A stretch of DNA of 64,000 bases from Hyphomonadaceae bacterium. Its GTDB lineage: Bacteria > Pseudomonadota > Alphaproteobacteria > Caulobacterales > Aquidulcibacteraceae. How positions within the stretch are numbered: position 1 is the stretch's first letter; each line of letters opens with the position of its first letter. A program made the translations under genes and the position numbers. Below, piece after piece: positions 1-64,000 of this stretch. The stretch is taken from assembly GCA_019753105.1 (NCBI GenBank), contig JAIELJ010000007.1, positions 183,195-247,194 of the forward strand. Direction: 5' to 3'. The notes beneath the pieces are model-generated. The model did not search any database. It saw nothing but the letters and a program-made list of their open reading frames with translations, and had not been told where the DNA came from.

Positions 1-1
1 G

Positions 2-862
2 CAAGCTTCGCCAGCTGTGCGCGCGCGTGCGCAAAAGCTTGGCGTTGATCTGGGCCAAGTACGCGGCTCCGGCCCCGATGGCCGCATCACGCATGAAGAT
101 TTGGACGCCGTGCTCGTGCCAATCTCCGGCGCACGGGGTTCGACCGCGCTGGCCGAGAAGAATGGCATCGAGCCGGTGAAGGTCATCGGCCTGCGCCGCA
201 AGATCGCGGAGAAGATGCAGGACGCCAAGCGCCGCATTCCGCACTTCGCCTACGTCGAAGAAGCCGATCTCACTGAACTCGAAGAACTCCGCGCGCACCT
301 GAACGCCACCAAGCGCAGCGATCAGCCGAAACTGACACTGCTGCCGTTCCTGATGCGTGCGCTCGTGCTCTCGCTGCCGGATTTCCCGCAGATCAATGCG
401 CGCTATGACGACGATAACGGCGTCGTCTATCGCCACGAGAACGTCGATATCGGCATCGCCACGCAAACCGATGGCGGCCTCATCGTGCCGGTCGTGCGCC
501 ACGCCGAAGCGCGCGACGTGTGGGACAGCGCCACCGAAGTCTCGCGCCTCGCCGCCGCCGTCCGCGCCAACACCGCGACGAAGGACGAACTCTCCGGCTC
601 GACCATCACCATCACTTCGCTCGGCGCGCTTGGCGGCATCGTCACCACTCCGGTCATCAATCACCCGGAAGTCGCGATCATCGGCGTCAACAAGCTGGTT
701 GAACGCCCGATGGTGAAGAACGGCCAGATCGTCGTGCGCAAGATGATGAACCTGAGCTCCTCCTTCGATCACCGCGTGGTGGACGGCTACGACGCGGCAG
801 CCTTCATCCAGCGCGTAAAGGGCATGCTGGAACACCCAGCGGCGCTTTTCATCGATCGGTGA
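2..862 (+). CDS. Dihydrolipoamide acyltransferase (E2) of a 2-oxoacid dehydrogenase complex, C-terminal part
   Basis: The gene enters from the left edge, so the start and lipoyl domain are missing. The first ~40 visible residues fit a peripheral subunit-binding domain (ASPAVRARA, then GSGPDGRITHEDL). After a short linker comes the acyltransferase domain to the end. The catalytic motif DHRVVDGYD is near the C-terminus, with His encoded around 770. The family moves acyl groups from lipoyl-lysine to CoA in a cytosolic complex. The substrate (branched-chain oxoacid or pyruvate) cannot be decided from this part; the branched-chain type is my preference. No E1 or E3 gene is visible. Confidence 0.9.
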   Translation, partial: QASPAVRARAQKLGVDLGQVRGSGPDGRITHEDLDAVLVPISGARGSTALAEKNGIEPVKVIGLRRKIAEKMQDAKRRIPHFAYVEEADLTELEELRAHLNATKRSDQPKLTLLPFLMRALVLSLPDFPQINARYDDDNGVVYRHENVDIGIATQTDGGLIVPVVRHAEARDVWDSATEVSRLAAAVRANTATKDELSGSTITITSLGALGGIVTTPVINHPEVAIIGVNKLVERPMVKNGQIVVRKMMNLSSSFDHRVVDGYDAAAFIQRVKGMLEHPAALFIDR

Positions 863-1103
863 GGGCCTTTGCACACCATCACTGCATACGCGCGGCGAGA
901 GGCGCTCTCTCAAAGTGAGTTGTTGCGGAAAGCAGGCATTGCTGGACCAGGTTTTGAAGTATCGCGAGTCGATCTGAGGTTATTCACTCGAAAAGATGGA
1001 ACGCTACGGCGCCTACTTGGCGAAGCTTGAGCAGAGCGTGTCGGAAATTGAACGATTGCTCACGGCGCGTCTCGAGTGACGGCAGCGGAGGCTTACGCTC
1101 GAA
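863..1103. other. Intergenic stretch with possible degraded coding remnants
   Basis: No convincing gene lies between the E2 gene and the GFA gene. A 27-codon reading frame at 996..1079 (+) encodes a charged, helix-prone peptide (MERYGAYLAKLEQSVSEIER...). Just upstream, in another frame, is a stretch reading KQALLDQVLKYRESI and a stop. Either could be the tail of a decayed gene. No strong ribosome binding site or terminator was seen. Confidence 0.3.
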
Positions 1104-1502
1104 CTAAGCCCGCCCCTGATCGAAATGCTGTGCCGCGCACGCGATGGTCACCCAGGCGTGTTTGCTTTGCTCCCAGACTGATCGGATCGGCGCCATGTCG
1201 TGCGCGTCGATGAACGCGCCGATGGCTACGCCGGTCACGCCTGGATTTTTCATGCCGCGAAAGAACACTGTCGACCCGCATTCGGGGCAGAAATAGTTCT
1301 CGAACAGGCCTTCCAGCGCGGTAGGCCGATCGAAGCGCTTGGCTGTGCCTTCGACGCTCACTTGATCATCAGGATAGTAAGCCGCGACGCCGAACGGCGA
1401 GCCGGTGCGCCGCTGACACGCCACGCAATGGCACGCAACCACGGCCTGCGTCGGTCCCGGCACACGCACTTTGAGCTGGCCGCATTGGCATGTCGCTTCC
1501 AT
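1104..1502 (-). CDS. GFA-family (CENP-V/GFA domain) zinc protein
   Basis: The 132-residue protein has the cysteine layout of the glutathione-dependent formaldehyde-activating (GFA) fold: C5 and C7, then C24, C26 and C29 (CHCVACQR), then C72 and C75 (FCPECGS). These bind structural and catalytic zinc in the family. Length is normal for a single-domain GFA protein. Some members act on S-hydroxymethyl-glutathione, but most small homologues have no proven substrate, so only a cytosolic zinc protein can be claimed. It is transcribed alone, convergent to the E2 gene. Confidence 0.88.
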   Translation of the reverse strand: MEATCQCGQLKVRVPGPTQAVVACHCVACQRRTGSPFGVAAYYPDDQVSVEGTAKRFDRPTALEGLFENYFCPECGSTVFFRGMKNPGVTGVAIGAFIDAHDMAPIRSVWEQSKHAWVTIACAAQHFDQGRA

Positions 1503-1596
1503 GGCCGCAGCCTAAATCCCGATCGCCCCCGCAGCAACCGGCGGAGGCGGCAGCGCGGCGCTGTTCAGAGCAAACGCACCCGCGTAAACTGCCCCC

Positions 1597-2124
1597 ATGA
1601 CACGTCTTCTCGCAGCACTCTTCCTTTGCCTCGCCTTCGCGCCGCTTGCGCGTGCGCAGTCGCTCGATTGCGCAAGCGCTACGGGCCTCATGCAGCGCGT
1701 ATGCGAGAGTCCTGATCTTGTTGCGCTCGAGGAGGAGCGGCGCAATCTGATCGGCGAGCTTCAGTTCATTGATCCGGCGCATCCCGCGATTCAAGCCGAA
1801 GGCGCGTTCCTCGCGTCGCAAGAAGCCTGCGCTGACGCGGCGTGTCTCTCGGCGGGCTACAACGCGCACAATGAAGAGCTGAGCGCAGCACTGAACGCCG
1901 CGCGCCCGCCAGCGGTTGAACTGGTCCCGGAGCCGGAAGCGCCGCCGCCCGCTGCGAGCACGCCCGCGCGCGATGAAGGCCGGCGCGCTGCGCTTGACGA
2001 TGCGCCAACGATGCAGCCTGGCGATTATCTCACGTCGATCATCACTTTGATTGTGACGTTGCTGATCGCCCTTTGGCTACTGAACGCCGCCGCCCGCGCT
2101 CGCCGCGCTGATCGCGGCGAGTAG
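1597..2124 (+). CDS. Exported protein with C-terminal membrane anchor, unknown function
   Basis: The 175-residue product starts with a clear signal peptide (residues 1-20, ending ARA before Q21). A region with paired cysteines follows (SLDC, RVC, and a CADAAC segment), reminiscent of LprI-type lysozyme-inhibitor domains but too weak to assign. Residues ~108-140 are Pro/Ala/Glu rich, and a hydrophobic segment around 142-162 ends in a short basic tail. This suggests a periplasmic domain tethered by its C-terminus. It ends 20 bases from the convergent hydrolase gene. Confidence 0.7.
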   Translation: MTRLLAALFLCLAFAPLARAQSLDCASATGLMQRVCESPDLVALEEERRNLIGELQFIDPAHPAIQAEGAFLASQEACADAACLSAGYNAHNEELSAALNAARPPAVELVPEPEAPPPAASTPARDEGRRAALDDAPTMQPGDYLTSIITLIVTLLIALWLLNAAARARRADRGE

Positions 2125-2144
2125 CGCGCGCTGCACAGCCGCAG

Positions 2145-3596
2145 CTAGCCCGCGCGCTCTTCGCGCTCCACGGCGATTGGCGCTGCCGCAGCTTGCAGGC
2201 GCTCACGTGCGCCGGTTTGCGTATCGCCGCCATCCACTTCGTCGCCAATATAGTCGGCGATGAGATCGATGACTTCGGGCTGATCGAAATAGGTCGTGTG
2301 GATCAGGCTGCTCCACGTCATCGCGTCGTTGGCGAGATTGGCGAGCGGGCTGTTGGAGTCGGAGCCCACGGTGAACAGTGCCCACCGATAGGTCTCGATG
2401 AGCTGGCTCGCGGCGGTTTGCGCGCCTGCCTGCATGCGCGCCGCAACCTCGCCTTCGATGCAGAGCTCGCGCGTTGCATGCGTGTGCGACGTGGTCCGCA
2501 CTTGCCCGATCGCCTGATCGCCGTCGCGCCCAAAAGCAACGCCGCGCAGAACGCCCGTGATCCAGCGGTTTAGCCGCTGGCGCGCCACGATCTCCGCCAC
2601 CAAGCCGGCAACAAAACGGAACAGGAGATAAGCCAGGGCGAAGATCACAGGCGCAAAGAAGAGTAGCGAGATGGTGGTCAAGAAGAGCCATTCGGAGTTT
2701 GCCCACGGCGCTTCAACGACACCGAACGACTGCGCCAGCACGATGCCAAAAGGCGCGATGCAGGTGAGGATCACAGCGATCACGCCGAAGCTGATCGCGC
2801 TCGCGCGCGAGCCGCGCAGCATCGAGCCGCTGGGGAAGGGCTCTAGCGGCAAGCCTTCGATTTTCTGCAAGAACGAAATGGCTTCGTCATTGCCGTGCCA
2901 TACCGAGAACACCCGCGCACGCGTGTCGTCCAGCCCGCGCGGTCGCATGATGCGGCGTAGTCCTCGTGTGGCGAGTCCCAGCATCAGCCAAAGCGGTACG
3001 CCAACGCCCAGTATGCAGAGCCAAACGGCAAACCAGCTGCCTTCCGTCGGCGGGCCGAACACTTCGTTCATCGTGAAAAGCTCGTCGCGTCCGCTGACCC
3101 AGAGCAGCAGCACGAGACTCGACAGGAGATAAAGCGGAATGCTGATCACAGTGATGGCGAGAAAGAGCAGGCCGCCGAGTGATTGCAGCGCGCTCGTGCT
3201 GCTGTTCAGGAACGGCGTGCCAATCGTGGTGAGGCTCGCGATCGCTTCTTTTGCGCGTTGCTTGCGGCGTCCCCAGCGCAACAACAGCGCCGCATCGTTG
3301 GCGACATTGCCGCCGTGCGAATGGCCTACGACATGCACGCCCGAATAGCGCGGCGCCATGCGCTTGATCGTGGCCGCGAGTTTCTCGGCGCCTTTTTCCC
3401 GCTCAGACGCGCTATTCGCGCCCGACCAAAGAAACGGCACGATCTCAGCTTCAATACCCCGCGCAGCTAAGCGGCTCGTCAGCGCCTGCGAGAAACCAGA
3501 GCCTTGCTGAAACCACTTCTCGCCTTGCAATTCGGCCGCGGTGTCGCCGGTCCCGTGCACCGTGACGACCGCGATCGGTTTGGTTGTATCGCCCAT
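2145..3596 (-). CDS. Membrane-embedded alpha/beta hydrolase
   Basis: The N-terminal ~130 residues form an alpha/beta-hydrolase core. A VVTVHGTGD strand-turn supplies the oxyanion region and VVGHSHGG is the nucleophile elbow, with Ser near residue 93. The rest contains about four hydrophobic segments (roughly 143-168, 190-212, 268-290 and 303-335) and soluble stretches, so the enzyme should sit in the inner membrane. The substrate is unknown; a lipase or esterase role is the simplest reading. I chose ATG 3596 over the GTG six bases upstream because a G-rich Shine-Dalgarno is better spaced from it. Confidence 0.75.
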   Translation of the reverse strand: MGDTTKPIAVVTVHGTGDTAAELQGEKWFQQGSGFSQALTSRLAARGIEAEIVPFLWSGANSASEREKGAEKLAATIKRMAPRYSGVHVVGHSHGGNVANDAALLLRWGRRKQRAKEAIASLTTIGTPFLNSSTSALQSLGGLLFLAITVISIPLYLLSSLVLLLWVSGRDELFTMNEVFGPPTEGSWFAVWLCILGVGVPLWLMLGLATRGLRRIMRPRGLDDTRARVFSVWHGNDEAISFLQKIEGLPLEPFPSGSMLRGSRASAISFGVIAVILTCIAPFGIVLAQSFGVVEAPWANSEWLFLTTISLLFFAPVIFALAYLLFRFVAGLVAEIVARQRLNRWITGVLRGVAFGRDGDQAIGQVRTTSHTHATRELCIEGEVAARMQAGAQTAASQLIETYRWALFTVGSDSNSPLANLANDAMTWSSLIHTTYFDQPEVIDLIADYIGDEVDGGDTQTGARERLQAAAAPIAVEREERAG

Positions 3597-3718
3597 GATC
3601 ACATCCCCCCGGGGCGCACACTACGCGCGCAATCAGGGCCAAGCCATAGGGCGGACGATGCGGCGGCGCTGTAATGGCGATTATTCGCCGGGCTTGCGCC
3701 GCCGTCGGCGCATACGTC

Positions 3719-4498
3719 TCAGCAGCGATTGTTGAGACGCGGCCGGCACGTCGTGCTGCGGCGTTCTTCCGGCTGTCGCGGCTGTGTTGTCGGCGCCGCC
3801 GACGGTTGTGCCGCGGCGCTTTGCGCCGTCTGAGGCAGGATCACGGCGCGGCGTGTGCCTGAAGGCGCGCCGGGCCATGTCACGCCATAGCTCACATAAG
3901 TCTGCACGATCGCAGCATCCAACTCAGCGGCGCGGGCCATATCCGCTTGTGCGTCGGCAGCGCGGCCGAGGTTCAAGGCCGCCAAACCGCGACCGAACAG
4001 ATAATGCGCCGTATCAGGCGCCAAGCGGGCGGCGGCGTCGTAATCGTTCCACGCATTGATCCAGCGGGCTTGCTTCAGTCCGACGAGCCCGCGGCTATCG
4101 AGAAAGTTGTGCTCTCGCTCAAGCTGCAGCGCGCGGTCGCAGGCGCCGCGCGCGATCTCAAGCTCGCGACCTGCAACGGCCCGATGCCAGCAGCGATCAT
4201 TTTGATAGTCTGCATTCTGCGGTGCGAGCTGCGCCGCTTGATCCGCATCTGGGATCGCGCGCGCGTAATCGCCTTGCTCGGCAAAAGCGTTGGCGCGATT
4301 GTTGAACGCCAGCGCGACGTATTCTGCGGGTTCACTGCCGGACTGAATGACTGCTGTGCAGCCGCTGATCTGCAAATCCAGCGCAACCGCGCCATCCGCG
4401 TTTTCACAGAAACTACGCTGCTGAGCGTGATCTTGCGCCAGCGCCTCGGGCGCTCCCATCACCACCGTCAGGACCGCCGCCAAAAACAATGTGCGCAA
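3719..4498 (-). CDS. Exported TPR-repeat protein
   Basis: Starting at TTG 4498 gives a 259-residue protein with a clean signal peptide (LRTLFLAAVLTVVMG..., ending ALAQ). A GGGAGG Shine-Dalgarno lies 6 bases upstream; the longer frame back to 4657 has a non-signal-like extension. About three tetratricopeptide repeats follow (for example AFNNRANAFAEQGDYARAI), then a low-complexity Ala/Pro/Gln tail. It is probably a periplasmic scaffold with an unknown partner. It is divergent from the TIR gene, across a 310-base gap, so the two may share control. Confidence 0.7.
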   Translation of the reverse strand: MRTLFLAAVLTVVMGAPEALAQDHAQQRSFCENADGAVALDLQISGCTAVIQSGSEPAEYVALAFNNRANAFAEQGDYARAIPDADQAAQLAPQNADYQNDRCWHRAVAGRELEIARGACDRALQLEREHNFLDSRGLVGLKQARWINAWNDYDAAARLAPDTAHYLFGRGLAALNLGRAADAQADMARAAELDAAIVQTYVSYGVTWPGAPSGTRRAVILPQTAQSAAAQPSAAPTTQPRQPEERRSTTCRPRLNNRC

Positions 4499-4808
4499 GA
4501 GCACCCTCCCATTCACCCCTAACAACCCTAGAACGAAGACCCCGCAGCGCGGAAGTGGCGAAAAGAGGCTTGGCTCATCCGTTGGCGTCAAGCGCCGCCC
4601 GTCACGTCGCGCGCGAACCTCGTTCGTCACGGACGCCAGCGCTTGCCGAAGCGCCATCTCTTTGTGTTTCCGAGAAAATTTCTAATCTTCACGGAGTTTT
4701 GGGCCAAATGGCGTTGGCCTCATCTTCCCGTCCCGTTCAGCAACGCCTAATGAAGAGCCTGGGACAAGCAAAAGGCGGCGCGAGAACACGCGCCGAGCAG
4801 GGGCTTTC
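4499..4808. promoter_or_regulatory. Divergent intergenic region between TPR and TIR genes
   Basis: This 310-base gap should hold the promoters of both flanking genes. Visible elements are an AT-rich patch with a small palindrome (AGAAAATTTCT, 4673-4683) and a GC hairpin (GGCGCG 4777-4782 with CGCGCC 4789-4794). The hairpin sits directly before the AGGGG ribosome binding site of the TIR gene and could affect its translation. I cannot assign -35/-10 boxes with confidence. Confidence 0.4.
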
Positions 4809-6362
4809 ATGGCCGACATCTTCATTTCATACGCCAGCGAAGATCGCGCCCGCGTGCGCCCCTTGGCCGAAGCTTTGATGACGCGTGGTTTCAACGTCTG
4901 GTGGGATCGCTCTCTTGCGGCCGGCCAGGACTATACCGCGATCATCGAGCGTGAACTGAAGAACGCCAAAGCCGTCATCGTCGTCTGGACGCAAAGCTCC
5001 GCGAGTTCGACCTTCGTGCGCGATGAGGCCGGCCGTGCGCGCGATGACGGACGATTGGTGCCGGTCACGCTCGATCGCATCGACATTCCGCTCGGCTTCG
5101 GCGCCTTCCAGGCGGAAGACTTCACTCGCTGGAACGGCGGCTCGAATGCGCCGCAAGTGCTATTGCTCGAAGAAGTGCTGAACGCCAAGCTGCAAGGCCG
5201 CAACATTGACGGCACCGCGATCGAAAAGCGCCGCCGCCGTTTGGGTGCGCGCATTCGTTTGGTGTCTGTGCTCACCGTGATCGCGCTCGTCATCGGCATC
5301 GCCGCAGGCGGCCGGTACATTTTCAATCCGCCAGACACCGAGGTGACGCAAGAAGATTTGCGCGCTGAGTTGTTGCGTTTGCTCGCTGAGGGTCAGTTGA
5401 CGCCCGAACAGGCGATCACGCTTGCGCAGCTCTTGGAAGCCGGCGCGCTGGGTGAAAGCCAGAGCGCCGCTCTGCAAACGCCAGACAGCGCAGCACCGTC
5501 GCCAGGCGCCGAAACACGCACGGCCGATGAACCTGGCATGGTTTCGCCGGCGTCGTTTGAGGCTGACGCGAGCCAGGCTTACCAAGCCGCCTTCATCGCG
5601 CTCGCGGCGCACCCGGCTTCGGAAGTCCGCATCGCAGTGGCGCAAATGGCCAATGACGGAACACGTCAGGCCGCAATGCAGACGCTTTGGAACTACGCTC
5701 AAGCAAACCCGGAAGATCTGCTGCGCGAGCAAATCTATCTGCTCTGCGGCTCGGTCGGCGAAGCCAATGACGATCCGCTCGGCCAGCGCGCCCTCGAGCA
5801 AGCCGCCAACCTGCAACCGCGTGATCCGCGCGTATGGCGCATGCTCTCGCGTTCGTACGAGCGTGTGAACCGCGACGGCGAAGCGCGCGCCGCGGCGCAA
5901 GTTTCCGAAGGTGTCGCGGCGCAAGCCACGGGTGACACCGCTGCCGCTGAACAGCAATTGCAAAACGCGCTGCCGCAACTCAACGCCACGGTCGCTGCCC
6001 CCGTCGCCTCCGAGCTTGGCGATATCGCGGTGCGACGCGAAGACTGGACAGGCGCCTCAGCACGCTACGAGCGCGCGTACCGCTTGCGTGAGCAATCCGC
6101 TGAAGCCGCCCCAAACTCTGCTGCCGCAGCCGAGATCGACGCGGACGCTCAGCAATTGGTGATCGCGCTCGATCGTTCCGGCCGCACGCGCGAAGCCTGC
6201 GAGCGTCTGCAGCAGGCGCAGACCGAACACGATACGGCAGCGCCGGATCAGGAATTGCTCGAACGCTGCCAACGCTTGCGCGTGCAATTGCGCTCGGACG
6301 TGCTGCTTGCTCCGCAAGTTCGCGATAACTCGCAAATCCTACGACCGCGCGCGACGCCGTAA
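4809..6362 (+). CDS. TIR domain - transmembrane - helical/TPR-like repeat protein
   Basis: The 517-residue protein begins with a bacterial TIR domain (about 3-125): IFISYASEDR opens it, WWD occurs at 31-33, and FVRDE holds Glu73 at the position of the NADase glutamate in catalytically active TIR domains. A basic cluster (KRRRR, 140-144) precedes one hydrophobic segment (about 151-170), which would leave the TIR domain in the cytosol. The remainder is Ala/Gln/Glu-rich and helical with TPR-like repeats (about 250-500), predicted periplasmic. TIR proteins can be NAD hydrolases or adaptors; which applies here is not shown. It is a single gene, convergent to rsmD. Confidence 0.85.
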   Translation: MADIFISYASEDRARVRPLAEALMTRGFNVWWDRSLAAGQDYTAIIERELKNAKAVIVVWTQSSASSTFVRDEAGRARDDGRLVPVTLDRIDIPLGFGAFQAEDFTRWNGGSNAPQVLLLEEVLNAKLQGRNIDGTAIEKRRRRLGARIRLVSVLTVIALVIGIAAGGRYIFNPPDTEVTQEDLRAELLRLLAEGQLTPEQAITLAQLLEAGALGESQSAALQTPDSAAPSPGAETRTADEPGMVSPASFEADASQAYQAAFIALAAHPASEVRIAVAQMANDGTRQAAMQTLWNYAQANPEDLLREQIYLLCGSVGEANDDPLGQRALEQAANLQPRDPRVWRMLSRSYERVNRDGEARAAAQVSEGVAAQATGDTAAAEQQLQNALPQLNATVAAPVASELGDIAVRREDWTGASARYERAYRLREQSAEAAPNSAAAAEIDADAQQLVIALDRSGRTREACERLQQAQTEHDTAAPDQELLERCQRLRVQLRSDVLLAPQVRDNSQILRPRATP

Positions 6363-6367
6363 ATCTT

Positions 6368-6450
6368 GGACCGGCGTCCTCGCCGGCATCTATTGCAAAC
6401 ACGCGGACCGTCGCGTCAGGACTAGGCGCTCATGCCGGCGAGGACGCCGG
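6368..6450. repeat. REP-like inverted repeat overlapping the rsmD 3' end
   Basis: A perfect 19-base inverted repeat pairs 6371-6389 (CCGGCGTCCTCGCCGGCAT) with 6432-6450, separated by a 42-base spacer. The right arm lies inside the rsmD reading frame and encodes part of its last residues, up to the stop at 6430-6432. The element may also terminate the convergent TIR and rsmD transcripts. Confidence 0.8.
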
Positions 6451-7005
6451 CGGTCGGAGGAATAGCACCTTCGCCGCCCCGTACTCGCGTGTATCGAGCG
6501 TCTCGAACGCACTCACGTCCGGCGTTTCATCAGCCGCGCACTCGAAGACGATGAGCGCGTCATCGGTGATCCATTGGCCCTCCCGCAGCCGCGAGATGGC
6601 CTTTTCGCCCAGACCTTTGTGATAGGGCGGGTCAAGGAAGACGAGGTCGAACGGATCGCCAAGCCCCGCTGGCTTCAAGCCCAGGTCGGTGGCGTCGCGG
6701 CGATGAATGCGGGTGTTTCCGAAGAGACCCAGTGCTTCGATATTATCCCGGATGGCCCCCCGCGCAGCCGCTTCGGTCTCGACAAAGAGCGCAAACGAGG
6801 CCCCGCGCGACATCGCCTCGAGCCCAAGAGCGCCAGAGCCGGCAAAGAGATCCAGCACCCGGCGCCCCGCGATACCAGCACTCCAGGGCGCATGCGCCAG
6901 GATGTTGAACACGGCTTCCCGCGCGCGATCGCCCGTCGGGCGCGTATCGCGACCCTGAGGGGCTGCAATCGCCCGGCCTTTGAATTGTCCGCCTACAATG
7001 CGCAT
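6430..7005 (-). CDS. rsmD: 16S rRNA (guanine966-N2)-methyltransferase RsmD
   Basis: RsmD methylates G966 of 16S rRNA in the small ribosomal subunit using S-adenosylmethionine. The 191-residue product has the family start (MRIVGGQFKGR), the SAM-binding motif VLDLFAGSGALGLEA (50-64) and the catalytic DPPY tetrad at 125-128. Length is typical. The C-terminal tail (RPPASSPA) is encoded by one arm of an inverted repeat, so the natural end may have been replaced. In many alphaproteobacteria rsmD follows rluB; here terC lies between them on the other strand. Confidence 0.95.
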   Translation of the reverse strand: MRIVGGQFKGRAIAAPQGRDTRPTGDRAREAVFNILAHAPWSAGIAGRRVLDLFAGSGALGLEAMSRGASFALFVETEAAARGAIRDNIEALGLFGNTRIHRRDATDLGLKPAGLGDPFDLVFLDPPYHKGLGEKAISRLREGQWITDDALIVFECAADETPDVSAFETLDTREYGAAKVLFLRPPASSPA

Positions 7006-7173
7006 CGGAAGCGCTCATGGAGCGGGGCTGGCCGATAATCAATCCAACAGTGCTCGGTCCGGGCCAGAATGCCTGCATGGGGGTGGGCTGATGTTTATGC
7101 CGCGCTGCACCCAGCCCAGCCCGCTTGACCGGCCGATCTGGTTTCGCTCAGAAGGGCGCTTCAAACTGGGGGA

Positions 7174-7887
7174 TTGAGCACTTTGGAAACGTTGTCACAG
7201 CACTTCGCTGAGTTGTTCAATCCCGACCTTGCCGTAGCCAATCTCGGCGCCTTGTTCGCAGTCATCCTGATCGATCTGGCGCTGGCAGGCGACAACGCCG
7301 TCGCAGTCGGCCTCGCCGCCGCCGCCTTGCCCGACGTGCAGCGGCGAAGAGCGATTTTTTATGGCATCGTGATCGCGCTCTTACTGCGCATTGTCTTTGC
7401 GACGGTGACGCAACAATTGCTTGAGATCGATTGGCTCCTGTTGGCGGGTGGTTTGCTGCTCTTCTGGGTGGCGTGGCGCATGTGGGACGATCTGCGCAAG
7501 CATCAGCCAGTCATGGTCGGTGATCCGGTTGCCGCCGAACATGTGGCTGAGGACGTGGCTGCGGGCGGCAAGGTGCCGAAAACATTTTTCAGCGCGCTGA
7601 TGACCATCATTGTCGCCGACGTTTCCATGTCGCTCGACAACGTGCTCGCCGTTGCGGCTGTGTCGCGCCACAACGAAGTGATCATGTGGTTCGGCCTGGT
7701 GCTCTCGGTCATTCTGATGGGCGTTGCCGCGACCCTAATCGCCAAAGTTATCGAAAAGCACCGCTGGATCGCGGTCGTGGGCATCGTGATCATCGTCTTC
7801 GCCGGCGCGCGCATGGTCTGGGAAGGCGGCCATATCGTCTGGCCAGGCATCGTTCCTGCGATGCCGGGCTTTTTGGGCGGGCATTAA
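7174..7887 (+). CDS. TerC/YjbE-family integral membrane protein
   Basis: The 237-residue protein has about seven hydrophobic segments and the duplicated acidic signature of TerC proteins: LAGDNAVAVGLAA around residues 37-49 and SLDNVLAVAAVS in the second half. Members are linked to metal (often manganese) export and tellurite resistance. The YjbE-type Mn exporters are the closest guess from the motifs, but the substrate is inferred. The start is either TTG 7174, directly after GGGGGA, or TTG 7183. I saw no yybP-ykoY riboswitch upstream. Confidence 0.85.
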   Translation: MSTLETLSQHFAELFNPDLAVANLGALFAVILIDLALAGDNAVAVGLAAAALPDVQRRRAIFYGIVIALLLRIVFATVTQQLLEIDWLLLAGGLLLFWVAWRMWDDLRKHQPVMVGDPVAAEHVAEDVAAGGKVPKTFFSALMTIIVADVSMSLDNVLAVAAVSRHNEVIMWFGLVLSVILMGVAATLIAKVIEKHRWIAVVGIVIIVFAGARMVWEGGHIVWPGIVPAMPGFLGGH

Positions 7888-7892
7888 TTGAT

Positions 7893-7975
7893 CCCTCCCC
7901 GTGAGGGGAGGGTGTCGCAAAGAGGCGGTGGGGCGACAGCGCAGGTCATTGAACACCGCGCCTCACCCCACCACT
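7893..7975. repeat. REP-like repeat with GC hairpin
   Basis: CCCTCCCC (7893-7900) and GGGGAGGG (7905-7912) form a perfect 8-base stem with a GTGA loop. A second pairable segment follows (AGGCGGTGGGG with CCTCACCCCACC). It fills the gap between the convergent terC and rluB genes and could end both transcripts, although no T-run follows the hairpin. Confidence 0.75.
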
Positions 7976-7976
7976 A

Positions 7977-8729
7977 TCACACAGCGTCCTTGCCGAGTTG
8001 CTCTTTGATGATCTTCCGCGGGATTTCTTCCACCGCGCCAGGCTCAAGCGTGCCCAGCTGGAACGGCCCGTAGCTCACGCGAATAAGCCGGTTCACTTTG
8101 AGGCCCAGCGCATCCAGCACGCGCCGCACTTCGCGGTTCTTGCCCTCAGTGATGCCGACATTGATCCAGGCGTTCGCGCCTTGCCCACGCTCAAGCTGCG
8201 CATCGATTGAACCGTAGCGAATGCCATCGATCGTGATGCCGTCTTTGAGGTGATCCAGTTCTTCCTGCGTGACCCGCCCGAAAGCCCGCGCGCGATAGCG
8301 GCGAAGCCAGCCGTTGGAGGGGAGTTCAAGCTTCCGCGCGAGTTCGCCATCGTTGGTCAGCAGCAGCAAACCTTCAGAGGTGAGATCGAGGCGCCCCACC
8401 GAGATCACGCGCGGCAAACCCGGCGGCAAATGCTCAAACACCGTCGCCCGCCCAGCCGGATCGCGGTGCGTGGTCACGAGGCCGACGGGCTTATGGTAGC
8501 GCCAAAGCCTAGTCGCCTCGGCCGCGCCGATGATGCGCCCGTCAACCTCGATGCGATCGCCATCGCCGACCTTGATGGCCGGCGTATCCAGCACGACGCC
8601 ATTCAGCTTCACCCGCCCCTCGGCGATCAGCCGTTCGGCATCCCTGCGCGAAGCGACGCCGGCGCGAGCCAGGACCTTGGCAATGCGTTCGCCGTCCGGG
8701 TTAGAAGGAGGGGGAGAGGATGAGGCCAT
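7977..8729 (-). CDS. rluB: 23S rRNA pseudouridine synthase, RluB/RsuA family
   Basis: The 250-residue enzyme has an N-terminal S4 RNA-binding domain (about 13-60, including GVASRRDAERLI) followed by the RsuA-type catalytic domain. GRLDLTSEG carries the catalytic Asp at about 115. The family makes a pseudouridine in 23S rRNA (position 2605 for RluB); assignment to RluB over RluE/F rests on length and neighbourhood. Its ATG (8729-8727) shares the palindrome CATG with the start of the divergent gene. A later start is possible because residues 1-12 are low complexity. Confidence 0.9.
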   Translation of the reverse strand: MASSSPPPSNPDGERIAKVLARAGVASRRDAERLIAEGRVKLNGVVLDTPAIKVGDGDRIEVDGRIIGAAEATRLWRYHKPVGLVTTHRDPAGRATVFEHLPPGLPRVISVGRLDLTSEGLLLLTNDGELARKLELPSNGWLRRYRARAFGRVTQEELDHLKDGITIDGIRYGSIDAQLERGQGANAWINVGITEGKNREVRRVLDALGLKVNRLIRVSYGPFQLGTLEPGAVEEIPRKIIKEQLGKDAV

Positions 8730-9048
8730 GTTCGCCGTGATTTATCGTTGGCAAGTCGTACCAGGGCTTGAGCCGCAATTCGAGCACGGCTGGAAGCGCG
8801 GCACGGAGCGTATAGCGGCGGAATTCGGCGGCTGGGGGTCTAGGCTCCACAAAGGCGAAAACGGAACCTACGTCGCCTACGCCCAGTGGCCGGATGAGGC
8901 GACCTGGAAGACCGCGATGGAAAGCCGGATGTATCACTCGGACGATGAGGCGAGGCGCATGTATCGCGAAGCCATCGTGCCAGAGACATTCGAGACTTTG
9001 TTCGCTGGTGAAGTGGTTGACGACCTCTTGGTTTTGCGCCGGCCATGA
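8728..9048 (+). CDS. Antibiotic-biosynthesis-monooxygenase-like (ABM fold) small protein
   Basis: The 106-residue product begins MFAVIYRWQVVPG, the first strand of a ferredoxin-like ABM fold, and continues with amphipathic helices and the strand YVAYAQWPDE. ABM proteins include small cofactor-free oxygenases and haem-degrading enzymes, but many have no known substrate, so no reaction is assigned. A purine-rich GGAGGGGGAGAGGA tract precedes the ATG. It overlaps tadA by four bases (ATGA), so the two should be translated together. The start codon overlaps that of divergent rluB. Confidence 0.8.
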   Translation: MFAVIYRWQVVPGLEPQFEHGWKRGTERIAAEFGGWGSRLHKGENGTYVAYAQWPDEATWKTAMESRMYHSDDEARRMYREAIVPETFETLFAGEVVDDLLVLRRP

Positions 9049-9494
9049 GCGACGAAGCTCATATGGCGCGTGCGATGGCGTTGGCGCGCGCAGCGGCCGA
9101 GGCCGGCGAAGCGCCGATCGGCTGCGTGATCGCCGATGGCGATACCGTGATCGCTGAAGGCGCCAACGCGCCGATCGCTCTGCATGATCCGACAGCGCAT
9201 GCGGAAATCGTCGCGCTGAGGAAGGCGGCTGCCAATTTGCAGAACTATCGCCTGAAGCCTGGCCTCACGCTCTATGTCACGCTCGAACCTTGCGCGATGT
9301 GCGCCGGCGCCATCTCGAATGCGCGTATTGCACGGGTCGTGTATGCGGCGAGCGATCCCAAAGGCGGCGGCGTCGCCCATGGGGCGCGCCTGTTTGACCA
9401 GCCGACCTGTCACTGGAAACCTGAAGTCGCGAGCGGGCTGATGGCGGATGAATCGTCTCAGATGCTCAAGGATTTCTTCAAAGCGAGGAGATGA
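9045..9494 (+). CDS. tadA: tRNA-specific adenosine deaminase TadA
   Basis: TadA converts adenosine 34 to inosine in the anticodon of tRNA-Arg(ACG), letting one tRNA read several arginine codons. The 149-residue protein has the cytidine/deoxycytidylate deaminase zinc site: HAE at 52-54 (His ligand and catalytic Glu) and PCAMC at 82-86 (two Cys ligands). IGCVIADGD and the later helix with YAASDPKGG are also typical. It is coupled to the upstream ABM-like gene by an ATGA overlap. Proximity to rluB and rsmD is a common alphaproteobacterial arrangement. Confidence 0.95.
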   Translation: MSDEAHMARAMALARAAAEAGEAPIGCVIADGDTVIAEGANAPIALHDPTAHAEIVALRKAAANLQNYRLKPGLTLYVTLEPCAMCAGAISNARIARVVYAASDPKGGGVAHGARLFDQPTCHWKPEVASGLMADESSQMLKDFFKARR

Positions 9495-9574
9495 GGCAAT
9501 GGGCATTAGGCAATAGGCCGTAGCGACGTTGAAGAACGCGCTTGCCTAATGCCCACTGCCCATTGCCTACTGCC
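9495..9574. repeat. Imperfect inverted and tandem-like repeat before the MaoC gene
   Basis: A run built from short related words (GGCAATGGGCATTAGGCAATAGGC, read as 9495-9518 in two blocks) is mirrored at 9544-9574. GGGCATTAGGC (9501-9511) pairs with GCCTAATGCCC (9544-9554), and GGCAATGGGC (9495-9504) pairs with GCCCATTGCC (9558-9567). The right arm ends seven bases before the ATG of the next gene, leaving no Shine-Dalgarno. Confidence 0.75.
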
Positions 9575-9580
9575 CCAACC

Positions 9581-10024
9581 ATGACCCTTCCCGAAACCCA
9601 AACACTCTATTTCGAAGATGTCTCCGTCGGCATGCGCGAGTCTTACTCGAAGCATGTGAAATCATCCGACGTCGTCGGCTTCGCCGAGATCAGCGGTGAT
9701 CGCAATCCGATCCACCTCTCCGAACACTTCGCGGCGCAAACACCGTTCGGCGGGCGCATCGCGCACGGGCTTTACACGGCGAGCTTGATCTCCGCCGTTA
9801 TCGGCACGCGCTTGCCGGGGCCGGGCGCGATCTACATTTCGCAGACGCTCCGTTTCCTCGCACCGGTCCGTATCGGCGATACAGTAATCGCGAGCGTCGA
9901 GATTGTGGAGCTGGTCGAGAAGGGCCGGCGGGCGAAATTGCGTTGCGAGTGCAAGGTCGGCGATACGCTGGTGCTTGAAGGTGAAGCTGAAGTGAAGATC
10001 CCGGCTCGGCCAGTGGCGCAATAA
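9581..10024 (+). CDS. MaoC-family (R)-specific enoyl-CoA hydratase-like protein
   Basis: The 147-residue hot-dog-fold protein has the hydratase-2 signature: SGDRNPIH, with Asp40 and His45 as the predicted catalytic pair, followed by FGGRIAHGLYTASL. PhaJ-type members hydrate trans-2-enoyl-CoA to (R)-3-hydroxyacyl-CoA, linking beta-oxidation to polyhydroxyalkanoate or other pathways. The true substrate is unknown. ATG 9581 fits the family start but lacks a ribosome binding site, since the repeat before it occupies that position. A TTG at 9542 in frame is the alternative. A strong terminator follows. Confidence 0.88.
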   Translation: MTLPETQTLYFEDVSVGMRESYSKHVKSSDVVGFAEISGDRNPIHLSEHFAAQTPFGGRIAHGLYTASLISAVIGTRLPGPGAIYISQTLRFLAPVRIGDTVIASVEIVELVEKGRRAKLRCECKVGDTLVLEGEAEVKIPARPVAQ

Positions 10025-10056
10025 AGGAGCGCGGGTCTGAAAACCCGCGCTTCTTT
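10023..10056. terminator. Bidirectional rho-independent terminator
   Basis: A 14-base stem (10023-10036 with 10043-10056, a single G-T pair) surrounds a CTGAAA loop. A-rich and T-rich ends flank it (AAAGGAGCGCGGGT and ACCCGCGCTTCTTT), so it can work on both strands. It separates the convergent MaoC and ribF genes and includes part of the ribF stop codon. Confidence 0.88.
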
Positions 10057-10984
10057 AAGCGTCCACCAACGCGCGCCGCGCATTGATCACGTCCTGCGTC
10101 ATTTGCCGGCGTAGGGCGTTTGTATCGTCAAACTTATCCTCGTCCCTCAGGAACGCGATGAGCTCGACCTCGATATGTTTGCCGTAGAGGTCGCCGCTGA
10201 AATCGAACAAGTGCGCTTCAAGCAGAGGCGCCGGCAGCGCGCCAACCGTCGGGTTCACGCCCACGCTCGCGGCGCCCGGCAACAGCACGCCATGACCCAG
10301 GTCAACGCGCACGGCATAGACGCCCAGACGCGGTCGAACATAATCGCCGAGACTTAGGTTTGCTGTCGGGAAGCCGAACTCCCGCCCGCGCTGAAAGCCA
10401 CGCTGCACTTCGCCTTCGATCGCCCAAGGCCGCGTCAGCATCGCGCGCGCTTTATCCATCGCGCCCGCAGCGATCGCTTCGCGGATGACGGTGGAGGAGA
10501 CGCGCAGATTATCCTCACTGCTCACCTCGCCGATCGCATCGACGGTAAAGCCCAGCTCTTGCCCAAGCTTGGTTAGGCTCGTGACATCGCCCATGCGCTT
10601 GTGACCAAAGCGGAAGTCATCGCCGACGCTGATATGGCCCGCGCCCAACGCATCCTTCAACAGCTTCTCGGCAAACACGCGATCGCTCGACCCCGCAAGT
10701 GCTGCATCGAAGCCAATCTCGAACACTTCCTCAACGCCCAGCTCCGCCAGAGCGCGTGCGCGTTGCGCATTGCTTTGCAAGCGAAAGGGCGGCGCATCGG
10801 GTTGAAAGAAGCGACGAGGGTGCGGTTCGAATACCGCAGCGCCGAGCGCAATGCCGCGTTCCTCGGCGATCGCACGCGCGGAAGCGACGACAGCTTGGTG
10901 CCCCAAATGCACGCCGTCGAAATTGCCGAGCGCGATCGCCGCGCCGCGCGCATCGTCGGGGACAGAGGAGGAGGGAGCGTTCAT
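10055..10984 (-). CDS. ribF: Bifunctional riboflavin kinase / FAD synthetase RibF
   Basis: RibF phosphorylates riboflavin to FMN and adenylates FMN to FAD. The N-terminal nucleotidyltransferase half has ALGNFDGVHLGHQ (18-30) and later GDDFRFGHKR and STVIREAI. The C-terminal kinase half has GREFGFPTANL and GVNPT. Starting at ATG 10984 gives 309 residues, the usual length. The open frame continues upstream to 11080, and a start a few codons earlier cannot be excluded because AAGGA directly abuts this ATG. No FMN riboswitch was recognised upstream. Confidence 0.95.
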   Translation of the reverse strand: MNAPSSSVPDDARGAAIALGNFDGVHLGHQAVVASARAIAEERGIALGAAVFEPHPRRFFQPDAPPFRLQSNAQRARALAELGVEEVFEIGFDAALAGSSDRVFAEKLLKDALGAGHISVGDDFRFGHKRMGDVTSLTKLGQELGFTVDAIGEVSSEDNLRVSSTVIREAIAAGAMDKARAMLTRPWAIEGEVQRGFQRGREFGFPTANLSLGDYVRPRLGVYAVRVDLGHGVLLPGAASVGVNPTVGALPAPLLEAHLFDFSGDLYGKHIEVELIAFLRDEDKFDDTNALRRQMTQDVINARRALVDA

Positions 10985-11256
10985 TCCTTCACAAAGTCTT
11001 GTGGTTTTGAGCCAATCGCAGTCGCGTGTGTTGCCGAGTGATAACCAAACACCGCGCGAAAAGCGCCCGCGTTCATTCATACTTAAGCGCTACTTTACCG
11101 AAAATTCTCACGTCTTTGCTATCTATGATCCCATAACACGGCGCAAAAAGAGCCGGGTAAGGCATCGCTGCCGGATCGTCGCACCCCGATCCGGCAGCGC
11201 GCCGGTCCCCGTGCTGACACAACAAAAGCGTCGTCGGGTCTTGGGGACGAGTGGCC

Positions 11257-11634
11257 ATGTCAGTTTCAACGATGCCGATCCTTATCGTGGACGATTACAA
11301 CACGATGATCCGCATCCTGCGGAACCTGCTGCGCCAGCTCGGCTTCACCAATATCGACGAAGCGTCTGACGGGCGCACGGCGCTCGCCAAGATGCAATCG
11401 AAAAACTACGCGTTCGTCATCTCCGATTGGAGCATGAGCTCGATGTCGGGCATCGAGCTTTTGAAGCAGGCGCGCGCGAACGAGAAGACGGCCGACACCC
11501 CGTTCGTTATGCTGGCCAACGACAACGAAGAAGGCCAAGCCGAGCAACGCGCCGGCGCGAGTTCTTATCTCGTCAAGCCGTTCACGGCGCAGGCGCTCAA
11601 AGAGCGGCTCGTGCCCGTCATCGGCGCATTCTAA
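11257..11634 (+). CDS. Single-domain CheY-like response regulator
   Basis: The 125-residue receiver has the acidic pair D12-D13 (VDDYNTM), the phosphoacceptor D57 (VISDWSM) and K107 (LVKPF). It has no output domain and closely follows flagellar CheY. At the position of the conserved signalling Thr87 of E. coli CheY it has Ala (VMLANDNEE). The start ATG 11257 is 9 bases from GGGGA; the in-frame GTG at 11251 is too close. It stands alone, without chemotaxis genes beside it, so its kinase and target are unknown. Confidence 0.9.
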   Translation: MSVSTMPILIVDDYNTMIRILRNLLRQLGFTNIDEASDGRTALAKMQSKNYAFVISDWSMSSMSGIELLKQARANEKTADTPFVMLANDNEEGQAEQRAGASSYLVKPFTAQALKERLVPVIGAF

Positions 11635-11701
11635 GTCACAAAAAGCAACGAGCGCGGCGGTTGCCCGCGCGCGCTCGGCTTATCTCAACGCTGAAGCTCG
11701 C

Positions 11702-12067
11702 TTAGCGCTTCATCGCGCCTTTCTTGGCCGCTTTCTTTTTGGGTGCGGCCTTCTTCATCGTCTTTTTCGCGGTCGCTTTCTTCGCGGCTGGCTTTTTCGC
11801 TGCGACCTTCTTCGGCGCAGGCTTGGCCTTGGCCGTCTTTTTCTTCGTGACCTTCTTTGCGGTCTTCTTGACGGTCTTCACCGCTGTTTCGAGCGCGCTC
11901 TTCATCGTATTCACGACAGCTTCAGCAGCCTCGGCGCCGCTCTTCTTGCGGAGGTCGGCTGCATGAGCGCGCTTAAACGTCTGGATGTCCTTGAACGTCC
12001 CATCCTTTGCGCGCTTGGCGTACAGCTTCGTACCCTTGCTCGTGCGATGCGTGGTTCTACGCGCCAT
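11702..12067 (-). CDS. Lysine/alanine-rich histone H1-like protein
   Basis: The 121-residue protein has a short conserved-looking head (MARRTTHRTSKGTKLYAKR, then TFKDIQTFKRAHAADLR) and from about residue 63 a tail made almost only of Lys, Ala, Pro and Thr (KKTAKK, KKPAAKK repeats). Such tails bind DNA or RNA in Hc1/AlgP-like proteins, so nucleoid association is likely. The direct role is inferred from composition. Composition bias also means homology searches would be unreliable for the tail. It is a single gene, convergent to the CheY-like gene. Confidence 0.8.
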   Translation of the reverse strand: MARRTTHRTSKGTKLYAKRAKDGTFKDIQTFKRAHAADLRKKSGAEAAEAVVNTMKSALETAVKTVKKTAKKVTKKKTAKAKPAPKKVAAKKPAAKKATAKKTMKKAAPKKKAAKKGAMKR

Positions 12068-12121
12068 GTTTGGCTCCTGAAATGATCGACGCGCGAAATG
12101 TAGGGCGAGTCCGGCGAAGGC

Positions 12122-12892
12122 TCAAACCGCGGTTTGTCCGCCGTCGATGACGAAGGTCTGGCCGGTGGTGAAGGCGCCGGCTTTGCCTGCGAGGAATACC
12201 GCCATGCCGGCGATTTCATCGGGCTCGCCGATGCGTCCGAGCGGCGAGCGCGAGGTCGCGGACTTCAGGATGTCGGGGTTTTCCCAGAGCGCGCGGGCGA
12301 AATCGGTTTTGACCAGGCCGGGCGCGATCGTGTTGACGCGAATATTGTCCGGCCCGAACTCGGCCGCAAGATTGCGCGCGAGCTGCATGTCGGCGGCTTT
12401 CGAAATGCCATACGCGCCGATGACAGGCGTGCCGCGAACGCCGGCGATGGAAGAGACGAGGATGATCGCGCCATCCTTACGCGCGCGCATTTGCGGCGCG
12501 ACCATTTGGATCAGCCAGTGGTTCGAGACGATGTTGTTCTGCAGGATCTTATGGAACTGATCGTCGGCCATATTGCCCATCGGGCCGAAATAGGGGTTCG
12601 ACGCGGCGTTGCAGACGAGGATGTCAATCTGGCCGAACGCCTTGTTGGTTTCATCGACTAGCGTTTGCAGCGCTTCCTTCACCGCGATGTTCGCCGCCAC
12701 CGCGATCGTCGCCTTGCGGCCGACGAGATCGTTGATCTCTTTCACCGCTTCTTCGCAGGCATCGAGCTTCCGCGAAGAGATGACGACATTGGCGCCCTGT
12801 TCCGCCAGCCTGTGCGCGATCGCCTTGCCGATGCCTTTGGACGAGCCGGTTACGATTGCCGTCTTGCCGGTAAGATCGAACAGATTGGCCAC
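12122..12892 (-). CDS. Short-chain dehydrogenase/reductase
   Basis: This is a classical SDR of 256 residues: the Rossmann motif TGSSKGIG at 15-22, NAAS around 95-98, catalytic serine at 147-148, and YxxxK with Y161 and K165. Arg41 after the second strand (VVISSRK) suggests preference for NADP(H). The C-terminus (GQTFVIDGGQTAV) is typical of FabG-like and 3-hydroxyacyl dehydrogenases. The substrate cannot be told from the sequence. It is monocistronic. Confidence 0.9.
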   Translation of the reverse strand: MANLFDLTGKTAIVTGSSKGIGKAIAHRLAEQGANVVISSRKLDACEEAVKEINDLVGRKATIAVAANIAVKEALQTLVDETNKAFGQIDILVCNAASNPYFGPMGNMADDQFHKILQNNIVSNHWLIQMVAPQMRARKDGAIILVSSIAGVRGTPVIGAYGISKAADMQLARNLAAEFGPDNIRVNTIAPGLVKTDFARALWENPDILKSATSRSPLGRIGEPDEIAGMAVFLAGKAGAFTTGQTFVIDGGQTAV

Positions 12893-12970
12893 GCGACGTC
12901 TCCCTGTTATGTGGCGCTTAGTCTAGGCGCGGCGCGCTTTGGCGGTCTAGGCTGACCTTGGAGGAACGGC

Positions 12971-13906
12971 ATGCGGCGCTTGATTTTGGCTGGTTTGATT
13001 GCGGTGGCAGGCTTGGCCGCGTGCGAGCGCCGTGCGGCTGATCCTATGGCGCAAAACCGTGACGTGTGTGCGGATAATGACCGCGAATCCGCTGAACGCG
13101 TCGCGGCCTGTTCTGCGCTGATCGATAGCGGTGAACTGGACGAAGCGGCGCGTGCGGAGGCGCAGGCACATCGTGGTTCGGCGTATCGCGAAGCGGGGCA
13201 GGTGACGCCCGCGTTGCGCGATTTCGAAGCTGTGCTGCGCGTGAACGAGGGCAACGCGGAAGCTTTGGCGGGGCGGGCGTACATCTTGGTCGCGAGCGGG
13301 CAGCTCGATGCCGCTGAGGTGTTCGTCGGGCGCTTGTCTGAAACAGGCGAACGGGCCGCGGATGCGCATTTCCTGACTGGCGAAATCGCCCAAGCGCGCG
13401 GCGATCACGCGTCCGCCTTGGCAAGCTATAGCGCCGCCATCGAGGCGGACCGCGACATGGCGATCGCCTATGCGCGGCGCGGGCGCGCCAAGCAGGCGAT
13501 GGACATGATCGATGAAGCCCTCGGCGATTTCGACGCGGCGCTGAACCGCGATGCGAGCCTGGTCGATGCCCGTGCTGGCCGCTGCTGGCTGAGCTTGCAG
13601 CAAGAGCGCGATCTTACCCGGGCGCGCTCTGATGCTGAGACAGCGGTCGCGGCGGCGCCGAACAATGTCGAAGCGCAGCTGTGCCGCGGCATTTTACAAT
13701 TGCGCGGCGAAGAATGGACGCAGGCGAAATCGTCATTCGAAGCGGCGCTTGAAGTCGAGCCCGGCAATCCTGTCGGCCTGTTCGGACGCGGCGTTGCGCG
13801 GCGGCGTTCGGGCGATAGCGATGGGCGCGAGGACATGAACCAGGCGCGCGATTTCGATCGGCATATCGGCGAGCGGTTCGATGACTGGGGTGTGCGAACG
13901 TTTTAG
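12971..13906 (+). CDS. TPR-repeat lipoprotein
   Basis: The 311-residue protein has a lipoprotein signal (VAGLAAC, Cys18 as the lipidated residue) and then at least six tetratricopeptide-like repeats through to the end (for example HRGSAYREAGQVTPALRDFEAVL, given here in part as AYREAGQ). It should sit in the periplasm attached to a membrane and act as a protein-interaction scaffold. No enzyme domain is visible. Its end overlaps the convergent HAD gene by four bases. Confidence 0.82.
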   Translation: MRRLILAGLIAVAGLAACERRAADPMAQNRDVCADNDRESAERVAACSALIDSGELDEAARAEAQAHRGSAYREAGQVTPALRDFEAVLRVNEGNAEALAGRAYILVASGQLDAAEVFVGRLSETGERAADAHFLTGEIAQARGDHASALASYSAAIEADRDMAIAYARRGRAKQAMDMIDEALGDFDAALNRDASLVDARAGRCWLSLQQERDLTRARSDAETAVAAAPNNVEAQLCRGILQLRGEEWTQAKSSFEAALEVEPGNPVGLFGRGVARRRSGDSDGREDMNQARDFDRHIGERFDDWGVRTF

Positions 13907-14751
13907 CGCAGCGCCGTCATGGCGTAGTGCGCGCGAACATTCTCCGCGCTAAGCGCCAATTTGACTTTATCGGCGTCCATTTCGCCTTCCGTCCATAACG
14001 CTTCGCCGTGCATGCCGGAGGCGATGAAGAGGCAATCGAGATCTTGCGCATTAGCGCCGGCGACATCGGTTGGGATGCCATCGCCGATGCAGAGGATGCG
14101 ATCGCGCTTTACCGCACGGATCGCCTCAAGTTCACGCGACGCCAGCTCATAGATCGGCGGCCACGGTTTGCCCGCCATGACGACGCGGCCACCAAGTGCT
14201 GCGTAATCGCGCGCAATCGCGCCGGCGCACCAGATCATGCGATCGCCCCATTGCACTACGATGTCGGGATTGGCGCAGAGCATATCGAGTTCGCGAGCCC
14301 GCGCGTCGCGCAGAGTGTCGGCGTAGTCAGCGGGCGTTTCATCGTCGCGGTTGAGCCCGGAAATGGCTACGAACTTGGCTTGATCGAGCGGCGCTTCTTT
14401 GAGCCCCAAGCCTTCCCAGAGCGCGCGGTCGTACTCGTAAGGACCGATCCGGAACATAGGGCCAGGCGCACGGGCGGCGAGTTCAGCGCGGATCGCATCG
14501 CCGGAAGTGACGATCGCATCCCATGCATCGCGCGGCACGCCCGCGCGATCGAGCTGTGGCGGGATCGTGTCGCGCGGTTTCGGCACATTGGTGACAAGGA
14601 TCACGGTTTTGCCCGCGGCGCGGATGCGCTGCAAAGCGCGCGTCGCATCTGCATAAGCAGCGCGGCCGTTGTGAATAACGCCCCACACATCGCAGAAGAA
14701 CGCGTCGTATTGATCGGCGATGGCGTCGATAGATTGAATGACGTGTGTCAC
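13903..14751 (-). CDS. HAD-family hydrolase (TIGR01459-type, NagD-like)
   Basis: The 282-residue protein has a HAD motif I of the form CDVWGVIHNG (nucleophile Asp21), motif II around LVTNV, and motif III/IV around KPWPP and IGDGIPTDVAGA. This matches the NagD-like subclass, which dephosphorylates sugar or nucleotide phosphates in the cytosol. The physiological substrate is unknown. Its ATG overlaps the stop of the kinase-like gene upstream by four bases (ATGA), suggesting joint translation and a shared small-metabolite pathway. Confidence 0.88.
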   Translation of the reverse strand: MTHVIQSIDAIADQYDAFFCDVWGVIHNGRAAYADATRALQRIRAAGKTVILVTNVPKPRDTIPPQLDRAGVPRDAWDAIVTSGDAIRAELAARAPGPMFRIGPYEYDRALWEGLGLKEAPLDQAKFVAISGLNRDDETPADYADTLRDARARELDMLCANPDIVVQWGDRMIWCAGAIARDYAALGGRVVMAGKPWPPIYELASRELEAIRAVKRDRILCIGDGIPTDVAGANAQDLDCLFIASGMHGEALWTEGEMDADKVKLALSAENVRAHYAMTALR

Positions 14752-15359
14752 GCGAGCTTTTCCAGAATGCGGGCGGCATCGGCATCGGCGTAGTCCGGGC
14801 CCGCTTCGGGCGGAGACGTGAGAACAAGATCAGCACATGCCCTTTGTGGCGCCACATGGGCCTCGTGCATCGGCCGCACGGTGAAGAAGAACTGCATCAA
14901 CACCGAACGCGGCGAGCGGCCGCGGGTCTCGACATCGCGGATCATGCGCCGGCCCAAGCGCAGTGCTTCGTCGGCTTCGATAAACACCCTGAGATCGAAG
15001 AGCGCACGCAAATCCGGCGAGCCAAGCAGGTGGATGCCCTCAACAATGACGAAGTCAGCGTGGGCGATGCGCTCCACGCGCGGCAAGCGGCGATGCGTGA
15101 CAAGATCGTAGACCGGTTTGTCGAAGGCGGCGCCGCTCTTGGCGAGCGCAAGATGCTCAACCAGGAGCGAGTGCTCTTTCGCTTTCGGCTCATCGAAATT
15201 GTGCGTGGCCGCATCAAAGTTGGCGACCGTGGACGAGCAGCGGTAATAATCGTCCTCGGCGATAACGACGGCGCCCGCGCCGAGCTTCCGCGCAAGCGCG
15301 CGTGCAACCGTGGTTTTGCCAGCGCCTGAGCCGCCTGTGATGGCGATAATCTTAGTCAC
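14748..15359 (-). CDS. Uridine kinase-like P-loop NTPase
   Basis: Starting at GTG 15359 gives 203 residues beginning VTKIIAITGGSGAGKTT, with the Walker A at 9-17 directly behind the first strand, as in uridine kinase and phosphoribulokinase relatives. DDYYR after the second strand and the VEGIHLL segment match substrate-binding and Walker B regions of that family. It probably phosphorylates a nucleoside or another small hydroxyl compound. The longer frame to 15410 adds an unlikely N-terminus. It is coupled to the HAD gene, so kinase and phosphatase may act on related substrates. Confidence 0.8.
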   Translation of the reverse strand: MTKIIAITGGSGAGKTTVARALARKLGAGAVVIAEDDYYRCSSTVANFDAATHNFDEPKAKEHSLLVEHLALAKSGAAFDKPVYDLVTHRRLPRVERIAHADFVIVEGIHLLGSPDLRALFDLRVFIEADEALRLGRRMIRDVETRGRSPRSVLMQFFFTVRPMHEAHVAPQRACADLVLTSPPEAGPDYADADAARILEKLA

Positions 15360-15437
15360 GGTGGTCAGTCGCTCGCGGGCAATGAAATGGTGCTGGCGAG
15401 CGTCTAGCACAGTGCCGCACGGCGTGGGTACGCCCGC

Positions 15438-16766
15438 TTATGCGATCCGCCCGTTTTGCTTCAACAAGAACTCGCGCGGCGGCGCGGTTTCTTCCATCAG
15501 GCTTTCCTTGATGGCCCGTGGCGCGCCGAAGAGGTGGCCTTGACCATAGGGCACGTCGAGGTCGAGCACTTCAAGCACGGCGTCTTCAGTCTCGATGCGC
15601 TCGGCGATGAGATCGATGCCGTAGCGCTGATAGATCGCCGAGATATCCGCCGCCGCAATCTCGCGCGTGATCGCCGAGCGCGGCCGCAGGCCACGGATGA
15701 CGGTCTGTTCCACCATCGTCATCGCCGAGATCTTCACGTACTTCACGCCGGAGCGCTCCAGATCGGGCAGATCGATCTCGGTATTAGTGACGCGGTCGAT
15801 CGAAAAGCGGAAGCCGAGATCGACCAGCTTGCCCATGGCGCGCGCTTCGATCGAGGTGCGATTTTCGTAGGCGTCTTGCGGGATCTCAAAAATCACGCTG
15901 CCGGCAAGGTCGCGATTGTCACGCATAAAGTCGAGAAATTGCGGGAAGAATTGCTCATCGGAGAGCGCGGCGGGGCTGATGTTGCAGAAGATGCCGACGC
16001 GGCGATCTTGCTTCATCAGTTTGCGCACGATCTGCACGCAACGGAAGAGCAGCACGTTGTCGATCGTTGACATCAATCCCGCTTGCTCGGCGGCGGGGAT
16101 GAATTCCTGCGGCAGGATCAGGCGGCCGCTCGCGTCCTTCAGACGCGTAAAGCCTTCGTAGAAGGCGGTTTTGCGCTGTGGCAATTGCACGATCGGCTGC
16201 AGGAAAAGCTCGACGCGGTTTTCCAGCAACGCCTCGCGGACCATATCCATTGGCCCGCGCGCGGCACTCGGATTGAGCGGCGTCACGCCGGCGCTTTGAA
16301 TCGTGTTTAACCGCGCATCCATCGCGGCGCCGAGCTTGTCGACAATCTGTTCGATGATGCGGGTTTCGATCTGTGGCGGCCCGGATTGATATTGCGGCGT
16401 TTCGATCTGTGGCGCGCCGAACGATTGCGAGCCTACGGCCGCTTCGATCTGGTCGATGCGCGTTTGCATCGCGTCGATGTCAGCGGTGACTTCCCGATGC
16501 GCGACGCGCAAACGCTCCATGTCACGCTTGATCACTTTCTCTGCATCGCCCACGCGGCTCGACGCAGCTGTGGTGGAGATGCTCGCGTGCGTTACGGCGC
16601 AAGCGCAGAAGAGCGCGATGCCGCCGAGGAAGGACGCGCCGATATCCTGGCCGCCGACTTGCGTGAGCGCGATCCCGACGGTCGTCGAGATAGTGGCGTA
16701 AGCCACATAGAGCAGGATGTGCGTGATGATGGGCATTTTTTGCCGTCCGAATCTCTCCGCCATCAT
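15438..16766 (-). CDS. TipF-like membrane protein with degenerate EAL domain
   Basis: The 442-residue protein has two N-terminal membrane segments (about 13-36 and 42-62), a coiled coil (about 72-112), a Pro/Gln-rich linker and a C-terminal EAL domain (about 172-430). The EAL signature reads YEGFTRL (203-209). Asn262, Glu294, Asp324, Lys345 and Glu389 are kept, but the second Asp of DDFG is Arg325 and loop 6 is changed. This is the architecture of TipF, the Caulobacter c-di-GMP receptor that sites the flagellum. Binding rather than hydrolysis of c-di-GMP is therefore likely. No flagellar genes are adjacent. Confidence 0.8.
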   Translation of the reverse strand: MMAERFGRQKMPIITHILLYVAYATISTTVGIALTQVGGQDIGASFLGGIALFCACAVTHASISTTAASSRVGDAEKVIKRDMERLRVAHREVTADIDAMQTRIDQIEAAVGSQSFGAPQIETPQYQSGPPQIETRIIEQIVDKLGAAMDARLNTIQSAGVTPLNPSAARGPMDMVREALLENRVELFLQPIVQLPQRKTAFYEGFTRLKDASGRLILPQEFIPAAEQAGLMSTIDNVLLFRCVQIVRKLMKQDRRVGIFCNISPAALSDEQFFPQFLDFMRDNRDLAGSVIFEIPQDAYENRTSIEARAMGKLVDLGFRFSIDRVTNTEIDLPDLERSGVKYVKISAMTMVEQTVIRGLRPRSAITREIAAADISAIYQRYGIDLIAERIETEDAVLEVLDLDVPYGQGHLFGAPRAIKESLMEETAPPREFLLKQNGRIA

Positions 16767-16814
16767 GGGGCAGGCGCGCTGGTTTCCGGAGCATTAACCA
16801 AGCGACAAAGGGTC

Positions 16815-16843
16815 TTGACGAAATTATTGTAAGACGATAATAG
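16815..16843 (+). promoter_or_regulatory. Sigma70-type promoter of the DUF2975/XRE operon
   Basis: TTGACG (16815-16820) and TAATAG (16838-16843) are separated by exactly 17 bases. The -10 lies inside a perfect inverted repeat. A GAGGAG ribosome binding site (16859-16864) and ATG 16873 follow, so the leader is short. Confidence 0.75.
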
Positions 16844-16852
16844 ATTATCGTC
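16833..16852. promoter_or_regulatory. Palindromic operator over the -10 box
   Basis: GACGATAAT (16833-16841) and ATTATCGTC (16844-16852) form a perfect 9-base inverted repeat around AG. It covers the -10 hexamer, the expected place for a dimeric repressor to block RNA polymerase. The XRE protein encoded third in the operon is the obvious candidate, giving autoregulation, but this is inferred. Confidence 0.75.
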
Positions 16853-16872
16853 CTACTTGAGGAGTTCCGTGA

Positions 16873-17406
16873 ATGACCCAGGCAGCCGCAGCCCCGCTGG
16901 AGCGGGCGCAGCAATTGGCCGGCGGCGCAGCCACCGTGGCGGTGGTCGCTGCCGTGCTGATTGCGCTGAGCGCGGTGGCTGGCGAGATCGATCCCATCAT
17001 TGATGTTTTCCGCGACCGCGAGGTGACGCCGGACTGGCCGGGTGTCGCCAATCTGATCAATGCGGTCGGCGTTTTCTGGCTGTTGGCGCTGCCTGGATTC
17101 CTGCTGGCCGGGTCGTTGCTCGATTTGAGCAAGGTGCTCGACGAGTATGGCAAGGGGCAGTTCTTCACGCTCCGCGCCAGCGCGCACCTGCGCAAAGCCG
17201 GCGAGGGCGCGATCTGGGCGCTTGTGTTCAAGGTCGTCGCGTCGCCGACGATCGTGAGCTGGATCACCAACGAAGGGCGCGGCTTTCTCTGGCGCATGGA
17301 GCCGTTCGATCTGGGCCTTCTTGCCTTCGCGGCGGCCGTCATGGTGCTCGGCCGCGTGCTGGAAGCAGCGGCGAAAATCAAAGCTGAAAACGACGAGATT
17401 GTATGA
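16873..17406 (+). CDS. DUF2975 membrane protein (first of two)
   Basis: The 177-residue protein has four hydrophobic segments and the typical C-terminus of DUF2975 proteins (GRVLEAAAKIKAENDEIV). These proteins are commonly encoded beside a small XRE regulator, as here, and have no established biochemical function. ATG 16873 follows GAGGAG by 8 bases. It overlaps the next gene at ATGA. Together with its paralogue it could form a membrane sensor or partner of the regulator. Confidence 0.85.
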   Translation: MTQAAAAPLERAQQLAGGAATVAVVAAVLIALSAVAGEIDPIIDVFRDREVTPDWPGVANLINAVGVFWLLALPGFLLAGSLLDLSKVLDEYGKGQFFTLRASAHLRKAGEGAIWALVFKVVASPTIVSWITNEGRGFLWRMEPFDLGLLAFAAAVMVLGRVLEAAAKIKAENDEIV

Positions 17407-17924
17407 TGAGCAACGTTGAACTCCGCGTCCAAAAAGCCCGCACGCAAGCCGGCGTGATGCTTGTGATGAATTCGGTCTTGATCCCGCTGCTGGCCGCCGC
17501 GGTCGGGCTGCCTTTGATCGGTGAGCTTTATCTGGTGACGTTCGAGCCCGCGCCGTGGGCGGCCGAGCTTGGCGCGCCGATTGCGATCATGATCAAGTTG
17601 CTGAGCTATGCGCCGGCGATTGCGGCGGTAGGCGCGGTCATCATGCTGCGGCCAGTGCTGCTCGAATACCATGAGGGCCGCTTCACCTCGGAGAAAGCGA
17701 GCCGCGCATTCCAGTGGGCGGGCATCTTCGCGCTCGCGGCGTTCTTGTTGAAGCTACTTATCGCGCCGCTGGCGATTGCGCTGCTTGGCGGCGCTGCGTT
17801 CGCTTGGCGCTTTGAGTCGCTTGATATAGCGCTAATGGTCTTTGCTTCTTGCGTGCTGATGATTGGCGGCGTGCTGGAAGCGGCGGTCGCATCGCTCAAA
17901 GCCGAGAACGATCAGATCGTCTGA
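17403..17924 (+). CDS. DUF2975 membrane protein (second of two)
   Basis: This 173-residue protein has the same four-segment topology as the preceding gene and an almost matching end (GVLEAAVASLKAENDQIV), so the pair looks like an old tandem duplication. Two consecutive ATG codons (17403 and 17406) could start it; the first overlaps the upstream stop. Its own stop overlaps the ATG of the XRE gene by one base (TGATG), so all three genes should be translated as a unit. Function is unknown. Confidence 0.85.
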   Translation: MMSNVELRVQKARTQAGVMLVMNSVLIPLLAAAVGLPLIGELYLVTFEPAPWAAELGAPIAIMIKLLSYAPAIAAVGAVIMLRPVLLEYHEGRFTSEKASRAFQWAGIFALAAFLLKLLIAPLAIALLGGAAFAWRFESLDIALMVFASCVLMIGGVLEAAVASLKAENDQIV

Positions 17925-18157
17925 TGCGCATCGTCGTCACCCTCGACGTGATGCTCGCGCGCCGCAAGATGAAGGCGAAAGATCTTGCCGAGCGCGTTGG
18001 CATCACCGAAGCGAACCTGTCGCTGTTGCGGACAGGCAAGGTGAAAGGCGTGCGCTTCGAGACGCTGGTGAAGATCTGCGAAATATTGGAGTGCAAGCCG
18101 GGCGATTTGCTGGACGTGGAAGAGGGTGTCGCGGCGGAGAGTGGTCGGGATGTTTGA
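17924..18157 (+). CDS. XRE/Cro-type regulator, YozG-like
   Basis: The 77-residue protein is a single helix-turn-helix domain. The helix-turn-helix runs about 21-41 (LAERVGITEANLSLLRTGK), and CEILECKPGDLLDVEE closes the fold. This small XRE class is typically the last gene after DUF2975 proteins. It probably binds the palindrome at 16833-16852 upstream of the operon and represses it. There is no ligand domain, so any signal would have to come through the membrane partners or its own level. Confidence 0.9.
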   Translation: MRIVVTLDVMLARRKMKAKDLAERVGITEANLSLLRTGKVKGVRFETLVKICEILECKPGDLLDVEEGVAAESGRDV

Positions 18158-18187
18158 TCTCCGATCAGGCGAGTGTACGCTGCCGCG

Positions 18188-18598
18188 ATGATCCGTGAGA
18201 CCCTTGAGCGTGGTGGCGTGTTCTTCGCTGGTGCAGCGGCGTTAGTGGTCTTTCTTGCATTGTGCATCGAACCGCTGCGTGGTGATTTCGCTCGGTTCTC
18301 TGCGGCGGTTCTGGCGATTTATGCGGGCGCGTTCTTCTTTGCCATGGTTTGCGATGGGCGGCTTCATCGCGTGCTGACAGCGCAGAAGGTGATCGGCGAG
18401 CCGCAACCTAAATGGTTCGACTCTAGCGAGCGAACGACGACGGGGATTCTTCGTTTTGTGCTGTTCGCGGAGTTCTGGCTCGCACTTTTTGTCGTCGGAT
18501 TTTACACGGCGACCTTGCTAGCCGCTGCGTCGGGATTTGCGATCGTCGTGTCGCTGACTACTTGCGAGTACGTGCGAGGCAAACAGCAAAGCCTGTGA
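18188..18598 (+). CDS. Small integral membrane protein, unknown
   Basis: Starting at ATG 18188 (MIRETLERGG) gives 136 residues with about four hydrophobic segments: two in the first half (VFFAGAAALVVFLALC and the following AVLAIYAGAFFFAMV) and two after residue 85. A conserved-domain match is not recognised. It follows the XRE gene by 30 bases on the same strand and may belong to that transcript. A GC hairpin repeat follows. Confidence 0.65.
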   Translation: MIRETLERGGVFFAGAAALVVFLALCIEPLRGDFARFSAAVLAIYAGAFFFAMVCDGRLHRVLTAQKVIGEPQPKWFDSSERTTTGILRFVLFAEFWLALFVVGFYTATLLAAASGFAIVVSLTTCEYVRGKQQSL

Positions 18599-18615
18599 CC
18601 ACTTCCCAGCCGAAT

Positions 18616-18726
18616 GCCCGGCGAAAGCCGGGCGAGAGCCGGGATATAGGGAGTGACAAAGCGCGGTGCGTTGGCTTCTTGGGTCCCGGATCGCGCCCCG
18701 GCGCAAGGCCGGGGTCGCGTCCGGGA
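18616..18726. repeat. Two REP-like GC hairpins
   Basis: GCCCGGC (18616-18622) and GCCGGGC (18627-18633) form a perfect stem with a GAAA loop. A second element, 18684-18726, nests TCCCGGA/TCCGGGA outside CCCCGGC/GCCGGGG around GCAAG. They lie between two convergent genes and resemble the extragenic palindromes found widely in alphaproteobacterial chromosomes. Confidence 0.8.
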
Positions 18727-18731
18727 AGCGG

Positions 18732-19487
18732 TTAGCTTGAAGCGAAGAGCGCTGCTGCTTGAATGAGATAAACAACCCCAATCGCCGTCACGATCCAGCG
18801 CGTCCACTTTAGAAAACTCTTGTCGCTCATTTTATCCAGCACCATGCCGCCGAGCCAGGCGCCGATCATGGCGAGCGGTGCGGCCGCCGCGAAGAACCAC
18901 CAGGGCGGCAGGCCGGAGCTTTGCGCTGAGGCGAACAGCGGCGCGCCGTAGAAGATCATTTTCACGGTGTGGCTGAAGGCTTGCGTTGCGGCTTTGGTGG
19001 CGACGATTTGGTGGCGCGTGAGATCGGTGCGCGTGAAGAAGACGTCAAGCAGCGGCCCGGAGACGCCGGCGATCACGTTCAAGCCGGTTACGCTCAAGCC
19101 GCAGGCGATGGCATGCGATGGCTTTGCCGCGTCGAGATTGAAGCGGCCCTTGGGTATCCAAGCGAGGCCGGGCACAAGCCCTAGCAGCAGGAAGATCCAG
19201 GCTTTCGTCGGCTCATAGGTGACGAGCGCGAGCAGGCCGGCGGCGATCGCGGAGCCTGCGCCGTAGAAGAGGATGATGCGCCAGTTGATGTGCTTGCGGT
19301 GCAGCACCGCGCGCCAGCCATTGGACACGAACTGCACCGCGCCGTGCGTCACCATCGCGGCAGCGACCGGCATGGCGAGCGTCAGCGCGCCCATGAGCAT
19401 CAAGCCCCCGGCCATGCCGAAGACGCCGGAAATGGTGGATGTAACGAGGACGACGAGAAGAAGTAGGAACGTTGTGAGCGATGTCAC
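18732..19487 (-). CDS. TauE/SafE-family permease
   Basis: The 251-residue protein has about eight hydrophobic segments. The first carries the family glycine-rich turn (STISGVFGMAGGLMLMG) and the repeat unit recurs in the second half (GLSVTGLNVIAGVSGPLLDVFF). Members export sulfite, sulfoacetate or related organosulfur anions, or move other small anions, across the inner membrane. The substrate is not indicated by its neighbours. Length is normal. Confidence 0.88.
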   Translation of the reverse strand: MTSLTTFLLLLVVLVTSTISGVFGMAGGLMLMGALTLAMPVAAAMVTHGAVQFVSNGWRAVLHRKHINWRIILFYGAGSAIAAGLLALVTYEPTKAWIFLLLGLVPGLAWIPKGRFNLDAAKPSHAIACGLSVTGLNVIAGVSGPLLDVFFTRTDLTRHQIVATKAATQAFSHTVKMIFYGAPLFASAQSSGLPPWWFFAAAAPLAMIGAWLGGMVLDKMSDKSFLKWTRWIVTAIGVVYLIQAAALFASS

Positions 19488-19622
19488 GCGCGCCTCCCAA
19501 GCTAAAGGTTGGAAAACGGCGCGGCGGGGAGCGCCCCGAAAGCCGCATGCATGCGGCGCTCGCGTCAGGGGTTATGTATGCGCGTTTGGGCGATTTGCAA
19601 AGGCTCACTTCCGTGCTTTGCG

Positions 19623-19973
19623 CTACGATCCTAAATCTTCGAGCGTGGCGTCTATTGTGTAGTCTTGTTTGCAAGCGAGGACTTCTGAGAAGTATCGATC
19701 AACCCACTTTGCAATCTTCCTGGGGTCGTCGCCCGCAACTTTAAACGTGGCGAACGTGTTGGGCTCCCACGCCATGACGACGAAATCATCCAGGTCGCCG
19801 AACTTATCGTTCGGCGCGACATCGTAAGGATATGCGGCGTTGATGGCGTCCAGCGTGAACTGCACCCAGCGTGTCGGGTCTCCCGAGACTTCCAGCGTCG
19901 CGCACCAGTTGCCTTCTCCAGACATCACCTCTCGAATCTCTGGTGCGATTTCCGAAATCTGATCTGCGCCCAT
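19623..19973 (-). CDS. Hypothetical acidic cytosolic protein
   Basis: The 116-residue product (MGADQISEIAPEIREVM...) has no signal peptide or membrane segment. The mix of beta-like stretches (WCATLEVSG, FVVMAWEPNTFATFKV) and an amphipathic helix (IAKWVDRYFSEV) looks like a real folded domain, but I do not recognise it. ATG 19973 is preceded by GGGAG at 5 bases; a GTG two codons earlier overlaps the GNAT stop. It is probably co-transcribed with the GNAT gene upstream. Confidence 0.65.
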   Translation of the reverse strand: MGADQISEIAPEIREVMSGEGNWCATLEVSGDPTRWVQFTLDAINAAYPYDVAPNDKFGDLDDFVVMAWEPNTFATFKVAGDDPRKIAKWVDRYFSEVLACKQDYTIDATLEDLGS

Positions 19974-19975
19974 GG

Positions 19976-20563
19976 TCACTCCCGCATCACTTCTAACCGT
20001 GCCTCAATCTTCGCCCGCACTTCATCCCACTCTTCCCGAATGATCGAGAAGTACGCGTTATCCCGCATCGTCCCGTTCGGGCGCCGCATCTGCCGGCGGA
20101 ATATCCCTTCAAACGTCGCGCCAAGTTTGGTCAGCGCGCCGCGTGACTGGGCGTTCAGTGCATCGGTCTTGAACTCGACGCGTTCGGCGCCGCAGGCGAA
20201 GGCGTGGGTGAGGAGGAGGAGTTTGGCGGCGGGGTTGATGGCGGTGGCTTGCGCTTCGCGCGTGTACCAGGTGCCGCCGATCTCGACGCCGCTGTGCTCG
20301 GGGCGGATGGCGAGGTAGCAGGTTTGGCCGACGATGCGGCCATCCGGCGCGATCACCGCGTGCGCAATCCAGCGTCCTTCGGCTTGTTCGGCGCTGAGCC
20401 AATCGAACCAGGCGCCGTAGCCTTTTTCGGCGACCCCGAACGGCATGTGCTGGAAAATGTTCACGTCCGCATGGGCGGCTTCGGTCAGGCCGGCGCGGTG
20501 GCGTTCCTCGAACGGCTCCAGGCGCACCCATGCATTCTCAAGTGTCGCAGCGGCAAGCTTCAT
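19976..20563 (-). CDS. GNAT-family N-acetyltransferase (RimJ/RimL-like)
   Basis: The 195-residue protein resembles RimJ/RimL-type acetyltransferases: an N-terminal LENAWVRLEPFEERHRAGL, the beta-bulge around IVGQTCYLAIRPEHSGVEIGGTWY (seen here as GVEIGGTWY), and the helix with AKLLLLTHAFACGAERVEFKTD followed by NAQSRGALTKLGATFEG. Acetyl-CoA is the expected donor; the acceptor is unknown. Start ATG 20563 follows GGAGGAG. The open frame continuing upstream to 21982 is antisense to the acyl-CoA dehydrogenase gene and is not coding. Confidence 0.88.
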   Translation of the reverse strand: MKLAAATLENAWVRLEPFEERHRAGLTEAAHADVNIFQHMPFGVAEKGYGAWFDWLSAEQAEGRWIAHAVIAPDGRIVGQTCYLAIRPEHSGVEIGGTWYTREAQATAINPAAKLLLLTHAFACGAERVEFKTDALNAQSRGALTKLGATFEGIFRRQMRRPNGTMRDNAYFSIIREEWDEVRAKIEARLEVMRE

Positions 20564-20641
20564 GCGCGCATTGCTCCTCCGGCGTCGGAGGCTTAGCGTG
20601 CGGGAAACACCGGCGCCACCAGACTTATTCGGGAGATCGCG

Positions 20642-21927
<1,286 letters not shown>

Positions 21928-21928
<1 letters not shown>

Positions 21929-22347
21929 TGATGTTTTTCGCTTGGGTGTTGAACGTGCTGGCGCTCCTTGTGGGCGTCGCACTGGGCGTGCGCGGCCTGT
22001 TTGATCCGAAATGGGTCGCGCGGCTGGTGCGGCTGCGCGAGGATGGGCCCGGCGGCGGCGCTGAATTTCGCGCGACGTACGGCGCGATGTTCATCGGCCT
22101 GCATCTCGTCGCGCTCGCAATGACGGGCAAGTATTTGATTGGCGGCACGTACGTTGTCGGTGTTGCGGCTTCTGGTGCGGCTGCTGTGCTCGCCGCTGGC
22201 TGGGCCGGCGCTGCTTTTGGCCGCGTGGTTTCGATCCTGCGCGATGGCGCCGATACCAAGTTCAATCGCGCGAGCGTCGTGTTCGAGCTTGCGATGACGG
22301 CGTTCATCGGCGCGCCGTGGGCGGTCTGGTATTTCAGCTTCGCCTAA
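21928..22347 (+). CDS. Small integral membrane protein
   Basis: The 139-residue protein has about four hydrophobic segments, with an MMFFAWVLNVLALLVG start and charged loops (ARLVRLREDGPGG). The layout suggests a DUF4345-like membrane protein, which I cannot confirm. The start overlaps the acyl-CoA dehydrogenase stop (TGATG), so translation should be coupled to it. The last four bases overlap the convergent DUF486 gene. Confidence 0.7.
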
Positions 22348-22709
22348 GCCGGCGACTTGCCCAGAAACACCACGGCAGCGCCGGCGGCGATCAGCGCAAA
22401 ACCGAGGAAGTGGTTCCAGCCGAGGGACTCGCGCAGGAAGAGCCACGAGAACAGGATGAACACGCAGAGCGTGATCACTTCCTGCATGGTCTTCAGCTCC
22501 GCCGTTGAATAGACGGCGCTGCCGATGCGGTTGGCGGGAACGGCCAAGCAATATTCGATAAACGCAATGCCCCAGGCCACGACGATGGCGATGAGCAGCG
22601 GCGTCGATTTGAACTTGAGGTGCCCGTACCAGGCGAACGTCATGAATACGTTTGACGCGATCAGCATCAGGATCGGCGCGATCTGGGGCGAGGTGAGAAA
22701 GCTGGGCAT
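22344..22709 (-). CDS. DUF486/DMT-like small membrane protein
   Basis: The 121-residue protein has four hydrophobic segments and matches the DUF486 pattern: NVFMTFAWYGHLKF near residues 20-33 and the end (GWNHFLGFALIAAGAAVVFLGK, of which GWNHFLGFALI is typical). DUF486 belongs to the drug/metabolite transporter superfamily and has the size of half a transporter, so it may work as a dimer. No substrate is known. Confidence 0.85.
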   Translation of the reverse strand: MPSFLTSPQIAPILMLIASNVFMTFAWYGHLKFKSTPLLIAIVVAWGIAFIEYCLAVPANRIGSAVYSTAELKTMQEVITLCVFILFSWLFLRESLGWNHFLGFALIAAGAAVVFLGKSPA

Positions 22710-23193
22710 GACGGCTCCGTTGGGGTTGCGCGTACGCTAGCGATTCAGGCGGAAAACGTAAGCGCTGGCGCGCGCCGATGCCGCTGCGCTTCGTGATCGA
22801 AACGCAGGCCGAAGGGCGAGACGCTGAGCTGACGCGCTAAGGCGCCAAGATTCTATGTGAGATACTGCGCGTTTCGCTCAGCGTCCCCGCGATGCTGACA
22901 TCAGCGCAAGAGATGAGGAGTTATTCGCTCCGGGCCCTGTGCGCCAACGGTGAGCGGGCCAGACCAACTCCGATCCCCGGACCGCGACGGTTTCAATCCC
23001 CGCCGCCTAACCTCACTCATCACGTCCCACATCACGCTGGGTTGGACCAACGCCCCTTCGATGATGCGGACGTGTGCATGATACGGGTGGTTGCGGGGGT
23101 GTAGGATAAGTTTTGTGCGAAGCGTTGAAAACAATGGCGCAGCGCGGTGTGTGGTGTTGGATAGATTCAAGTCTCAAGTCGTCGGGCTAGAAC
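22710..23193. other. Poorly coding intergenic stretch
   Basis: No solid gene is visible in this 484-base stretch. A minus-strand frame occupies 22901..23170 and is listed separately with low confidence. A 20-codon frame starting near 22780 (MPLRFVIETQAEGRDAELTR) could be a gene remnant. No strong palindrome or terminator was seen. The coding texture differs from the tightly packed neighbours. Confidence 0.4.
22901..23170 (-). CDS. Doubtful ORF, possibly a gene fragment
   Basis: An 89-codon frame (TTG start at 23170) reads as a basic peptide with no signal sequence, including HAHVRIIEGALVQPSVMWDV and SEVRRRGLKPSRSGDRSW. Its internal stretch looks more protein-like than its first 25 codons. 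No ribosome binding site is evident. It may be a remnant of a transferred gene or pure chance. I do not recognise any family. Confidence 0.25.
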   Translation of the reverse strand: MNLSNTTHRAAPLFSTLRTKLILHPRNHPYHAHVRIIEGALVQPSVMWDVMSEVRRRGLKPSRSGDRSWSGPLTVGAQGPERITPHLLR

Positions 23194-23691
23194 TTGCCGC
23201 TGGTAAGGACATGTCTGGGCGGCCATGGTTGGCCCAAAGCGGTTATTCCGCTCGGCCCGCTGACGATGCTATGTCATGCCATGCACGATGCGACTTCATA
23301 CTGGTCCCCAGTAATCGAACTCAGGCGTCGGCTGGGTGTTTGGGTTCGCGTTGCATGGAGAGACGACGCTTCCACCGAGGAAGGGAGATGGGGAGCAACG
23401 CTCCTAATGCCTACCCCCAACTACCTAGAAGGCCCTGGTGTCCTTCAGCCGGTTCACCTCGTCGAGTGGGTGGAGTTATCCACTCAAGCACCCACTATGG
23501 CGCCAGGGCGAGCGGCGCGTTTTGTCGATCTCAAGGATGAGTTGCTGGCGGGTCTCCAAGCGGCGCAATCTACGTGGGAGCTTCGCGAGAGCACGTGGTC
23601 GACAGATGCGGTTTTTAGATCAGAGGACATTGGCTTCAGGGAGCAAGCGGTCGAGCTGATTCGGATCGCCAATCCGTTTGGCCCGGGTTAG
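23194..23691 (+). CDS. Hypothetical ORF of uncertain status
   Basis: The frame encodes up to 165 residues. The second half (GRAARFVDLKDELLAGLQAAQ, then FREQAVELIRIANPFGPG) is helix-like and plausible, and Trp is common in the first half. No signal peptide or membrane segment is present. The TTG at 23194 and ATGs at 23266 and 23281 all lack a good Shine-Dalgarno. Codon use is less GC-biased than in neighbours. It could be a recently acquired orphan gene, or not a gene. Confidence 0.4.
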   Translation: MPLVRTCLGGHGWPKAVIPLGPLTMLCHAMHDATSYWSPVIELRRRLGVWVRVAWRDDASTEEGRWGATLLMPTPNYLEGPGVLQPVHLVEWVELSTQAPTMAPGRAARFVDLKDELLAGLQAAQSTWELRESTWSTDAVFRSEDIGFREQAVELIRIANPFGPG

Positions 23692-23770
23692 CAGCAAACG
23701 TCCGCTCCCGGCGAAAAGCAGACGACGGCCGTCATACCTGCATCGCGCTAGTTCGACGTGCTCCGGTAAA

Positions 23771-23817
23771 CCTCATCCGGCGCTTCGTGCCACCTTCTCC
23801 TTGACCAGGAGAAGGGA
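23771..23817. repeat. REP-like repeat with GAGAAGG hairpin
   Basis: CCTTCTCCT (23793-23801) and AGGAGAAGG (23807-23815) form a perfect 9-base stem with a TGACC loop, preceded by CCTCATCCGGCGCTTCGTGCC. This CCTCATCCG-to-GAGAAGG arrangement is a very common alphaproteobacterial extragenic repeat. Confidence 0.8.
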
Positions 23818-23878
23818 CGCTGACCTTTCAGCTTCCGACTCCGAGCGTTTCCGAAATACGCGCCGTCCTCGGCGTAGC

Positions 23879-24400
23879 TCAGAAATCATTGATGCTCATA
23901 TCTGCGCGCCAGGGCCAGGCATTGGCACGCAAGCCGCAGCTGGCGGGGTCGAAGCTTTCGCGGGTGACGATGACGGTATTGGTCGGCGTTTCTTCGATGC
24001 GGATTTCGCTGACGGTGAAGGGAAGACCGTCATCAGCGACGAAGGCTGAAAGCTTGAGGAAGAAGCAGGCCGCCAAGGCTTCCGTTGTCGGATCGCCTTG
24101 GAAGGTCATGATCTGTGCGAGTTGCTTGGGCTCGTGCTCGCGGAAGTAGCCGATCAACGGATCGGTTTCGGCGAGGTGGAGCGTGTGATCGACGGCGTTG
24201 TCGATCCAGTCGTGCCAACGTTTCTTCACCTGCTCGAAGGGCGCGACAGAATTCGTGTCGCTGAAGGTGAAGCGCGATGTCGGATCGAGGCGCACGGTGA
24301 CGAATTCGTTGTGACCGTGCGGGATCGCGCACTTGGCGCTTTTGGTCGCCAACAGGCGATGCGCCATCGCGTAGCGACGGGTGAATTCCAAGGCAGGCAT
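23879..24400 (-). CDS. 6-pyruvoyl-tetrahydropterin synthase / QueD-family protein
   Basis: The 173-residue protein has the zinc and catalytic signature of the family: AMAHRL with His14, then KCAIPHGHNEF with Cys24, His28 and His30. The later GDPTTEALAACFF corresponds to the conserved PT(A/T)E segment. QueD makes 6-carboxytetrahydropterin for queuosine, while other members make tetrahydropterins or related pterins. No other queuosine genes are in this window, so the exact product is open. Confidence 0.75.
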   Translation of the reverse strand: MPALEFTRRYAMAHRLLATKSAKCAIPHGHNEFVTVRLDPTSRFTFSDTNSVAPFEQVKKRWHDWIDNAVDHTLHLAETDPLIGYFREHEPKQLAQIMTFQGDPTTEALAACFFLKLSAFVADDGLPFTVSEIRIEETPTNTVIVTRESFDPASCGLRANAWPWRADMSINDF

Positions 24401-24497
24401 GGTTCTATCCTACGGGGCACTCCCGCAGCACAGACGGACGCCCATGCGGGCAGCGTTTAGACGCCGCCCGCGCGGCGCGCAATCACTCGTCCCAGAA

Positions 24498-24722
24498 TCA
24501 CTCGTCCCAGAGTGGTTTGCCGAGATTGACCTGATCGGGGCTGGTGAGACCGCCAACGGCGGCGCCAACGATCGCGCCAGGAATAGCGCCAACGCCGCCC
24601 GCAACAACGCCGGCGCCCGCGCCAATAGCGGCGCCGGAGGCGATCCGATCACCGGTCTGCGTGCCGCAGCCGGCCAAAACAATCGCCGCCCCGGCGACGG
24701 CGAGAAGAGCTTCTTTCTTCAT
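24498..24722 (-). CDS. Glycine-zipper lipoprotein
   Basis: The 74-residue precursor has a lipoprotein signal (VAGAAIVLAGCGTQ) and then a glycine-zipper stretch of alternating Gly and Ala (ASGAAIGAGAGVVAGGVGA, GAIVGAAVGG), ending in SPDQVNLGKPLWDE. Such proteins insert in the envelope or link membranes. The ribosome binding site (AGGGAA, 7 bases before the ATG) sits in a tandemly duplicated 17-base unit. Confidence 0.8.
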   Translation of the reverse strand: MKKEALLAVAGAAIVLAGCGTQTGDRIASGAAIGAGAGVVAGGVGAIPGAIVGAAVGGLTSPDQVNLGKPLWDE

Positions 24723-24728
24723 GACAAT

Positions 24729-24762
24729 TTCCCTGCACACTCAAATTCCCTGCACACTCAAA
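24729..24762. repeat. 17-base tandem duplication upstream of the glycine-zipper gene
   Basis: TTCCCTGCACACTCAAA occurs twice back to back (24729-24745 and 24746-24762). Read on the minus strand, each copy holds an AGGGAA Shine-Dalgarno-like word. Only the gene-proximal copy is correctly spaced from the ATG. Confidence 0.9.
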
Positions 24763-24851
24763 CGATACGGCGCCATGGTACGCGCCAGTGTTGGAGAGAA
24801 TGTGGCCGCTGCGCGGAGGTTCCATCCGGCTCGCGTCTCGCGCGAGTTCGC

Positions 24852-25781
24852 TCAGAACCACTTGCGCCATTTGGCTATACCGAAGAGTGCGGCGGGCGCG
24901 GCAAACATTAACGCCATGCCGACCCACGGCCCCCACGGTGCGCGAAACCACGTCATGTAATCGAAATTCATGCCGAACACCGAGGCAATCAGCGTCGGCG
25001 GCACGAAAGCGATGGTGGCGAGCGAGAGCGCCTTAAGCACGTTGGTTTGCGCTGCGTTGATGAGGCCCAGCACAGCGTCCTGCAGGTAGGAGAGGCGCGG
25101 CTGCATCTGCTCGGCCACGCGCTCGAGTTCGGCGACATCGCGGCCGAGCGCGGAGAGGCGCTGTTCGTGCAGTACGTACTTGTTGCGATTGGCGCGCGCA
25201 TAAACGAGCAGGCGCTGCATGCTGGTGAGCGAGTCATGCGCGAGCGCTGCAAGCGCGCCGATGCGGCCGAGATCGCGCAATGCGCCGCGTAGATCAATCG
25301 TGTCGGCTTCGTCGAACACGCGCACGGATAGCGCGTTGGCGTCACGCGTGGCCTCTGAGAGCACGTCGGCCAGGCGCTCCGCCGCGCCTTCGATCAGCGC
25401 GAGCATCACGTCGCCGCCGGTTTGCGCCGAGGCCACCCGGGCCGATGCGCGCTTTTCGCCGATCTCGAAGGCGCGCGGGCGAACTTGGCGGACAGTGACG
25501 AGCTTGCCCTTGGCCAGGATGAACGTCACCGGGCCGGAGACGAGCAAGCCTTCGTCGCGGCGCCCGAGAAGCGTCGCCGTCAGGTGGAGCGAGTCATTCT
25601 CTTCGTAATATCGCGCCGATTCCTCGAACGCGGCGCGCTCATCGGGCGTCGGCACATCGATGCCGAGTGCTGCCTCGACATCGGTTTCTTCTTTTTCGGT
25701 CGGCGACTCAAGGTCGTACCAGAGCGCCGCAGCGCTCTCGCACGCAACTTCCGAACCGCCACGGGATACGACACGAAGCAT
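24852..25781 (-). CDS. CorA-like divalent cation transporter
   Basis: The 309-residue protein follows the CorA plan: a cytosolic alpha/beta domain and long helix (about 1-240), then two membrane segments at the C-terminus. The GMN signature is at about 270-272 (SVFGMNFDYMTWF) at the end of the first membrane helix. The usual MPE-containing loop after GMN is not seen; the loop reads DYMTWFRAPWGPW. The family carries Mg2+, Co2+, Ni2+ or Zn2+ as a pentamer. The C-terminal KWRKWF is typically basic. Confidence 0.85.
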   Translation of the reverse strand: MLRVVSRGGSEVACESAAALWYDLESPTEKEETDVEAALGIDVPTPDERAAFEESARYYEENDSLHLTATLLGRRDEGLLVSGPVTFILAKGKLVTVRQVRPRAFEIGEKRASARVASAQTGGDVMLALIEGAAERLADVLSEATRDANALSVRVFDEADTIDLRGALRDLGRIGALAALAHDSLTSMQRLLVYARANRNKYVLHEQRLSALGRDVAELERVAEQMQPRLSYLQDAVLGLINAAQTNVLKALSLATIAFVPPTLIASVFGMNFDYMTWFRAPWGPWVGMALMFAAPAALFGIAKWRKWF

Positions 25782-25820
25782 GGGCGCTCATTAGCGCTGT
25801 TCGCATGTGCCGGATAGGGC

Positions 25821-27134
25821 TCAGACGTCCTTGTGCACCGCGCCGCGCGCCATGACGAAGCCGACATTCATCAGCACCGCAACGTCCCGCGTCGGATCGC
25901 CATCGACGGCGATGATGTCGGCGGAGTACCCGGCTGCGATGCGGCCGGCTGTGCCGTTGAGCTGCAAGTGATCGGCGGCGTTGATGGTAGCCATCTGGAT
26001 CGTTTGCAGCGGCGTGAAGCCGGAGTCGACCAAGAGCTGAAACTCGCGCGCGTTCATGCCGTGCGGTGAGACGCCGGTGTCGGTGCCGAAGGCGATGCGG
26101 ACGCGGTTCTGCTGTGCGAAACGGCCCATATTGGCCATGTCGCGGCTGACCTGGCGGGCTTTCGCGGTTTGCGCCGGCGTCAGCACGCCGCCTTGCTCGG
26201 CTAATTGGCCAACCCACCAGCCGGCGAGCAAGGTTGGCACGAGATAGCGATTGCCTTGGCGCAGAAGGCGCACGGATTCGCGATCGATGTAGGAGCCGTG
26301 TTCAATGGAATCGACGCCGGCGCGGAGCGCTGCGTTGATGCCGTCGGCGCCGTGCGCGTGCGCGGTGACGCGTCGTCCCATGGCGTGCGCCGCTTCGACG
26401 ATGGCGCGGAGTTCGTCATCGGAGAGTTGCTGGGCTACGCCTGCGGCCGTGTTCGAGAGCACGCCGCCGGTGGCGGTGATCTTGATCACGTCGGCGCCGG
26501 CTTGAATCTGGCGTCGGGTCGCGCGGCGGCAATCATCGGCGCCGGAGCAGGCGCTTTCGCTGCGGAGCACATCGAGAATGTCGGGCGCAAAGCCGTTGGC
26601 GTCGCCGTGGCCGCCGTCGGGCGTTACGGAAGCGCCGGAGGCGATGATGCGCGGACCAACGATGCGGCCCTCGGCGATGGCGCGGCGCAGCGCGAAGATC
26701 GAGTCATTGGCGGCGCCGAGATCAGCGACGGTCGTAAAGCCGGCGAGCACCGTGGTGCGGGCGTTGGCCGCGCCGCGGAGGGCTGCGTCGGAGGTGGTGA
26801 GTTGCACTTCTTCGAGCAACTGATTGGCGCCCAGTTCACTGGTCAGGTGCACGTGGCTGTCGATCAGGCCGGGCAGCACGAAGCGATCGCGCTGGTCGAT
26901 GACGCGCGCATCACCGCGCGTGACGTAGCCGGCTTCAACGCCGATGATGCGCCCGTCGGCGCCGATGAGGATCGATTGCTCGGTGGTGATGCGGCCTGTC
27001 GCCGGATCGGCGAGAAGGCGGCCGGCGTGAATAATGGTGGCGACTTGTGGGGCGGCTTCTTGCGCGAAGCCTGAACCGGTCAGAACCGCCAGAGCGCCAA
27101 GTGCGCCAGCGAGTGTCAGTGTGCGCCGTAGCAT
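25821..27134 (-). CDS. Exported amidohydrolase (Xaa-Pro dipeptidase-like)
   Basis: The 437-residue precursor has a signal peptide (1-24, GSGFAQ). The metal-binding motif HVH is at 94-96 (LIDSHVHL). Later metal or active-site segments are HAHGADG, SIEHGSYID and FGTDTG, followed by SADIIAVDGDP, all typical of the amidohydrolase superfamily including dipeptidases and carboxypeptidases. It should act in the periplasm. The substrate cannot be fixed. It is transcribed alone, with a downstream gap before the CorA gene. Confidence 0.88.
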   Translation of the reverse strand: MLRRTLTLAGALGALAVLTGSGFAQEAAPQVATIIHAGRLLADPATGRITTEQSILIGADGRIIGVEAGYVTRGDARVIDQRDRFVLPGLIDSHVHLTSELGANQLLEEVQLTTSDAALRGAANARTTVLAGFTTVADLGAANDSIFALRRAIAEGRIVGPRIIASGASVTPDGGHGDANGFAPDILDVLRSESACSGADDCRRATRRQIQAGADVIKITATGGVLSNTAAGVAQQLSDDELRAIVEAAHAMGRRVTAHAHGADGINAALRAGVDSIEHGSYIDRESVRLLRQGNRYLVPTLLAGWWVGQLAEQGGVLTPAQTAKARQVSRDMANMGRFAQQNRVRIAFGTDTGVSPHGMNAREFQLLVDSGFTPLQTIQMATINAADHLQLNGTAGRIAAGYSADIIAVDGDPTRDVAVLMNVGFVMARGAVHKDV

Positions 27135-27197
27135 GATTTCCCCCTGATTTGGTGCGCTGATCGAACCGAAGCGGGCGACGCCGTCAAGCGTTTGCGC

Positions 27198-27632
27198 TCA
27201 CCAATACATCGCAAAGAGGACGATGATGAAAACGGCGATGACGCCAAAAGCGATAGCGACTGCGATAGCAGGGCCGCGGTCACCCGGCTGCATGACGGGC
27301 TTTTGCTCTGGCACGCGCGCGCCGGTTGCGAGGATCGATTGGTACATCGCCTCTTGCGAAGCATAGACGCGGTTTGCCCCGAGAAAGCCAATCGCGCCAA
27401 ACGCGCCGATCGACATGATGAGCAAGCGCCCGCCTTGCTCGATCATCGGGATGATGGCCGAGAGGCCGGTATAGCTGCCGCGATCGACGCTCATGTCGCT
27501 GCCAAGAATAAGCGCGAACACCAAGCCGCCAAGCGCGCCAAAGCCCGCGCCCATAAGCGAAACATTCATCTGCCCGCGTTGGCGGCGGCGCGACCACACG
27601 TAAAGAAAGAGGTCGCGCTGGCGTTCGTTCAT
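27198..27632 (-). CDS. Membrane protein, unknown
   Basis: The 144-residue protein has three hydrophobic segments (about 26-46, 65-85 and 122-142) and a basic N-terminus (MNERQRDLFLYVWSRRRQRG). No recognised domain. Its ATG overlaps the stop of the kinase-like gene by four bases, so it is likely expressed with it. Confidence 0.7.
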   Translation of the reverse strand: MNERQRDLFLYVWSRRRQRGQMNVSLMGAGFGALGGLVFALILGSDMSVDRGSYTGLSAIIPMIEQGGRLLIMSIGAFGAIGFLGANRVYASQEAMYQSILATGARVPEQKPVMQPGDRGPAIAVAIAFGVIAVFIIVLFAMYW

Positions 27633-28708
27633 TTGAGCCCGGCCTTTTGCGCGTACATGAACGCGGCGGACGCAAGCGGGCGGATGCGCGCGATCATTTG
27701 CGCGGCGTGTGCGCTAGCGGCGGTGCCGTCACGCACGCGGCCGGCAATGCCTTGCAGAATGCAGGCGAGGCGGAAGGCGTTGTAGGAGAAGTACCAGTCG
27801 AGCTGCGCGATGCCATCGCGGCCGGTTTGCTCGCAATAGAGCTTCACCGCTTCTTCCTGCGTCGGGATGCCGAGTGCGGCAACGTCCACGCCGCCGAGAC
27901 CGGCGCGGCCATCGTGCGGCATCACCCAATTCATCAGGTAATAAGTGAAATCGCCAAGCGGATCGCCGAGCGTTGAAAGCTCCCAATCCAGCACCGCGAT
28001 CACGCGCGGTTCGCTCTCATGCAAGATGAGATTGTCGAGGCGATAATCGCCGTGGACGATTGAGGTACGCTCGCCCGGTGGAATGGTTTGCGGCAGCCAT
28101 TCGATGAGCTTGTTCATCTCATCGATGGTTTCGGTTTCGCTCAGTTTGTATTGCTTCGACCAGCGATCGATTTGGCGCGCGAAATAATTGCCGGGCTTGC
28201 CGTAATCGCCAAGGCCGATGGCTTCGTGATCGGTGTTGTGGAGCTTGGCCAGTGTCGCGATCTTGTTTTCATAGACGCGGCGGCGATCAGCTTCTTCTAG
28301 CTCCGGCAGCGTGCCGTTCCAGAGCACGCGGCCTTCGACCATTTCCATGACGTAGAACATGGCGCCGAGGACGCTGTCGTCAGTGCAGAGCGCATATTGT
28401 TTGGCGACGGGGAAGCCAGTCGGATAAAGCGCCGACATAACGCGATGCTCCCGGTCCACCGCGTGTGCGGAGGGCAAGAGCTTGCCGCCGGGCTTCTTGC
28501 GCAGCACGTATTTCCGGCTCGGCGTGACGATCTGATAGGTCGGGTTCGATTGCCCGCCCTTGAACTGATTGATCGAGAGCGGCCCCTTATAGCCCTCGAC
28601 GTTCGCGCGCATCCACGCATCGAGCGCCGCTTCATCAAGCTTATGGCGTTCTTCGACGGGCTTTACGCCTTTGAAGTTTGCGTGGGGGTCTTCGGCGGAT
28701 TCACTCAT
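27629..28708 (-). CDS. Phosphotransferase-family protein (ACAD10/11-associated APH type)
   Basis: The 359-residue protein is an aminoglycoside-phosphotransferase-like kinase: PTYQIVTPSRKYVLRKKP (Lys for ATP), then the catalytic loop IVHGDYRLDNLILHE and metal-binding Asp in VIAVLDWELSTLGDP. This group is related to the kinase part of eukaryotic ACAD10/11, which phosphorylates 4-hydroxyacyl-CoAs before dehydrogenation. An acyl-CoA dehydrogenase is encoded at 20.6 kb, but a joint role is only a guess. I chose ATG 28708, which overlaps the upstream stop (ATGA). Confidence 0.87.
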   Translation of the reverse strand: MSESAEDPHANFKGVKPVEERHKLDEAALDAWMRANVEGYKGPLSINQFKGGQSNPTYQIVTPSRKYVLRKKPGGKLLPSAHAVDREHRVMSALYPTGFPVAKQYALCTDDSVLGAMFYVMEMVEGRVLWNGTLPELEEADRRRVYENKIATLAKLHNTDHEAIGLGDYGKPGNYFARQIDRWSKQYKLSETETIDEMNKLIEWLPQTIPPGERTSIVHGDYRLDNLILHESEPRVIAVLDWELSTLGDPLGDFTYYLMNWVMPHDGRAGLGGVDVAALGIPTQEEAVKLYCEQTGRDGIAQLDWYFSYNAFRLACILQGIAGRVRDGTAASAHAAQMIARIRPLASAAFMYAQKAGLK

Positions 28709-29166
28709 TGCACAACCCATCCTGGTGAACTTTGCGCCGCTACCAATTGCCAGGACGACCCGAAAGAAATGCCCGTCAAATTCCAGCCGCGGCTGTCACG
28801 AATGAAATCGAAACGCGTGAAGAGGTAGCGGCCGTTGAAGCTGTGGAGGTAGTAGATGCGGCGGATCGTGTTGTTGAGCGCAGCGTCTTCGAGCTCGCTG
28901 AACTGATCGATCGTCATGCCTTCGAGGTAGCGTTCATAAGTAACGACGGCAGTCTCACTGGTTGGATCGAGAACCTCGGAGCCGAGTAATTGCTGAAACA
29001 CTTGGCGAATGGGCGCCATGCGTTCGCGGGAGATGCTAAGGGCGATGCTCGCCGCATAAGCATCGGGATCCGTGACGGGAATAGCTTGGCCGTAATTCTG
29101 CGCGTACGCAGGGCCAGCAAGCGTGCTCAGACACAGTGCGACGAGAGAGAAAATCAGACGGCTCAT
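28705..29166 (-). CDS. Exported protein, unknown
   Basis: Starting at ATG 29166 gives 153 residues with a clear signal peptide (MSRLIFSLVALCLSTLAG..., ending AYAQ). The mature part is helical (RERMAPIRQVFQQLLG) and then beta-rich (YLFTRFDFIRDSRGWNLTG). The pattern recalls small periplasmic DUF2059-like proteins, without certainty. It is first in an overlapping three-gene unit with the phosphotransferase and a membrane protein. Confidence 0.72.
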   Translation of the reverse strand: MSRLIFSLVALCLSTLAGPAYAQNYGQAIPVTDPDAYAASIALSISRERMAPIRQVFQQLLGSEVLDPTSETAVVTYERYLEGMTIDQFSELEDAALNNTIRRIYYLHSFNGRYLFTRFDFIRDSRGWNLTGISFGSSWQLVAAQSSPGWVVQ

Positions 29167-29211
29167 GGCGCTCCCCATAAGGGCCCACAATAGGTGTCGG
29201 CAACGTCCCGT

Positions 29212-30486
29212 CTAGTCCAACGCCCGCCACGCAATGTCCCGTCGGCAGAAGCCGCCGGGCCAGTCGATGCGGAAAACGGCGTCGTAGGCGCGGGTGACGG
29301 CTTGGCGGAGGTCGTCGCCGATTGCCGTAACGTTGAGGACGCGACCGCCTGCGGCGCGCAGATTGCCCTCTTCGTCCTCGCGTGTGCCGGCGTGGAAGAC
29401 GACAACGCCATCGACCTGATCAGCTTGCGCTAATCCGCGGATGACTGAGCCGGTGAGCGGCTCATCGGGATAGCCTTGCGCGGCATAGACGACGGTGACG
29501 GAGGGGCGTGCGTCCCACTCGATCGGCGCTGCGTTCGCGAGTTCGCCTTTGGCGGCGGCGAGCAGAATGGGCGCGAGATCGCTTTTCATGCGGCGCATGA
29601 GAGTCTGGCACTCGGGGTCGCCGAAGCGGACGTTGAACTCGATCAGTTTCGGACCATCAGCGCTGATCATGAGGCCAGCGAAGAGCACGCCGACGAATGG
29701 CCGACCTTCTTCCTTCATGCCGCGTAGCGTAGGCAGGATGATGCGCTCCATGGTGAGATCGCGCATCGCGTCAGTGAAGACGGGTGCGGGCGAGTAGGCG
29801 CCCATGCCGCCCGTGTTGGGGCCTTTGTCGCCATCGTAGGCGCGCTTGTGATCTTGCGCGGCGATGAGCGGGATCGCGGTCTCGCCGTCACAGAGCGCAA
29901 AGAAGCTGGCTTCTTCGCCGGGCAGGAAATCTTCGATGACGATGCGCTGACCGGCCGTGCCGAATTTGCGCAGGAAGAGGATTTCATTGATCGCTTCGTC
30001 CGCGGCGGCGCGCGTTTCCGCGATGATGACGCCTTTGCCGGCGGCGAGGCCATCCGCCTTGATGACGAACGGCGGCTCGCGGTCGCCGAGATAGGCTTTG
30101 GCGCGGATGGCGTCGTCGAAAACTTTGTACTCGGCGGTCGGCACGCCATGACGGACGCTGAACTCTTTCATGAAGGCCTTCGAGGCTTCGAGTTCGGCTG
30201 CGGCTTTGCTTGGGCCGAAGCAGGGGATGCCGAGCATTTGCAGTTGATCTGCGAGGCCCGCGGCTGCGGCGGATTCTGGGCCGATGACGACGAGATCGAC
30301 TTGCTCGCGCGCGGCAAGTGCTGCGATCTCAGCCGCTTGCTCAACCTTCAGCGAAAAGGTGCGGCCCAGGGCTGCGAGGCCGGGATTGCCAGGCGTCGAC
30401 ATAATCTCGGTGACGAGCGGGCTCTGCGCGAGCTTCCAGCCCAAAGCGTGTTCACGCCCGCCCGACCCAACGATCAGAATCTTCAT
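29212..30486 (-). CDS. purD: Phosphoribosylamine-glycine ligase PurD
   Basis: PurD catalyses the second step of purine synthesis, ATP-dependent ligation of glycine to phosphoribosylamine. The 424-residue protein is full length and shows the ATP-grasp family landmarks: MKILIVGSGGREHALGWKL start, STPGNPGL, VIKADGLAAGKGV, QDHKRAYDGDKGPNTGGMGA (Gly-rich loop) and FNVRFGDPECQ (Mg binding). It is a single gene here; no other pur gene is visible. Confidence 0.97.
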   Translation of the reverse strand: MKILIVGSGGREHALGWKLAQSPLVTEIMSTPGNPGLAALGRTFSLKVEQAAEIAALAAREQVDLVVIGPESAAAAGLADQLQMLGIPCFGPSKAAAELEASKAFMKEFSVRHGVPTAEYKVFDDAIRAKAYLGDREPPFVIKADGLAAGKGVIIAETRAAADEAINEILFLRKFGTAGQRIVIEDFLPGEEASFFALCDGETAIPLIAAQDHKRAYDGDKGPNTGGMGAYSPAPVFTDAMRDLTMERIILPTLRGMKEEGRPFVGVLFAGLMISADGPKLIEFNVRFGDPECQTLMRRMKSDLAPILLAAAKGELANAAPIEWDARPSVTVVYAAQGYPDEPLTGSVIRGLAQADQVDGVVVFHAGTREDEEGNLRAAGGRVLNVTAIGDDLRQAVTRAYDAVFRIDWPGGFCRRDIAWRALD

Positions 30487-30547
30487 GGGCTTGGATTGCG
30501 GCTAGGCGCGGCTATGGTCAAGACAAAGGCGCGCGGGGGAGCTTTGC

Positions 30548-30973
30548 ATGAGCGATCTTATCAACCCATCCAAGGAGCAGTTCGCCGCCTTTCAGGCGCT
30601 GCCGGATGAGGGGCCGATCCATATGCTCAATCTGGTGCGCCTGCGCGCGCAGGCGGCATACGAAGATGGACGCGCCGCGACGGGCGCGGACGCGTACAAA
30701 GCTTATGCACGCGAGAGCGGGCCGGTGTTCGAGCGCTTGGGCGGGCGCCAGCACTGGATCGGCCGCTTCGATTGCACATTGATCGGCCCGGAAGAGGAGC
30801 GCTGGGACCTCGTCTTTATCGCCGAATACCCCAACCCGCCGGCGTTCGCGGCGATGATCCGCGATCCGGTTTATCGCGAGGCGGTGAAGCATCGCACGGC
30901 TGCGGTGGAGGAAAGCCGGCTCATTCGGTTTAAGCCGCTGACCGGCGGCAAAGGCTTCGGCGAAGCGCTCTGA
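30548..30973 (+). CDS. DUF1330-family protein
   Basis: The 141-residue protein has the ferredoxin-like dimeric fold pattern of DUF1330: IHMLNLVRLR near the start, AYKAYARESGPVFERLGG, and VFIAEYPNPPAFAAMIRDPVY. These proteins resemble ABM and EthD enzymes but have no proven reaction. It precedes the acyltransferase gene by 4 bases on the same strand. A Shine-Dalgarno GGGGGAG sits 6 bases before the ATG. Confidence 0.85.
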   Translation: MSDLINPSKEQFAAFQALPDEGPIHMLNLVRLRAQAAYEDGRAATGADAYKAYARESGPVFERLGGRQHWIGRFDCTLIGPEEERWDLVFIAEYPNPPAFAAMIRDPVYREAVKHRTAAVEESRLIRFKPLTGGKGFGEAL

Positions 30974-30977
30974 TCGC

Positions 30978-31607
30978 ATGACACATGAACAAATCGTGTT
31001 GAGCGCCCAGAGCGCGCGGCCTGCGCCAATGCGCGGGCCGTTCTCCCAAATCGTACACTGGATCAGCGGCGCGTTTTTGAAGTTTGGCGGCTGGCGCATC
31101 GAGGGCGATTGGCCGGCGTTCGACAAGATGGTGCTGGTCGCTGCGCCACACACGTCGAACTGGGACGGCATCAACATGCTGGCGGCGGCGGGATATTATC
31201 GCGTGCGCTTGCGCTGGATGGGCAAGAAGAGCCTGACACAAGGCCCGTTCGGCTGGATCATCAAGGCGCTGGGCTGCGTGCCGATTGATCGCTCGCAGAG
31301 CAATGATGTTGTGGGCGCGATGACGGAAGCGTTCGCGCGCGAAGAGCGCATGGTGCTGGCCATTCCGCCGGAGGGCACGCGCAATGCTGTGCGCGAGTGG
31401 AAGAGTGGGTTCTATCACATCGCGGTCGCGGCGCACGTGCCGATCGTGTTGAGCGTGTTGGATTATGGAAAACGTACAGTGCGGCTCGCGGCAGTGGTGT
31501 TTCCGAGTGGCGATTACGATGCGGACTTGGGCGTGATCCAAGCGCATTACGCGGATGCGCAGGGCAAGCATCGGGATAAGTTTAAGCTCAAGACCGAAGC
31601 AAGGTGA
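30978..31607 (+). CDS. 1-acylglycerol-phosphate acyltransferase-like protein
   Basis: The 209-residue protein has the PlsC block: APHTSNWDG with His58 and Asp63 (HX4D), then PIDRSQSNDVVG and IPPEGTR (substrate-binding). The fold places it at the cytosolic face of the inner membrane, transferring acyl chains to glycerophospholipid or a related acceptor. It lacks long membrane segments. Its last 20 bases overlap the convergent membrane gene. Confidence 0.87.
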   Translation: MTHEQIVLSAQSARPAPMRGPFSQIVHWISGAFLKFGGWRIEGDWPAFDKMVLVAAPHTSNWDGINMLAAAGYYRVRLRWMGKKSLTQGPFGWIIKALGCVPIDRSQSNDVVGAMTEAFAREERMVLAIPPEGTRNAVREWKSGFYHIAVAAHVPIVLSVLDYGKRTVRLAAVVFPSGDYDADLGVIQAHYADAQGKHRDKFKLKTEAR

Positions 31608-32106
31608 TGCCCGCCAAGTCTGGGCGATGTTTGATCAGGGCGTCCGAAAGAACATCATGGCCTGTTACGGTGTGCCAGCATGATATTGAGCCGTCGAGCC
31701 CGGTGATGCGCCAGCCGCCAATCAGCCACTTGCCGCTAATGATGGCAGCCCATGGTAAGCGCGTGGTGCGTTTTCCCGAGACAAAGGTGACGCCCTCAGC
31801 GTCCCATTCCCATCGCGTCACAAGCCATTTGTGGATGCAATAACAACTCAGGCCCAGCGATACGATCACAGCAGGCAAAATGATCGGCCATTCTGACCTC
31901 GCATCCGGGCGAACGACAAGAAGCGCCGGAAACGTGAGCGCGAGCAATCCGATGGCGATGCCCCACGACATAAGCGCGCCCGGATAGCGAGCGAAGCCTT
32001 GTTCGACGGTCGGCCGGACCTTGCGCCGACGCTGACTGATCCAATCGATGATGGCGCCGGTCAGGCTGACGGTCACAAAGACCACGGGGAGAATGAAGGC
32101 GTTCAC
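31588..32106 (-). CDS. Membrane protein with PH-like C-terminal part
   Basis: The 172-residue protein has about three membrane segments (8-24, 46-66, 75-95) and a beta-rich C-terminal part (WEWDAEGVTFVSGKRTTRLPW, then KWLIGGWRITGLDG) that resembles bacterial PH-like domains. Function unknown. It overlaps the 3' end of the acyltransferase gene in antisense orientation by 20 bases. Confidence 0.65.
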   Translation of the reverse strand: MNAFILPVVFVTVSLTGAIIDWISQRRRKVRPTVEQGFARYPGALMSWGIAIGLLALTFPALLVVRPDARSEWPIILPAVIVSLGLSCYCIHKWLVTRWEWDAEGVTFVSGKRTTRLPWAAIISGKWLIGGWRITGLDGSISCWHTVTGHDVLSDALIKHRPDLAGITLLRS

Positions 32107-32133
32107 TGCTTCGATATTGCACTGATTACGGCA

Positions 32134-32535
32134 TCATACAACGTACGCGCGAATGCCGGAGAGCAACGATATCCACGCTCTGCCCATCTCTGGAGTCCAT
32201 TGCTCACCGCACGCGTCCCGTACGGCCTCACTGACAGTCTGAAAAAACCGCACAAAATCCTCACGCGGCACGAGATAGCCCTCATGCGTTGTCGCCTCCG
32301 CGCTGATCCAGTTTTGCGCGTAGGCGCGGTCGCCGATGAAATCGAGGATGGCGGCGAAGACGCGTGAGAGCATTTCGCCGCGCACGGCGCCGTCCGTGTC
32401 CATCACGAACATGGCCTCGAGTTCAGGGCGTTCGCGGAAGAGGCGCGCATAGACCGCCGCTGTGAGATCGCCACCGTGTTCAGCGGCGATCTCCAGGCTG
32501 CGTTCGATCAGCGCGCGATCCTCGGGCGACGTCAC
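32134..32535 (-). CDS. Single-domain bacterial globin
   Basis: The 133-residue protein fits a bacterial globin. Helix A/B has SLEIAAEHGGDLTAAVYARLF, the C/E region has RPELEAMFVMDTDGAVRGEML, and the proximal haem ligand is His84 in ATTHEGYLVP. The end (WTPEMGRAWISLL) matches helix H. It probably binds O2, CO or NO. The start is GTG 32535, overlapping the M1 peptidase stop by four bases (GTGA). Length is right for this group, and a longer frame upstream lies in the peptidase gene. Confidence 0.8.
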   Translation of the reverse strand: MTSPEDRALIERSLEIAAEHGGDLTAAVYARLFRERPELEAMFVMDTDGAVRGEMLSRVFAAILDFIGDRAYAQNWISAEATTHEGYLVPREDFVRFFQTVSEAVRDACGEQWTPEMGRAWISLLSGIRAYVV

Positions 32536-34406
32536 GCCGCGTTCATGATGCGGTCGACGCCGGCTTGCACGATCGGGTGATAGGTCGCCCGTGCGCGCGC
32601 ATAGACGCGTTGCGCGACACTGCGGCCCCATTCGCCTTGTGCACGGAGTGCGGCGTAGATCGGGCGGATGAACTTGCCGCGGCCTTGGCTGGTGAGGAAT
32701 GTCTCCACTGCCGCCTCAGACGGCGTGTAGCCGTTACGCACTGCGAGGATTAGCCAATCGAAACGAACCTCCATGTTGCCGATCGTGTCGAGCGCCAGAT
32801 TACGTTGCAGCTCTTGCAGGCGTTCGGCGGGAAGCGTGCGCGGCAGCGTTTGCAGGTAACGCTGGCGCTGCATCGTGTTCCACATCTCCCACGGCGCCGC
32901 AGCGGCTGGGCCACCGTCGACGAAGGCCTGCACGTAGCCTGGGATTTCGCTGAAACCGTCAGCTTGCGGCGCGACTGCGTTTGACGGAATGCCCGGCTCG
33001 TAAGCCCACTGATCGAGCATCAAGCGCGATTCCAGGTTGGCATCACCGCGGACCACGTGGGTGCGGAAGTCAGCCAGGAAGGCTTGCGTCGTCATCGGCT
33101 GGAAAGCGTAGCGATCGAAATAGGAGCGCAGATACGCATCGATGCGTTCGCGGCCGATAATGCCTTCGATGGTGCGCAGGAAAGTTGCACCCTTGTCGTA
33201 CGTGATCGCGCTTGAGTTTTCGTTGGCGTCGACGTCGCCGACCCAGTGCAAGCGCTGACCATCCGCCGAGACGCTGCCGAGCGCGGTTTGAATGTCAGCC
33301 CACGAGAGCGCTTCCGCCATGCGCGCATGTTCTTCGCCGAACAACGCCTCGCCGATGCGACCTTCGATGTAGGAGGTGAAGCCCTCATTGAGCCACCCAT
33401 CAGCCCACACCGCGTTGGTGACGAGGTTGCCGGACCATGAGTGCGCCAGTTCGTGCGCGACGAGCGAGACGAGGCTGCGATCACCGGCGAGGAAGGTTGG
33501 CGTGAGGAAGGTGAGGCGTGGATTTTCCATGCCGCCATACGGGAATGAAGGCGGCAGGATCAGCACGTCGTAGCGACCCCAGCGATACGGGCCGTAGAGC
33601 GCTTCCGCCACGTCCATCATGCGTTCCATGTCGGCGCATTCGTAGACGCCGCGCTCGATGACACTGGGCTCCGCATAGACGCCCGTGCGCGGGCCGACAT
33701 CGGCGTGCACCAGATCGCCGATGGCGATGGCGATGAGATACGGCGGGATCGGTTGCGGCATGCGGAAGCGGAAGGCGCGCTTGCCATCGCTTGTGGCTTG
33801 GCCATTCGGCGTCAGCATCTCGGCGCTCATCACCGCTTTTAAATCGGCGGGGACAACGATGCGCGCGTCGTAGGTTTGACGGATGCCGGGGCTGTCTTGC
33901 GTTGGGATCCAAGTGCGGTTGTGGATCGCCTGGCCTTGGCTGAACAGGAAGCGCTTGTTGCTGGCGGTTTGCGCGGGCTCAAGCCATTGCAACGCGCTCG
34001 CGTTCGGCGCGCTTTCGTACTCGATCTCGATGCGGCGGGCGCCGTTCAGCTGGATGGTCAGCGGCGCGCCTTTTTGCGGGTCGCTGTCGCCGAGCGTAAA
34101 GGTCGTGTCGCGGCCCCCGGCGCGGACGCGCTGGATGACGAGGCCCTTGCTGTCGAGCACGATCTCTTGCGCATCGGCGCGGGCGACGATGTCGAGCGTG
34201 GCTTTGCCGTGGAAAGCCTTGCGGTCGAAGTCGGCGGTGAGATCGAGCGAGACGTGGCGCACGCGCGCTTCATCGGGGCGGGCGTAGGAGCTGGTGTCGT
34301 GCGGCAGCGGCGCCATCGGATCGGCGGCGCCAAGCTGGCTGTTGGTGGCGCAGGCGGCCAGGAGTGGCGCGGCGATAGCGGATTGAAGCAAGGTGCGGCG
34401 AAGCAT
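32532..34406 (-). CDS. M1-family aminopeptidase lipoprotein
   Basis: The 624-residue protein is a zinc aminopeptidase of the M1 (leukotriene A4 hydrolase/APN) family. GGMEN (291-295) is the substrate exopeptidase motif; HELAH (318-322) with Glu341 (WLNEGFTSY) binds zinc. The N-terminus has a lipobox (LLAAC, Cys19), so it should be an envelope lipoprotein. The C-terminal helical repeat domain is also LTA4H-like. It is coupled by overlap to the downstream globin. Confidence 0.93.
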   Translation of the reverse strand: MLRRTLLQSAIAAPLLAACATNSQLGAADPMAPLPHDTSSYARPDEARVRHVSLDLTADFDRKAFHGKATLDIVARADAQEIVLDSKGLVIQRVRAGGRDTTFTLGDSDPQKGAPLTIQLNGARRIEIEYESAPNASALQWLEPAQTASNKRFLFSQGQAIHNRTWIPTQDSPGIRQTYDARIVVPADLKAVMSAEMLTPNGQATSDGKRAFRFRMPQPIPPYLIAIAIGDLVHADVGPRTGVYAEPSVIERGVYECADMERMMDVAEALYGPYRWGRYDVLILPPSFPYGGMENPRLTFLTPTFLAGDRSLVSLVAHELAHSWSGNLVTNAVWADGWLNEGFTSYIEGRIGEALFGEEHARMAEALSWADIQTALGSVSADGQRLHWVGDVDANENSSAITYDKGATFLRTIEGIIGRERIDAYLRSYFDRYAFQPMTTQAFLADFRTHVVRGDANLESRLMLDQWAYEPGIPSNAVAPQADGFSEIPGYVQAFVDGGPAAAAPWEMWNTMQRQRYLQTLPRTLPAERLQELQRNLALDTIGNMEVRFDWLILAVRNGYTPSEAAVETFLTSQGRGKFIRPIYAALRAQGEWGRSVAQRVYARARATYHPIVQAGVDRIMNAA

Positions 34407-34496
34407 GGCGTTTCCCCCGAAGTTTTGGGGTAAGAAGCGCCGTTTCTCCCGTGACGCAAGCGCGCAAACGCCGCGCGGGAGCTCAGGTTGCAGTCG

Positions 34497-36620
34497 CTAG
34501 TCCTTTGGCTTCAGCACGCCCGAGAACGTGATCACAGCCAGCGCCGTCAAGATTGCGCCGAAAATGGCGTAGAGCGCATGCGCCCACTTCCACATGGCTG
34601 CGCCCTCAAACAAGCGCCAATCGCTCGTCTCCGAGACGGCGACGCCCGCGCCCAGCTCCGCGCGCGCGGTGCGGCCGGGGCCGCAACGGCTTTCCTGGCC
34701 GAGATCGATCACCGGCAGCGCTACGTCGATGGCGTAGAGCGCAGGTTCGATCGCGCCGTTGCATTGCGCGCCGCGCGGCGTCACCAGCGCGCCATCCGCA
34801 TTCATCGTCAGAACGCCGACGACGCCGAGCGCCAGAAAAAGCACAAGCGCGCGTGCGACGCGGATCGGCGCCAAGCCGTAGCCAGCGATGGCGCCGAAGA
34901 GCGAAGAGAGCGCCCAAGTGACCGGGCCGCTGGAGGCTACACGCGTGCGCCGGTCTTGCTGCGCGAGCAAGATGCGGCGTGCATCTTCGCGCTTGCCGGC
35001 GCGTGCATAAACGTGCGCCGCTTGCGTGAACGATTGCGATGAGAAGCGCACGCCGCGCGACAGCCAAGCGAGGCGATCGCGCCAGCGTTCGCCGGCATTA
35101 TCGATGCGGTCGTATTTGAAGCCGTCGAGGTCGAGCTTGGCGCCTTCGACGCCCCAGCCTGCCTTGATGTCGTCGTCCAGTGAACCGCACGCGGCGCCCG
35201 AGAGATCGATCAAGGCGTCTTGCTGGGTGATGAGCCCGCGTGCGTGGATGACGCCGGCGATACTGGCGTCGGCGAAGGAGAGCACGCCGCCTTTGGCGTT
35301 ATTGGGCCCCGGCCCACGCACTTCGAGCGCGCTCCAGCTCACCGCCCCGTCAATGCGGGCGCGTGAGAAGGTAGCGCCGCCCTCGATGACGGTTTTTTGC
35401 CCATGCGGGGCGAAATTTGTTTCCGGCGGTTCGAATGTGAGGTTGCCGCCGACGCTGACGTTCGAGGCGCAAAGCGCCCAGGCACCGGCATTGATGAAGC
35501 GGCCGTGTCCGAACGCGACATCGCCATCGACCTTGGCGCCGGCGAGAAACACTTCGCCCTTGATGTTTGCGCCATGCAGCAAAAGCCCGCCGCCGATTTT
35601 GACATTGGCGGCATCGAGTGCGCGGCCGAACGTATCGCCGCGTGGCGTCGTGCGATGCACGATCTCAGCGCCGCGCAGTTCGACGTTGCGCGCGATGGTG
35701 CAGTTCTGCAGCAGGAACTGGCCCGCGATCTTGGCGCCATCGCCTCGGATGCGGCCGCCGATATCGGCATTGTTCAAAAGCAGTGCTGCGCCGAACTCGT
35801 TGCGGAACGACGCCTCGCTGATTTCAATATCGAGCGCGATGCGTGTGCTGATGAAGCTGACTTCGCCTTCGGCTTTGAATTTGCCGCCGAGCCGCACGAA
35901 GTCGAACGAGGCGCCGTCGGCCTTAATCGCCTGTCCTTTGGCGTCGTCACTGCGGTTGAGAAATTGGCCGTTGGTGCACCGAAAGCTGCCGCCCACACGC
36001 GCGCTCGTCACCCATATGCGCCCAAACGCCTCGAAGCCGTCGTCGAGCAAAAGATTGCCGGTGATCTCGGCGCTCTGCAGCATGATCACGTCTTCGGCGC
36101 TATCGATGGCGCGCGCGAACTTGGCGGCGCGCGCGCGCAGGTCGCCGTCGATGCGCACGCCGCGCAGCATCGCTGTCAGCGTTTCCAATCCTGGCGGGCC
36201 GAGCGGGGCGACTTCGCAAAGATCGAGTTCGCCATCGATCTGCGCCTCGATGGCGACGAGCTTGGTGAGCCTTGATCCCTTGAGCGAGAGCCGCGCCAGG
36301 CGGCTATGGCTCACATCGACCGGCTCCGGGATTTCGCACTCGAGGAGGGCAAGCGCCGGCAGGCCCATGGCGCCGGAGCCTGAACAATCGGTAAGGTCGA
36401 GCGCGCCTTCGATACGGGCGCCGCGCAGGCGGACGCCGGGGCTGTGGACAAGCCACGCCGGATCGATCCGCAACAGCAATTTGCGCAGGAAGCCCGCGCG
36501 CACCACAGGTTTGGCACCGCCCGGGCCGGCCAGGGCGGTGAAATCCGCGACCTCGCCTAGGCGGGTACGCTCCATCACAAAGTGCTCGTGTGGCGACAGA
36601 TCGTTCGCGTCGAACGCCAT
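34497..36620 (-). CDS. Large beta-helix-like repeat protein with C-terminal membrane segments
   Basis: The 707-residue protein is built mostly (about 60-500) from short repeats of the type GGLLLHGANIKGEVFLAG and VEGDVAF, with a hydrophobic residue at regular steps and G/D turns. This suggests a right-handed beta-solenoid, like pentapeptide or bactofilin proteins. The C-terminus has two hydrophobic segments (about 600-625 and 680-702). Proteins of this kind are often annotated as pentapeptide-repeat or membrane-associated proteins, without known function. It is divergent from xseA. Confidence 0.7.
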   Translation of the reverse strand: MAFDANDLSPHEHFVMERTRLGEVADFTALAGPGGAKPVVRAGFLRKLLLRIDPAWLVHSPGVRLRGARIEGALDLTDCSGSGAMGLPALALLECEIPEPVDVSHSRLARLSLKGSRLTKLVAIEAQIDGELDLCEVAPLGPPGLETLTAMLRGVRIDGDLRARAAKFARAIDSAEDVIMLQSAEITGNLLLDDGFEAFGRIWVTSARVGGSFRCTNGQFLNRSDDAKGQAIKADGASFDFVRLGGKFKAEGEVSFISTRIALDIEISEASFRNEFGAALLLNNADIGGRIRGDGAKIAGQFLLQNCTIARNVELRGAEIVHRTTPRGDTFGRALDAANVKIGGGLLLHGANIKGEVFLAGAKVDGDVAFGHGRFINAGAWALCASNVSVGGNLTFEPPETNFAPHGQKTVIEGGATFSRARIDGAVSWSALEVRGPGPNNAKGGVLSFADASIAGVIHARGLITQQDALIDLSGAACGSLDDDIKAGWGVEGAKLDLDGFKYDRIDNAGERWRDRLAWLSRGVRFSSQSFTQAAHVYARAGKREDARRILLAQQDRRTRVASSGPVTWALSSLFGAIAGYGLAPIRVARALVLFLALGVVGVLTMNADGALVTPRGAQCNGAIEPALYAIDVALPVIDLGQESRCGPGRTARAELGAGVAVSETSDWRLFEGAAMWKWAHALYAIFGAILTALAVITFSGVLKPKD

Positions 36621-36698
36621 CGTTTAGTCCCCCGCCGCCCCCAACTCGCAGCCGAAATGAGTTAAGCATTCCCGACGGACGAGGGCGAGTCGCCCTAT

Positions 36699-38156
36699 AT
36701 GAAACTGATGTCAGAGACGGCCCCCCTCACCACCGCCGCCGCGTCGAACCTGCCGGAGGTCTCCGTCAGCGAACTCGCGCAGGCGGTGAAGCGCACAGTC
36801 GAGCGCGACTTCGACAACGTGCGCGTGCGCGGCGAATTGGGACGGGTGCTGATCGCGAAATCAGGCCACCTCTATGTCGATCTGAAAGACGAGAACGCCT
36901 CGATCGCCACGGTGATGTGGAAGGCAAACGTCCAGCAGCTCGCGTTCAAGCCGGAAGAGGGCTTGGAGGTTGTGGTTGAGGGCAGGCTTTCGACCTATCC
37001 GGGCCGCTCACAATATCAGCTGATCGCTGAGCGCATGTCGCCCGCGGGCGTGGGCGCGTTGCTGGCGCAGCTGGAGAAGCTGAAGGCGAAGTTGGCGGCG
37101 GAGGGATTGTTCGCGCCGCAGCGCAAGAAGCCGATCCCTTATCTGCCGCGCACGATTGGCGTCGTGACATCGCCGACGGGCGCCGTGATCCGCGATATTC
37201 TGCACCGCCTGCGCGAGCGTTTCCCGTGTCGCGTGGTTCTGTGGCCGGTGCTCGTGCAAGGGCCAGAGGCGGCTGGCCAAGTTGCGCGCGCCATCAAAGG
37301 TTTCAACGCGCTGCAGGGACGTGACCGGCCTGACGTGCTCATCGTGGCGCGCGGTGGCGGTTCGATCGAGGATTTGTGGGCGTTCAACGAAGAGATCGTC
37401 GTGCGTGCGGCGGCCGCGAGCGACATTCCGCTGATCAGCGCAGTCGGCCACGAGACCGATACGACTCTGATCGATTTCGCATCCGATCTGCGCGCGCCGA
37501 CGCCGACGGGTGCGGCGGAAAAAGCCGTGCCGGTGCGCGCGGAATTGGTTGAGCGCACGACGAGCTTAGAAGGCCGCCTCAAGAATGGCCTCGTGCGCGG
37601 GCTTGAGCGGCGGCGGACAGAATTGCGCGCAGCAGCAGCGAAGCTGCCGCGCCTTGAGACGCTCTTCCAAATCCCGCAACAGCGTTTCGACCGTGCAGCG
37701 GAGCGGCTGAATGCAGCGCTTGTCGCAAATGCGCGCGCGGCGCAATCGAAGCTGGATCGTGTGGCGGCGCGGCTGCGGCCTGAATCGCTGATCAACGATA
37801 TCGGCCGCCGCCGCGAGCATCTCGGGCGAACATCCGCGCGTCTTGAACCGGCTGTCCGTCGCTCACTTGAAGCGCATCGCAAGCATCTCGATGCCTCGGC
37901 GCGGATGCTGGAGAGCCTCTCGCACAAACGCGTGCTGGAGCGCGGCTTCGTGATGGTGCATCGCGAGGATGGGACCTTGGTCCGCGCTGCGACTGACCTG
38001 AGCGCCGGCGATGTGGTCGATTTAACCTTCGCCGACGCTCACAAGAAAGCGGTCATCGATCCGGCGCGCGCAGGCGAGGCGCCGCCGGCGGCGCAGGAGG
38101 CGCCAAAGCCGAAACCGAAGCCAAAACCCGGCGGTGACCAGGGCTCGTTGTTCTGA
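36699..38156 (+). CDS. xseA: Exodeoxyribonuclease VII large subunit
   Basis: XseA with XseB degrades single-stranded DNA from both ends. The 485-residue protein has an N-terminal OB fold (about 20-115: RVRGELGRV, LYVDLKDENA), the catalytic domain (IGVVTSPTGAVIRDI, ARGGGSIEDLWAFNEE, SAVGHETDTTLIDFASD), a long coiled coil, and a Pro/Lys C-terminal tail. Length is normal. Start may be ATG 36699 or 36708. xseB is not visible here. Confidence 0.96.
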   Translation: MKLMSETAPLTTAAASNLPEVSVSELAQAVKRTVERDFDNVRVRGELGRVLIAKSGHLYVDLKDENASIATVMWKANVQQLAFKPEEGLEVVVEGRLSTYPGRSQYQLIAERMSPAGVGALLAQLEKLKAKLAAEGLFAPQRKKPIPYLPRTIGVVTSPTGAVIRDILHRLRERFPCRVVLWPVLVQGPEAAGQVARAIKGFNALQGRDRPDVLIVARGGGSIEDLWAFNEEIVVRAAAASDIPLISAVGHETDTTLIDFASDLRAPTPTGAAEKAVPVRAELVERTTSLEGRLKNGLVRGLERRRTELRAAAAKLPRLETLFQIPQQRFDRAAERLNAALVANARAAQSKLDRVAARLRPESLINDIGRRREHLGRTSARLEPAVRRSLEAHRKHLDASARMLESLSHKRVLERGFVMVHREDGTLVRAATDLSAGDVVDLTFADAHKKAVIDPARAGEAPPAAQEAPKPKPKPKPGGDQGSLF

Positions 38157-38181
38157 CCGCGGGCGCCGCTATGTTCGCGCC

Positions 38182-39885
38182 ATGAGTTTTCAGGACGCTC
38201 TCGCGCAGTTTCAGCGTGGCGACGGCGCCGGCGCCGAGCGCGCATTGGGCGCGTTGCTGGTCCGTGAGCCAACGCACGGGCAAGCGCTGCAATTGCTTGC
38301 GGCGGTGCGGCACGGACGCGGCGATGTGAGCGGCGCGCTGGAGGCGCTCGATCGCGCCGCGGCGCTCGCCCCCGAAGATGCTGGCCTAGCGTTCAATCGC
38401 GCGGCAATGCTGTCTGCACTTAGCCGGCATAAAGACTGCCTCGCCGCCATCGCGATCGTTCTCCGCACAGCGCCGCGCGATGCGGAGGCGCTGCTTCTGC
38501 AGGGCGTTTCCGAGGCCGCCTTGGGCGATCACGCCGCTGCGCTTGCAAGTTTCGACGCAGCGCGGCTCGATCGTGCTGACGCCCACGCGCATCGCGCCGG
38601 GAGTTTGAACGCGATCGAGCGGTTTGCAGAAGCGCTCGCCGCGGCGGATTTGGCTTTGGCGCGTGATCTGCAAAACCCGGATGCGCACTATCAGCGCGGC
38701 GTGGCGCTGATGGGATTGGAGCGGGCTGCGGAGGCGTTGGCAGCGTTCGATGGAGCATTGCTGCGCCGCGCCGACATCGCGATCCGCGCAGCGCGTGCAA
38801 ATGCGCTGGCCAGTCTTGGGCGACTTGATGAGGCGCTGGCCGACATTGAAGCGGCGCTCGTGCATGCGCCGGAGAAGGCCGATTATCTGTTGCGGCGTGC
38901 GTATGTTCTGAACGCGATGGGGCGCTGCGATGAAGCGGCGGCGGCTTATGATCGTGTCTTGGAGCAGCGTCCCGATGACGTGGATGCAGCATACGGCAAG
39001 GCGGACGCGCTGTTGAGCCTTGGCGATTTCGAGCAGGGGCTTGAGTTCTACGAGGCGCGGTTGCGGCTGAAGAGCGCAAAGCCCATGGCGCGCTCATCGG
39101 CGCCGCTTTGGCGCGGCGAGGATTTGAACGGCAAGACGATCGTGCTGCTGGCGGAGCAGGGCTTCGGCGATCTTTTTCAGTTTTGCCGTTTCGCGCCAGT
39201 GCTTGCAGCGCGTGGCGCGCGGGTGGTGATCCAGGAGCGGCCGTCGACGCTTGCAGTGCTGCGCAGTCTTCCAGGCGTCGATAAAGTTGTCTCCACGCAG
39301 GAGCCTTCGCCTGCTGCGGATTTTCATCTGCCGATCGCGGGTTCTATGCGCGTGCTTGGCGTGAGCGCCGATTCTATTCCGGCGCCAATCCCATATTTGC
39401 GCGCCATGCCTGAGCGGGTAGCGGCGTGGCGTGAGCGTTTGCCGGTGTCTCCGCGACGGCGCGTCGGCATTGTGTGGTCGGGCATCACGCTGCACGCGGC
39501 GCAGGCGGTGCGGAGCTTGGATGAACCCGCTTTGCGCCAGCTCACCAGCGCCGAGGCGGATTTCGTGAGCTTGCAGTTGGAGCCGAGCGCAGTTCTCAGC
39601 GCTGCGGGCATTCCGCAATTCGGAGAAGCTCTTCGGGATTTTGCCGATCTCGCGGCGCTGATCGAGACGCTTGATCTGGTGATTTCCATCGATACGGGCG
39701 TCGCACATCTGGCTGGCGCGCTCGGCAAGCCAGTCTGGATCATGCTGCCACACCGCGCTGATTGGCGGTGGATGCGTACGCGTGAAGACACGCCTTGGTA
39801 TCCCCAGGCGCGACTTTTCCGGCAAAGCGCGCGGGGCGATTGGGCAGGCGTTATCGCGCGCGTGCACGCAGCGCTTCAGGAATAG
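38182..39885 (+). CDS. TPR protein with C-terminal glycosyltransferase-like domain
   Basis: The 567-residue protein has about ten TPR units (residues 1-290) followed by a glycosyltransferase family 9/41-like domain (LLAEQGFGDLFQFCRFAP; ISIDTGVAHLAGALGKPVWIML). The GT-B C-terminal nucleotide-sugar site is thus present. The combination is seen in SPINDLY/OGT-like bacterial proteins that modify proteins or cell surface sugars. The acceptor is unknown. A Shine-Dalgarno is weak; ATG 38182 fits the TPR start. Its last 10 bases overlap the convergent DUF6165 gene. Confidence 0.82.
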   Translation: MSFQDALAQFQRGDGAGAERALGALLVREPTHGQALQLLAAVRHGRGDVSGALEALDRAAALAPEDAGLAFNRAAMLSALSRHKDCLAAIAIVLRTAPRDAEALLLQGVSEAALGDHAAALASFDAARLDRADAHAHRAGSLNAIERFAEALAAADLALARDLQNPDAHYQRGVALMGLERAAEALAAFDGALLRRADIAIRAARANALASLGRLDEALADIEAALVHAPEKADYLLRRAYVLNAMGRCDEAAAAYDRVLEQRPDDVDAAYGKADALLSLGDFEQGLEFYEARLRLKSAKPMARSSAPLWRGEDLNGKTIVLLAEQGFGDLFQFCRFAPVLAARGARVVIQERPSTLAVLRSLPGVDKVVSTQEPSPAADFHLPIAGSMRVLGVSADSIPAPIPYLRAMPERVAAWRERLPVSPRRRVGIVWSGITLHAAQAVRSLDEPALRQLTSAEADFVSLQLEPSAVLSAAGIPQFGEALRDFADLAALIETLDLVISIDTGVAHLAGALGKPVWIMLPHRADWRWMRTREDTPWYPQARLFRQSARGDWAGVIARVHAALQE

Positions 39886-40262
39886 TATGATTTCTGTTCG
39901 ACGAGGCCGCCCTTCGCCAAGCGGCTGATGCGCTGCTTCAAACGATGGCGACGGTCATTGTTGCGCGCGATGCGGGTGAGCAAAGCCGCTGCTTTCGCGG
40001 GCGCTTGCGGCGCGCGGCGGAAGCGTTGGCGCGAGGCTTCTTCGCACGTCCACAGCACGGCGTTCACCGTAGCCAGCTGCTTCTTCAGGACATGAAGTGC
40101 TGCGTTCTTCTCAAGATAGGGCGCGGCAATCGCAGCGAGGCCAGCCAACTCGCGGCGCACATGCGCACGTTTCGTAGGCGAGGCGATGCGCTTGGCCTTA
40201 ATCTCCAGGATCGTCAGCCGATCGATCAGTTCGCCGAGCGAGAGTGGCGCGGACAGCGTCAT
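39876..40262 (-). CDS. DUF6165-family protein
   Basis: The 128-residue protein begins MTLSAPLSLGELIDRLTILEIKAKRI, typical of DUF6165 (an SLGELIDRLTILEIK core). The rest is helical and basic. DUF6165 genes are often beside glycosyltransferase or TPR-glycosyltransferase genes, as here, suggesting a shared glycosylation role; this is inferred. It overlaps the convergent TPR-glycosyltransferase gene by 10 bases. Confidence 0.8.
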   Translation of the reverse strand: MTLSAPLSLGELIDRLTILEIKAKRIASPTKRAHVRRELAGLAAIAAPYLEKNAALHVLKKQLATVNAVLWTCEEASRQRFRRAPQAPAKAAALLTRIARNNDRRHRLKQRISRLAKGGLVEQKSYYS

Positions 40263-40367
40263 GCGCCAGTGCTAGCGCGCTCCGCACCGGGGCCGCAACG
40301 GCTTACGCTCTCTGCCGGGGGCGCCGCTTTGGTTTGCAGCCGCGCCGGATGGGGTTAGAACGGCGCA

Positions 40368-40589
40368 ATGAACAAGCACGATCCGGGCGGGCCTGAGGCT
40401 AAGGTCCATTATGGCGACAACGAAATCGAGATCCTGAAGCAGGGGCTCTATGTCCGCTGCGCGGTGTCGGGTGAGAAGATTGCGCTGGATGATTTGCGGT
40501 ACTGGAACGTCGATTTGCAGGAAGCCTATCGCGGCCCCGCTGAGGCGACGCAGCGTTGGAAAGAGCTTCACGCGGAGAAAAAGGCATGA
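40368..40589 (+). CDS. DUF2093 protein
   Basis: The 73-residue protein (VHYGDNEIEILKQGLYVRC, then ISCRA-like SGEKIALDDLRYWNVDLQEAY) matches DUF2093, a small alphaproteobacterial family often found near lpxK and mutL. Cys32 (YVRCAVSG) is conserved-looking. It overlaps the M23 gene at ATGA. No function known. Confidence 0.85.
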   Translation: MNKHDPGGPEAKVHYGDNEIEILKQGLYVRCAVSGEKIALDDLRYWNVDLQEAYRGPAEATQRWKELHAEKKA

Positions 40590-41509
40590 GGCTGGTTGGC
40601 GGACTGATCGCTGTGTTGCTGGCGGCGTGCGCCGCGGGCGAAGCGCCGGCGGCGCCTGAAGCGCCTGCGCCGCAAGTGGTTGAGGCGCAGCCAGAGCCGG
40701 CGGCGCCGCCGGCGCCGACCTCGCTTTCGCTGAACTGCGCCGGCGCCTTTACTCAAGGCGGTGTCGTGCTGTGCCGCACCGTGCCGGGCGCGCAGCTGAC
40801 AGTTGATGGCGCCGATGCCGGTGGCGCCGATCGGGATGGCTGGGCGGTGATCGGATTTACGCGCGAACATGGCGCCAGCGCCCGTGTGCAAGCGAGCGTT
40901 CAAGGCGCGGTTGTCGCCGAGACCTACGATATCGCGCCGCGCCAGTTCGACATTCAACGCGTCGATGGCCTGCCGCCGCAAACGGTGACGCCGACTGATC
41001 CCGCCGTGATCGCGCGCATTCAGCGCGAGGCGGCGTTGAAGCGCGAGGGCTGGGATAGTTTCGCGCCGATCCAAGGCTGGCTCGATGGCTTCATTCGCCC
41101 CGTCGAGGGCGGACGCGTCTCTGGCACGTGGGGCAATCAGCGCGTTCTGAACGGCGTGCCGGCCTCGCCGCACTTTGGCTACGATATCGCCGTGCCCGCC
41201 GGCACGCCGATCCGCGCGCCGGCGGGTGGCGTCATCACATTGGCGCAGCCGGACATGCATTATGAAGGCGGGCTGGTGTTCATCGATCACGGCCAGGGCC
41301 TGATCACCATGTACCTGCATATGAGCCGCATTGATGTGGCGGTGGGCGATACGGTCGAACAGGGGCAAGTGATCGGCGCCGTCGGCTCAAGTGGCCGTGC
41401 GACGGGGCCGCATTTGTGCTGGCGGATGAAATGGCGCGAGCGTCAGCTTGATCCGAGCGTGGCGATCGAAGGACTAGCTGCGGCGCGTACGGCGTTGCTG
41501 GCGCAGTGA
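40586..41509 (+). CDS. M23-family peptidoglycan peptidase lipoprotein
   Basis: The 307-residue precursor has a lipobox (VLLAAC, Cys15), an Ala/Pro-rich linker and a C-terminal LytM domain (about 190-300). Zinc and active-site residues are His196 and Asp200 (HFGYD), His245 (LHMS) and His276, but the second His of the canonical HxH is Cys278 (GPHLCWR). It should act on peptidoglycan in the periplasm, either as an enzyme or as an activator. The Cys could still bind zinc. Coupled to DUF2093 by overlap. Confidence 0.88.
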   Translation: MRLVGGLIAVLLAACAAGEAPAAPEAPAPQVVEAQPEPAAPPAPTSLSLNCAGAFTQGGVVLCRTVPGAQLTVDGADAGGADRDGWAVIGFTREHGASARVQASVQGAVVAETYDIAPRQFDIQRVDGLPPQTVTPTDPAVIARIQREAALKREGWDSFAPIQGWLDGFIRPVEGGRVSGTWGNQRVLNGVPASPHFGYDIAVPAGTPIRAPAGGVITLAQPDMHYEGGLVFIDHGQGLITMYLHMSRIDVAVGDTVEQGQVIGAVGSSGRATGPHLCWRMKWRERQLDPSVAIEGLAAARTALLAQ

Positions 41510-41524
41510 GTGCGTAGCGCCGCG

Positions 41525-41596
41525 CTTCGACAAGCTCAGCGTGACGCCAAATCAAGCGCCGGTGTCTCAAGTAGCGTCACCCTGAGCCTGTCGAAG
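41525..41596. repeat. REP-like inverted repeat (CTTCGACAAGCTCAG type)
   Basis: A 23-base arm at 41525-41547 (CTTCGACAAGCTCAGCGTGA...) pairs with 41574-41596 with two mismatches. The word CTTCGACAAGCTCAG is a widespread alphaproteobacterial repeat. It lies between the M23 gene and the convergent cupin gene, and could terminate both. Confidence 0.85.
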
Positions 41597-41614
41597 GGGG
41601 ACGCGCGCCGCGCG

Positions 41615-42103
41615 CTAGCGCAGCACGACGTGCGCGACGAGCACGACGGCTTCTTCATCGCTTTCGTTACGCCAGCCGTGTTGTGTGGCGGCGTCTTCGA
41701 TGGCGACATCGCCGGCGACGTAGCGGATTTCATCGAGGCAGGTGTTGCGGAACTCGGTGAGGCGGCCTGAGACGATGAGCGCCATGCCTTGCACGCTATC
41801 GTGCGCATGCCAGGCGATGACGCCGCCCGGCGCGATGGTGAGGCGGCGCAAGCGCACGGCGCGGGTGGGATCGCTGGCGAGCGGGGTCAGCGCGATGTCC
41901 TGGCTGGTGACGCCGCGGGATTCGTTGTCGCTGCCGATGCGTGCGTTTTCGAGCGTGCGGCCCGGCGGGCAGGTGCGGACGCGCGCATTCTCGATGGCGA
42001 GCAACGCCGTGTCGGCGCCGGAATTTCCCATCGGCACGACGTTCTGAACCGTCTGGCACGCGCCGAGCGCCAGCAGCGCCGTCATCATGGTTGCGCGCAT
42101 CAT
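41615..42103 (-). CDS. Cupin-domain lipoprotein
   Basis: Starting at ATG 42103 (SD GAGGGAG, 6 bases) gives 162 residues with a lipobox (LALGAC, Cys16). A cupin core follows, with RLTIAPGGVIAWHAHDS (metal-binding HAH), GMALIVSGRLTEF, and VAIEDAATQHGWRNESDEEAVVLVAHVV. The metal could be Fe, Zn or Mn. Function is unknown; a small periplasmic binding or sensory role is likely. Confidence 0.75.
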   Translation of the reverse strand: MMRATMMTALLALGACQTVQNVVPMGNSGADTALLAIENARVRTCPPGRTLENARIGSDNESRGVTSQDIALTPLASDPTRAVRLRRLTIAPGGVIAWHAHDSVQGMALIVSGRLTEFRNTCLDEIRYVAGDVAIEDAATQHGWRNESDEEAVVLVAHVVLR

Positions 42104-42114
42104 GCTTTGCTCCC

Positions 42115-42579
42115 TCACGTCGCTTTAAAGATCTCGCGCAAGGTGCGCTCTTGTTTGCCGGCTTCGAGCCAGAAGCCGGCCATTGTCATGCCCCAGAGAA
42201 AAAGGATGAGCGCTGGCGCGATCAGCAGTCCTGGCGTTCCGCCCGCGGTCATCGCTGTCAGAGCGCCGGCGATCCAGATTGCGCAGAAGGCGTAGACGAA
42301 GATGAACATGCGCATCTGGACTTGAATGCGCGTGCCGCTTGCGCCGGCGTGAAAGGTTGCGTCGATGACCGGTAGGAACGAGTTTCGATAACCGATGACG
42401 CGGCGCACATGAAATCCGTCGCCGCTGATCGTGCCCTCGAAGCGTTTATCGTTGGCGCTGTTCGGCCAGCCCATGCGAAACCAGTTTTCCGGTTCCACAT
42501 GCGCCTTCATCGCTTCGAACGCGGCCTGCCGGTTGAGCGGCGAGACGATCTCGAAGCGATGATGCGGCAGCCATTTCAT
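42115..42579 (-). CDS. Membrane protein, unknown
   Basis: The 154-residue protein has a beta-rich N-terminal half (RFEGTISGDGFHVRRVIGYRNSFLPVI) and two membrane segments (about 92-112 and 117-138). I do not recognise the family. It precedes the cupin lipoprotein on the same strand by 11 bases and is probably co-transcribed. Confidence 0.7.
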   Translation of the reverse strand: MKWLPHHRFEIVSPLNRQAAFEAMKAHVEPENWFRMGWPNSANDKRFEGTISGDGFHVRRVIGYRNSFLPVIDATFHAGASGTRIQVQMRMFIFVYAFCAIWIAGALTAMTAGGTPGLLIAPALILFLWGMTMAGFWLEAGKQERTLREIFKAT

Positions 42580-42584
42580 CGGAG

Positions 42585-42956
42585 TCAGCGCTGACGGCGC
42601 ATTTCGAAGCTGGCGGTGTGATTTTGATTGGTGGTCGCAGCTCCGCTGATCACGCCATTATAGATGCGGCCCCGATAGTGGCAGAGAAACTCGCCGCTGC
42701 AGAAATAGATGAACTCGACATAGTCGCCGGTCTGCAGCCAGTAGCCGTATTCCGGCGTGCTGGAAGCCGTGCGCATCGTGCCGTCGGCATTCAGATACCA
42801 GCCGACATTGTTGATCCGGTTTTCGCCGCCCCACTGAACCCAGCCGGTATATTCGCCGGCCGCTGTGGTGTTGGTCGATTGCGCATCGGCCTGCGTGCCG
42901 AAGCCGACAAAAAGGGCGGCGAGCGCTGCGAAAATCAGATTGCGGATCATGGTCAT
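42585..42956 (-). CDS. Small exported protein
   Basis: The 123-residue precursor has a signal peptide (1-25, ending ADAQ). The mature part is beta-rich with YTGWVQWGGENRINNVGWYL and paired cysteines (FCSGEFLCHYRG). This looks like a small beta-barrel or DUF2147-like periplasmic protein, though unrecognised. ATG 42956 follows GGAGG by 6 bases. It is 5 bases upstream of the next minus-strand gene, so likely one unit. Confidence 0.68.
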   Translation of the reverse strand: MTMIRNLIFAALAALFVGFGTQADAQSTNTTAAGEYTGWVQWGGENRINNVGWYLNADGTMRTASSTPEYGYWLQTGDYVEFIYFCSGEFLCHYRGRIYNGVISGAATTNQNHTASFEMRRQR

Positions 42957-43014
42957 GTGCGGCCTCCGTTGGCGGCGAAGGGTTGGCCAAGCCGGGCTGC
43001 GGGGTCAACCCCGC

Positions 43015-43929
43015 TTACATGACGCCGGCTTTTTTCCACGCTTCTTTCGACCAGCGCCGGTGCGCCCAGAACCATTGTCCCGGCGCTTCGCGCACGCGCT
43101 CTTCCATGAACTGATTGATGCGCAGGACACCGTCATAGACGGTTTGGTCCGCATCGGGATTGGCGTAGTCGAGCGGGATCGGCGGGTAGGCGGTGGCGAC
43201 GAATTTCGTGCCTTCGATGCGCCGTCCCGTGATCGGAATGAGCGGCACGCCAAATTTGAGCGCCAGCCGCGTCGGGCCATCGGCCGTCATGCACTCATAG
43301 CCGAAGAACGGCACGGCGAGGCCCTTATTGTACTTCTGGTCGTTCATCAGCGCGATCGAGCGCTTCTTCTTCAGCGAGCGCAGCAGCCCCATGCCACCTT
43401 CCTGACCTTTCGCTGCTTGCAGCGCGAGGCCGAAGCTGGCGCGGGTATCGACGATGTATTTGTCGATGATCGGATTGTTGGCGGGCCGATACGTGAAGTG
43501 GCAGGTCGGATCGACTTGCGCGAGGCAGAGCGAAGTCACTTCCCAATCGGTGAAGTGCCCGCCGATGAAGACCGCGCCTTTGCCGAGCGTTGCTTCGACG
43601 TGCTCTTTGCCCCTGAACTCGAGCTCGCCGGTTTTGTAGCGCTCCAAGAATTTGTCCATGTGCGGAAACTCGCCGGTCATGCGGCCGAGTTCGCGGAAGC
43701 TTTCCTTGCGCACTTCGCGATGCCACGCGTCGCTTTCGTTTGGGAACGACATGCGGATGTTGCGGATCGCGGTTTTCCAGGCACTTGAAGCGGGCGCGAC
43801 CGTTGGCACGATCGCTGCGCCCCAACGGGACGCGCGTTCCAGCCCGAGCGCGCCTAGGCCGCCAATATAGGCGTTCCAGGCCAAAGCCTCGATCTGGAAT
43901 TGGAGATTGAGCGGTTTAGGCTTCGCCAT
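43015..43929 (-). CDS. Lipid A biosynthesis acyltransferase, LpxL/HtrB-like
   Basis: The 304-residue protein is in the LpxL/LpxM family: GGHFTDWEV carries the HX4D/E catalytic pair, and RPANNPIIDKYIVDTRASFG and SIALMNDQKYNKG follow. It transfers an acyl chain from acyl-ACP to lipid A at the cytosolic side of the inner membrane. Which secondary position it acylates is not fixed. Last gene of an overlapping DUF374-waaA-lpxK-lpxL-like unit. Confidence 0.9.
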   Translation of the reverse strand: MAKPKPLNLQFQIEALAWNAYIGGLGALGLERASRWGAAIVPTVAPASSAWKTAIRNIRMSFPNESDAWHREVRKESFRELGRMTGEFPHMDKFLERYKTGELEFRGKEHVEATLGKGAVFIGGHFTDWEVTSLCLAQVDPTCHFTYRPANNPIIDKYIVDTRASFGLALQAAKGQEGGMGLLRSLKKKRSIALMNDQKYNKGLAVPFFGYECMTADGPTRLALKFGVPLIPITGRRIEGTKFVATAYPPIPLDYANPDADQTVYDGVLRINQFMEERVREAPGQWFWAHRRWSKEAWKKAGVM

Positions 43930-44920
43930 GCGCCGCTTTCATCCGCGATTGGATCGGCGCGAGCAAGGCGTCGAGCGCGGCTTCGTCGTCGAACTTCGCG
44001 GTCACGGGCAACACCGCCACACGCGCGCGCCACTCCGGCGAGAGGCGGGCGGCGTCTTTCTCGGTGGTGATGAGCTGCGCGCCGCGCTCTTCGGCGAGTT
44101 GCGCGAGGAAGCTGAGGTCATCGTCGCCATATAGGTGGTGATCGCTATACGGCACGGCTTCCTCGACATCGGCCCCTAGGCCTTCCAGCGTATCGAAAAA
44201 CTTCTCCGGCCGCGCGAGGCCCGCAAACGCCACCAGCTTGCCGCGCGGCGCATCGCCGGTTGGCGCAAGGCGGGCGTGGAGGATCGGCTTGCTGAAGCCG
44301 GCAAGCCATGTGTGGACCGGACCGCCGCCTTCGGCGGGTTGCATCATGATAATCGCGTCCGCGCGGGCGAGGCCATCGCTCAAGCGCTCGCGCAGAGGGC
44401 CAGCTGGAAACACCGCGCCATTGCCGACGCCATACTCAGCATCGACGGCGACTATGCTGAGATCCTTGCCGAGCGATGGATTCTGAAAGCCGTCATCCAT
44501 GATGATAACGTGCGCGCCAGCTTGCGCCGCCGCTTGCGCGCCGGCGAAGCGATCGCGCGATATCCAGGCTGGGCCGTCAGAGGCGTGCAGGAGCGGCTCG
44601 TCGCCGACCGCAGTCGCGCTCATGTCGGGCGTGACGCGCAACGGCCCTTCGACGCTGCCGCCATAGCCGCGCGAGAGCGTGTGCGCGTGGGGGCCAAGCT
44701 TAGCGCGGAGCGCGCGCGTGATCGGTGTTTTGCCGGCGCCGCCGACAGTGAAGTTGCCGACACAGATGACTGGCACGGACGCGTTGCGCGAGATCGTGGT
44801 GGCGATGCGCCGCGCCGTCGCCCAGGCGTAGAGCCAAGAGACCGGCGTCAGCAGCGCCCGTATCGCCAAGGCGGAGTCGCGCCCGCTGACATCGGCGCGC
44901 CAAAACTCAGGCGGACGCAT
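43916..44920 (-). CDS. lpxK: Tetraacyldisaccharide 4'-kinase LpxK
   Basis: LpxK phosphorylates the 4' position of the lipid A disaccharide to give lipid IVA. The 334-residue protein has a single N-terminal membrane anchor, the P-loop NFTVGGAGKTPITRAL, HVIIMDDGFQNP, GPLRERLSDGLARAD and LITTEKDAARLSPEW. It overlaps waaA upstream and the LpxL-like gene downstream by 14 bases each. Confidence 0.96.
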   Translation of the reverse strand: MRPPEFWRADVSGRDSALAIRALLTPVSWLYAWATARRIATTISRNASVPVICVGNFTVGGAGKTPITRALRAKLGPHAHTLSRGYGGSVEGPLRVTPDMSATAVGDEPLLHASDGPAWISRDRFAGAQAAAQAGAHVIIMDDGFQNPSLGKDLSIVAVDAEYGVGNGAVFPAGPLRERLSDGLARADAIIMMQPAEGGGPVHTWLAGFSKPILHARLAPTGDAPRGKLVAFAGLARPEKFFDTLEGLGADVEEAVPYSDHHLYGDDDLSFLAQLAEERGAQLITTEKDAARLSPEWRARVAVLPVTAKFDDEAALDALLAPIQSRMKAAHGEA

Positions 44921-46202
44921 GGGCGGGCTCGGCGGCGTTGCGTGTGCTGAGAAGGGCGATGAGTTGAGAGACGGTGGCGGTCATCGCGGCATCGCCTTGA
45001 TCGACAATGGCGCGCGCAGCTCGCACTTGCGCGCTGCGCGCTGTTTCGTTGCGCCAGAATTCGGACACGGCGGTTTCGAGTTCTGCGGCGTTCGCCGTGA
45101 TCTTGGCGGCGTCCGCTTCGATGAGTGTGTCGAACAAATCTTGGAAGCTCTCGACATAAGGGCCAGTCATTATCGCGCAATCGAGCTTCGCCGGCTCAAT
45201 CGGGTTGTGGCCTTTCAATTCGGGCAGAAGGCTGCCGCCGACAAGCGCGATCGGGGCAAGATCGTAGAAGACGCCGAGTTCGCCAAGCGTATCGGCGATG
45301 TAGACGGGCGAAGCGCCGATGGGTTCGAAGCGCGAGCGGCGCGGGGCGTTGCCGGCGAGTGCGGCGATGTCGGCGCCGCGCTCGGGATGGCGGGGCGCGA
45401 TGATCAAAAGCGCGTCCGGAAATTGTTGGCGCAGCGTTGCGTGCGCCGCGAGCGCGATTTCGTCTTCGCCCGTGTGCGTCGATGCTGCAAGCCAGAGCGG
45501 ACGTTGGCCGATCTCGGCGGCAAGCGCTTGGCGCGCAGCGACATCGACGCGCGGCGGCGCGATCGCGAGCTTGAGATTGCCAAGCTGCTGTACCGGCGCG
45601 CCGCGCAGCGCGCCCAGTGCTTCGGCGGTGCGTCCGTCGGCGGCAGACACATGCGCGAATGCGCTGAGCAGACGCTGGCCTGCCGCGCTCCAGCTTTGCC
45701 AACGCGCAAGCGATTTCGGGCTCATGCGCGCATTCACAAGCGCCATCGGCACGCCGCGCGCTTGCGCCGCGAGAATGAGGTTTGGCCAGAGTTCGCTTTC
45801 GACGAACACGCCAACATCTGGCGTCCAATGATCGAAGAAGCGTTTGACTGCATCGGGCCGGTCGAGCGGTGCGTAAATGTGCGTCGTGCGCGGCAGAGCG
45901 CGGCGGGCGACGAGGTCGGCCGACGTCCGGGTGCCAGTGCTGATCAGGAACGAGAGCGAGGGATCGCGCGCGGTAAGCGCTTCGATCAGCCCAAGTGCGA
46001 CACCGCTTTCGCCAACGCTTGCGGCGTGCAGCCAGATCAATGGCCCAACCGGTCGCGCACGCGGATAATGGCCAAAGCGTTCTCCCAAGCGCGATGCATC
46101 TTCCTTGCCCCGGCGCGCGCGGGCGTGGAGCCAAAGGCCCGCGAACGGCCCAAGCAGGCGTGTGGCGGCGCCATAGAGCATTAGTGCGGGCGAGAAGCTC
46201 AC
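44907..46202 (-). CDS. waaA: 3-deoxy-D-manno-octulosonic acid transferase WaaA (KdtA)
   Basis: WaaA transfers Kdo from CMP-Kdo to lipid IVA. The 431-residue protein has an N-terminal membrane anchor, the family catalytic Glu region (LIWLHAASVGESGVALG), WPNLILAAQARGVPMALVNARMSPKS, LAASTHTGEDEIALAAH, and a C-terminal nucleotide-sugar region (GGSLLPELKGHNPIEPAKLD). It overlaps the upstream DUF374 gene by 4 bases and lpxK by 14. Confidence 0.96.
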   Translation of the reverse strand: MSFSPALMLYGAATRLLGPFAGLWLHARARRGKEDASRLGERFGHYPRARPVGPLIWLHAASVGESGVALGLIEALTARDPSLSFLISTGTRTSADLVARRALPRTTHIYAPLDRPDAVKRFFDHWTPDVGVFVESELWPNLILAAQARGVPMALVNARMSPKSLARWQSWSAAGQRLLSAFAHVSAADGRTAEALGALRGAPVQQLGNLKLAIAPPRVDVAARQALAAEIGQRPLWLAASTHTGEDEIALAAHATLRQQFPDALLIIAPRHPERGADIAALAGNAPRRSRFEPIGASPVYIADTLGELGVFYDLAPIALVGGSLLPELKGHNPIEPAKLDCAIMTGPYVESFQDLFDTLIEADAAKITANAAELETAVSEFWRNETARSAQVRAARAIVDQGDAAMTATVSQLIALLSTRNAAEPAHASA

Positions 46203-46969
46203 TTGGCGTTGGCCGGGATGTCTTGCGCCGGCTTCGGCTCGGGCTTTGGCGGCGCGGGCTCGATCACGGGGACGCCGGCAATGCGATCTGCTTCCGCGGC
46301 GATGCGGTTCATCTCAAATTCGAGCGCCAGCCGCACGGCTTCGATCTCGGCTTCGGTTGCATCCGGCGGCGGCGGCGCGATCGGGTTGCCCCAAATCAGA
46401 GCGCCGCGCCCGAACGGGAGCGGGAAGACGAACTGATCCCAGCTTTTTTTCACGAGCAGGCGGTTGGAGGTCGCCCAGGTCACCGCCACCAGCGGCGCCT
46501 CGGCGATCTTTGCCAACATAACCGGGCCGCGCTTCACCCGCATACGCGGGCCCTTAGGCCCATCGGGCGTCAGCGCGATAACGCCGCCTTTGTCGATGTG
46601 GCGCGCCATTGAAAGCGTGGCCTCGACACCGCCCTTGCCCTTCTTGGACGCCTTGCCGCCTGAGCCGCGAATGACTTCAGCGCCGACCGTGCGGGAGATG
46701 TGGGCGGTGATGCCGCCCTCATTCGAGCGCGAGACCAGCATTTTTGCCCGCGGAACACCCTTTCCGAAGCGCCACATCTTGTGGATCAGCGAAAAGCGCC
46801 CGTGCCAGATGCAGCCGACCATCTTGCCGCCGTCCGGGCGCCAAAACTGGGCCATGACCTCCTCATTGACCTTCGTCCAGCGCGTGGTGACGCCCACGAA
46901 CAGCATGTAGCTGCCGATCAGGCGTCCGATCACGAACTGAAAGACGGGGTTTCCGACGAGGCTCTTCAT
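46199..46969 (-). CDS. DUF374 lysophospholipid acyltransferase-like protein
   Basis: The 256-residue protein matches DUF374 (lysophospholipid acyltransferase-like): WHGRFSLIHKMWRFGKGVP, SRSNEGGITAHISRTVGAEVIRGSG, and ALTPDGPKGPRMRVKRGPVMLAK. These genes are consistently next to waaA and lpxK in alphaproteobacteria and are thought to act on the LPS lipid moiety. Exact reaction unknown. It starts the four-gene minus-strand block and is divergent from the phosphatase gene. Confidence 0.9.
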   Translation of the reverse strand: MKSLVGNPVFQFVIGRLIGSYMLFVGVTTRWTKVNEEVMAQFWRPDGGKMVGCIWHGRFSLIHKMWRFGKGVPRAKMLVSRSNEGGITAHISRTVGAEVIRGSGGKASKKGKGGVEATLSMARHIDKGGVIALTPDGPKGPRMRVKRGPVMLAKIAEAPLVAVTWATSNRLLVKKSWDQFVFPLPFGRGALIWGNPIAPPPPDATEAEIEAVRLALEFEMNRIAAEADRIAGVPVIEPAPPKPEPKPAQDIPANAK

Positions 46970-47062
46970 GGGTCCGGCAGATCGCCGCCTTCCGGGCGGA
47001 CGTTTGCGCCCTTATACGGGGCCCCGCCCGCTTCGCACCAGCAGGCCGCACCCAGGAAGGTC

Positions 47063-47737
47063 ATGACGTCCCCGGATAAATCATCTCGTTTCGACTTGAG
47101 CACGCCCGATGGGCGCAAACGGGCGGAGCGCGACCTGATCTGGGGGGATCACGGCTTCCTCCGGGCGCGGTTCTCGAACTTCCACTGGATCGAGGAAGGG
47201 GTGATGGCGCGCGCCAACCAGCCCTCGCCGAAGCAGATCGCCCATTATGCGGCGATGGGGATCAAAACGATCCTCAATCTGCGTGGCCCGTCCGACACCG
47301 GCTATTACTGGCTCGAGCGCGAGGCGTGCGAAAAGCACGGCCTCGCCATGATCGACTTCCGCATGTTCTCGCGCGAAGCGCCGAGCCCCGAGCAAGTGAA
47401 GGCGGCAAAGGCGCTCTTTGAGCAGATTGAGTATCCGGCGCTGATGCATTGCAAGTCGGGCGCGGATCGCGCCGGCGCGATGGCGGTGCTGTACAAAATA
47501 CTGAAGATGGGCGTGCCCGTCGCAGAGGCGATTGAGCAGCTTGAGATCAAGTACTTGCATGTGAAGCACGGCAAGACCGGCGTTATTGATTACTTCTTCG
47601 AACGCTATCTCGCTGAGGCCAACGGACGCTCATTCGAGGAGTGGGCGGCGACGACCGATCCGAAGGCAATCAAGAAAGCGTTTAGCCGCAAGTTGTCGGC
47701 GAACATTCCGCTCGACGCGCTCCTACAGCGCGAATGA
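47063..47737 (+). CDS. Tyrosine/dual-specificity phosphatase-like protein, CtpA-like candidate
   Basis: Starting at ATG 47063 (SD AAGG close upstream) gives 224 residues with a cysteine-phosphatase loop MHCKSGADRAG, nucleophile Cys130 and Arg136. The general acid region (MIDFRMFSREAPSPEQV) precedes it. It is divergent from the DUF374-waaA block. In Caulobacter, CtpA is a tyrosine-phosphatase-like protein essential for normal lipid A; this may be its counterpart, which I infer from type and place. Confidence 0.82.
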   Translation: MTSPDKSSRFDLSTPDGRKRAERDLIWGDHGFLRARFSNFHWIEEGVMARANQPSPKQIAHYAAMGIKTILNLRGPSDTGYYWLEREACEKHGLAMIDFRMFSREAPSPEQVKAAKALFEQIEYPALMHCKSGADRAGAMAVLYKILKMGVPVAEAIEQLEIKYLHVKHGKTGVIDYFFERYLAEANGRSFEEWAATTDPKAIKKAFSRKLSANIPLDALLQRE

Positions 47738-47796
47738 GTTGCGAACGCGCGAAATCCCGGAAATAAGCATTACACTTCGCCGGGGCCCAAGAGATC

Positions 47797-49671
47797 ATGA
47801 CCGTTAACGTTCTTGGCAAGCGGCTTCCCGCGACGCTGACGTACGGTGCGGCGCTCGCGACCGTGCTTCTCTTGCTCATTCTCGCAGTGGGCGCCGCGTT
47901 CTGGCAGACGAATTACAGCGTCGATCTCAATCAAGAGCTCCGCGAGTCCGCCGACCGACGCTCAAGCTATCGCGTCTTCATGCAGCGCATGACCGACGCC
48001 GAAACGGCGCAACGTGGATACTTGATCACAGGGCGCGAAGAATATCTCGATCCTCTCAATGGTGCGCGTGAGGAGGCGGAAGCTGCGCTGGAACGCATCG
48101 AAGCGCTGGCGCCGCCAGGATCAGACTATGCGTCTGAAGCAGTGCAAGTGCGCGAGCTGATGCATGCCAAATTTGAAGAACTTCAGCTTACGATCAATCT
48201 CAGCCGCGACGGGCGTACGAATGAGGCGCGGCAGGTCGTCGGCTCCGACGCCGGCCGTCAGGTTATGGACGATCTGCGCGCTATCTTTGAACGTGTAGAA
48301 GCGCGCGAGAACGCATTCCTGGCGGATGGCCTTCGCCGCGATGACGCCGCCGCCGCGCGTCTGCAATGGGTGATCCTGCTGGCGGGTTTGCTGATTATTG
48401 GCGTAGGCGGCTTGCTGATCATCGCGGTGCGCGGCGCGATGGCCGAAATGCGCAAAGCGCGGGACGCGGCGCTCGATTCTGAACGCCGCGCTGTCAGTGA
48501 AATGGCGGCGCGTGCGCAGGCGGAGGGCCAAGTTCGTCAGCTTCAGAAGATGGAGACGATCGGTCAGATCACAGGCGGCGTCGCGCACGACTTCAACAAC
48601 ATGCTGGCTGTCATCATGTCGGCGTTGCAACTCGCCAAGCGGCGCTTGGAGCGTGGCGAGCCCGGCGTAGAGAGTTTCATCGACGCCGCTGTCGATGGCG
48701 CAAAGCGCGCCGCTTCGCTGACGAGCCGGCTGCTGGCGTTTGCGCGCCGCCAGCCTTTGTCGCCGAGCGTGCTCGACCCCAATCGCGTCATCGGCGACAT
48801 GAGTGAAATGCTGCGTCGCACGTTAGGCGAACAGGTCGTGCTTGAAACGGTCGCGGCGGGCGGGCTCTGGCGCGTGAACGCCGATCGCGGCGAACTGGAG
48901 CAGGCGATCCTCAATGTTTGCGTCAATGCCCGTGATGCGATGGCAAACGGCGGCAAGCTGACGATCGAAGTATCTAACGCCTTCCTCGACGAAGCCTACG
49001 CCGCGGCGAACCTCGACGTGAAAGCAGGCCAATACGTGATGCTCGCCATCACCGATACCGGCGCCGGCATGGATGCGGAGACGAAACGCCAAGCGTTCGA
49101 GCCGTTCTTCACGACAAAAGAAATTGGCCGGGGCACCGGACTCGGGTTGAGCCAAGTCCACGGTTTTCTAAAGCAAAGCGGCGGGCACGCGGCGATCTAT
49201 TCCGAACTTGGTGTCGGCACGTCCGTGAAGCTCTACCTGCCGCGCACGCAACTCGAACTCAGCGCTGATGACGCGACGCCGACGGCAGTTGATGTGTCCG
49301 GCGACCCTGGAACACTCATTCTGGTCGTTGAAGATGAGGATCGTGTCCGCTCGCTCAGCGTCGCGTCGCTACGCGATCTTGGCTACACCGTGCTTCATGC
49401 GTCAAGCGGGCCAGAGGCGTTGCGGGTGCTAGACGCTAATCCTGGCGTGTCACTTCTGTTTACCGACGTGATAATGCCAAAGATGACTGGCAAAGTGTTG
49501 GCGGACGAAGCGCGCACACGCTGGCCGCATCTCAAAGTGCTCTACACGACGGGCTATACTCAAAACGCCATCGTCCATAACGGCGTGCTGGATGCGGATG
49601 CGCGGCTCATATTGAAGCCGTACAGCTTAAACGATCTCGCCCGCAAAGTGCGCGCTGTGCTGGACGAGTGA
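47797..49671 (+). CDS. CHASE3 hybrid sensor histidine kinase with C-terminal receiver
   Basis: The 624-residue protein has two membrane segments (about 14-36 and 190-212) flanking a CHASE3-like periplasmic domain (AETAQRGYLITGREEYLDP), then HisKA with GGVAHDFNNML (His264), an HATPase (NVCVNARDAMANGG; DTGAGM; GRGTGLGLSQV), and a receiver (VVEDEDRVR; Asp557 in TDVIMP; Lys607). It should autophosphorylate and transfer to its own receiver. The signal and downstream partner are unknown. A terminator follows. Confidence 0.95.
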   Translation: MTVNVLGKRLPATLTYGAALATVLLLLILAVGAAFWQTNYSVDLNQELRESADRRSSYRVFMQRMTDAETAQRGYLITGREEYLDPLNGAREEAEAALERIEALAPPGSDYASEAVQVRELMHAKFEELQLTINLSRDGRTNEARQVVGSDAGRQVMDDLRAIFERVEARENAFLADGLRRDDAAAARLQWVILLAGLLIIGVGGLLIIAVRGAMAEMRKARDAALDSERRAVSEMAARAQAEGQVRQLQKMETIGQITGGVAHDFNNMLAVIMSALQLAKRRLERGEPGVESFIDAAVDGAKRAASLTSRLLAFARRQPLSPSVLDPNRVIGDMSEMLRRTLGEQVVLETVAAGGLWRVNADRGELEQAILNVCVNARDAMANGGKLTIEVSNAFLDEAYAAANLDVKAGQYVMLAITDTGAGMDAETKRQAFEPFFTTKEIGRGTGLGLSQVHGFLKQSGGHAAIYSELGVGTSVKLYLPRTQLELSADDATPTAVDVSGDPGTLILVVEDEDRVRSLSVASLRDLGYTVLHASSGPEALRVLDANPGVSLLFTDVIMPKMTGKVLADEARTRWPHLKVLYTTGYTQNAIVHNGVLDADARLILKPYSLNDLARKVRAVLDE

Positions 49672-49680
49672 GATGCAAAG

Positions 49681-49704
49681 AAAGGCGGCCCGTCGACCGC
49701 CTTT
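49681..49704. terminator. Rho-independent terminator
   Basis: AAAGGCGG (49681-49688) and CCGCCTTT (49697-49704) form a perfect 8-base stem with an 8-base loop and A/T-rich ends. It lies between the histidine kinase gene and the convergent UrcA gene and can serve both. Confidence 0.82.
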
Positions 49705-49721
49705 CCAATGCCAACGATCGC

Positions 49722-50102
49722 TTAGCGTGAGCCCTTGGGCTCAAGGTAGGGATCGGCGGAACCGTCGTCTTCGATGATGACCTGCGGCTCGTAACCGTAA
49801 TAGCGCTGGTGCAACATCCGATTGCCGCTATCGGCGACAGCGATTTCCATTGTTTCGTAGGTGCAGTTCTCGACCCCGGCGCGTTCCGGCAGCGGCATCG
49901 GCCCGGGGCGGTCGCCGCACAATTGTTCGGAGGCTTCTTCGATCCGCTCCAGCGCTTCATCGGCGCCGCGGCGCGTGTTGATGTCGATGTCGCTGGTTCG
50001 GACGGTGCGCTCTTGATGGAATTGCTGTTGCGCGACTGCGGCGGGCGCTGCAAGCGCCAAGAGAATTGCGGAAGCGCAGGCAAGTGAAACGGTGCGTGAC
50101 AT
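49722..50102 (-). CDS. UrcA-family exported protein
   Basis: The 126-residue precursor has a signal peptide (1-24, AVAQ). The mature part shows the UrcA pattern: DIDINTRRGADEALERIEEASEQLCG, then VENCTYETMEIAV. Two cysteines (in LCGD and ENCTY) probably form a disulfide. UrcA proteins are found mainly in alpha/gammaproteobacteria with unknown function. It lies downstream of the ABC exporter by 77 bases on the same strand, between the two envelope blocks. Confidence 0.82.
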   Translation of the reverse strand: MSRTVSLACASAILLALAAPAAVAQQQFHQERTVRTSDIDINTRRGADEALERIEEASEQLCGDRPGPMPLPERAGVENCTYETMEIAVADSGNRMLHQRYYGYEPQVIIEDDGSADPYLEPKGSR

Positions 50103-50179
50103 CTGGAACTCCTAAACCTCAAAGTCCCGCACGCAATCAACACGATGCGTATCTTCGGGGTTCCGTTTTCTTGCCGACG

Positions 50180-51916
50180 TTATTCAGCGGCTTCCTGGAA
50201 TTGCAGGCGGCTTAAGCGCGCGTAGAGGCCGCCTTTGACGACAAGTTCGTCGTGTGTGCCGGTTTCGGCGATGCGGCCGTTTTCGAGCGCGATAATGCGA
50301 TCGGCGTCGCGCACGGTGGAGAGGCGGTGCGCAATCACAAGCACGGTGCGGCCCTTGGAGAGCCGGGCGAGCGCCTCTTGAATTTTGGCTTCGCTCTCAG
50401 CGTCGAGTGCGCTCGTAGCCTCATCGAGCAAAAGGATCGGCGCATCGCGCAGGAAGGCGCGCGCGAGCGCGATGCGCTGGCGTTCGCCGCCAGAGAGGTT
50501 CGAGCCGCGATCACCGGCGATGGTGTCGTAGCCATTGGGAAGCGCGGTGATGAAATCGTGCGCGGCGGCGTTGCGCGCGGCTTGCTCGATATCGGCTTGC
50601 GTCGCGCCTGCACGGCCGAGGGCGATATTGGCGCGGATGGTGTCGTTGAAGAGCGCCGCTTCCTGCGCAACGAGCGAGATCGCGCTGCGCACAGATGCGA
50701 TTTGCGCTTCGCGCACGTCTTGGCCGTCAATGCGCACGCTGCCCGCAGTCGCGTCATAGAGGCGGGGCAGGAGATTGAAGATCGTGGTTTTGCCGGCGCC
50801 GGAGGGGCCGACGAAGGCCACGGTTTCGCCGGGCGACACGGTGAAGCTCACATCATTAAGCGCGGGCGCGTCGCCGTAAGCGAACGAAACGTTCTCGAAC
50901 GCCACGCGGCCCTCGCTCAGCGCCAGCGGCTTCGCGCCGGGCTTGTCGACGATCAGCACCGGCTCATCGATCAGACCGAAGATGCGTGCAAGCGCTGCCG
51001 AGCATTCGGCTGCCAGCGTGTTGAGTTGCCCGAGCGTGCGCGCCGCAGGGGCGGCCGCGCCGACGGCGGCGATCATGCCGATCAGATCGCCAACGGTCAT
51101 GAAGTCGTTGAGGATGCGCCAGCCGGCGATCCAAAGCACAGCCGCGAGCGCGATGCCGCCGACAATCTCAAGCACCGGCACTGGCCCTGCACGGCTGTAG
51201 GCCAGTTTCGTCGCGAGCTTCCGCCGCGCTTCGAAGGCCGCGCCTGCGCGGTCTTTCTCGCGCTCCTCAAGCGCATAGGTTTTTACCGCGCGCGCAAAGC
51301 CAAAGCTTTCCAGCAGCAGCGCCGAAAGCGAACCCATTTGCTCTTGTGCTGCATGCGTCTGGCGCACTGCGCGCTTCGACAGGCCTTGCAGCGGCCCCGC
51401 CGCCAGCGCAAATGCGCCGAACACGACAAGGGTCAGCACCCAATCGAGCCACAGCATCGAGCCAATGGCGCCGAGCAGCGTCAGCGTATCGCGGATCATC
51501 GATTGACCGCCGCGCACCAGCGCTTCGCTGACGATGTTGATGTCGTTGGTGAAGCGCGAGACCAGGCGGCCGGGCTCCTCGCGGGCATGGCGCGCGAAAT
51601 CGACGTCCATCAATTTCGCGAACATCGCACCTTGCAGATCGCGCAGCACTTTGAGCGCGATGCTCTGCGAGACGACAGCCTGCACCCAGAGCGCAATCGC
51701 GCGGACGCCGGTTGCCGCCAGGATCGCGGCCGGCGCCCAGACGATGACGTTCAACTCGTTGGCGTTGAGACTGTCGACCGTGAATTTCAGGATGATCGCG
51801 TAGGAGACGCCCGCCGCCGCCACGATGGCGAGCGCGGGCGTTAGGACGGCGATCTCACCCAGATAACGCGAAACAAAGTCGCGCCACAGCCGTCCAAACA
51901 GCGAGGGCTGCTTCAT
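50180..51916 (-). CDS. ABC exporter, permease-ATPase half-transporter (MsbA-like)
   Basis: Starting at ATG 51916 gives a 578-residue fused half-transporter: a six-segment membrane domain (about 15-310) and an ATPase with Walker A (GPSGAGKTT), the ABC signature (LSGGERQRIALA), Walker B (ILLLDEATSALD) and the H-loop (IAHRLSTV). Homodimers of this type flip lipids or export drugs. Placement next to lipid A/envelope genes favours lipid flipping, but other substrates are possible. It follows DUF4170 by 22 bases. Confidence 0.92.
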   Translation of the reverse strand: MKQPSLFGRLWRDFVSRYLGEIAVLTPALAIVAAAGVSYAIILKFTVDSLNANELNVIVWAPAAILAATGVRAIALWVQAVVSQSIALKVLRDLQGAMFAKLMDVDFARHAREEPGRLVSRFTNDINIVSEALVRGGQSMIRDTLTLLGAIGSMLWLDWVLTLVVFGAFALAAGPLQGLSKRAVRQTHAAQEQMGSLSALLLESFGFARAVKTYALEEREKDRAGAAFEARRKLATKLAYSRAGPVPVLEIVGGIALAAVLWIAGWRILNDFMTVGDLIGMIAAVGAAAPAARTLGQLNTLAAECSAALARIFGLIDEPVLIVDKPGAKPLALSEGRVAFENVSFAYGDAPALNDVSFTVSPGETVAFVGPSGAGKTTIFNLLPRLYDATAGSVRIDGQDVREAQIASVRSAISLVAQEAALFNDTIRANIALGRAGATQADIEQAARNAAAHDFITALPNGYDTIAGDRGSNLSGGERQRIALARAFLRDAPILLLDEATSALDAESEAKIQEALARLSKGRTVLVIAHRLSTVRDADRIIALENGRIAETGTHDELVVKGGLYARLSRLQFQEAAE

Positions 51917-51938
51917 GGGGTGATCACATCTCGCCCCA

Positions 51939-52184
51939 TCACATCTCGCCTTCGGGATCGGTCCCGGGGTCGAGCAGGCGATGGGCGTGGATGATGAAAT
52001 AGCGCATGCGCGCATTATCGACGGTGCGTTGCGCCGCACCTTTCCAAGCGTCGTAGGCGGTCCTGTAGTTCGGATAAGCGCCGACGAAATCGACGGCGCT
52101 CAAATCGATGAACTCCGGCCGGTCGAGGTCTTTCAGTTCGCCGCCGATGACGAGATGCAGAAGCTGGCGCGGTTGGTCGCTCAT
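51939..52184 (-). CDS. DUF4170 protein
   Basis: The 81-residue protein (LLHLVIGGELKDLDRPEFIDL; then VGAYPNYRTAYDAWKGAAQRTVDNA) is a clear DUF4170 member. These small alphaproteobacterial proteins are encoded between cysQ and envelope genes and have no known function. The ATG overlaps the cysQ stop by four bases. Confidence 0.9.
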   Translation of the reverse strand: MSDQPRQLLHLVIGGELKDLDRPEFIDLSAVDFVGAYPNYRTAYDAWKGAAQRTVDNARMRYFIIHAHRLLDPGTDPEGEM

Positions 52185-52996
52185 GGATTCTCTTTGCGCG
52201 GATCGGGCAGACTTTGTGTGCGCTCGATTAGCAAAGGGTGGAGCGCTGCGCCAGACGCGACCACGCCCGGCGCACGCGGATCGGGCTGGTTGAACTGAAG
52301 CGGCTGGCCCCACGGATCGCTGACGGCGCCGCCTGCGGCTTCGATGATGGCCGCGCCCGCCGCAATGTCCCACTCATTCTTGAAGCCAAACAGTATTGTC
52401 GCGTCGCCGTAGCCTGCGGCGACCGAGGCCATGCGATAGGCGATCGAGTGGCGCTGGATCAGATCCATTTTAGGCCACGGCGTCGGCCAACGGCGATCGG
52501 CGAAGCGATTGCGATAACCCAGCATGCGCGCATTGGTGATGTTGTAGCGTGTCGTCGTTTGGATCGGCTTGCCGTTGAGCGTGGCGCTGACGCCTGGGGC
52601 GCCGAGGAAGAGTTCGTCGGTCATCGGATTATAGACGACGCCGGCGAACGCGCGCTCGCCTTCGACGATGCCGATGGAGATCGTCCATTGCGGCACGTTG
52701 TCGACGAGCGCCTGTGTGCCGTCGATCGGATCGAGCATGAAGGTGCGCGCCTTGCCGATGCGGCGGTTGACATCGTCCGGCGCTTCCTCGGAGAGCCAGC
52801 CATAGTCTGGACGCTCGTTGAGCAGGCGTTCAGTCAGCAGCGCATCGACGGCGAGGTCGATGTTGGTGACGGGGCCAAGTTCTCCCTTGGACTGCACTTC
52901 GAGCGGCTTGGCTCGGAGTTCGCGCGCTAGCGCGCCCGCCGCGCGCGCGGCAGCTTCCAGGAGTTCGAGATCAAGAGCCGCCGATTGCAAGGTCAT
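52181..52996 (-). CDS. cysQ: CysQ-like 3'(2'),5'-bisphosphate nucleotidase / inositol monophosphatase family
   Basis: The 271-residue protein has the FIG-family metal motif: SEEAPDD..., then LDPIDGTQALVDN (DPIDGT) and WDIAAGAAIIEAAGG. CysQ removes 3'-phosphate from PAP formed in sulfate assimilation; some relatives act on inositol monophosphate. The pmbA-cysQ-DUF4170 order is typical and supports CysQ. It overlaps the pmbA 3' end by 26 bases, which is large and suggests the true start may be later. Confidence 0.88.
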   Translation of the reverse strand: MTLQSAALDLELLEAAARAAGALARELRAKPLEVQSKGELGPVTNIDLAVDALLTERLLNERPDYGWLSEEAPDDVNRRIGKARTFMLDPIDGTQALVDNVPQWTISIGIVEGERAFAGVVYNPMTDELFLGAPGVSATLNGKPIQTTTRYNITNARMLGYRNRFADRRWPTPWPKMDLIQRHSIAYRMASVAAGYGDATILFGFKNEWDIAAGAAIIEAAGGAVSDPWGQPLQFNQPDPRAPGVVASGAALHPLLIERTQSLPDPRKENP

Positions 52997-54317
52997 CCAC
53001 TATGAGGCTGGGGATTTCGAGTGAGCCGCGATTGTCCAAATCCGCGCCGCAGCGCAGACGCGCGAAAATGTCGAGCAGATTGCCGGCGACGGTGACTTCG
53101 CTGACCGAATGCACGATCTCGCCGGATTCAAACCAATAGCCGGCAACGCCGACCGACCAATCGCCCGTGTTCATGTTGAGCGCAGGCGAGAACATCTCGG
53201 TGATGAAGAGGCCTCTGCCGGCGTTCTTCATCGATGTGGCAAGATCGTCGGGCCCGGGCTTCACGAAGAGATTGGCCGAGCCGATGCCGGGCGGACTGCC
53301 GTGACCCGCCGTGGCGTGGCCATTGGGATCGAGCCCAAGCTGACGTGCGGCGGCGGCGTTCAGAAGCCAGGTTGTGATGACGCCGTCCTGCACCAGCGTC
53401 ATCGGTTTCACCGCGCCGCCTTCGCCGTCGAACCAGCGGCTGCCGGAGGCGCGCTTCACGAAAGGATCTTCGCGCACTTCGAACTCAGGCGCGAAGACGC
53501 GCTCACCGAGCTTGTCCTTCAAAAACGAAACGCCGCGCGCGACGGCGCTGCCGGAGATGCCCGAGAAGAGCGGCGAGAGAATGCGGCCCGCGAGCCGGTT
53601 CTCGAAGATCACCGTGGCTTTTTGGCTGGCGACTTTCTTCGCGCCCAAGCGACGCGCTGTGCGTTCACCAGCGATGCGGCCGATTTCTTCTGGCGAGGGC
53701 AGGTCGGCGAAAAAGCGTTTGGTGCGCCACTCATAGTCGCGCTCCATTTCATCGTCCTTTTCCGCCACGGGCTGTGTGCCTAGCGAATAAGACGTGCCGC
53801 TCTCTGCGCCCTCGAAGCCATGCGAGGTCGCGTAGACGAAGTAGGACGTATCGAACGAAGCGCCGCCGCCGCCCGAATTGGCGATGTGTGGAATGGCGAG
53901 CGAAGCTGCTTCACAGCGCTTCGCGAGTTCGAGCAATTCTTCCGGGCTAGGCCGCGCCGTATCACTCTGTTCGAGATCGACCTGAGCTTTCGGCGCGAGA
54001 TAGCGCTCGTCGAGCAAGCCGCAGAATTTGTCCTCGGGTGCGGCCTTCGCCATCGCCACCGTGCGCTCAGCCAACGCTTTCAGGCCCTTGGCCGAGAGAT
54101 CAGTGGAGGAGGCGGCGGCCTGGCGTTTGCCGATAAAGGCGCGCAGCGCGACTGAGCGGCCTTCCTCGCGCTCCATCCCTTCAAGCTCGCCGAGGCGGAC
54201 CTCGGCTGAGATGCTCTCACGGGAGGCTAATGAGGCCTCGGAGCCATCGGCCCCGGCTTGTTTCGCATAATCGATCAGGGCCGCGAGCGCGGCGTGGGAA
54301 TCAGCATCGAAAGCCAT
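52971..54317 (-). CDS. pmbA: TldD/PmbA-family metalloprotease (PmbA-type)
   Basis: The 448-residue protein is a TldE/PmbA-type member of the TldD/E family, whose heterodimer processes microcin B17 and degrades unfolded peptides. It shows SREISAEVRLGELEGMEREEG-type repeats (actual text ESISAEVRLGELE), NSGGGGASFDTSYFVYATS, GISGSAVARGVSFL and NTGDWSVGVAGYWFESGEI. PmbA lacks the zinc motif of its TldD partner; no tldD is in the window. First gene of an operon with cysQ, DUF4170 and the ABC exporter. Confidence 0.94.
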   Translation of the reverse strand: MAFDADSHAALAALIDYAKQAGADGSEASLASRESISAEVRLGELEGMEREEGRSVALRAFIGKRQAAASSTDLSAKGLKALAERTVAMAKAAPEDKFCGLLDERYLAPKAQVDLEQSDTARPSPEELLELAKRCEAASLAIPHIANSGGGGASFDTSYFVYATSHGFEGAESGTSYSLGTQPVAEKDDEMERDYEWRTKRFFADLPSPEEIGRIAGERTARRLGAKKVASQKATVIFENRLAGRILSPLFSGISGSAVARGVSFLKDKLGERVFAPEFEVREDPFVKRASGSRWFDGEGGAVKPMTLVQDGVITTWLLNAAAARQLGLDPNGHATAGHGSPPGIGSANLFVKPGPDDLATSMKNAGRGLFITEMFSPALNMNTGDWSVGVAGYWFESGEIVHSVSEVTVAGNLLDIFARLRCGADLDNRGSLEIPSLIVDDLAIGGS

Positions 54318-54377
54318 GACCGGAACATGGGCCTCCGGACCCGCCTGGGCAATCGTCCGCCTGCGGTATCCCGCTGC

Positions 54378-54785
54378 TCAAAGCTGCTGCGCCAGCCCCG
54401 CGTAGAGGAGGCCGCCGCCCAGAAGCACGTAAGAAAGCCAGGTCAGGATCATGCCGAACATCCGCCCGAAGTTGAGCGTGCCGGTGTGAAGCCCCCAGCC
54501 GTGCAAAATTCTTCCCAAGGTCAAAGAAATTCCTGCGGCGTGCAAAAGCCAAAAAGGCACCACCGTTTCGTCCATCAGGGCCAAAAACAGGAGCCCAGCG
54601 ATGCCTGCTGGGATGTACTCGGCGGCGTTCCCATGGGCGCGGACAGCGCGGGAGAAGTCGTCATTGCCACCGTCGCCAAGCGTTATCTTGTGCTTGCGGC
54701 GCCCGCCGACCACTAGCACTGCCAAGACCAGCAAAATGAGGATGTTTACGCCCGCATAGAGCGCGGCGGCTTCCAGACGCAGCAT
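54378..54785 (-). CDS. MAPEG-family membrane protein
   Basis: The 135-residue protein has four membrane segments and the MAPEG signature (AVRAHGNAAEYIPAGIAGLLFLA, then GRILHGWGLHTG). Eukaryotic relatives are glutathione transferases acting on leukotrienes; the bacterial role is largely unknown. SD GAGGGAG precedes ATG 54785. Transcribed alone. Confidence 0.88.
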   Translation of the reverse strand: MLRLEAAALYAGVNILILLVLAVLVVGGRRKHKITLGDGGNDDFSRAVRAHGNAAEYIPAGIAGLLFLALMDETVVPFWLLHAAGISLTLGRILHGWGLHTGTLNFGRMFGMILTWLSYVLLGGGLLYAGLAQQL

Positions 54786-54919
54786 CGGTTTCTCCCTCGC
54801 ACCTCTGCTCTAGTCCGGCGTCAAGTGGCATTTCAATCTTTTGTTTTTCTTTCGGAAACCGCGTGTTCACCGCAAGGCTGCATAGTCAACGACAACAAAG
54901 ATGCCTCGAAGGCAACGGG

Positions 54920-55090
54920 ATGGGTGGTTTGATCAGCGCTGACCTCTTGGGTTTCGCTGGGGTGATGATCGCGGTGATCGCAGGCATGGGCTTGCTGGTC
55001 GCCGCGATGACGCTCGTCCGTCGTGTACGGAACACCGATTACGACTTCGCCGCAGGCTACAACGCCATGGCCGCGCACACCGAGCGCTGA
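54920..55090 (+). CDS. Small membrane protein of 56 residues
   Basis: The frame from ATG 54920 (MGGLISADLLGFAGVMIAVI...) encodes one strong membrane segment (about 8-30) and a soluble tail RRVRNTDYDFAAGYNAMAAHTER. A GAAGG lies about 6 bases before the ATG. The composition is typical of a real single-pass small protein, though the product was not recognised. Confidence 0.55.
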   Translation: MGGLISADLLGFAGVMIAVIAGMGLLVAAMTLVRRVRNTDYDFAAGYNAMAAHTER

Positions 55091-55155
55091 GCGTTACGAT
55101 TTTCTCAACGACCTGAGCGTCCGGCCCCGCTAAGCTCCGCGGCGGAGGATGCATA

Positions 55156-55632
55156 ATGAGAATCCAAGCGCTGGTTCTGGTTTTGGCTTTGGCGGCCTGC
55201 GGTCAGCAGGGGGCGCCGACCGAAACGCCCGAGATCGCGCGCGAAGCGAGCTTGCAAGTTGAAGTCCGCCGTTACGATCTGATGATCGACCAAGTGCAGT
55301 CGCTGACGGCCGATCGGCCAGGTGTTGGCGTGCCTGAAGCGAATAATCCCGTCGAACTGGCGCGCCAGCTCCGCGAGACCGTCTGGCAGTACAATATCGA
55401 ACGCTCCCGGCTGTGTTCGCGCGGACTCTTCACCGAGGTCTCGTGCGGACCTGCGTATCAGCCGGTCTGGATCGCTGAGCCGGCGAACTCGACGCCATCG
55501 CTGGACGAGTTGCAAACCCGCGCCGGCGCCGTCGGCGCCGAGACGCAGCGCCTGTGGGACGTCGTCTGTGAAGACGCGCGCGCGCGCGTCACCGTCGAAG
55601 CAGAACGCGATCTCGTTTGCTTGATGGAGTGA
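55156..55632 (+). CDS. Small lipoprotein, unknown
   Basis: The 158-residue precursor has a lipobox (LALAACGQQ). The mature part is helical and acidic with four cysteines (SRLCSRGLF, VSCGPA, VVCEDA, LVCLME), which may form disulfides. ATG 55156 follows GGAGG by 7 bases. Function unknown. Convergent to the methyltransferase gene. Confidence 0.75.
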   Translation: MRIQALVLVLALAACGQQGAPTETPEIAREASLQVEVRRYDLMIDQVQSLTADRPGVGVPEANNPVELARQLRETVWQYNIERSRLCSRGLFTEVSCGPAYQPVWIAEPANSTPSLDELQTRAGAVGAETQRLWDVVCEDARARVTVEAERDLVCLME

Positions 55633-55636
55633 GGCT

Positions 55637-56281
55637 CTAACGGAGCTTCCACACCGCCGCGCGCTTCACTTCCGCGTCTTCCAGCGCGCGGGTGACGGGG
55701 ATGTCGTAAGCGGCGATCTGTTCGAGTTTGTCGCGTGGCAGATAAGTGCGGCCAGGGTCGCCGATCAGCACGGTTTTGCCTGACGCTTGCTGCGCGATCA
55801 GCCAGTCGAGCACGCGTGGCGCGAGATCGCGATCGTAGAAGAGATCGCCGACGAGGATGACGGCGGCATCCGTTGGCTTGCCCACGGGATCGGCGTCACT
55901 GGTTTCGACGCGCACATCATTGAGCGCGGCGTTCAACACGGCGGCGTGCGCAGCGAACGCATCGATATCGACGGCAAGCGCGGACGCGGCGTCCGCCCTC
56001 ATCGCCGCGATCGCCACAAGCCCTGAGCCGGATGCAACATCGAGCACGCTTTTGCCGCGCACCGTTTCAGGATGATCAAGCACATAACGCGCCAAAGCTT
56101 GCCCGCCCGCCCACGCGAACGCCCAGAACGGCGGCGGCAGGCCGAGTTCGCCGAGCTGTTCTTCCGTCAACTCCCACAAGCTCACCGCATCATCGGCGAG
56201 ATAAAGCCGTAGCTCCGGCACATGGCTAGGCTGAAGCACGCGCGTATTCTCGCGGATGAAGGCGGGGACGTTGGAGATCAA
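55637..56281 (-). CDS. Class I SAM methyltransferase, ETFB-lysine/METTL20-like
   Basis: The 214-residue protein has the Nnt1/METTL20-type layout: PFWAFAWAGGQALARYVLDHP, then motif I VLDVASGSGLVAIAA, VDIDAFAAHAAVLNAALN, and VGDLFYDRDLAPRVLDW. METTL20 methylates lysines of the electron-transfer flavoprotein beta subunit, and bacterial homologues do similarly. The substrate here is inferred. It overlaps the desaturase gene at ATGA. Confidence 0.85.
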   Translation of the reverse strand: MISNVPAFIRENTRVLQPSHVPELRLYLADDAVSLWELTEEQLGELGLPPPFWAFAWAGGQALARYVLDHPETVRGKSVLDVASGSGLVAIAAMRADAASALAVDIDAFAAHAAVLNAALNDVRVETSDADPVGKPTDAAVILVGDLFYDRDLAPRVLDWLIAQQASGKTVLIGDPGRTYLPRDKLEQIAAYDIPVTRALEDAEVKRAAVWKLR

Positions 56282-57207
56282 GCCGCGACCGGCGTCGGTT
56301 GTTTATTCGTCGCTTCGCGCAGCACGCTGAAATAGCCAGGCGCGATTTGCATGCGGGACCAATAGCCTTTGTCCATCAGCGCATTATGCAGGCGTGGCAG
56401 ACGATAGCAGGGCACGTGCATGAAGACGTGATGCTCAGCGTGATAGTGCACCCAGAACGGCGCGATGAAGAGGCGCTCGAAGATGTTGGCGAGCGTCGTG
56501 CGCGCGTGCGTGAACGGGTCTTCCTTCACGGTGACGCAAGCGTGCTCGGCAATGTTGCGCAAGCGTGTGACCAGCGGCAGCCACGTCGCCATCGGCACGA
56601 TCCAGAGCGCGAAATACGCCCACCAATAACCGGCAACGGTGAGCCCCACGAGCAGGATAGCGTTGACTATCAGGAAATGCGTCGTGCTCGCATTGACGAC
56701 TTCGCCGTCCTTGCGGCCGCCGAAGAGTTGCGCCGTGCGCTGCTTTAGGAACGTCTGTCCGGTGAGATCGCGCACGATCTTGCGCCAAAGCGACTTGCGC
56801 GTGATCGGGAAGGGCGCCGAGAGCGCGAGATCGGGATCTTCTGGTTGTTCGGTGAAGCGATGATGCTTCAAATGATAAGCGCGATAGCTCTCAAGCCGCC
56901 CGCCCACCGGCGCAGCGCAGAGCCATTCGCCAACCCAATTATTGATCGCGAGATTGGGATGCAGCCCACCGTGTGCTGCGTCATGCATCAGGATCGCCAA
57001 GCCCAATTGGCGCGCGCCGATCAGCATGACGGCGACCACATAGGTCAGCGGATTGGGCCAAAGCACAAACAGCGCGCCCGCCGCTAAGATCAGCCCCCAC
57101 GCGCAGACAACGAGCGCCAAACCCCGCCACGATGAGCGCGCCGAAAGCTTCGCCCATTCTTCGGGCGTGAACACATCCTTCGGGTCGATGCGCGCGACAG
57201 CCGGCAT
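56278..57207 (-). CDS. Fatty acid desaturase
   Basis: The 309-residue protein has the three di-iron histidine boxes: HDAAHGG, HLKHHRF and HAEHHVF (HYHAEHHVFMHVP), plus about four membrane segments. It introduces double bonds into acyl chains of membrane lipids or free fatty acids, using O2. Substrate position unknown. The coding region is 107 bases from the divergent DUF2892 gene. It precedes and overlaps the methyltransferase gene (ATGA). Confidence 0.9.
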   Translation of the reverse strand: MPAVARIDPKDVFTPEEWAKLSARSSWRGLALVVCAWGLILAAGALFVLWPNPLTYVVAVMLIGARQLGLAILMHDAAHGGLHPNLAINNWVGEWLCAAPVGGRLESYRAYHLKHHRFTEQPEDPDLALSAPFPITRKSLWRKIVRDLTGQTFLKQRTAQLFGGRKDGEVVNASTTHFLIVNAILLVGLTVAGYWWAYFALWIVPMATWLPLVTRLRNIAEHACVTVKEDPFTHARTTLANIFERLFIAPFWVHYHAEHHVFMHVPCYRLPRLHNALMDKGYWSRMQIAPGYFSVLREATNKQPTPVAA

Positions 57208-57314
57208 GGGCGCGAGATTAGCATGCTCGGCGCCAAAACGCAGGCCCTTCGATGATCTTGATCAATGCGCTTGGTGCACGGACGGACATGCTGCGGTGCA
57301 CGAAGGAGGTTCCG

Positions 57315-57512
57315 ATGCGTGCTAATGAAGGCGGCCTTGATCGCGCCGTGCGTGTAATCGCCGGTCTAGGCATTCTCTCCCTGGCGTTTGTGGGGCCGCA
57401 AACGCCTTGGGGGTATCTCGGGGTGATCCCGCTGCTGACGGGGCTTGTCGGCTTTTGCCCGGCCTATGCGCTGTTTGGCATAAACACCTGCGGCGTCCGC
57501 AAAGCGAACTAG
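57315..57512 (+). CDS. DUF2892 (YgaP-like membrane region) protein
   Basis: The 65-residue protein has two hydrophobic segments and the DUF2892 pattern: MRANEGGLDRAVRVIAGLGIL, then GVIPLLTGLVGFCPAYALFGINTC. This is the C-terminal membrane module of YgaP rhodaneses, here without the rhodanese. ATG 57315 has an excellent Shine-Dalgarno (AAGGAGG). The last four bases overlap the convergent ArsR gene. Confidence 0.9.
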   Translation: MRANEGGLDRAVRVIAGLGILSLAFVGPQTPWGYLGVIPLLTGLVGFCPAYALFGINTCGVRKAN

Positions 57513-58207
57513 TGCTCGCCTAGCGTAAACATGAAGGTGCGCTGCAGCGCTGCTTCGCCGGTGCGGGTGAAATCGAGGATGCGGCTTGTGCCGCGCTGCG
57601 CCGCCCAACCGCGCTCGATCACTTCGTCGAAGATGGCCGCGCCCAGCGCGCCGGCGAGATGGTGACGCCGCACGCTCCAATCGAGACACGCGCGGCACAG
57701 CGGGCGTGCGCCGGTTTCGAGATCCGTGATGTCGTGCACAAACGTCGACACCTTCACGCGACCCAAGCGCGAGAGCGAAAACGTCTTCTCAGGGCCGGGG
57801 ATCATCCATTTGTGTTTGATGAAGGCGTCGAAGAGCGCAACGCCTAGATCGCCCGCGAGGTGATCGTAGCAAAGCCGCGCGTGGCGTAGCGCCGGCTCTT
57901 TCGGCCCCGTGCGGGTGCGCAGCGCTTTCGCGCGCGCTGCGACGCCCATAAGCGTTTCGAGCAAGCCCGCAACATCGGCATCGGCCAAACGATAATAGCG
58001 ATGGCGCCCTTGCGCTTCGACGGCGACTAGCCCCGCCATGTCGAGCTTGCTCAAATGCGAGCTCGCGGTTTGCTTCGTCACGCCCGCTTCAAGCGCAAGC
58101 TCGGTCGCGGTGAGCGCTTCACCGTTGAGCAGCGCCGTCAGCATATTGGCGCGCGCCGGATCGCCGACCATGGCGGCGATGGCTGCAATGTTTGGGCCTT
58201 CTCTCAA
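57509..58207 (-). CDS. ArsR-family regulator with large C-terminal domain
   Basis: The protein (about 232 residues from TTG 58207) has a winged helix-turn-helix (about 8-85): GDPARANMLTALLNG, ELALEAGVTKQTASSHLSKLDMAGLV. The C-terminal half contains CRACLDWSVRRHHLAGALGAA, a conserved-looking Cys-containing segment, and YDHLAGDLGVALFDAF. The effector is unknown. A longer frame to 58288 exists, but TTG 58207 matches the family start; the Shine-Dalgarno is weak, so the start is uncertain. Confidence 0.82.
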   Translation of the reverse strand: MREGPNIAAIAAMVGDPARANMLTALLNGEALTATELALEAGVTKQTASSHLSKLDMAGLVAVEAQGRHRYYRLADADVAGLLETLMGVAARAKALRTRTGPKEPALRHARLCYDHLAGDLGVALFDAFIKHKWMIPGPEKTFSLSRLGRVKVSTFVHDITDLETGARPLCRACLDWSVRRHHLAGALGAAIFDEVIERGWAAQRGTSRILDFTRTGEAALQRTFMFTLGEH

Positions 58208-58243
58208 CGCTCTGCTTTCACCGCTCTGCTTTCGGCTCCATAG

Positions 58244-58259
58244 TTCGACGCTAGTCGTA
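58244..58259. promoter_or_regulatory. Candidate operator between ArsR and NIPSNAP genes
   Basis: TTCGAC (58244-58249) and GTCGTA (58254-58259) form an imperfect inverted repeat around GCTA, 5 of 6 positions matching. It lies between the divergent starts at 58207 and 58316, where a dimeric ArsR-type repressor would bind. The functional role is a guess. Confidence 0.4.
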
Positions 58260-58315
58260 CCATGTGGGCGCCCGGGCGGGCTAATCAAGAGGCCTCATCA
58301 GTCCGGAGACCATCG

Positions 58316-58621
58316 ATGTTGACCTGTTTCATTCGTTACGAGATCGATCCGTTCAAACGTACGGAATTTGAGCGTTATTCACGCGTTTGGGGCGAAGCCA
58401 TTCCCCGTTGCGGCGCCGATCTGATCGGCTATTTCGCTCCACACGAGGGCTCCGCCACTTTGGCGTACGGTGTGTACAACATCGAAAATCTGGCGGCGTA
58501 CGAGGCTTATCGCGCGCGTTTGGCCGCCGATGAACAAGGCCGCGAGAACTACGAGTTCGCAGAGCGCGAGCGCTTCATTCTGCGCGAAGATCGCACGTTC
58601 CTGAAATTGTGCTCGCGATGA
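58316..58621 (+). CDS. NIPSNAP-family protein
   Basis: The 101-residue protein (MLTCFIRYEIDPFKRTEFERYSRVW; LIGYFAPHEGSATLAYGVYNIENL) matches NIPSNAP, a dimeric ferredoxin-like fold. Roles are poorly known. ATG 58316 fits. It overlaps the next ABM gene (ATGA), forming a two-gene unit divergent from the ArsR regulator. Confidence 0.88.
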   Translation: MLTCFIRYEIDPFKRTEFERYSRVWGEAIPRCGADLIGYFAPHEGSATLAYGVYNIENLAAYEAYRARLAADEQGRENYEFAERERFILREDRTFLKLCSR

Positions 58622-58962
58622 TCGCGGTGATTTTCGAAGTCGAACCGCGCGAAGGCGGGCGCGACGTGTATCTGCGCATCGCAGCTGAGTTGCGTGCACT
58701 GCTCGATGAGATCGACGGCTTCATCTCGATCGAACGGTTCCAAAGCTTGAGCGATGAGCGGCGCCTGCTCTCGCTCTCATTCTGGCGCGATGAAGAAGCG
58801 ATCGCGCAATGGCGTACACTTGAAGCACACCGCGCTGCGCAGCGCGCAGGGAGGGTCGGATTGTTCAGCGATTATCGTCTGCGTATCGCGCATGTGGTGC
58901 GCGACTATGGGTTGAACGAACGCCAGGAAGCGCCTGCGGACTCTCTTAAGGTGCATAATTGA
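58618..58962 (+). CDS. ABM-domain protein
   Basis: The 114-residue protein (MIAVIFEVEPREGGRDVYLRI; FISIERFQSLSDERRLLSLSFWRDEEAIAQW) has the antibiotic biosynthesis monooxygenase fold, similar to YgiN-type proteins. It is coupled to the NIPSNAP gene. Both may detoxify a compound sensed by the divergent ArsR regulator, which is inference only. Its stop codon lies in the left arm of a large inverted repeat. Confidence 0.85.
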   Translation: MIAVIFEVEPREGGRDVYLRIAAELRALLDEIDGFISIERFQSLSDERRLLSLSFWRDEEAIAQWRTLEAHRAAQRAGRVGLFSDYRLRIAHVVRDYGLNERQEAPADSLKVHN

Positions 58963-59062
58963 GTCATTCCAGACAGCCGCAGGCTGATCTGGAATCCAGG
59001 GCCAACGCACTGCCGCCCGCCCTGGATTCCAGATCGCGCTCCGCGCGTCTGGAATGACTCAA
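58959..59062. repeat. Double perfect inverted repeat spanning two stop codons
   Basis: The outer arms TTGAGTCATTCCAGAC (58959-58974) and GTCTGGAATGACTCAA (59047-59062) are 16 bases and perfect. Inside, GATCTGGAATCCAGGGC (58986-59002) pairs perfectly with 59019-59035. The ABM stop (58960-58962) and alkA stop (59059-59061) lie in the outer arms. It resembles a REP element and could terminate both transcripts. Confidence 0.9.
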
Positions 59063-59739
59063 GATTTGGTTCGCTTCGCGGCCTTCGGCTTCTTTGCGAC
59101 CTTCTTCGCAACCACCTTCTTCACCGCCTTCTCCGGCGTGAGCGTGTCGGCGATGCGCCAGAGGTGCCATGCAGCCGCGCTCCGGAACGGCGCCCAGCGT
59201 TCGCCGTAGGCGCCGAGTTCTTTCGGTGTGAAGCTGCGGCGGTAAAGCTTCTCCGCGCCTTTCCGCACGCCGAGATCATCGATCGGCAGCACGTCCGGGC
59301 GGCCGAGCGTGAACATGAGATACATCTCAACCGTCCATCGGCCAACGCCGCGCGCGGCCGTCAAGCGCTCGATAATCTCGTCATCGCTGAGCCGCGTCAG
59401 CGCCTTCGCGGGTGGGATGATGCCTTCGATGCGCTTTTGCGCAATGTCCTGGATCGCCGCCATCTTCTGACGTGAAAGCCCAACGCCGCGCAGCGCTTCG
59501 GGCGCGGTTGCGAGCACGTCTTCGGGTTCGGGGTGATCCTTGCCGGGATAAAGCGCGATGAAGCGCCCGTGGATCGTCTCCGCGGCTTTGCCGGAGAGTT
59601 GTTGGAAGACAACGGCGCGGACCAGCGCGCGGTATGGATCGCGCTTCTTTTCGAACGACGTCGGGTAGGGCTCGTGCGCGGGCACGACGCGCGCGAAGCG
59701 CTTGCAGATCGTGGAGAGGTGTAGTTCAGCCTCGTTCAA
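59059..59739 (-). CDS. alkA: DNA-3-methyladenine glycosylase II-like (HhH-GPD)
   Basis: The 226-residue protein has the HhH-GPD core of AlkA-like glycosylases: PYRALVRAVVFQQLSGKAA near 36, the HhH motif (TAARGVGRWTVEMYL, about 127-141) and catalytic Asp154/155 in LPIDDLG. It excises alkylated purines. The TTG start (59739) has GGAG 8 bases upstream and overlaps the small membrane gene by four bases. A Lys/Ala tail (204-226) may assist DNA binding. Confidence 0.9.
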   Translation of the reverse strand: MNEAELHLSTICKRFARVVPAHEPYPTSFEKKRDPYRALVRAVVFQQLSGKAAETIHGRFIALYPGKDHPEPEDVLATAPEALRGVGLSRQKMAAIQDIAQKRIEGIIPPAKALTRLSDDEIIERLTAARGVGRWTVEMYLMFTLGRPDVLPIDDLGVRKGAEKLYRRSFTPKELGAYGERWAPFRSAAAWHLWRIADTLTPEKAVKKVVAKKVAKKPKAAKRTKS

Positions 59740-59861
59740 GGCTCGCGCTCCGTGTTTTTGCGGCCGTCCTCGACATAAGCACGCCACGCCACGATCGCCC
59801 CGCCCACAAGAACGGCGACGATCACATGCACGGCAATGGCGATCCAAATAAACTCAAACAT
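59736..59861 (-). CDS. 41-residue single-pass membrane protein
   Basis: From ATG 59861 the frame encodes 41 residues: MFEFIWIAIAVHVIVAVLVG, then a basic/acidic tail (AWRAYVEDGRKNTEREP). One membrane segment (about 3-27). Its ATG lies within the ubiA stop region (8-base overlap ATGTTTGA) and its stop overlaps the alkA start (TTGA). This placement, and codon-like composition, support a real gene. I know no family or function. Confidence 0.6.
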   Translation of the reverse strand: MFEFIWIAIAVHVIVAVLVGGAIVAWRAYVEDGRKNTEREP

Positions 59862-60810
59862 CGAAGAACGGCCGGATCGTGCGCCAGATCGGCTCGAGTG
59901 AAAAGGCCAGCAAAACGGCGACACCAATCAGCGCGTTGCGCTTGAATGCCGCGAGCGCCGTTTCCGGACTCTTGTCGTCGACGCTGTGCAGCATCGGCCA
60001 GATAAGCCCCGCGCCGATCAAGCTCATGGCCACAGCAAGCACGATCCCCGCGCCGGCGACTGAGCCCGCAACCGTCCAGAGCGCGATCGCGGAGACGTAG
60101 AACACGCTCGTCCACAAGCGCCACTTGTCGGCAAAGAGCCGCGCCGTGGAGCGCACGCCGACGAGTGCGTCGTCTTCGCGGTCTTGCAGCGCGTAGATCG
60201 TGTCGTAGCCGATCGTCCAGAGGATGCAGCCAGCATAGAGCGCGAGCGTCTCGAACGCGATGCCATCCGGCTCGTACGCGACGGCCGCGCCGCCGACGAG
60301 CGCGCCCCATGAAAACACGACACCCAGCCAAGCCTGCGGCCACCAGGTGATCCGCTTCATCAGCGGATAAAGCGCCACCAGCGGCACAGCGATCAGCGCC
60401 ACGATCTGCGCGAGATGCGGCAGCGCCAGCAACACCAACAGACCGACCAAGCATTGCGCTAGCAGCCAGATCCACGCCCATTTGAGCGATACCGCGCCAG
60501 AGGGAAGCGGCCGCAACCGTGTGCGTTCGACTTGCGCGTCGATATCGCGATCGAGGATATCGTTATAGGTGCAGCCCGCGCCGCGCATGGCGATGGCGCC
60601 GATCAGAAACAGCGCCGCGTATTTGAGATCGTCGCCGAAGAAGCCGTAGCCTGTTCGCGCCACCGCAATGCTCATCCAGCACGGCAGCACAAGCAATTGC
60701 CAGCCGATCGGGCGATCGAGCCGCGAAAGCTGCGCGAACGGTTTCCACGCCGCGGGCAAGCGGTCGGTCCAATGTTGCCGCAGTGCATCGGCGGGTTTCA
60801 AATCGGTCAC
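59854..60810 (-). CDS. ubiA: 4-hydroxybenzoate octaprenyltransferase UbiA
   Basis: UbiA attaches a polyprenyl chain to 4-hydroxybenzoate in ubiquinone synthesis. The 318-residue protein has about eight membrane segments and the two Asp-rich motifs: YNDILDRDID (NDxxDxxxD) and YDTIYALQDREDD (YxxxDxxxD). RPLPSGAVS and DRPIGW also match. Start is ATG 60810. It is divergent from a 321-base gap and the ABC exporter. Confidence 0.96.
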   Translation of the reverse strand: MTDLKPADALRQHWTDRLPAAWKPFAQLSRLDRPIGWQLLVLPCWMSIAVARTGYGFFGDDLKYAALFLIGAIAMRGAGCTYNDILDRDIDAQVERTRLRPLPSGAVSLKWAWIWLLAQCLVGLLVLLALPHLAQIVALIAVPLVALYPLMKRITWWPQAWLGVVFSWGALVGGAAVAYEPDGIAFETLALYAGCILWTIGYDTIYALQDREDDALVGVRSTARLFADKWRLWTSVFYVSAIALWTVAGSVAGAGIVLAVAMSLIGAGLIWPMLHSVDDKSPETALAAFKRNALIGVAVLLAFSLEPIWRTIRPFFDV

Positions 60811-61131
60811 GTCGGCGTATTGCGCGCGCGTTTTGCTTTACGCAAGGCGACATGAAGGGTACTGAGGCCGCGCTTTCGCAGGAGAAACGCAAGTAATGAT
60901 CGTCCGTAAGACCCGCGTTTAATACGCCCGGCGCCCGCGAACGGACGTCGATGAACCACCGGCAGGCGTGACGCCGCCCGTGTTCAAAGTCCCCATTTCA
61001 ATTGGGGTCTCCGTTTCGCAAAGCCCGTGGCAGCAGGCCGACGATCTCGCGTTCCGCTTCCCGCTTTCCATTCCTATCTCAGGCGCATCGCAGCAACGCG
61101 TGCGGTCGCGCCTCACATCTTTGGTGCTCCA
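60811..61131. other. Intergenic region with candidate small ORF / structured RNA
   Basis: This 321-base divergent gap should hold the ubiA and ABC exporter promoters, but I cannot place them. On the minus strand a small frame (60919..61071) ends in GTLNTGGVTPAGGSSTSVRG and RRAY; it starts at ATG 61071 or 60996. The same stretch contains CCCCAATTGAAATGGGG and GGCGGCGTCACGCC hairpins, so a structured RNA is another reading. Nothing recognisable as a known RNA family was confirmed. Confidence 0.35.
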
Positions 61132-62949
61132 ATGAGCGACGTATACGATAACGACGACAATCGCGCGGACGGCGCGCGCAAAGCGACTTTTGGCCAAGTC
61201 GCCGCCTTCCTGTGGAAACATTGGTCGAGCCAGCCCGGCAAGCTGGCGATGGTCGGGCTGTTGTTCGGCCTAGCGATCGTGGCTGACTTGGCGATGCCTT
61301 TTGCATCGAAATATCTGGTCGACGCGCTGACGGCTGGCCCGTCGGAAGCGGGGCAGCGCGCTGCGGCGTGGGGCTATGGCATCGTGGTGGCGCTGGCGTT
61401 CGTGTTCTACATGGCGCGCAACACGGGCGTGCGCTTCCACATTCCGTTTGCCTCCAAGAACATGGAGCGGATCGTCACCGACGGCTTCCGCGACGTGCAA
61501 CGCTTCTCATCCGATTGGCACGCCGACAATTTCGCCGGCGCGACCGTCCGGCGCGTGTCGCGGGCGATGAACGCCTACGATGTGATCTCCGATACTCTGG
61601 TGTGGTTCTTGATCCCGGCAGCCTGCGTGCTGACCGGCGTCACGATCCTGACCTTCATCCAGTGGCCGATCATCGGCGCGTTCGTGGGCTTCACGATTCT
61701 GGCGTTTATCGCCGTCGCATGGCTCTCGAGCCGCTACTACGTCGCCAAGCCGTTGCAGCGCTACATCGCTGCTGACACAGCGATCGGCGCAGCTTTGGCT
61801 GACGCGGTCTCATCCAACGCGACCGTGAAAGCGTTCGGCGCGGAAGCGCGCGAGCAGCAACGCTTCGAAGGCGTTGTGAAGGTTTGGACGAAAGAGGCGA
61901 ACCTCACCTGGACGCTCTTCACCAATGCTTGGGTGATCCAGAACATGCTGCTCTGGATTTTGCAGGCGGGTTTGCTTGGCATGGTCCTGCTCGAATGGAG
62001 CAATGGCCGCGCCACGGCGGGCGATGCGGTGTTTGCGATCACGTCGTTCCTGCTGGTCTCAGGCTATCTGCGCATGCTCGGTGAGAACGTGCAGAACTTG
62101 CAAAAGGGCATCGCCGACATCGAAGACGTCGTGGCGTACGCGCTCGAAAACGCTTGCGTTACCGATCGCGCGGACGCACAGGCGTTCAAGCCTGGCGCCG
62201 GTGCGGTTGCGTTCGATGCGGTGTCGTTCGGCTACAAGAATGCCGCCGAGCCGCTCTATCGCGACTTCGCGCTGGCGATCGCACCGGGCGAGACGGTGGC
62301 GCTTGTCGGGCCGACCGGCTCGGGCAAGACGACGTTCGTCAAGCTGGTGCAGCGCCTCTATGACGTCGATGCGGGCGCAATCCGTATCGATGGCCAGGAC
62401 GTGCGCGATGTGACGCAAGCGAGTTTGCGCCAGAACATCGCGCTCGTGCCGCAGGATCCCGCACTCTTCCATCGCTCGCTGCGCGAAAATATCGCGTACG
62501 CGAAGCCGGATGCTTCGCTCGAAGAAATCATCGCCGCCGCCAAGCGCGCGCGTGCGCATGATTTCATCGACAAGCTGCCGGCGGGCTATGAGACGGAAGT
62601 CGGCGAACGCGGCGTGAAGCTCTCGGGCGGCGAGCGTCAGCGCGTAGCTTTGGCGCGCGCCTTCTTGGCCAACGCGCCGATCCTGATCCTCGACGAAGCG
62701 ACATCCTCGCTCGACGTGGAAACGGAACGCGAAGTGCAAGCGGCGATGGCGGAACTGAAAGTGGGGCGCACGACCATCGTCATCGCGCACCGCCTAAGCA
62801 CCATCCGCGAAGCAGACCGCATCCTGGTCTTCAACGCCGGGCGCATCGTGGAGCAAGGCAAACACGCCGAACTCATCGAAGCGCGCGGCTTGTATGCGAG
62901 GCTGAATGCAATGAGCCGTGGCGAGATGATCGCGGATGAGGCGGCTTAA
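61132..62949 (+). CDS. ABC exporter, permease-ATPase half-transporter
   Basis: Starting at ATG 61132 gives 605 residues: six-segment membrane domain (about 38-320) and an ATPase with Walker A (GPTGSGKTTF), signature LSGGERQRVALA, Walker B (ILILDEATSSLD) and H-loop (IAHRLSTI). It forms homodimers or heterodimers. It differs from the one at 50.2 kb. The longer frame upstream to 61027 lies in the non-coding region. The substrate is unknown. Confidence 0.93.
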   Translation: MSDVYDNDDNRADGARKATFGQVAAFLWKHWSSQPGKLAMVGLLFGLAIVADLAMPFASKYLVDALTAGPSEAGQRAAAWGYGIVVALAFVFYMARNTGVRFHIPFASKNMERIVTDGFRDVQRFSSDWHADNFAGATVRRVSRAMNAYDVISDTLVWFLIPAACVLTGVTILTFIQWPIIGAFVGFTILAFIAVAWLSSRYYVAKPLQRYIAADTAIGAALADAVSSNATVKAFGAEAREQQRFEGVVKVWTKEANLTWTLFTNAWVIQNMLLWILQAGLLGMVLLEWSNGRATAGDAVFAITSFLLVSGYLRMLGENVQNLQKGIADIEDVVAYALENACVTDRADAQAFKPGAGAVAFDAVSFGYKNAAEPLYRDFALAIAPGETVALVGPTGSGKTTFVKLVQRLYDVDAGAIRIDGQDVRDVTQASLRQNIALVPQDPALFHRSLRENIAYAKPDASLEEIIAAAKRARAHDFIDKLPAGYETEVGERGVKLSGGERQRVALARAFLANAPILILDEATSSLDVETEREVQAAMAELKVGRTTIVIAHRLSTIREADRILVFNAGRIVEQGKHAELIEARGLYARLNAMSRGEMIADEAA

Positions 62950-62986
62950 CTAATGACGGACGTCGTGCGTGCCGCTAAAGTTCGGC

Positions 62987-63481
62987 ATGCGCGACGTCTT
63001 GGTCATACTAGGCTGCCTGTTCCTGCTGTCGGCCTGCGTGTCAGATGGCCACGCCGCCGCCGAGGCGCCCGTGGCTGAGGTCCCTACGGTGTGTTCAATT
63101 CGCGCCAACCCATCTCGCTACGCCGGTAGGGAGATCACCATCCGCGCGGCGAACGTCACGGACTATTTCGAGTTCTCGTCGCTCGCCGATCGTTCGTGTC
63201 CGAGGACATTTCTAGCGCTGGCTGGCGGTAGCCCCGATGTCGCGCGCAACCGGCTTGAGCGCGCCCACTGCAGTGAGCGTCTAGCGCAGGGCGATCTCGT
63301 CGAACTCACTGTGCGCGGTGTGGTGCAATATGACCCAAGCGAAGCGATATCGACGAGGTTCTTAATCTTGGACGTGAGTGATGTTGGGTACGCTCCATCG
63401 GGGGCGCTCGCAGCACAAGAGAGGCGTGATCCGCGTAGCAGGGCGTGGCTTTGCCCGAACCTGCGTGAGCCGTCTCAGTAA
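62987..63481 (+). CDS. Small lipoprotein, unknown
   Basis: From ATG 62987 (MRDVLVILGCLFLLSACVSDG) the lipobox LSAC gives a lipoprotein of 164 residues. The mature part contains a beta-rich domain: VCSIRANPSRYAGREITIRAANVTDYFEFSSL, resembling an OB-like fold (the pattern YAGREITIRA). Three or four cysteines. GTG 62969 in frame is the alternative start. Convergent with the gshA gene, overlapping by 7 bases. Confidence 0.7.
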   Translation: MRDVLVILGCLFLLSACVSDGHAAAEAPVAEVPTVCSIRANPSRYAGREITIRAANVTDYFEFSSLADRSCPRTFLALAGGSPDVARNRLERAHCSERLAQGDLVELTVRGVVQYDPSEAISTRFLILDVSDVGYAPSGALAAQERRDPRSRAWLCPNLREPSQ

Positions 63482-64000
63482 GCACACGCCTCGAACACGC
63501 GCTTCACGTCACCGCCCCATTCGGTCTTGTAACGCTCGATCAAGCGCTCCGCCGGCGTGACGCCGCTGGACGCGATATCATCCAGCTCCGTCAGGAAGTG
63601 CGTTTCGTCCGCACCCGCGCGGTCCGCGGCGGCGCGTGACTTCAAGCCTTGGCGCGCGATCGCCAGAACCGCTTGCGCGATATCTTGCGCAGAGTTGCCG
63701 CGGATCGGGGCGCGGAGGCCGAGCACCGGCACAGCGCGGCGGAGGCTTTCGCGATCTTCCGCCGTCCAGCTGCGCACCAGCGACCACGCCGCTTCCAGCG
63801 CTGCGTCATCATAATAGATGCCCGCCCACAAAGCCGGCAGCGCGCAGAGACGCGACCAGGGGCCAGCATCGGCGCCGCGCATTTCGAGGTAAGTCTTCAG
63901 ACGCACTTCCGGGAAGATCGTCGTCAAATGATCTTCCCAATCTTTCAGCGTCGGGCGCTCGCCGGGGAGTGCTGGCAGTTTGCCATCCATGAAGGCGCGG
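63475..64000 (-). CDS. gshA: Glutamate-cysteine ligase (alphaproteobacterial/plant type), C-terminal part
   Basis: The visible 175 residues are the C-terminal end of a GCS2-type glutamate-cysteine ligase: LKDWEDHLTTIFPEVRLKTYLEMRGAD (family signature), then LPALWAGIYYDD and ERYKTEWGGDVKRVFE. The reaction is the first step of glutathione synthesis. The start lies beyond the right edge. Convergent with the lipoprotein gene. Confidence 0.93.
   Translation of the reverse strand, partial: RAFMDGKLPALPGERPTLKDWEDHLTTIFPEVRLKTYLEMRGADAGPWSRLCALPALWAGIYYDDAALEAAWSLVRSWTAEDRESLRRAVPVLGLRAPIRGNSAQDIAQAVLAIARQGLKSRAAADRAGADETHFLTELDDIASSGVTPAERLIERYKTEWGGDVKRVFEACAY

Follow-up and report, generated by a model that had tools for sequence, protein, structure and literature searches.

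A TIR domain joined through one membrane helix to a predicted periplasmic TPR-type domain: a candidate receptor-enzyme in Caulobacterales

We found that a 517-residue protein encoded in the window (the whole 64,000-nucleotide stretch of DNA analysed here) joins an N-terminal TIR domain, a single membrane helix and a C-terminal repeat domain, and we propose, with moderate confidence, that it is a single-pass inner-membrane receptor-enzyme whose TPR domain, in the periplasm, controls a TIR NADase in the cytosol. Many of the bacterial TIR enzymes studied so far are soluble or depend on partners; if the proposal is true, bacteria couple extracytoplasmic events to NAD-based signalling, and this gene offers a simple one-gene system for how a transmembrane signal switches on a TIR domain. 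The first-pass annotation of this DNA had described a TIR domain fused to one membrane segment and a repeat domain, a layout confirmed by the Pfam TIR_2 match, the hydrophobic helix at residues 149-167 and the fold of the C-terminal part. The gene, its parts and two neighbours lie as follows.

4809..6362, plus strand: the TIR-TM-TPR gene, 517 aa, ATG start
4809..5192, plus strand: TIR domain, predicted cytosolic, residues 1-128 (Pfam TIR_2 and VIA fold matches)
5025..5027, plus strand: codon (GAG) of Glu73, the predicted catalytic glutamate (alignment with AbTir E208)
5253..5324, plus strand: transmembrane helix region, residues 149-172, with KRRRRLGAR just before it (Kyte-Doolittle)
5349..5450, plus strand: conserved juxtamembrane helix pair, DLRAELLRLLAEGQLTPEQAI, residues 181-214 (AF2 helices 181-193 and 199-214)
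5454..5543, plus strand: variable linker rich in Pro, Ala and Ser, residues 216-245 (low identity, low pLDDT)
5547..6278, plus strand: TPR-type superhelix, predicted periplasmic, residues 247-490 (AF2 and Foldseek)
6198..6200, plus strand: codon of Cys464, predicted disulphide partner of Cys487 (co-variation in 33 distinct homologues)
6267..6269, plus strand: codon of Cys487, predicted disulphide partner of Cys464 (co-variation in 33 distinct homologues)
6430..7005, minus strand: RsmD-like methyltransferase, convergent conserved neighbour (Pfam Cons_hypoth95, E 1e-53)
3719..4657, minus strand: exported TPR protein, once proposed as a partner and judged not to be a part of the system (tblastn and a search of relatives)

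Residues 4-108 matched TIR_2 with an E-value of 9.8e-22 (78.2 bits against a cut-off of 28), and the modelled fold superposed on Hydra TRR-2 (4w8g; VIA Z 16.6, rmsd 2.7, 122 residues aligned), a SPARTA TIR domain (Z 15.1), SARM1 (Z 14.4) and AbTir, a TIR NADase of Acinetobacter (7uxu_A; Z 13.8, rmsd 2.4, 122 residues aligned, 27% identity). According to the available text of two studies, E208 is the catalytic glutamate of AbTir (PMC10022894), its NADase activity is inhibited by changing S140, R151, D167, V193, W204 or E208, and the conserved glutamate of bacterial TIR NADases belongs to a WxxxE motif in the C-helix (PMC11374754). We mapped the active site by aligning to AbTir a profile built from 15 TIR domains, some of this family and some of other TIR proteins: Glu73 falls on position 78 of chain 7uwg, which is E208 by the numbering of the entry. 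Read by hand from the alignment, the six AbTir residues correspond to S7, R17, D33, V58, F69 and E73; besides Glu73, four of the five are identical and the fifth is a Trp-to-Phe change. These six are the sites within the aligned stretch, with AbTir R215 and Y238 falling past it. Among 33 distinct homologues the serine, arginine, valine and glutamate are invariant, the aspartate is kept in 32 (Asn in one), and the position equivalent to W204 is Phe in 26, Trp in six and Leu in one. The earlier claim of a bacterial TIR domain with the glutamate needed for NAD hydrolysis is thus backed by the fold and by the alignment of Glu73 to E208, and loss of this residue across the family was not seen. Homology argues fairly strongly that the TIR domain would be an NADase.

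The protein contains one hydrophobic segment only (residues 149-167; Kyte-Doolittle mean 2.36), and all 33 distinct homologues have the helix (best 19-residue mean 1.89-2.60); relatives without a membrane segment, which the first-pass annotation had named as a finding that would count against it, did not appear. The 15 residues before the helix carry a mean net charge of +4.67 in these homologues and the 15 after it one of -0.52. Cysteines number two per 4620 TIR residues against 98 per 11567 post-helix residues, and the pair C464 and C487 is complete in 29 homologues, absent altogether in three and reduced to a single cysteine in one. The charge bias and the cysteine pattern together point to a periplasmic location of the C-terminal domain, as had been suggested when it was predicted to lie outside the cytosol; a cytosolic TIR domain and a periplasmic, disulphide-bearing C-terminal domain are strongly predicted.

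Pfam TPR models gave only sub-threshold matches to the C-terminal part. Because TIR matches filled the VIA list of the whole model, we folded and searched this domain alone: residues 247-490 (AF2, 16 sequences) gave a model of 13 helices with pLDDT 94 and pTM 0.89, whose best Foldseek match was the consensus TPR superhelix 8chy (E 4.2e-4, with a TM-score of only 0.38; TM-scores were low throughout, 0.24-0.42 by query). The best VIA Z was 11.4, a value that in helical repeats may reflect shared arrangement only. From its model, the domain is probably of TPR type, and we claim no assignment to a specific TPR family. Mean identity in the 33 distinct homologues is 52% in this domain against 80% in the TIR domain, and such greater variability is expected if the C-terminal domain is the sensing part.

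The remaining parts of the protein are less well modelled. The juxtamembrane pair at residues 181-214 resembles SHOCT in Pfam below the cut-off (E 0.033), and the linker at 216-245 has a mean pairwise identity of 26%, with pLDDT below 50 at 217-241. In the full-length AF2 model the TIR domain is fair (block means 58-86), and pLDDT falls below 50 at residues 132-179, which include the membrane helix.

We also followed the C-terminal domain on its own, using a profile that contains neither TIR nor helix. At a cut-off of 1e-5, and scoring the best eight candidates per genome, it matched in 30 of 249 genomes of the order, one of these matches (G033) being weak and of TPR only (E 9.1e-6). Across 385 genomes of the class, which sample few members of the family, our own genome alone matched at 1e-8 among the best five candidates each. 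Nine matches from outside the genus (E <1e-40) were chosen by this profile alone, and in all nine a single ORF encodes TIR and helix as well. We had considered a swappable N-terminus and rejected it, as no ORF among those read pairs the C-terminal module with another N-terminal domain; the module appears to occur only with TIR. The combination of TIR, helix and C-terminal domain recurs in 33 distinct homologues, down to 38% identity (best tblastn stretch), and is, to judge by this conservation, more than chance.

In the genus (30 genomes, including our own) the gene is present in 24, as one open frame in 23 and as two frames in G023, and six genomes have no full-length match. In three of those six (G008, G021 and G012) the place beside rsmD is readable and holds no TIR gene, although these genomes still have 13, 23 and 13 TIR matches, respectively; in G003, G025 and G028 the contig ends at the locus, so absence there cannot be judged. 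Ten further genomes of the same family but outside the genus carry the gene (G036 and nine more), and the relatives that bear names are Hyphomonadaceae, Caulobacterales and Alphaproteobacteria MAGs. Homologues are 466-556 aa long. Lengths and dN/dS were taken from 34 rows that include one duplicate (L054 = L129), residue counts from the 33 distinct sequences; the family alignments exclude L034 and the split G023 gene (L033, L055), and L115 (from G033) was dropped. The gene is, to judge by its codons, under purifying selection, with dN/dS of 0.06-0.10 in the TIR part and 0.16-0.23 in the C-terminal part (three pairs, dS 0.7-1.5). The distribution in genus and family, together with the recurrent rsmD neighbourhood, indicates that it is an old chromosomal resident, mostly vertically inherited and sporadically lost. 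The three readable places without it and the split in G023 indicate that it is dispensable. G023 is a complete genome (CP096134.1, ~1253855-1255404), and its two frames overlap, reflecting either decay or a sequencing error.

The surroundings of the gene are conserved and consist of housekeeping genes, namely 2-oxoacid dehydrogenase E2, RsmD, TerC, a pseudouridine synthase and a deaminase; Pfam matches on the neighbours were to E2 acyltransferase, S4/pseudouridine synthase, deaminase, MaoC, FAD synthetase/riboflavin kinase and receiver domains. Of 23 distinct genomes, 22 have rsmD within the fetched neighbourhood, with terC, an rluB-like gene and tadA usually coming after it, and rsmD is also present at seven of the nine loci from outside the genus, one of which is among the 23 as well (its orientation differs in L131). 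At three loci (L044, L049 and L052) a further ORF of 685-698 aa separates the TIR gene from rsmD; the one that was scanned, in L044, is an amidohydrolase by Pfam. With a divergent gene upstream and the convergent rsmD downstream, the TIR-TM-TPR gene is probably transcribed alone, and we do not think that the RsmD-like neighbour shares a function with it.

The first-pass annotation had noted that no Thoeris or pAgo partner adjoins the gene, and this holds: the neighbours are housekeeping genes and include no ThsA effector gene, and the genome has no Piwi domain (the control search was positive in one of 14 genomes, Methanocaldococcus jannaschii). A STALD search of the genome for ThsA-like effectors found no match, but the controls gave none either; the genome carries one Macro-domain ORF, of 190 aa. 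The same annotation had put forward the exported TPR protein at 3719-4657 as a partner, and this proposal failed, as it lies beside the TIR gene at none of 23 homologous loci. tblastn at 1e-8 with the default low-complexity filter gave no match to it at 30 loci from 23 distinct genomes, of which L047, with a mere 352 bases of upstream sequence, is uninformative. Among the matches listed from 60 relatives none was full-length, and the best scored 161 bits, with 57% identity over 151 residues of the TPR core, against 685 bits for the protein itself. In at least 15 genomes of the genus such a TPR-core match is located 6-10 kb downstream of the TIR gene, a place occupied in our own genome by another exported TPR gene at 12971-13906. 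This recurrence shows synteny more than partnership, since the block between the two genes is housekeeping; a partner farther off is possible. The protein at 12971-13906 (plus strand) has a start that looks like a lipoprotein signal (AACERR). On the other side, 2145-3602 (minus strand) encodes a predicted protein whose N-terminus resembles an alpha/beta-hydrolase below Pfam cut-offs; L040 alone among the 23 genomes has it close to the TIR gene. The TIR-TM-TPR protein probably acts alone or with other TIR proteins.

In the mechanism that we propose, a cytosolic TIR domain able to cleave NAD would be held inactive or weakly active until a protein or peptide that signals the state of the envelope docks on the TPR superhelix in the periplasm. 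Binding would alter the packing of receptors in the membrane and bring TIR domains into contact, and the NAD site would assemble near the TIR-TIR interface, as it does in ligand-bound AbTir according to the available text of PMC11374754. The assembled site might then convert NAD into ADP-ribose or into a cyclic isomer, with low output serving as a second messenger and high output arresting the cell. Ligand control and output are the steps that we suggest only weakly. Several points count against the receptor reading: the position of W204 is Phe in this protein, as in most homologues; TPR domains are often plain scaffolds; the gene is dispensable; the model is fair in the TIR domain and poor at the membrane helix; and the second exported TPR gene leaves room for a more distant partner.

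Anti-phage abortive infection is a possible but less probable role. The periplasmic domain, or the anchor, would sense phage entry or envelope damage, and loss of NAD would halt the cell before phage release. Many of the TIR NADases described from bacteria serve in phage defence, as the abstracts on SpbK and Thoeris indicate, TIR genes are numerous in this clade, and PADLOC models match the protein with a best E of 5e-12. These matches are, however, limited to residues 2-107, in the TIR part; among nine neighbouring proteins PADLOC matched only the RsmD-like and TadA-like ones, partially and generically, and the housekeeping neighbourhood is fixed across several genera. The fixed locus, the long inheritance and the lack of an adjacent partner favour a resident sensor, and the gene looks more like a resident envelope sensor than like a passing defence gene.

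The TIR-TM-TPR protein is far from being the only TIR protein of its cell. Our own genome has 16 TIR_2 matches, 14 of them above the cut-off, in 15 ORFs (L060-L072 and the gene in the window), seven of which have a membrane segment (Kyte-Doolittle mean >=1.6 after residue 110); membrane attachment, which had been presented as the distinguishing trait of this protein, was therefore overstated. For each of these ORFs the start closest to the match on its upstream side was used, which leaves some N-termini uncertain. The residue equivalent to Glu73 is Glu in 13 of the 16 copies. Across 101 genomes, with medians worked by hand, TIR matches number 7-25 per genome in the genus (median 16; 30 genomes), 0-21 in other genera of the family (median 2; 30 genomes) and 0-19 in other families of the order (median 2; 41 genomes). 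With 7-25 TIR genes per genome, the genus is a good place to seek bacterial TIR networks.

This repertoire bears on an unlikely alternative in which the TIR domain serves as a scaffold: much as Toll signalling does in animals, it would work by contact with further TIR proteins of the cell and bring in a soluble TIR enzyme. The number of TIR copies in the genome and genus, the co-occurrence of soluble and membrane TIR proteins and an ORF in which two TIR domains flank membrane segments are all consistent with it, and against it stand the AbTir-type catalytic residues, Glu73 above all, which are kept throughout the family and which a pure scaffold would not need. That the TPR domain instead organises a periplasmic assembly, with TIR as a secondary tail, is very improbable: the common role of TPR superhelices as scaffolds and a weak match to MamA (E 4.8e-4; 19.6 bits against a cut-off of 200) speak for it, and the most conserved part of the protein is the TIR domain and not the TPR domain.

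Returning to the receptor-enzyme reading, the architecture appears to be a variant of known bacterial TIR enzymes, and the anatomy and enzyme prediction of the first-pass annotation seem sound at the level of sequence and structural model. The likeness to AbTir (PDB 7uxu, 7uwg, 8g83) lies in the TIR fold, the catalytic glutamate and the four further identical residues; the comparison concerns TIR only, as the domain here precedes a membrane helix and TPR. Thoeris ThsB shares the TIR domain but acts with ThsA, which is absent beside the gene here, and SPARTA TIR-APAZ shares it (Z about 15) but acts with a pAgo, likewise absent. Group 6 of a survey of TIR proteins also has TIR first and TPRs after it at the C-terminus; in the available part of that survey (PMC7075850), the group is mainly actinobacterial and often exceeds 700 aa, a size that our 517-aa protein does not reach, and no membrane helix is mentioned, whereas one is present here. 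Animal Toll-like and Toll-related receptors share a cytosolic TIR domain, one membrane helix between TIR and ectodomain and a repeat domain outside, a topology that is predicted for our protein; they differ in having an LRR ectodomain where ours is of TPR type, and in their opposite domain order, as given in the same part of PMC7075850. Nothing indicates that the protein as a whole shares an ancestor with animal Toll-like receptors, among which the fold match is to Hydra TRR-2 (4w8g). Open-licence PMC titles and abstract openings contained, as a weak negative, no description of a bacterial TIR-TM-TPR protein or of the TIR genes of this lineage. More tentatively, the protein may be a vertically inherited receptor of Toll-like layout, one of about 16 TIRs per cell (many membrane-bound, with varied outer modules), that serves envelope physiology and not only phage defence.

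Several other TIR proteins place membrane segments after the TIR domain. A Bradyrhizobium protein (L058, TIR-TM-WD40) has TIR and then a membrane segment, as here, with a different C-terminal module, and another TIR-TM-TPR protein (L034) has the same three elements with a different middle region. In our own genome, tandem TIR genes at L060:2986-4998 encode a TIR-DUF805 protein, in which TIR is followed by four membrane segments and another C-terminal module, and a TIR protein that has a single segment and a C-terminal domain of no assigned family; pairs of neighbouring TIR matches, spaced by about 1 kb, are seen again in many genomes of the genus. L066:2045-3202 (minus strand) encodes TIR, a borderline membrane segment (Kyte-Doolittle 1.50) and SH3_3 domains, again a C-terminal module unlike that of our protein and another possible envelope sensor. 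The ORF with two TIR domains is L062:2605-3729, with two membrane segments between them and, at the position of Glu73, Arg in the first TIR and Glu in the second. Finally, L068:2692-3963 fuses TIR to a ParA/MinD-type ATPase (AAA_31, E 8.7e-24; MipZ, E 1.6e-8).
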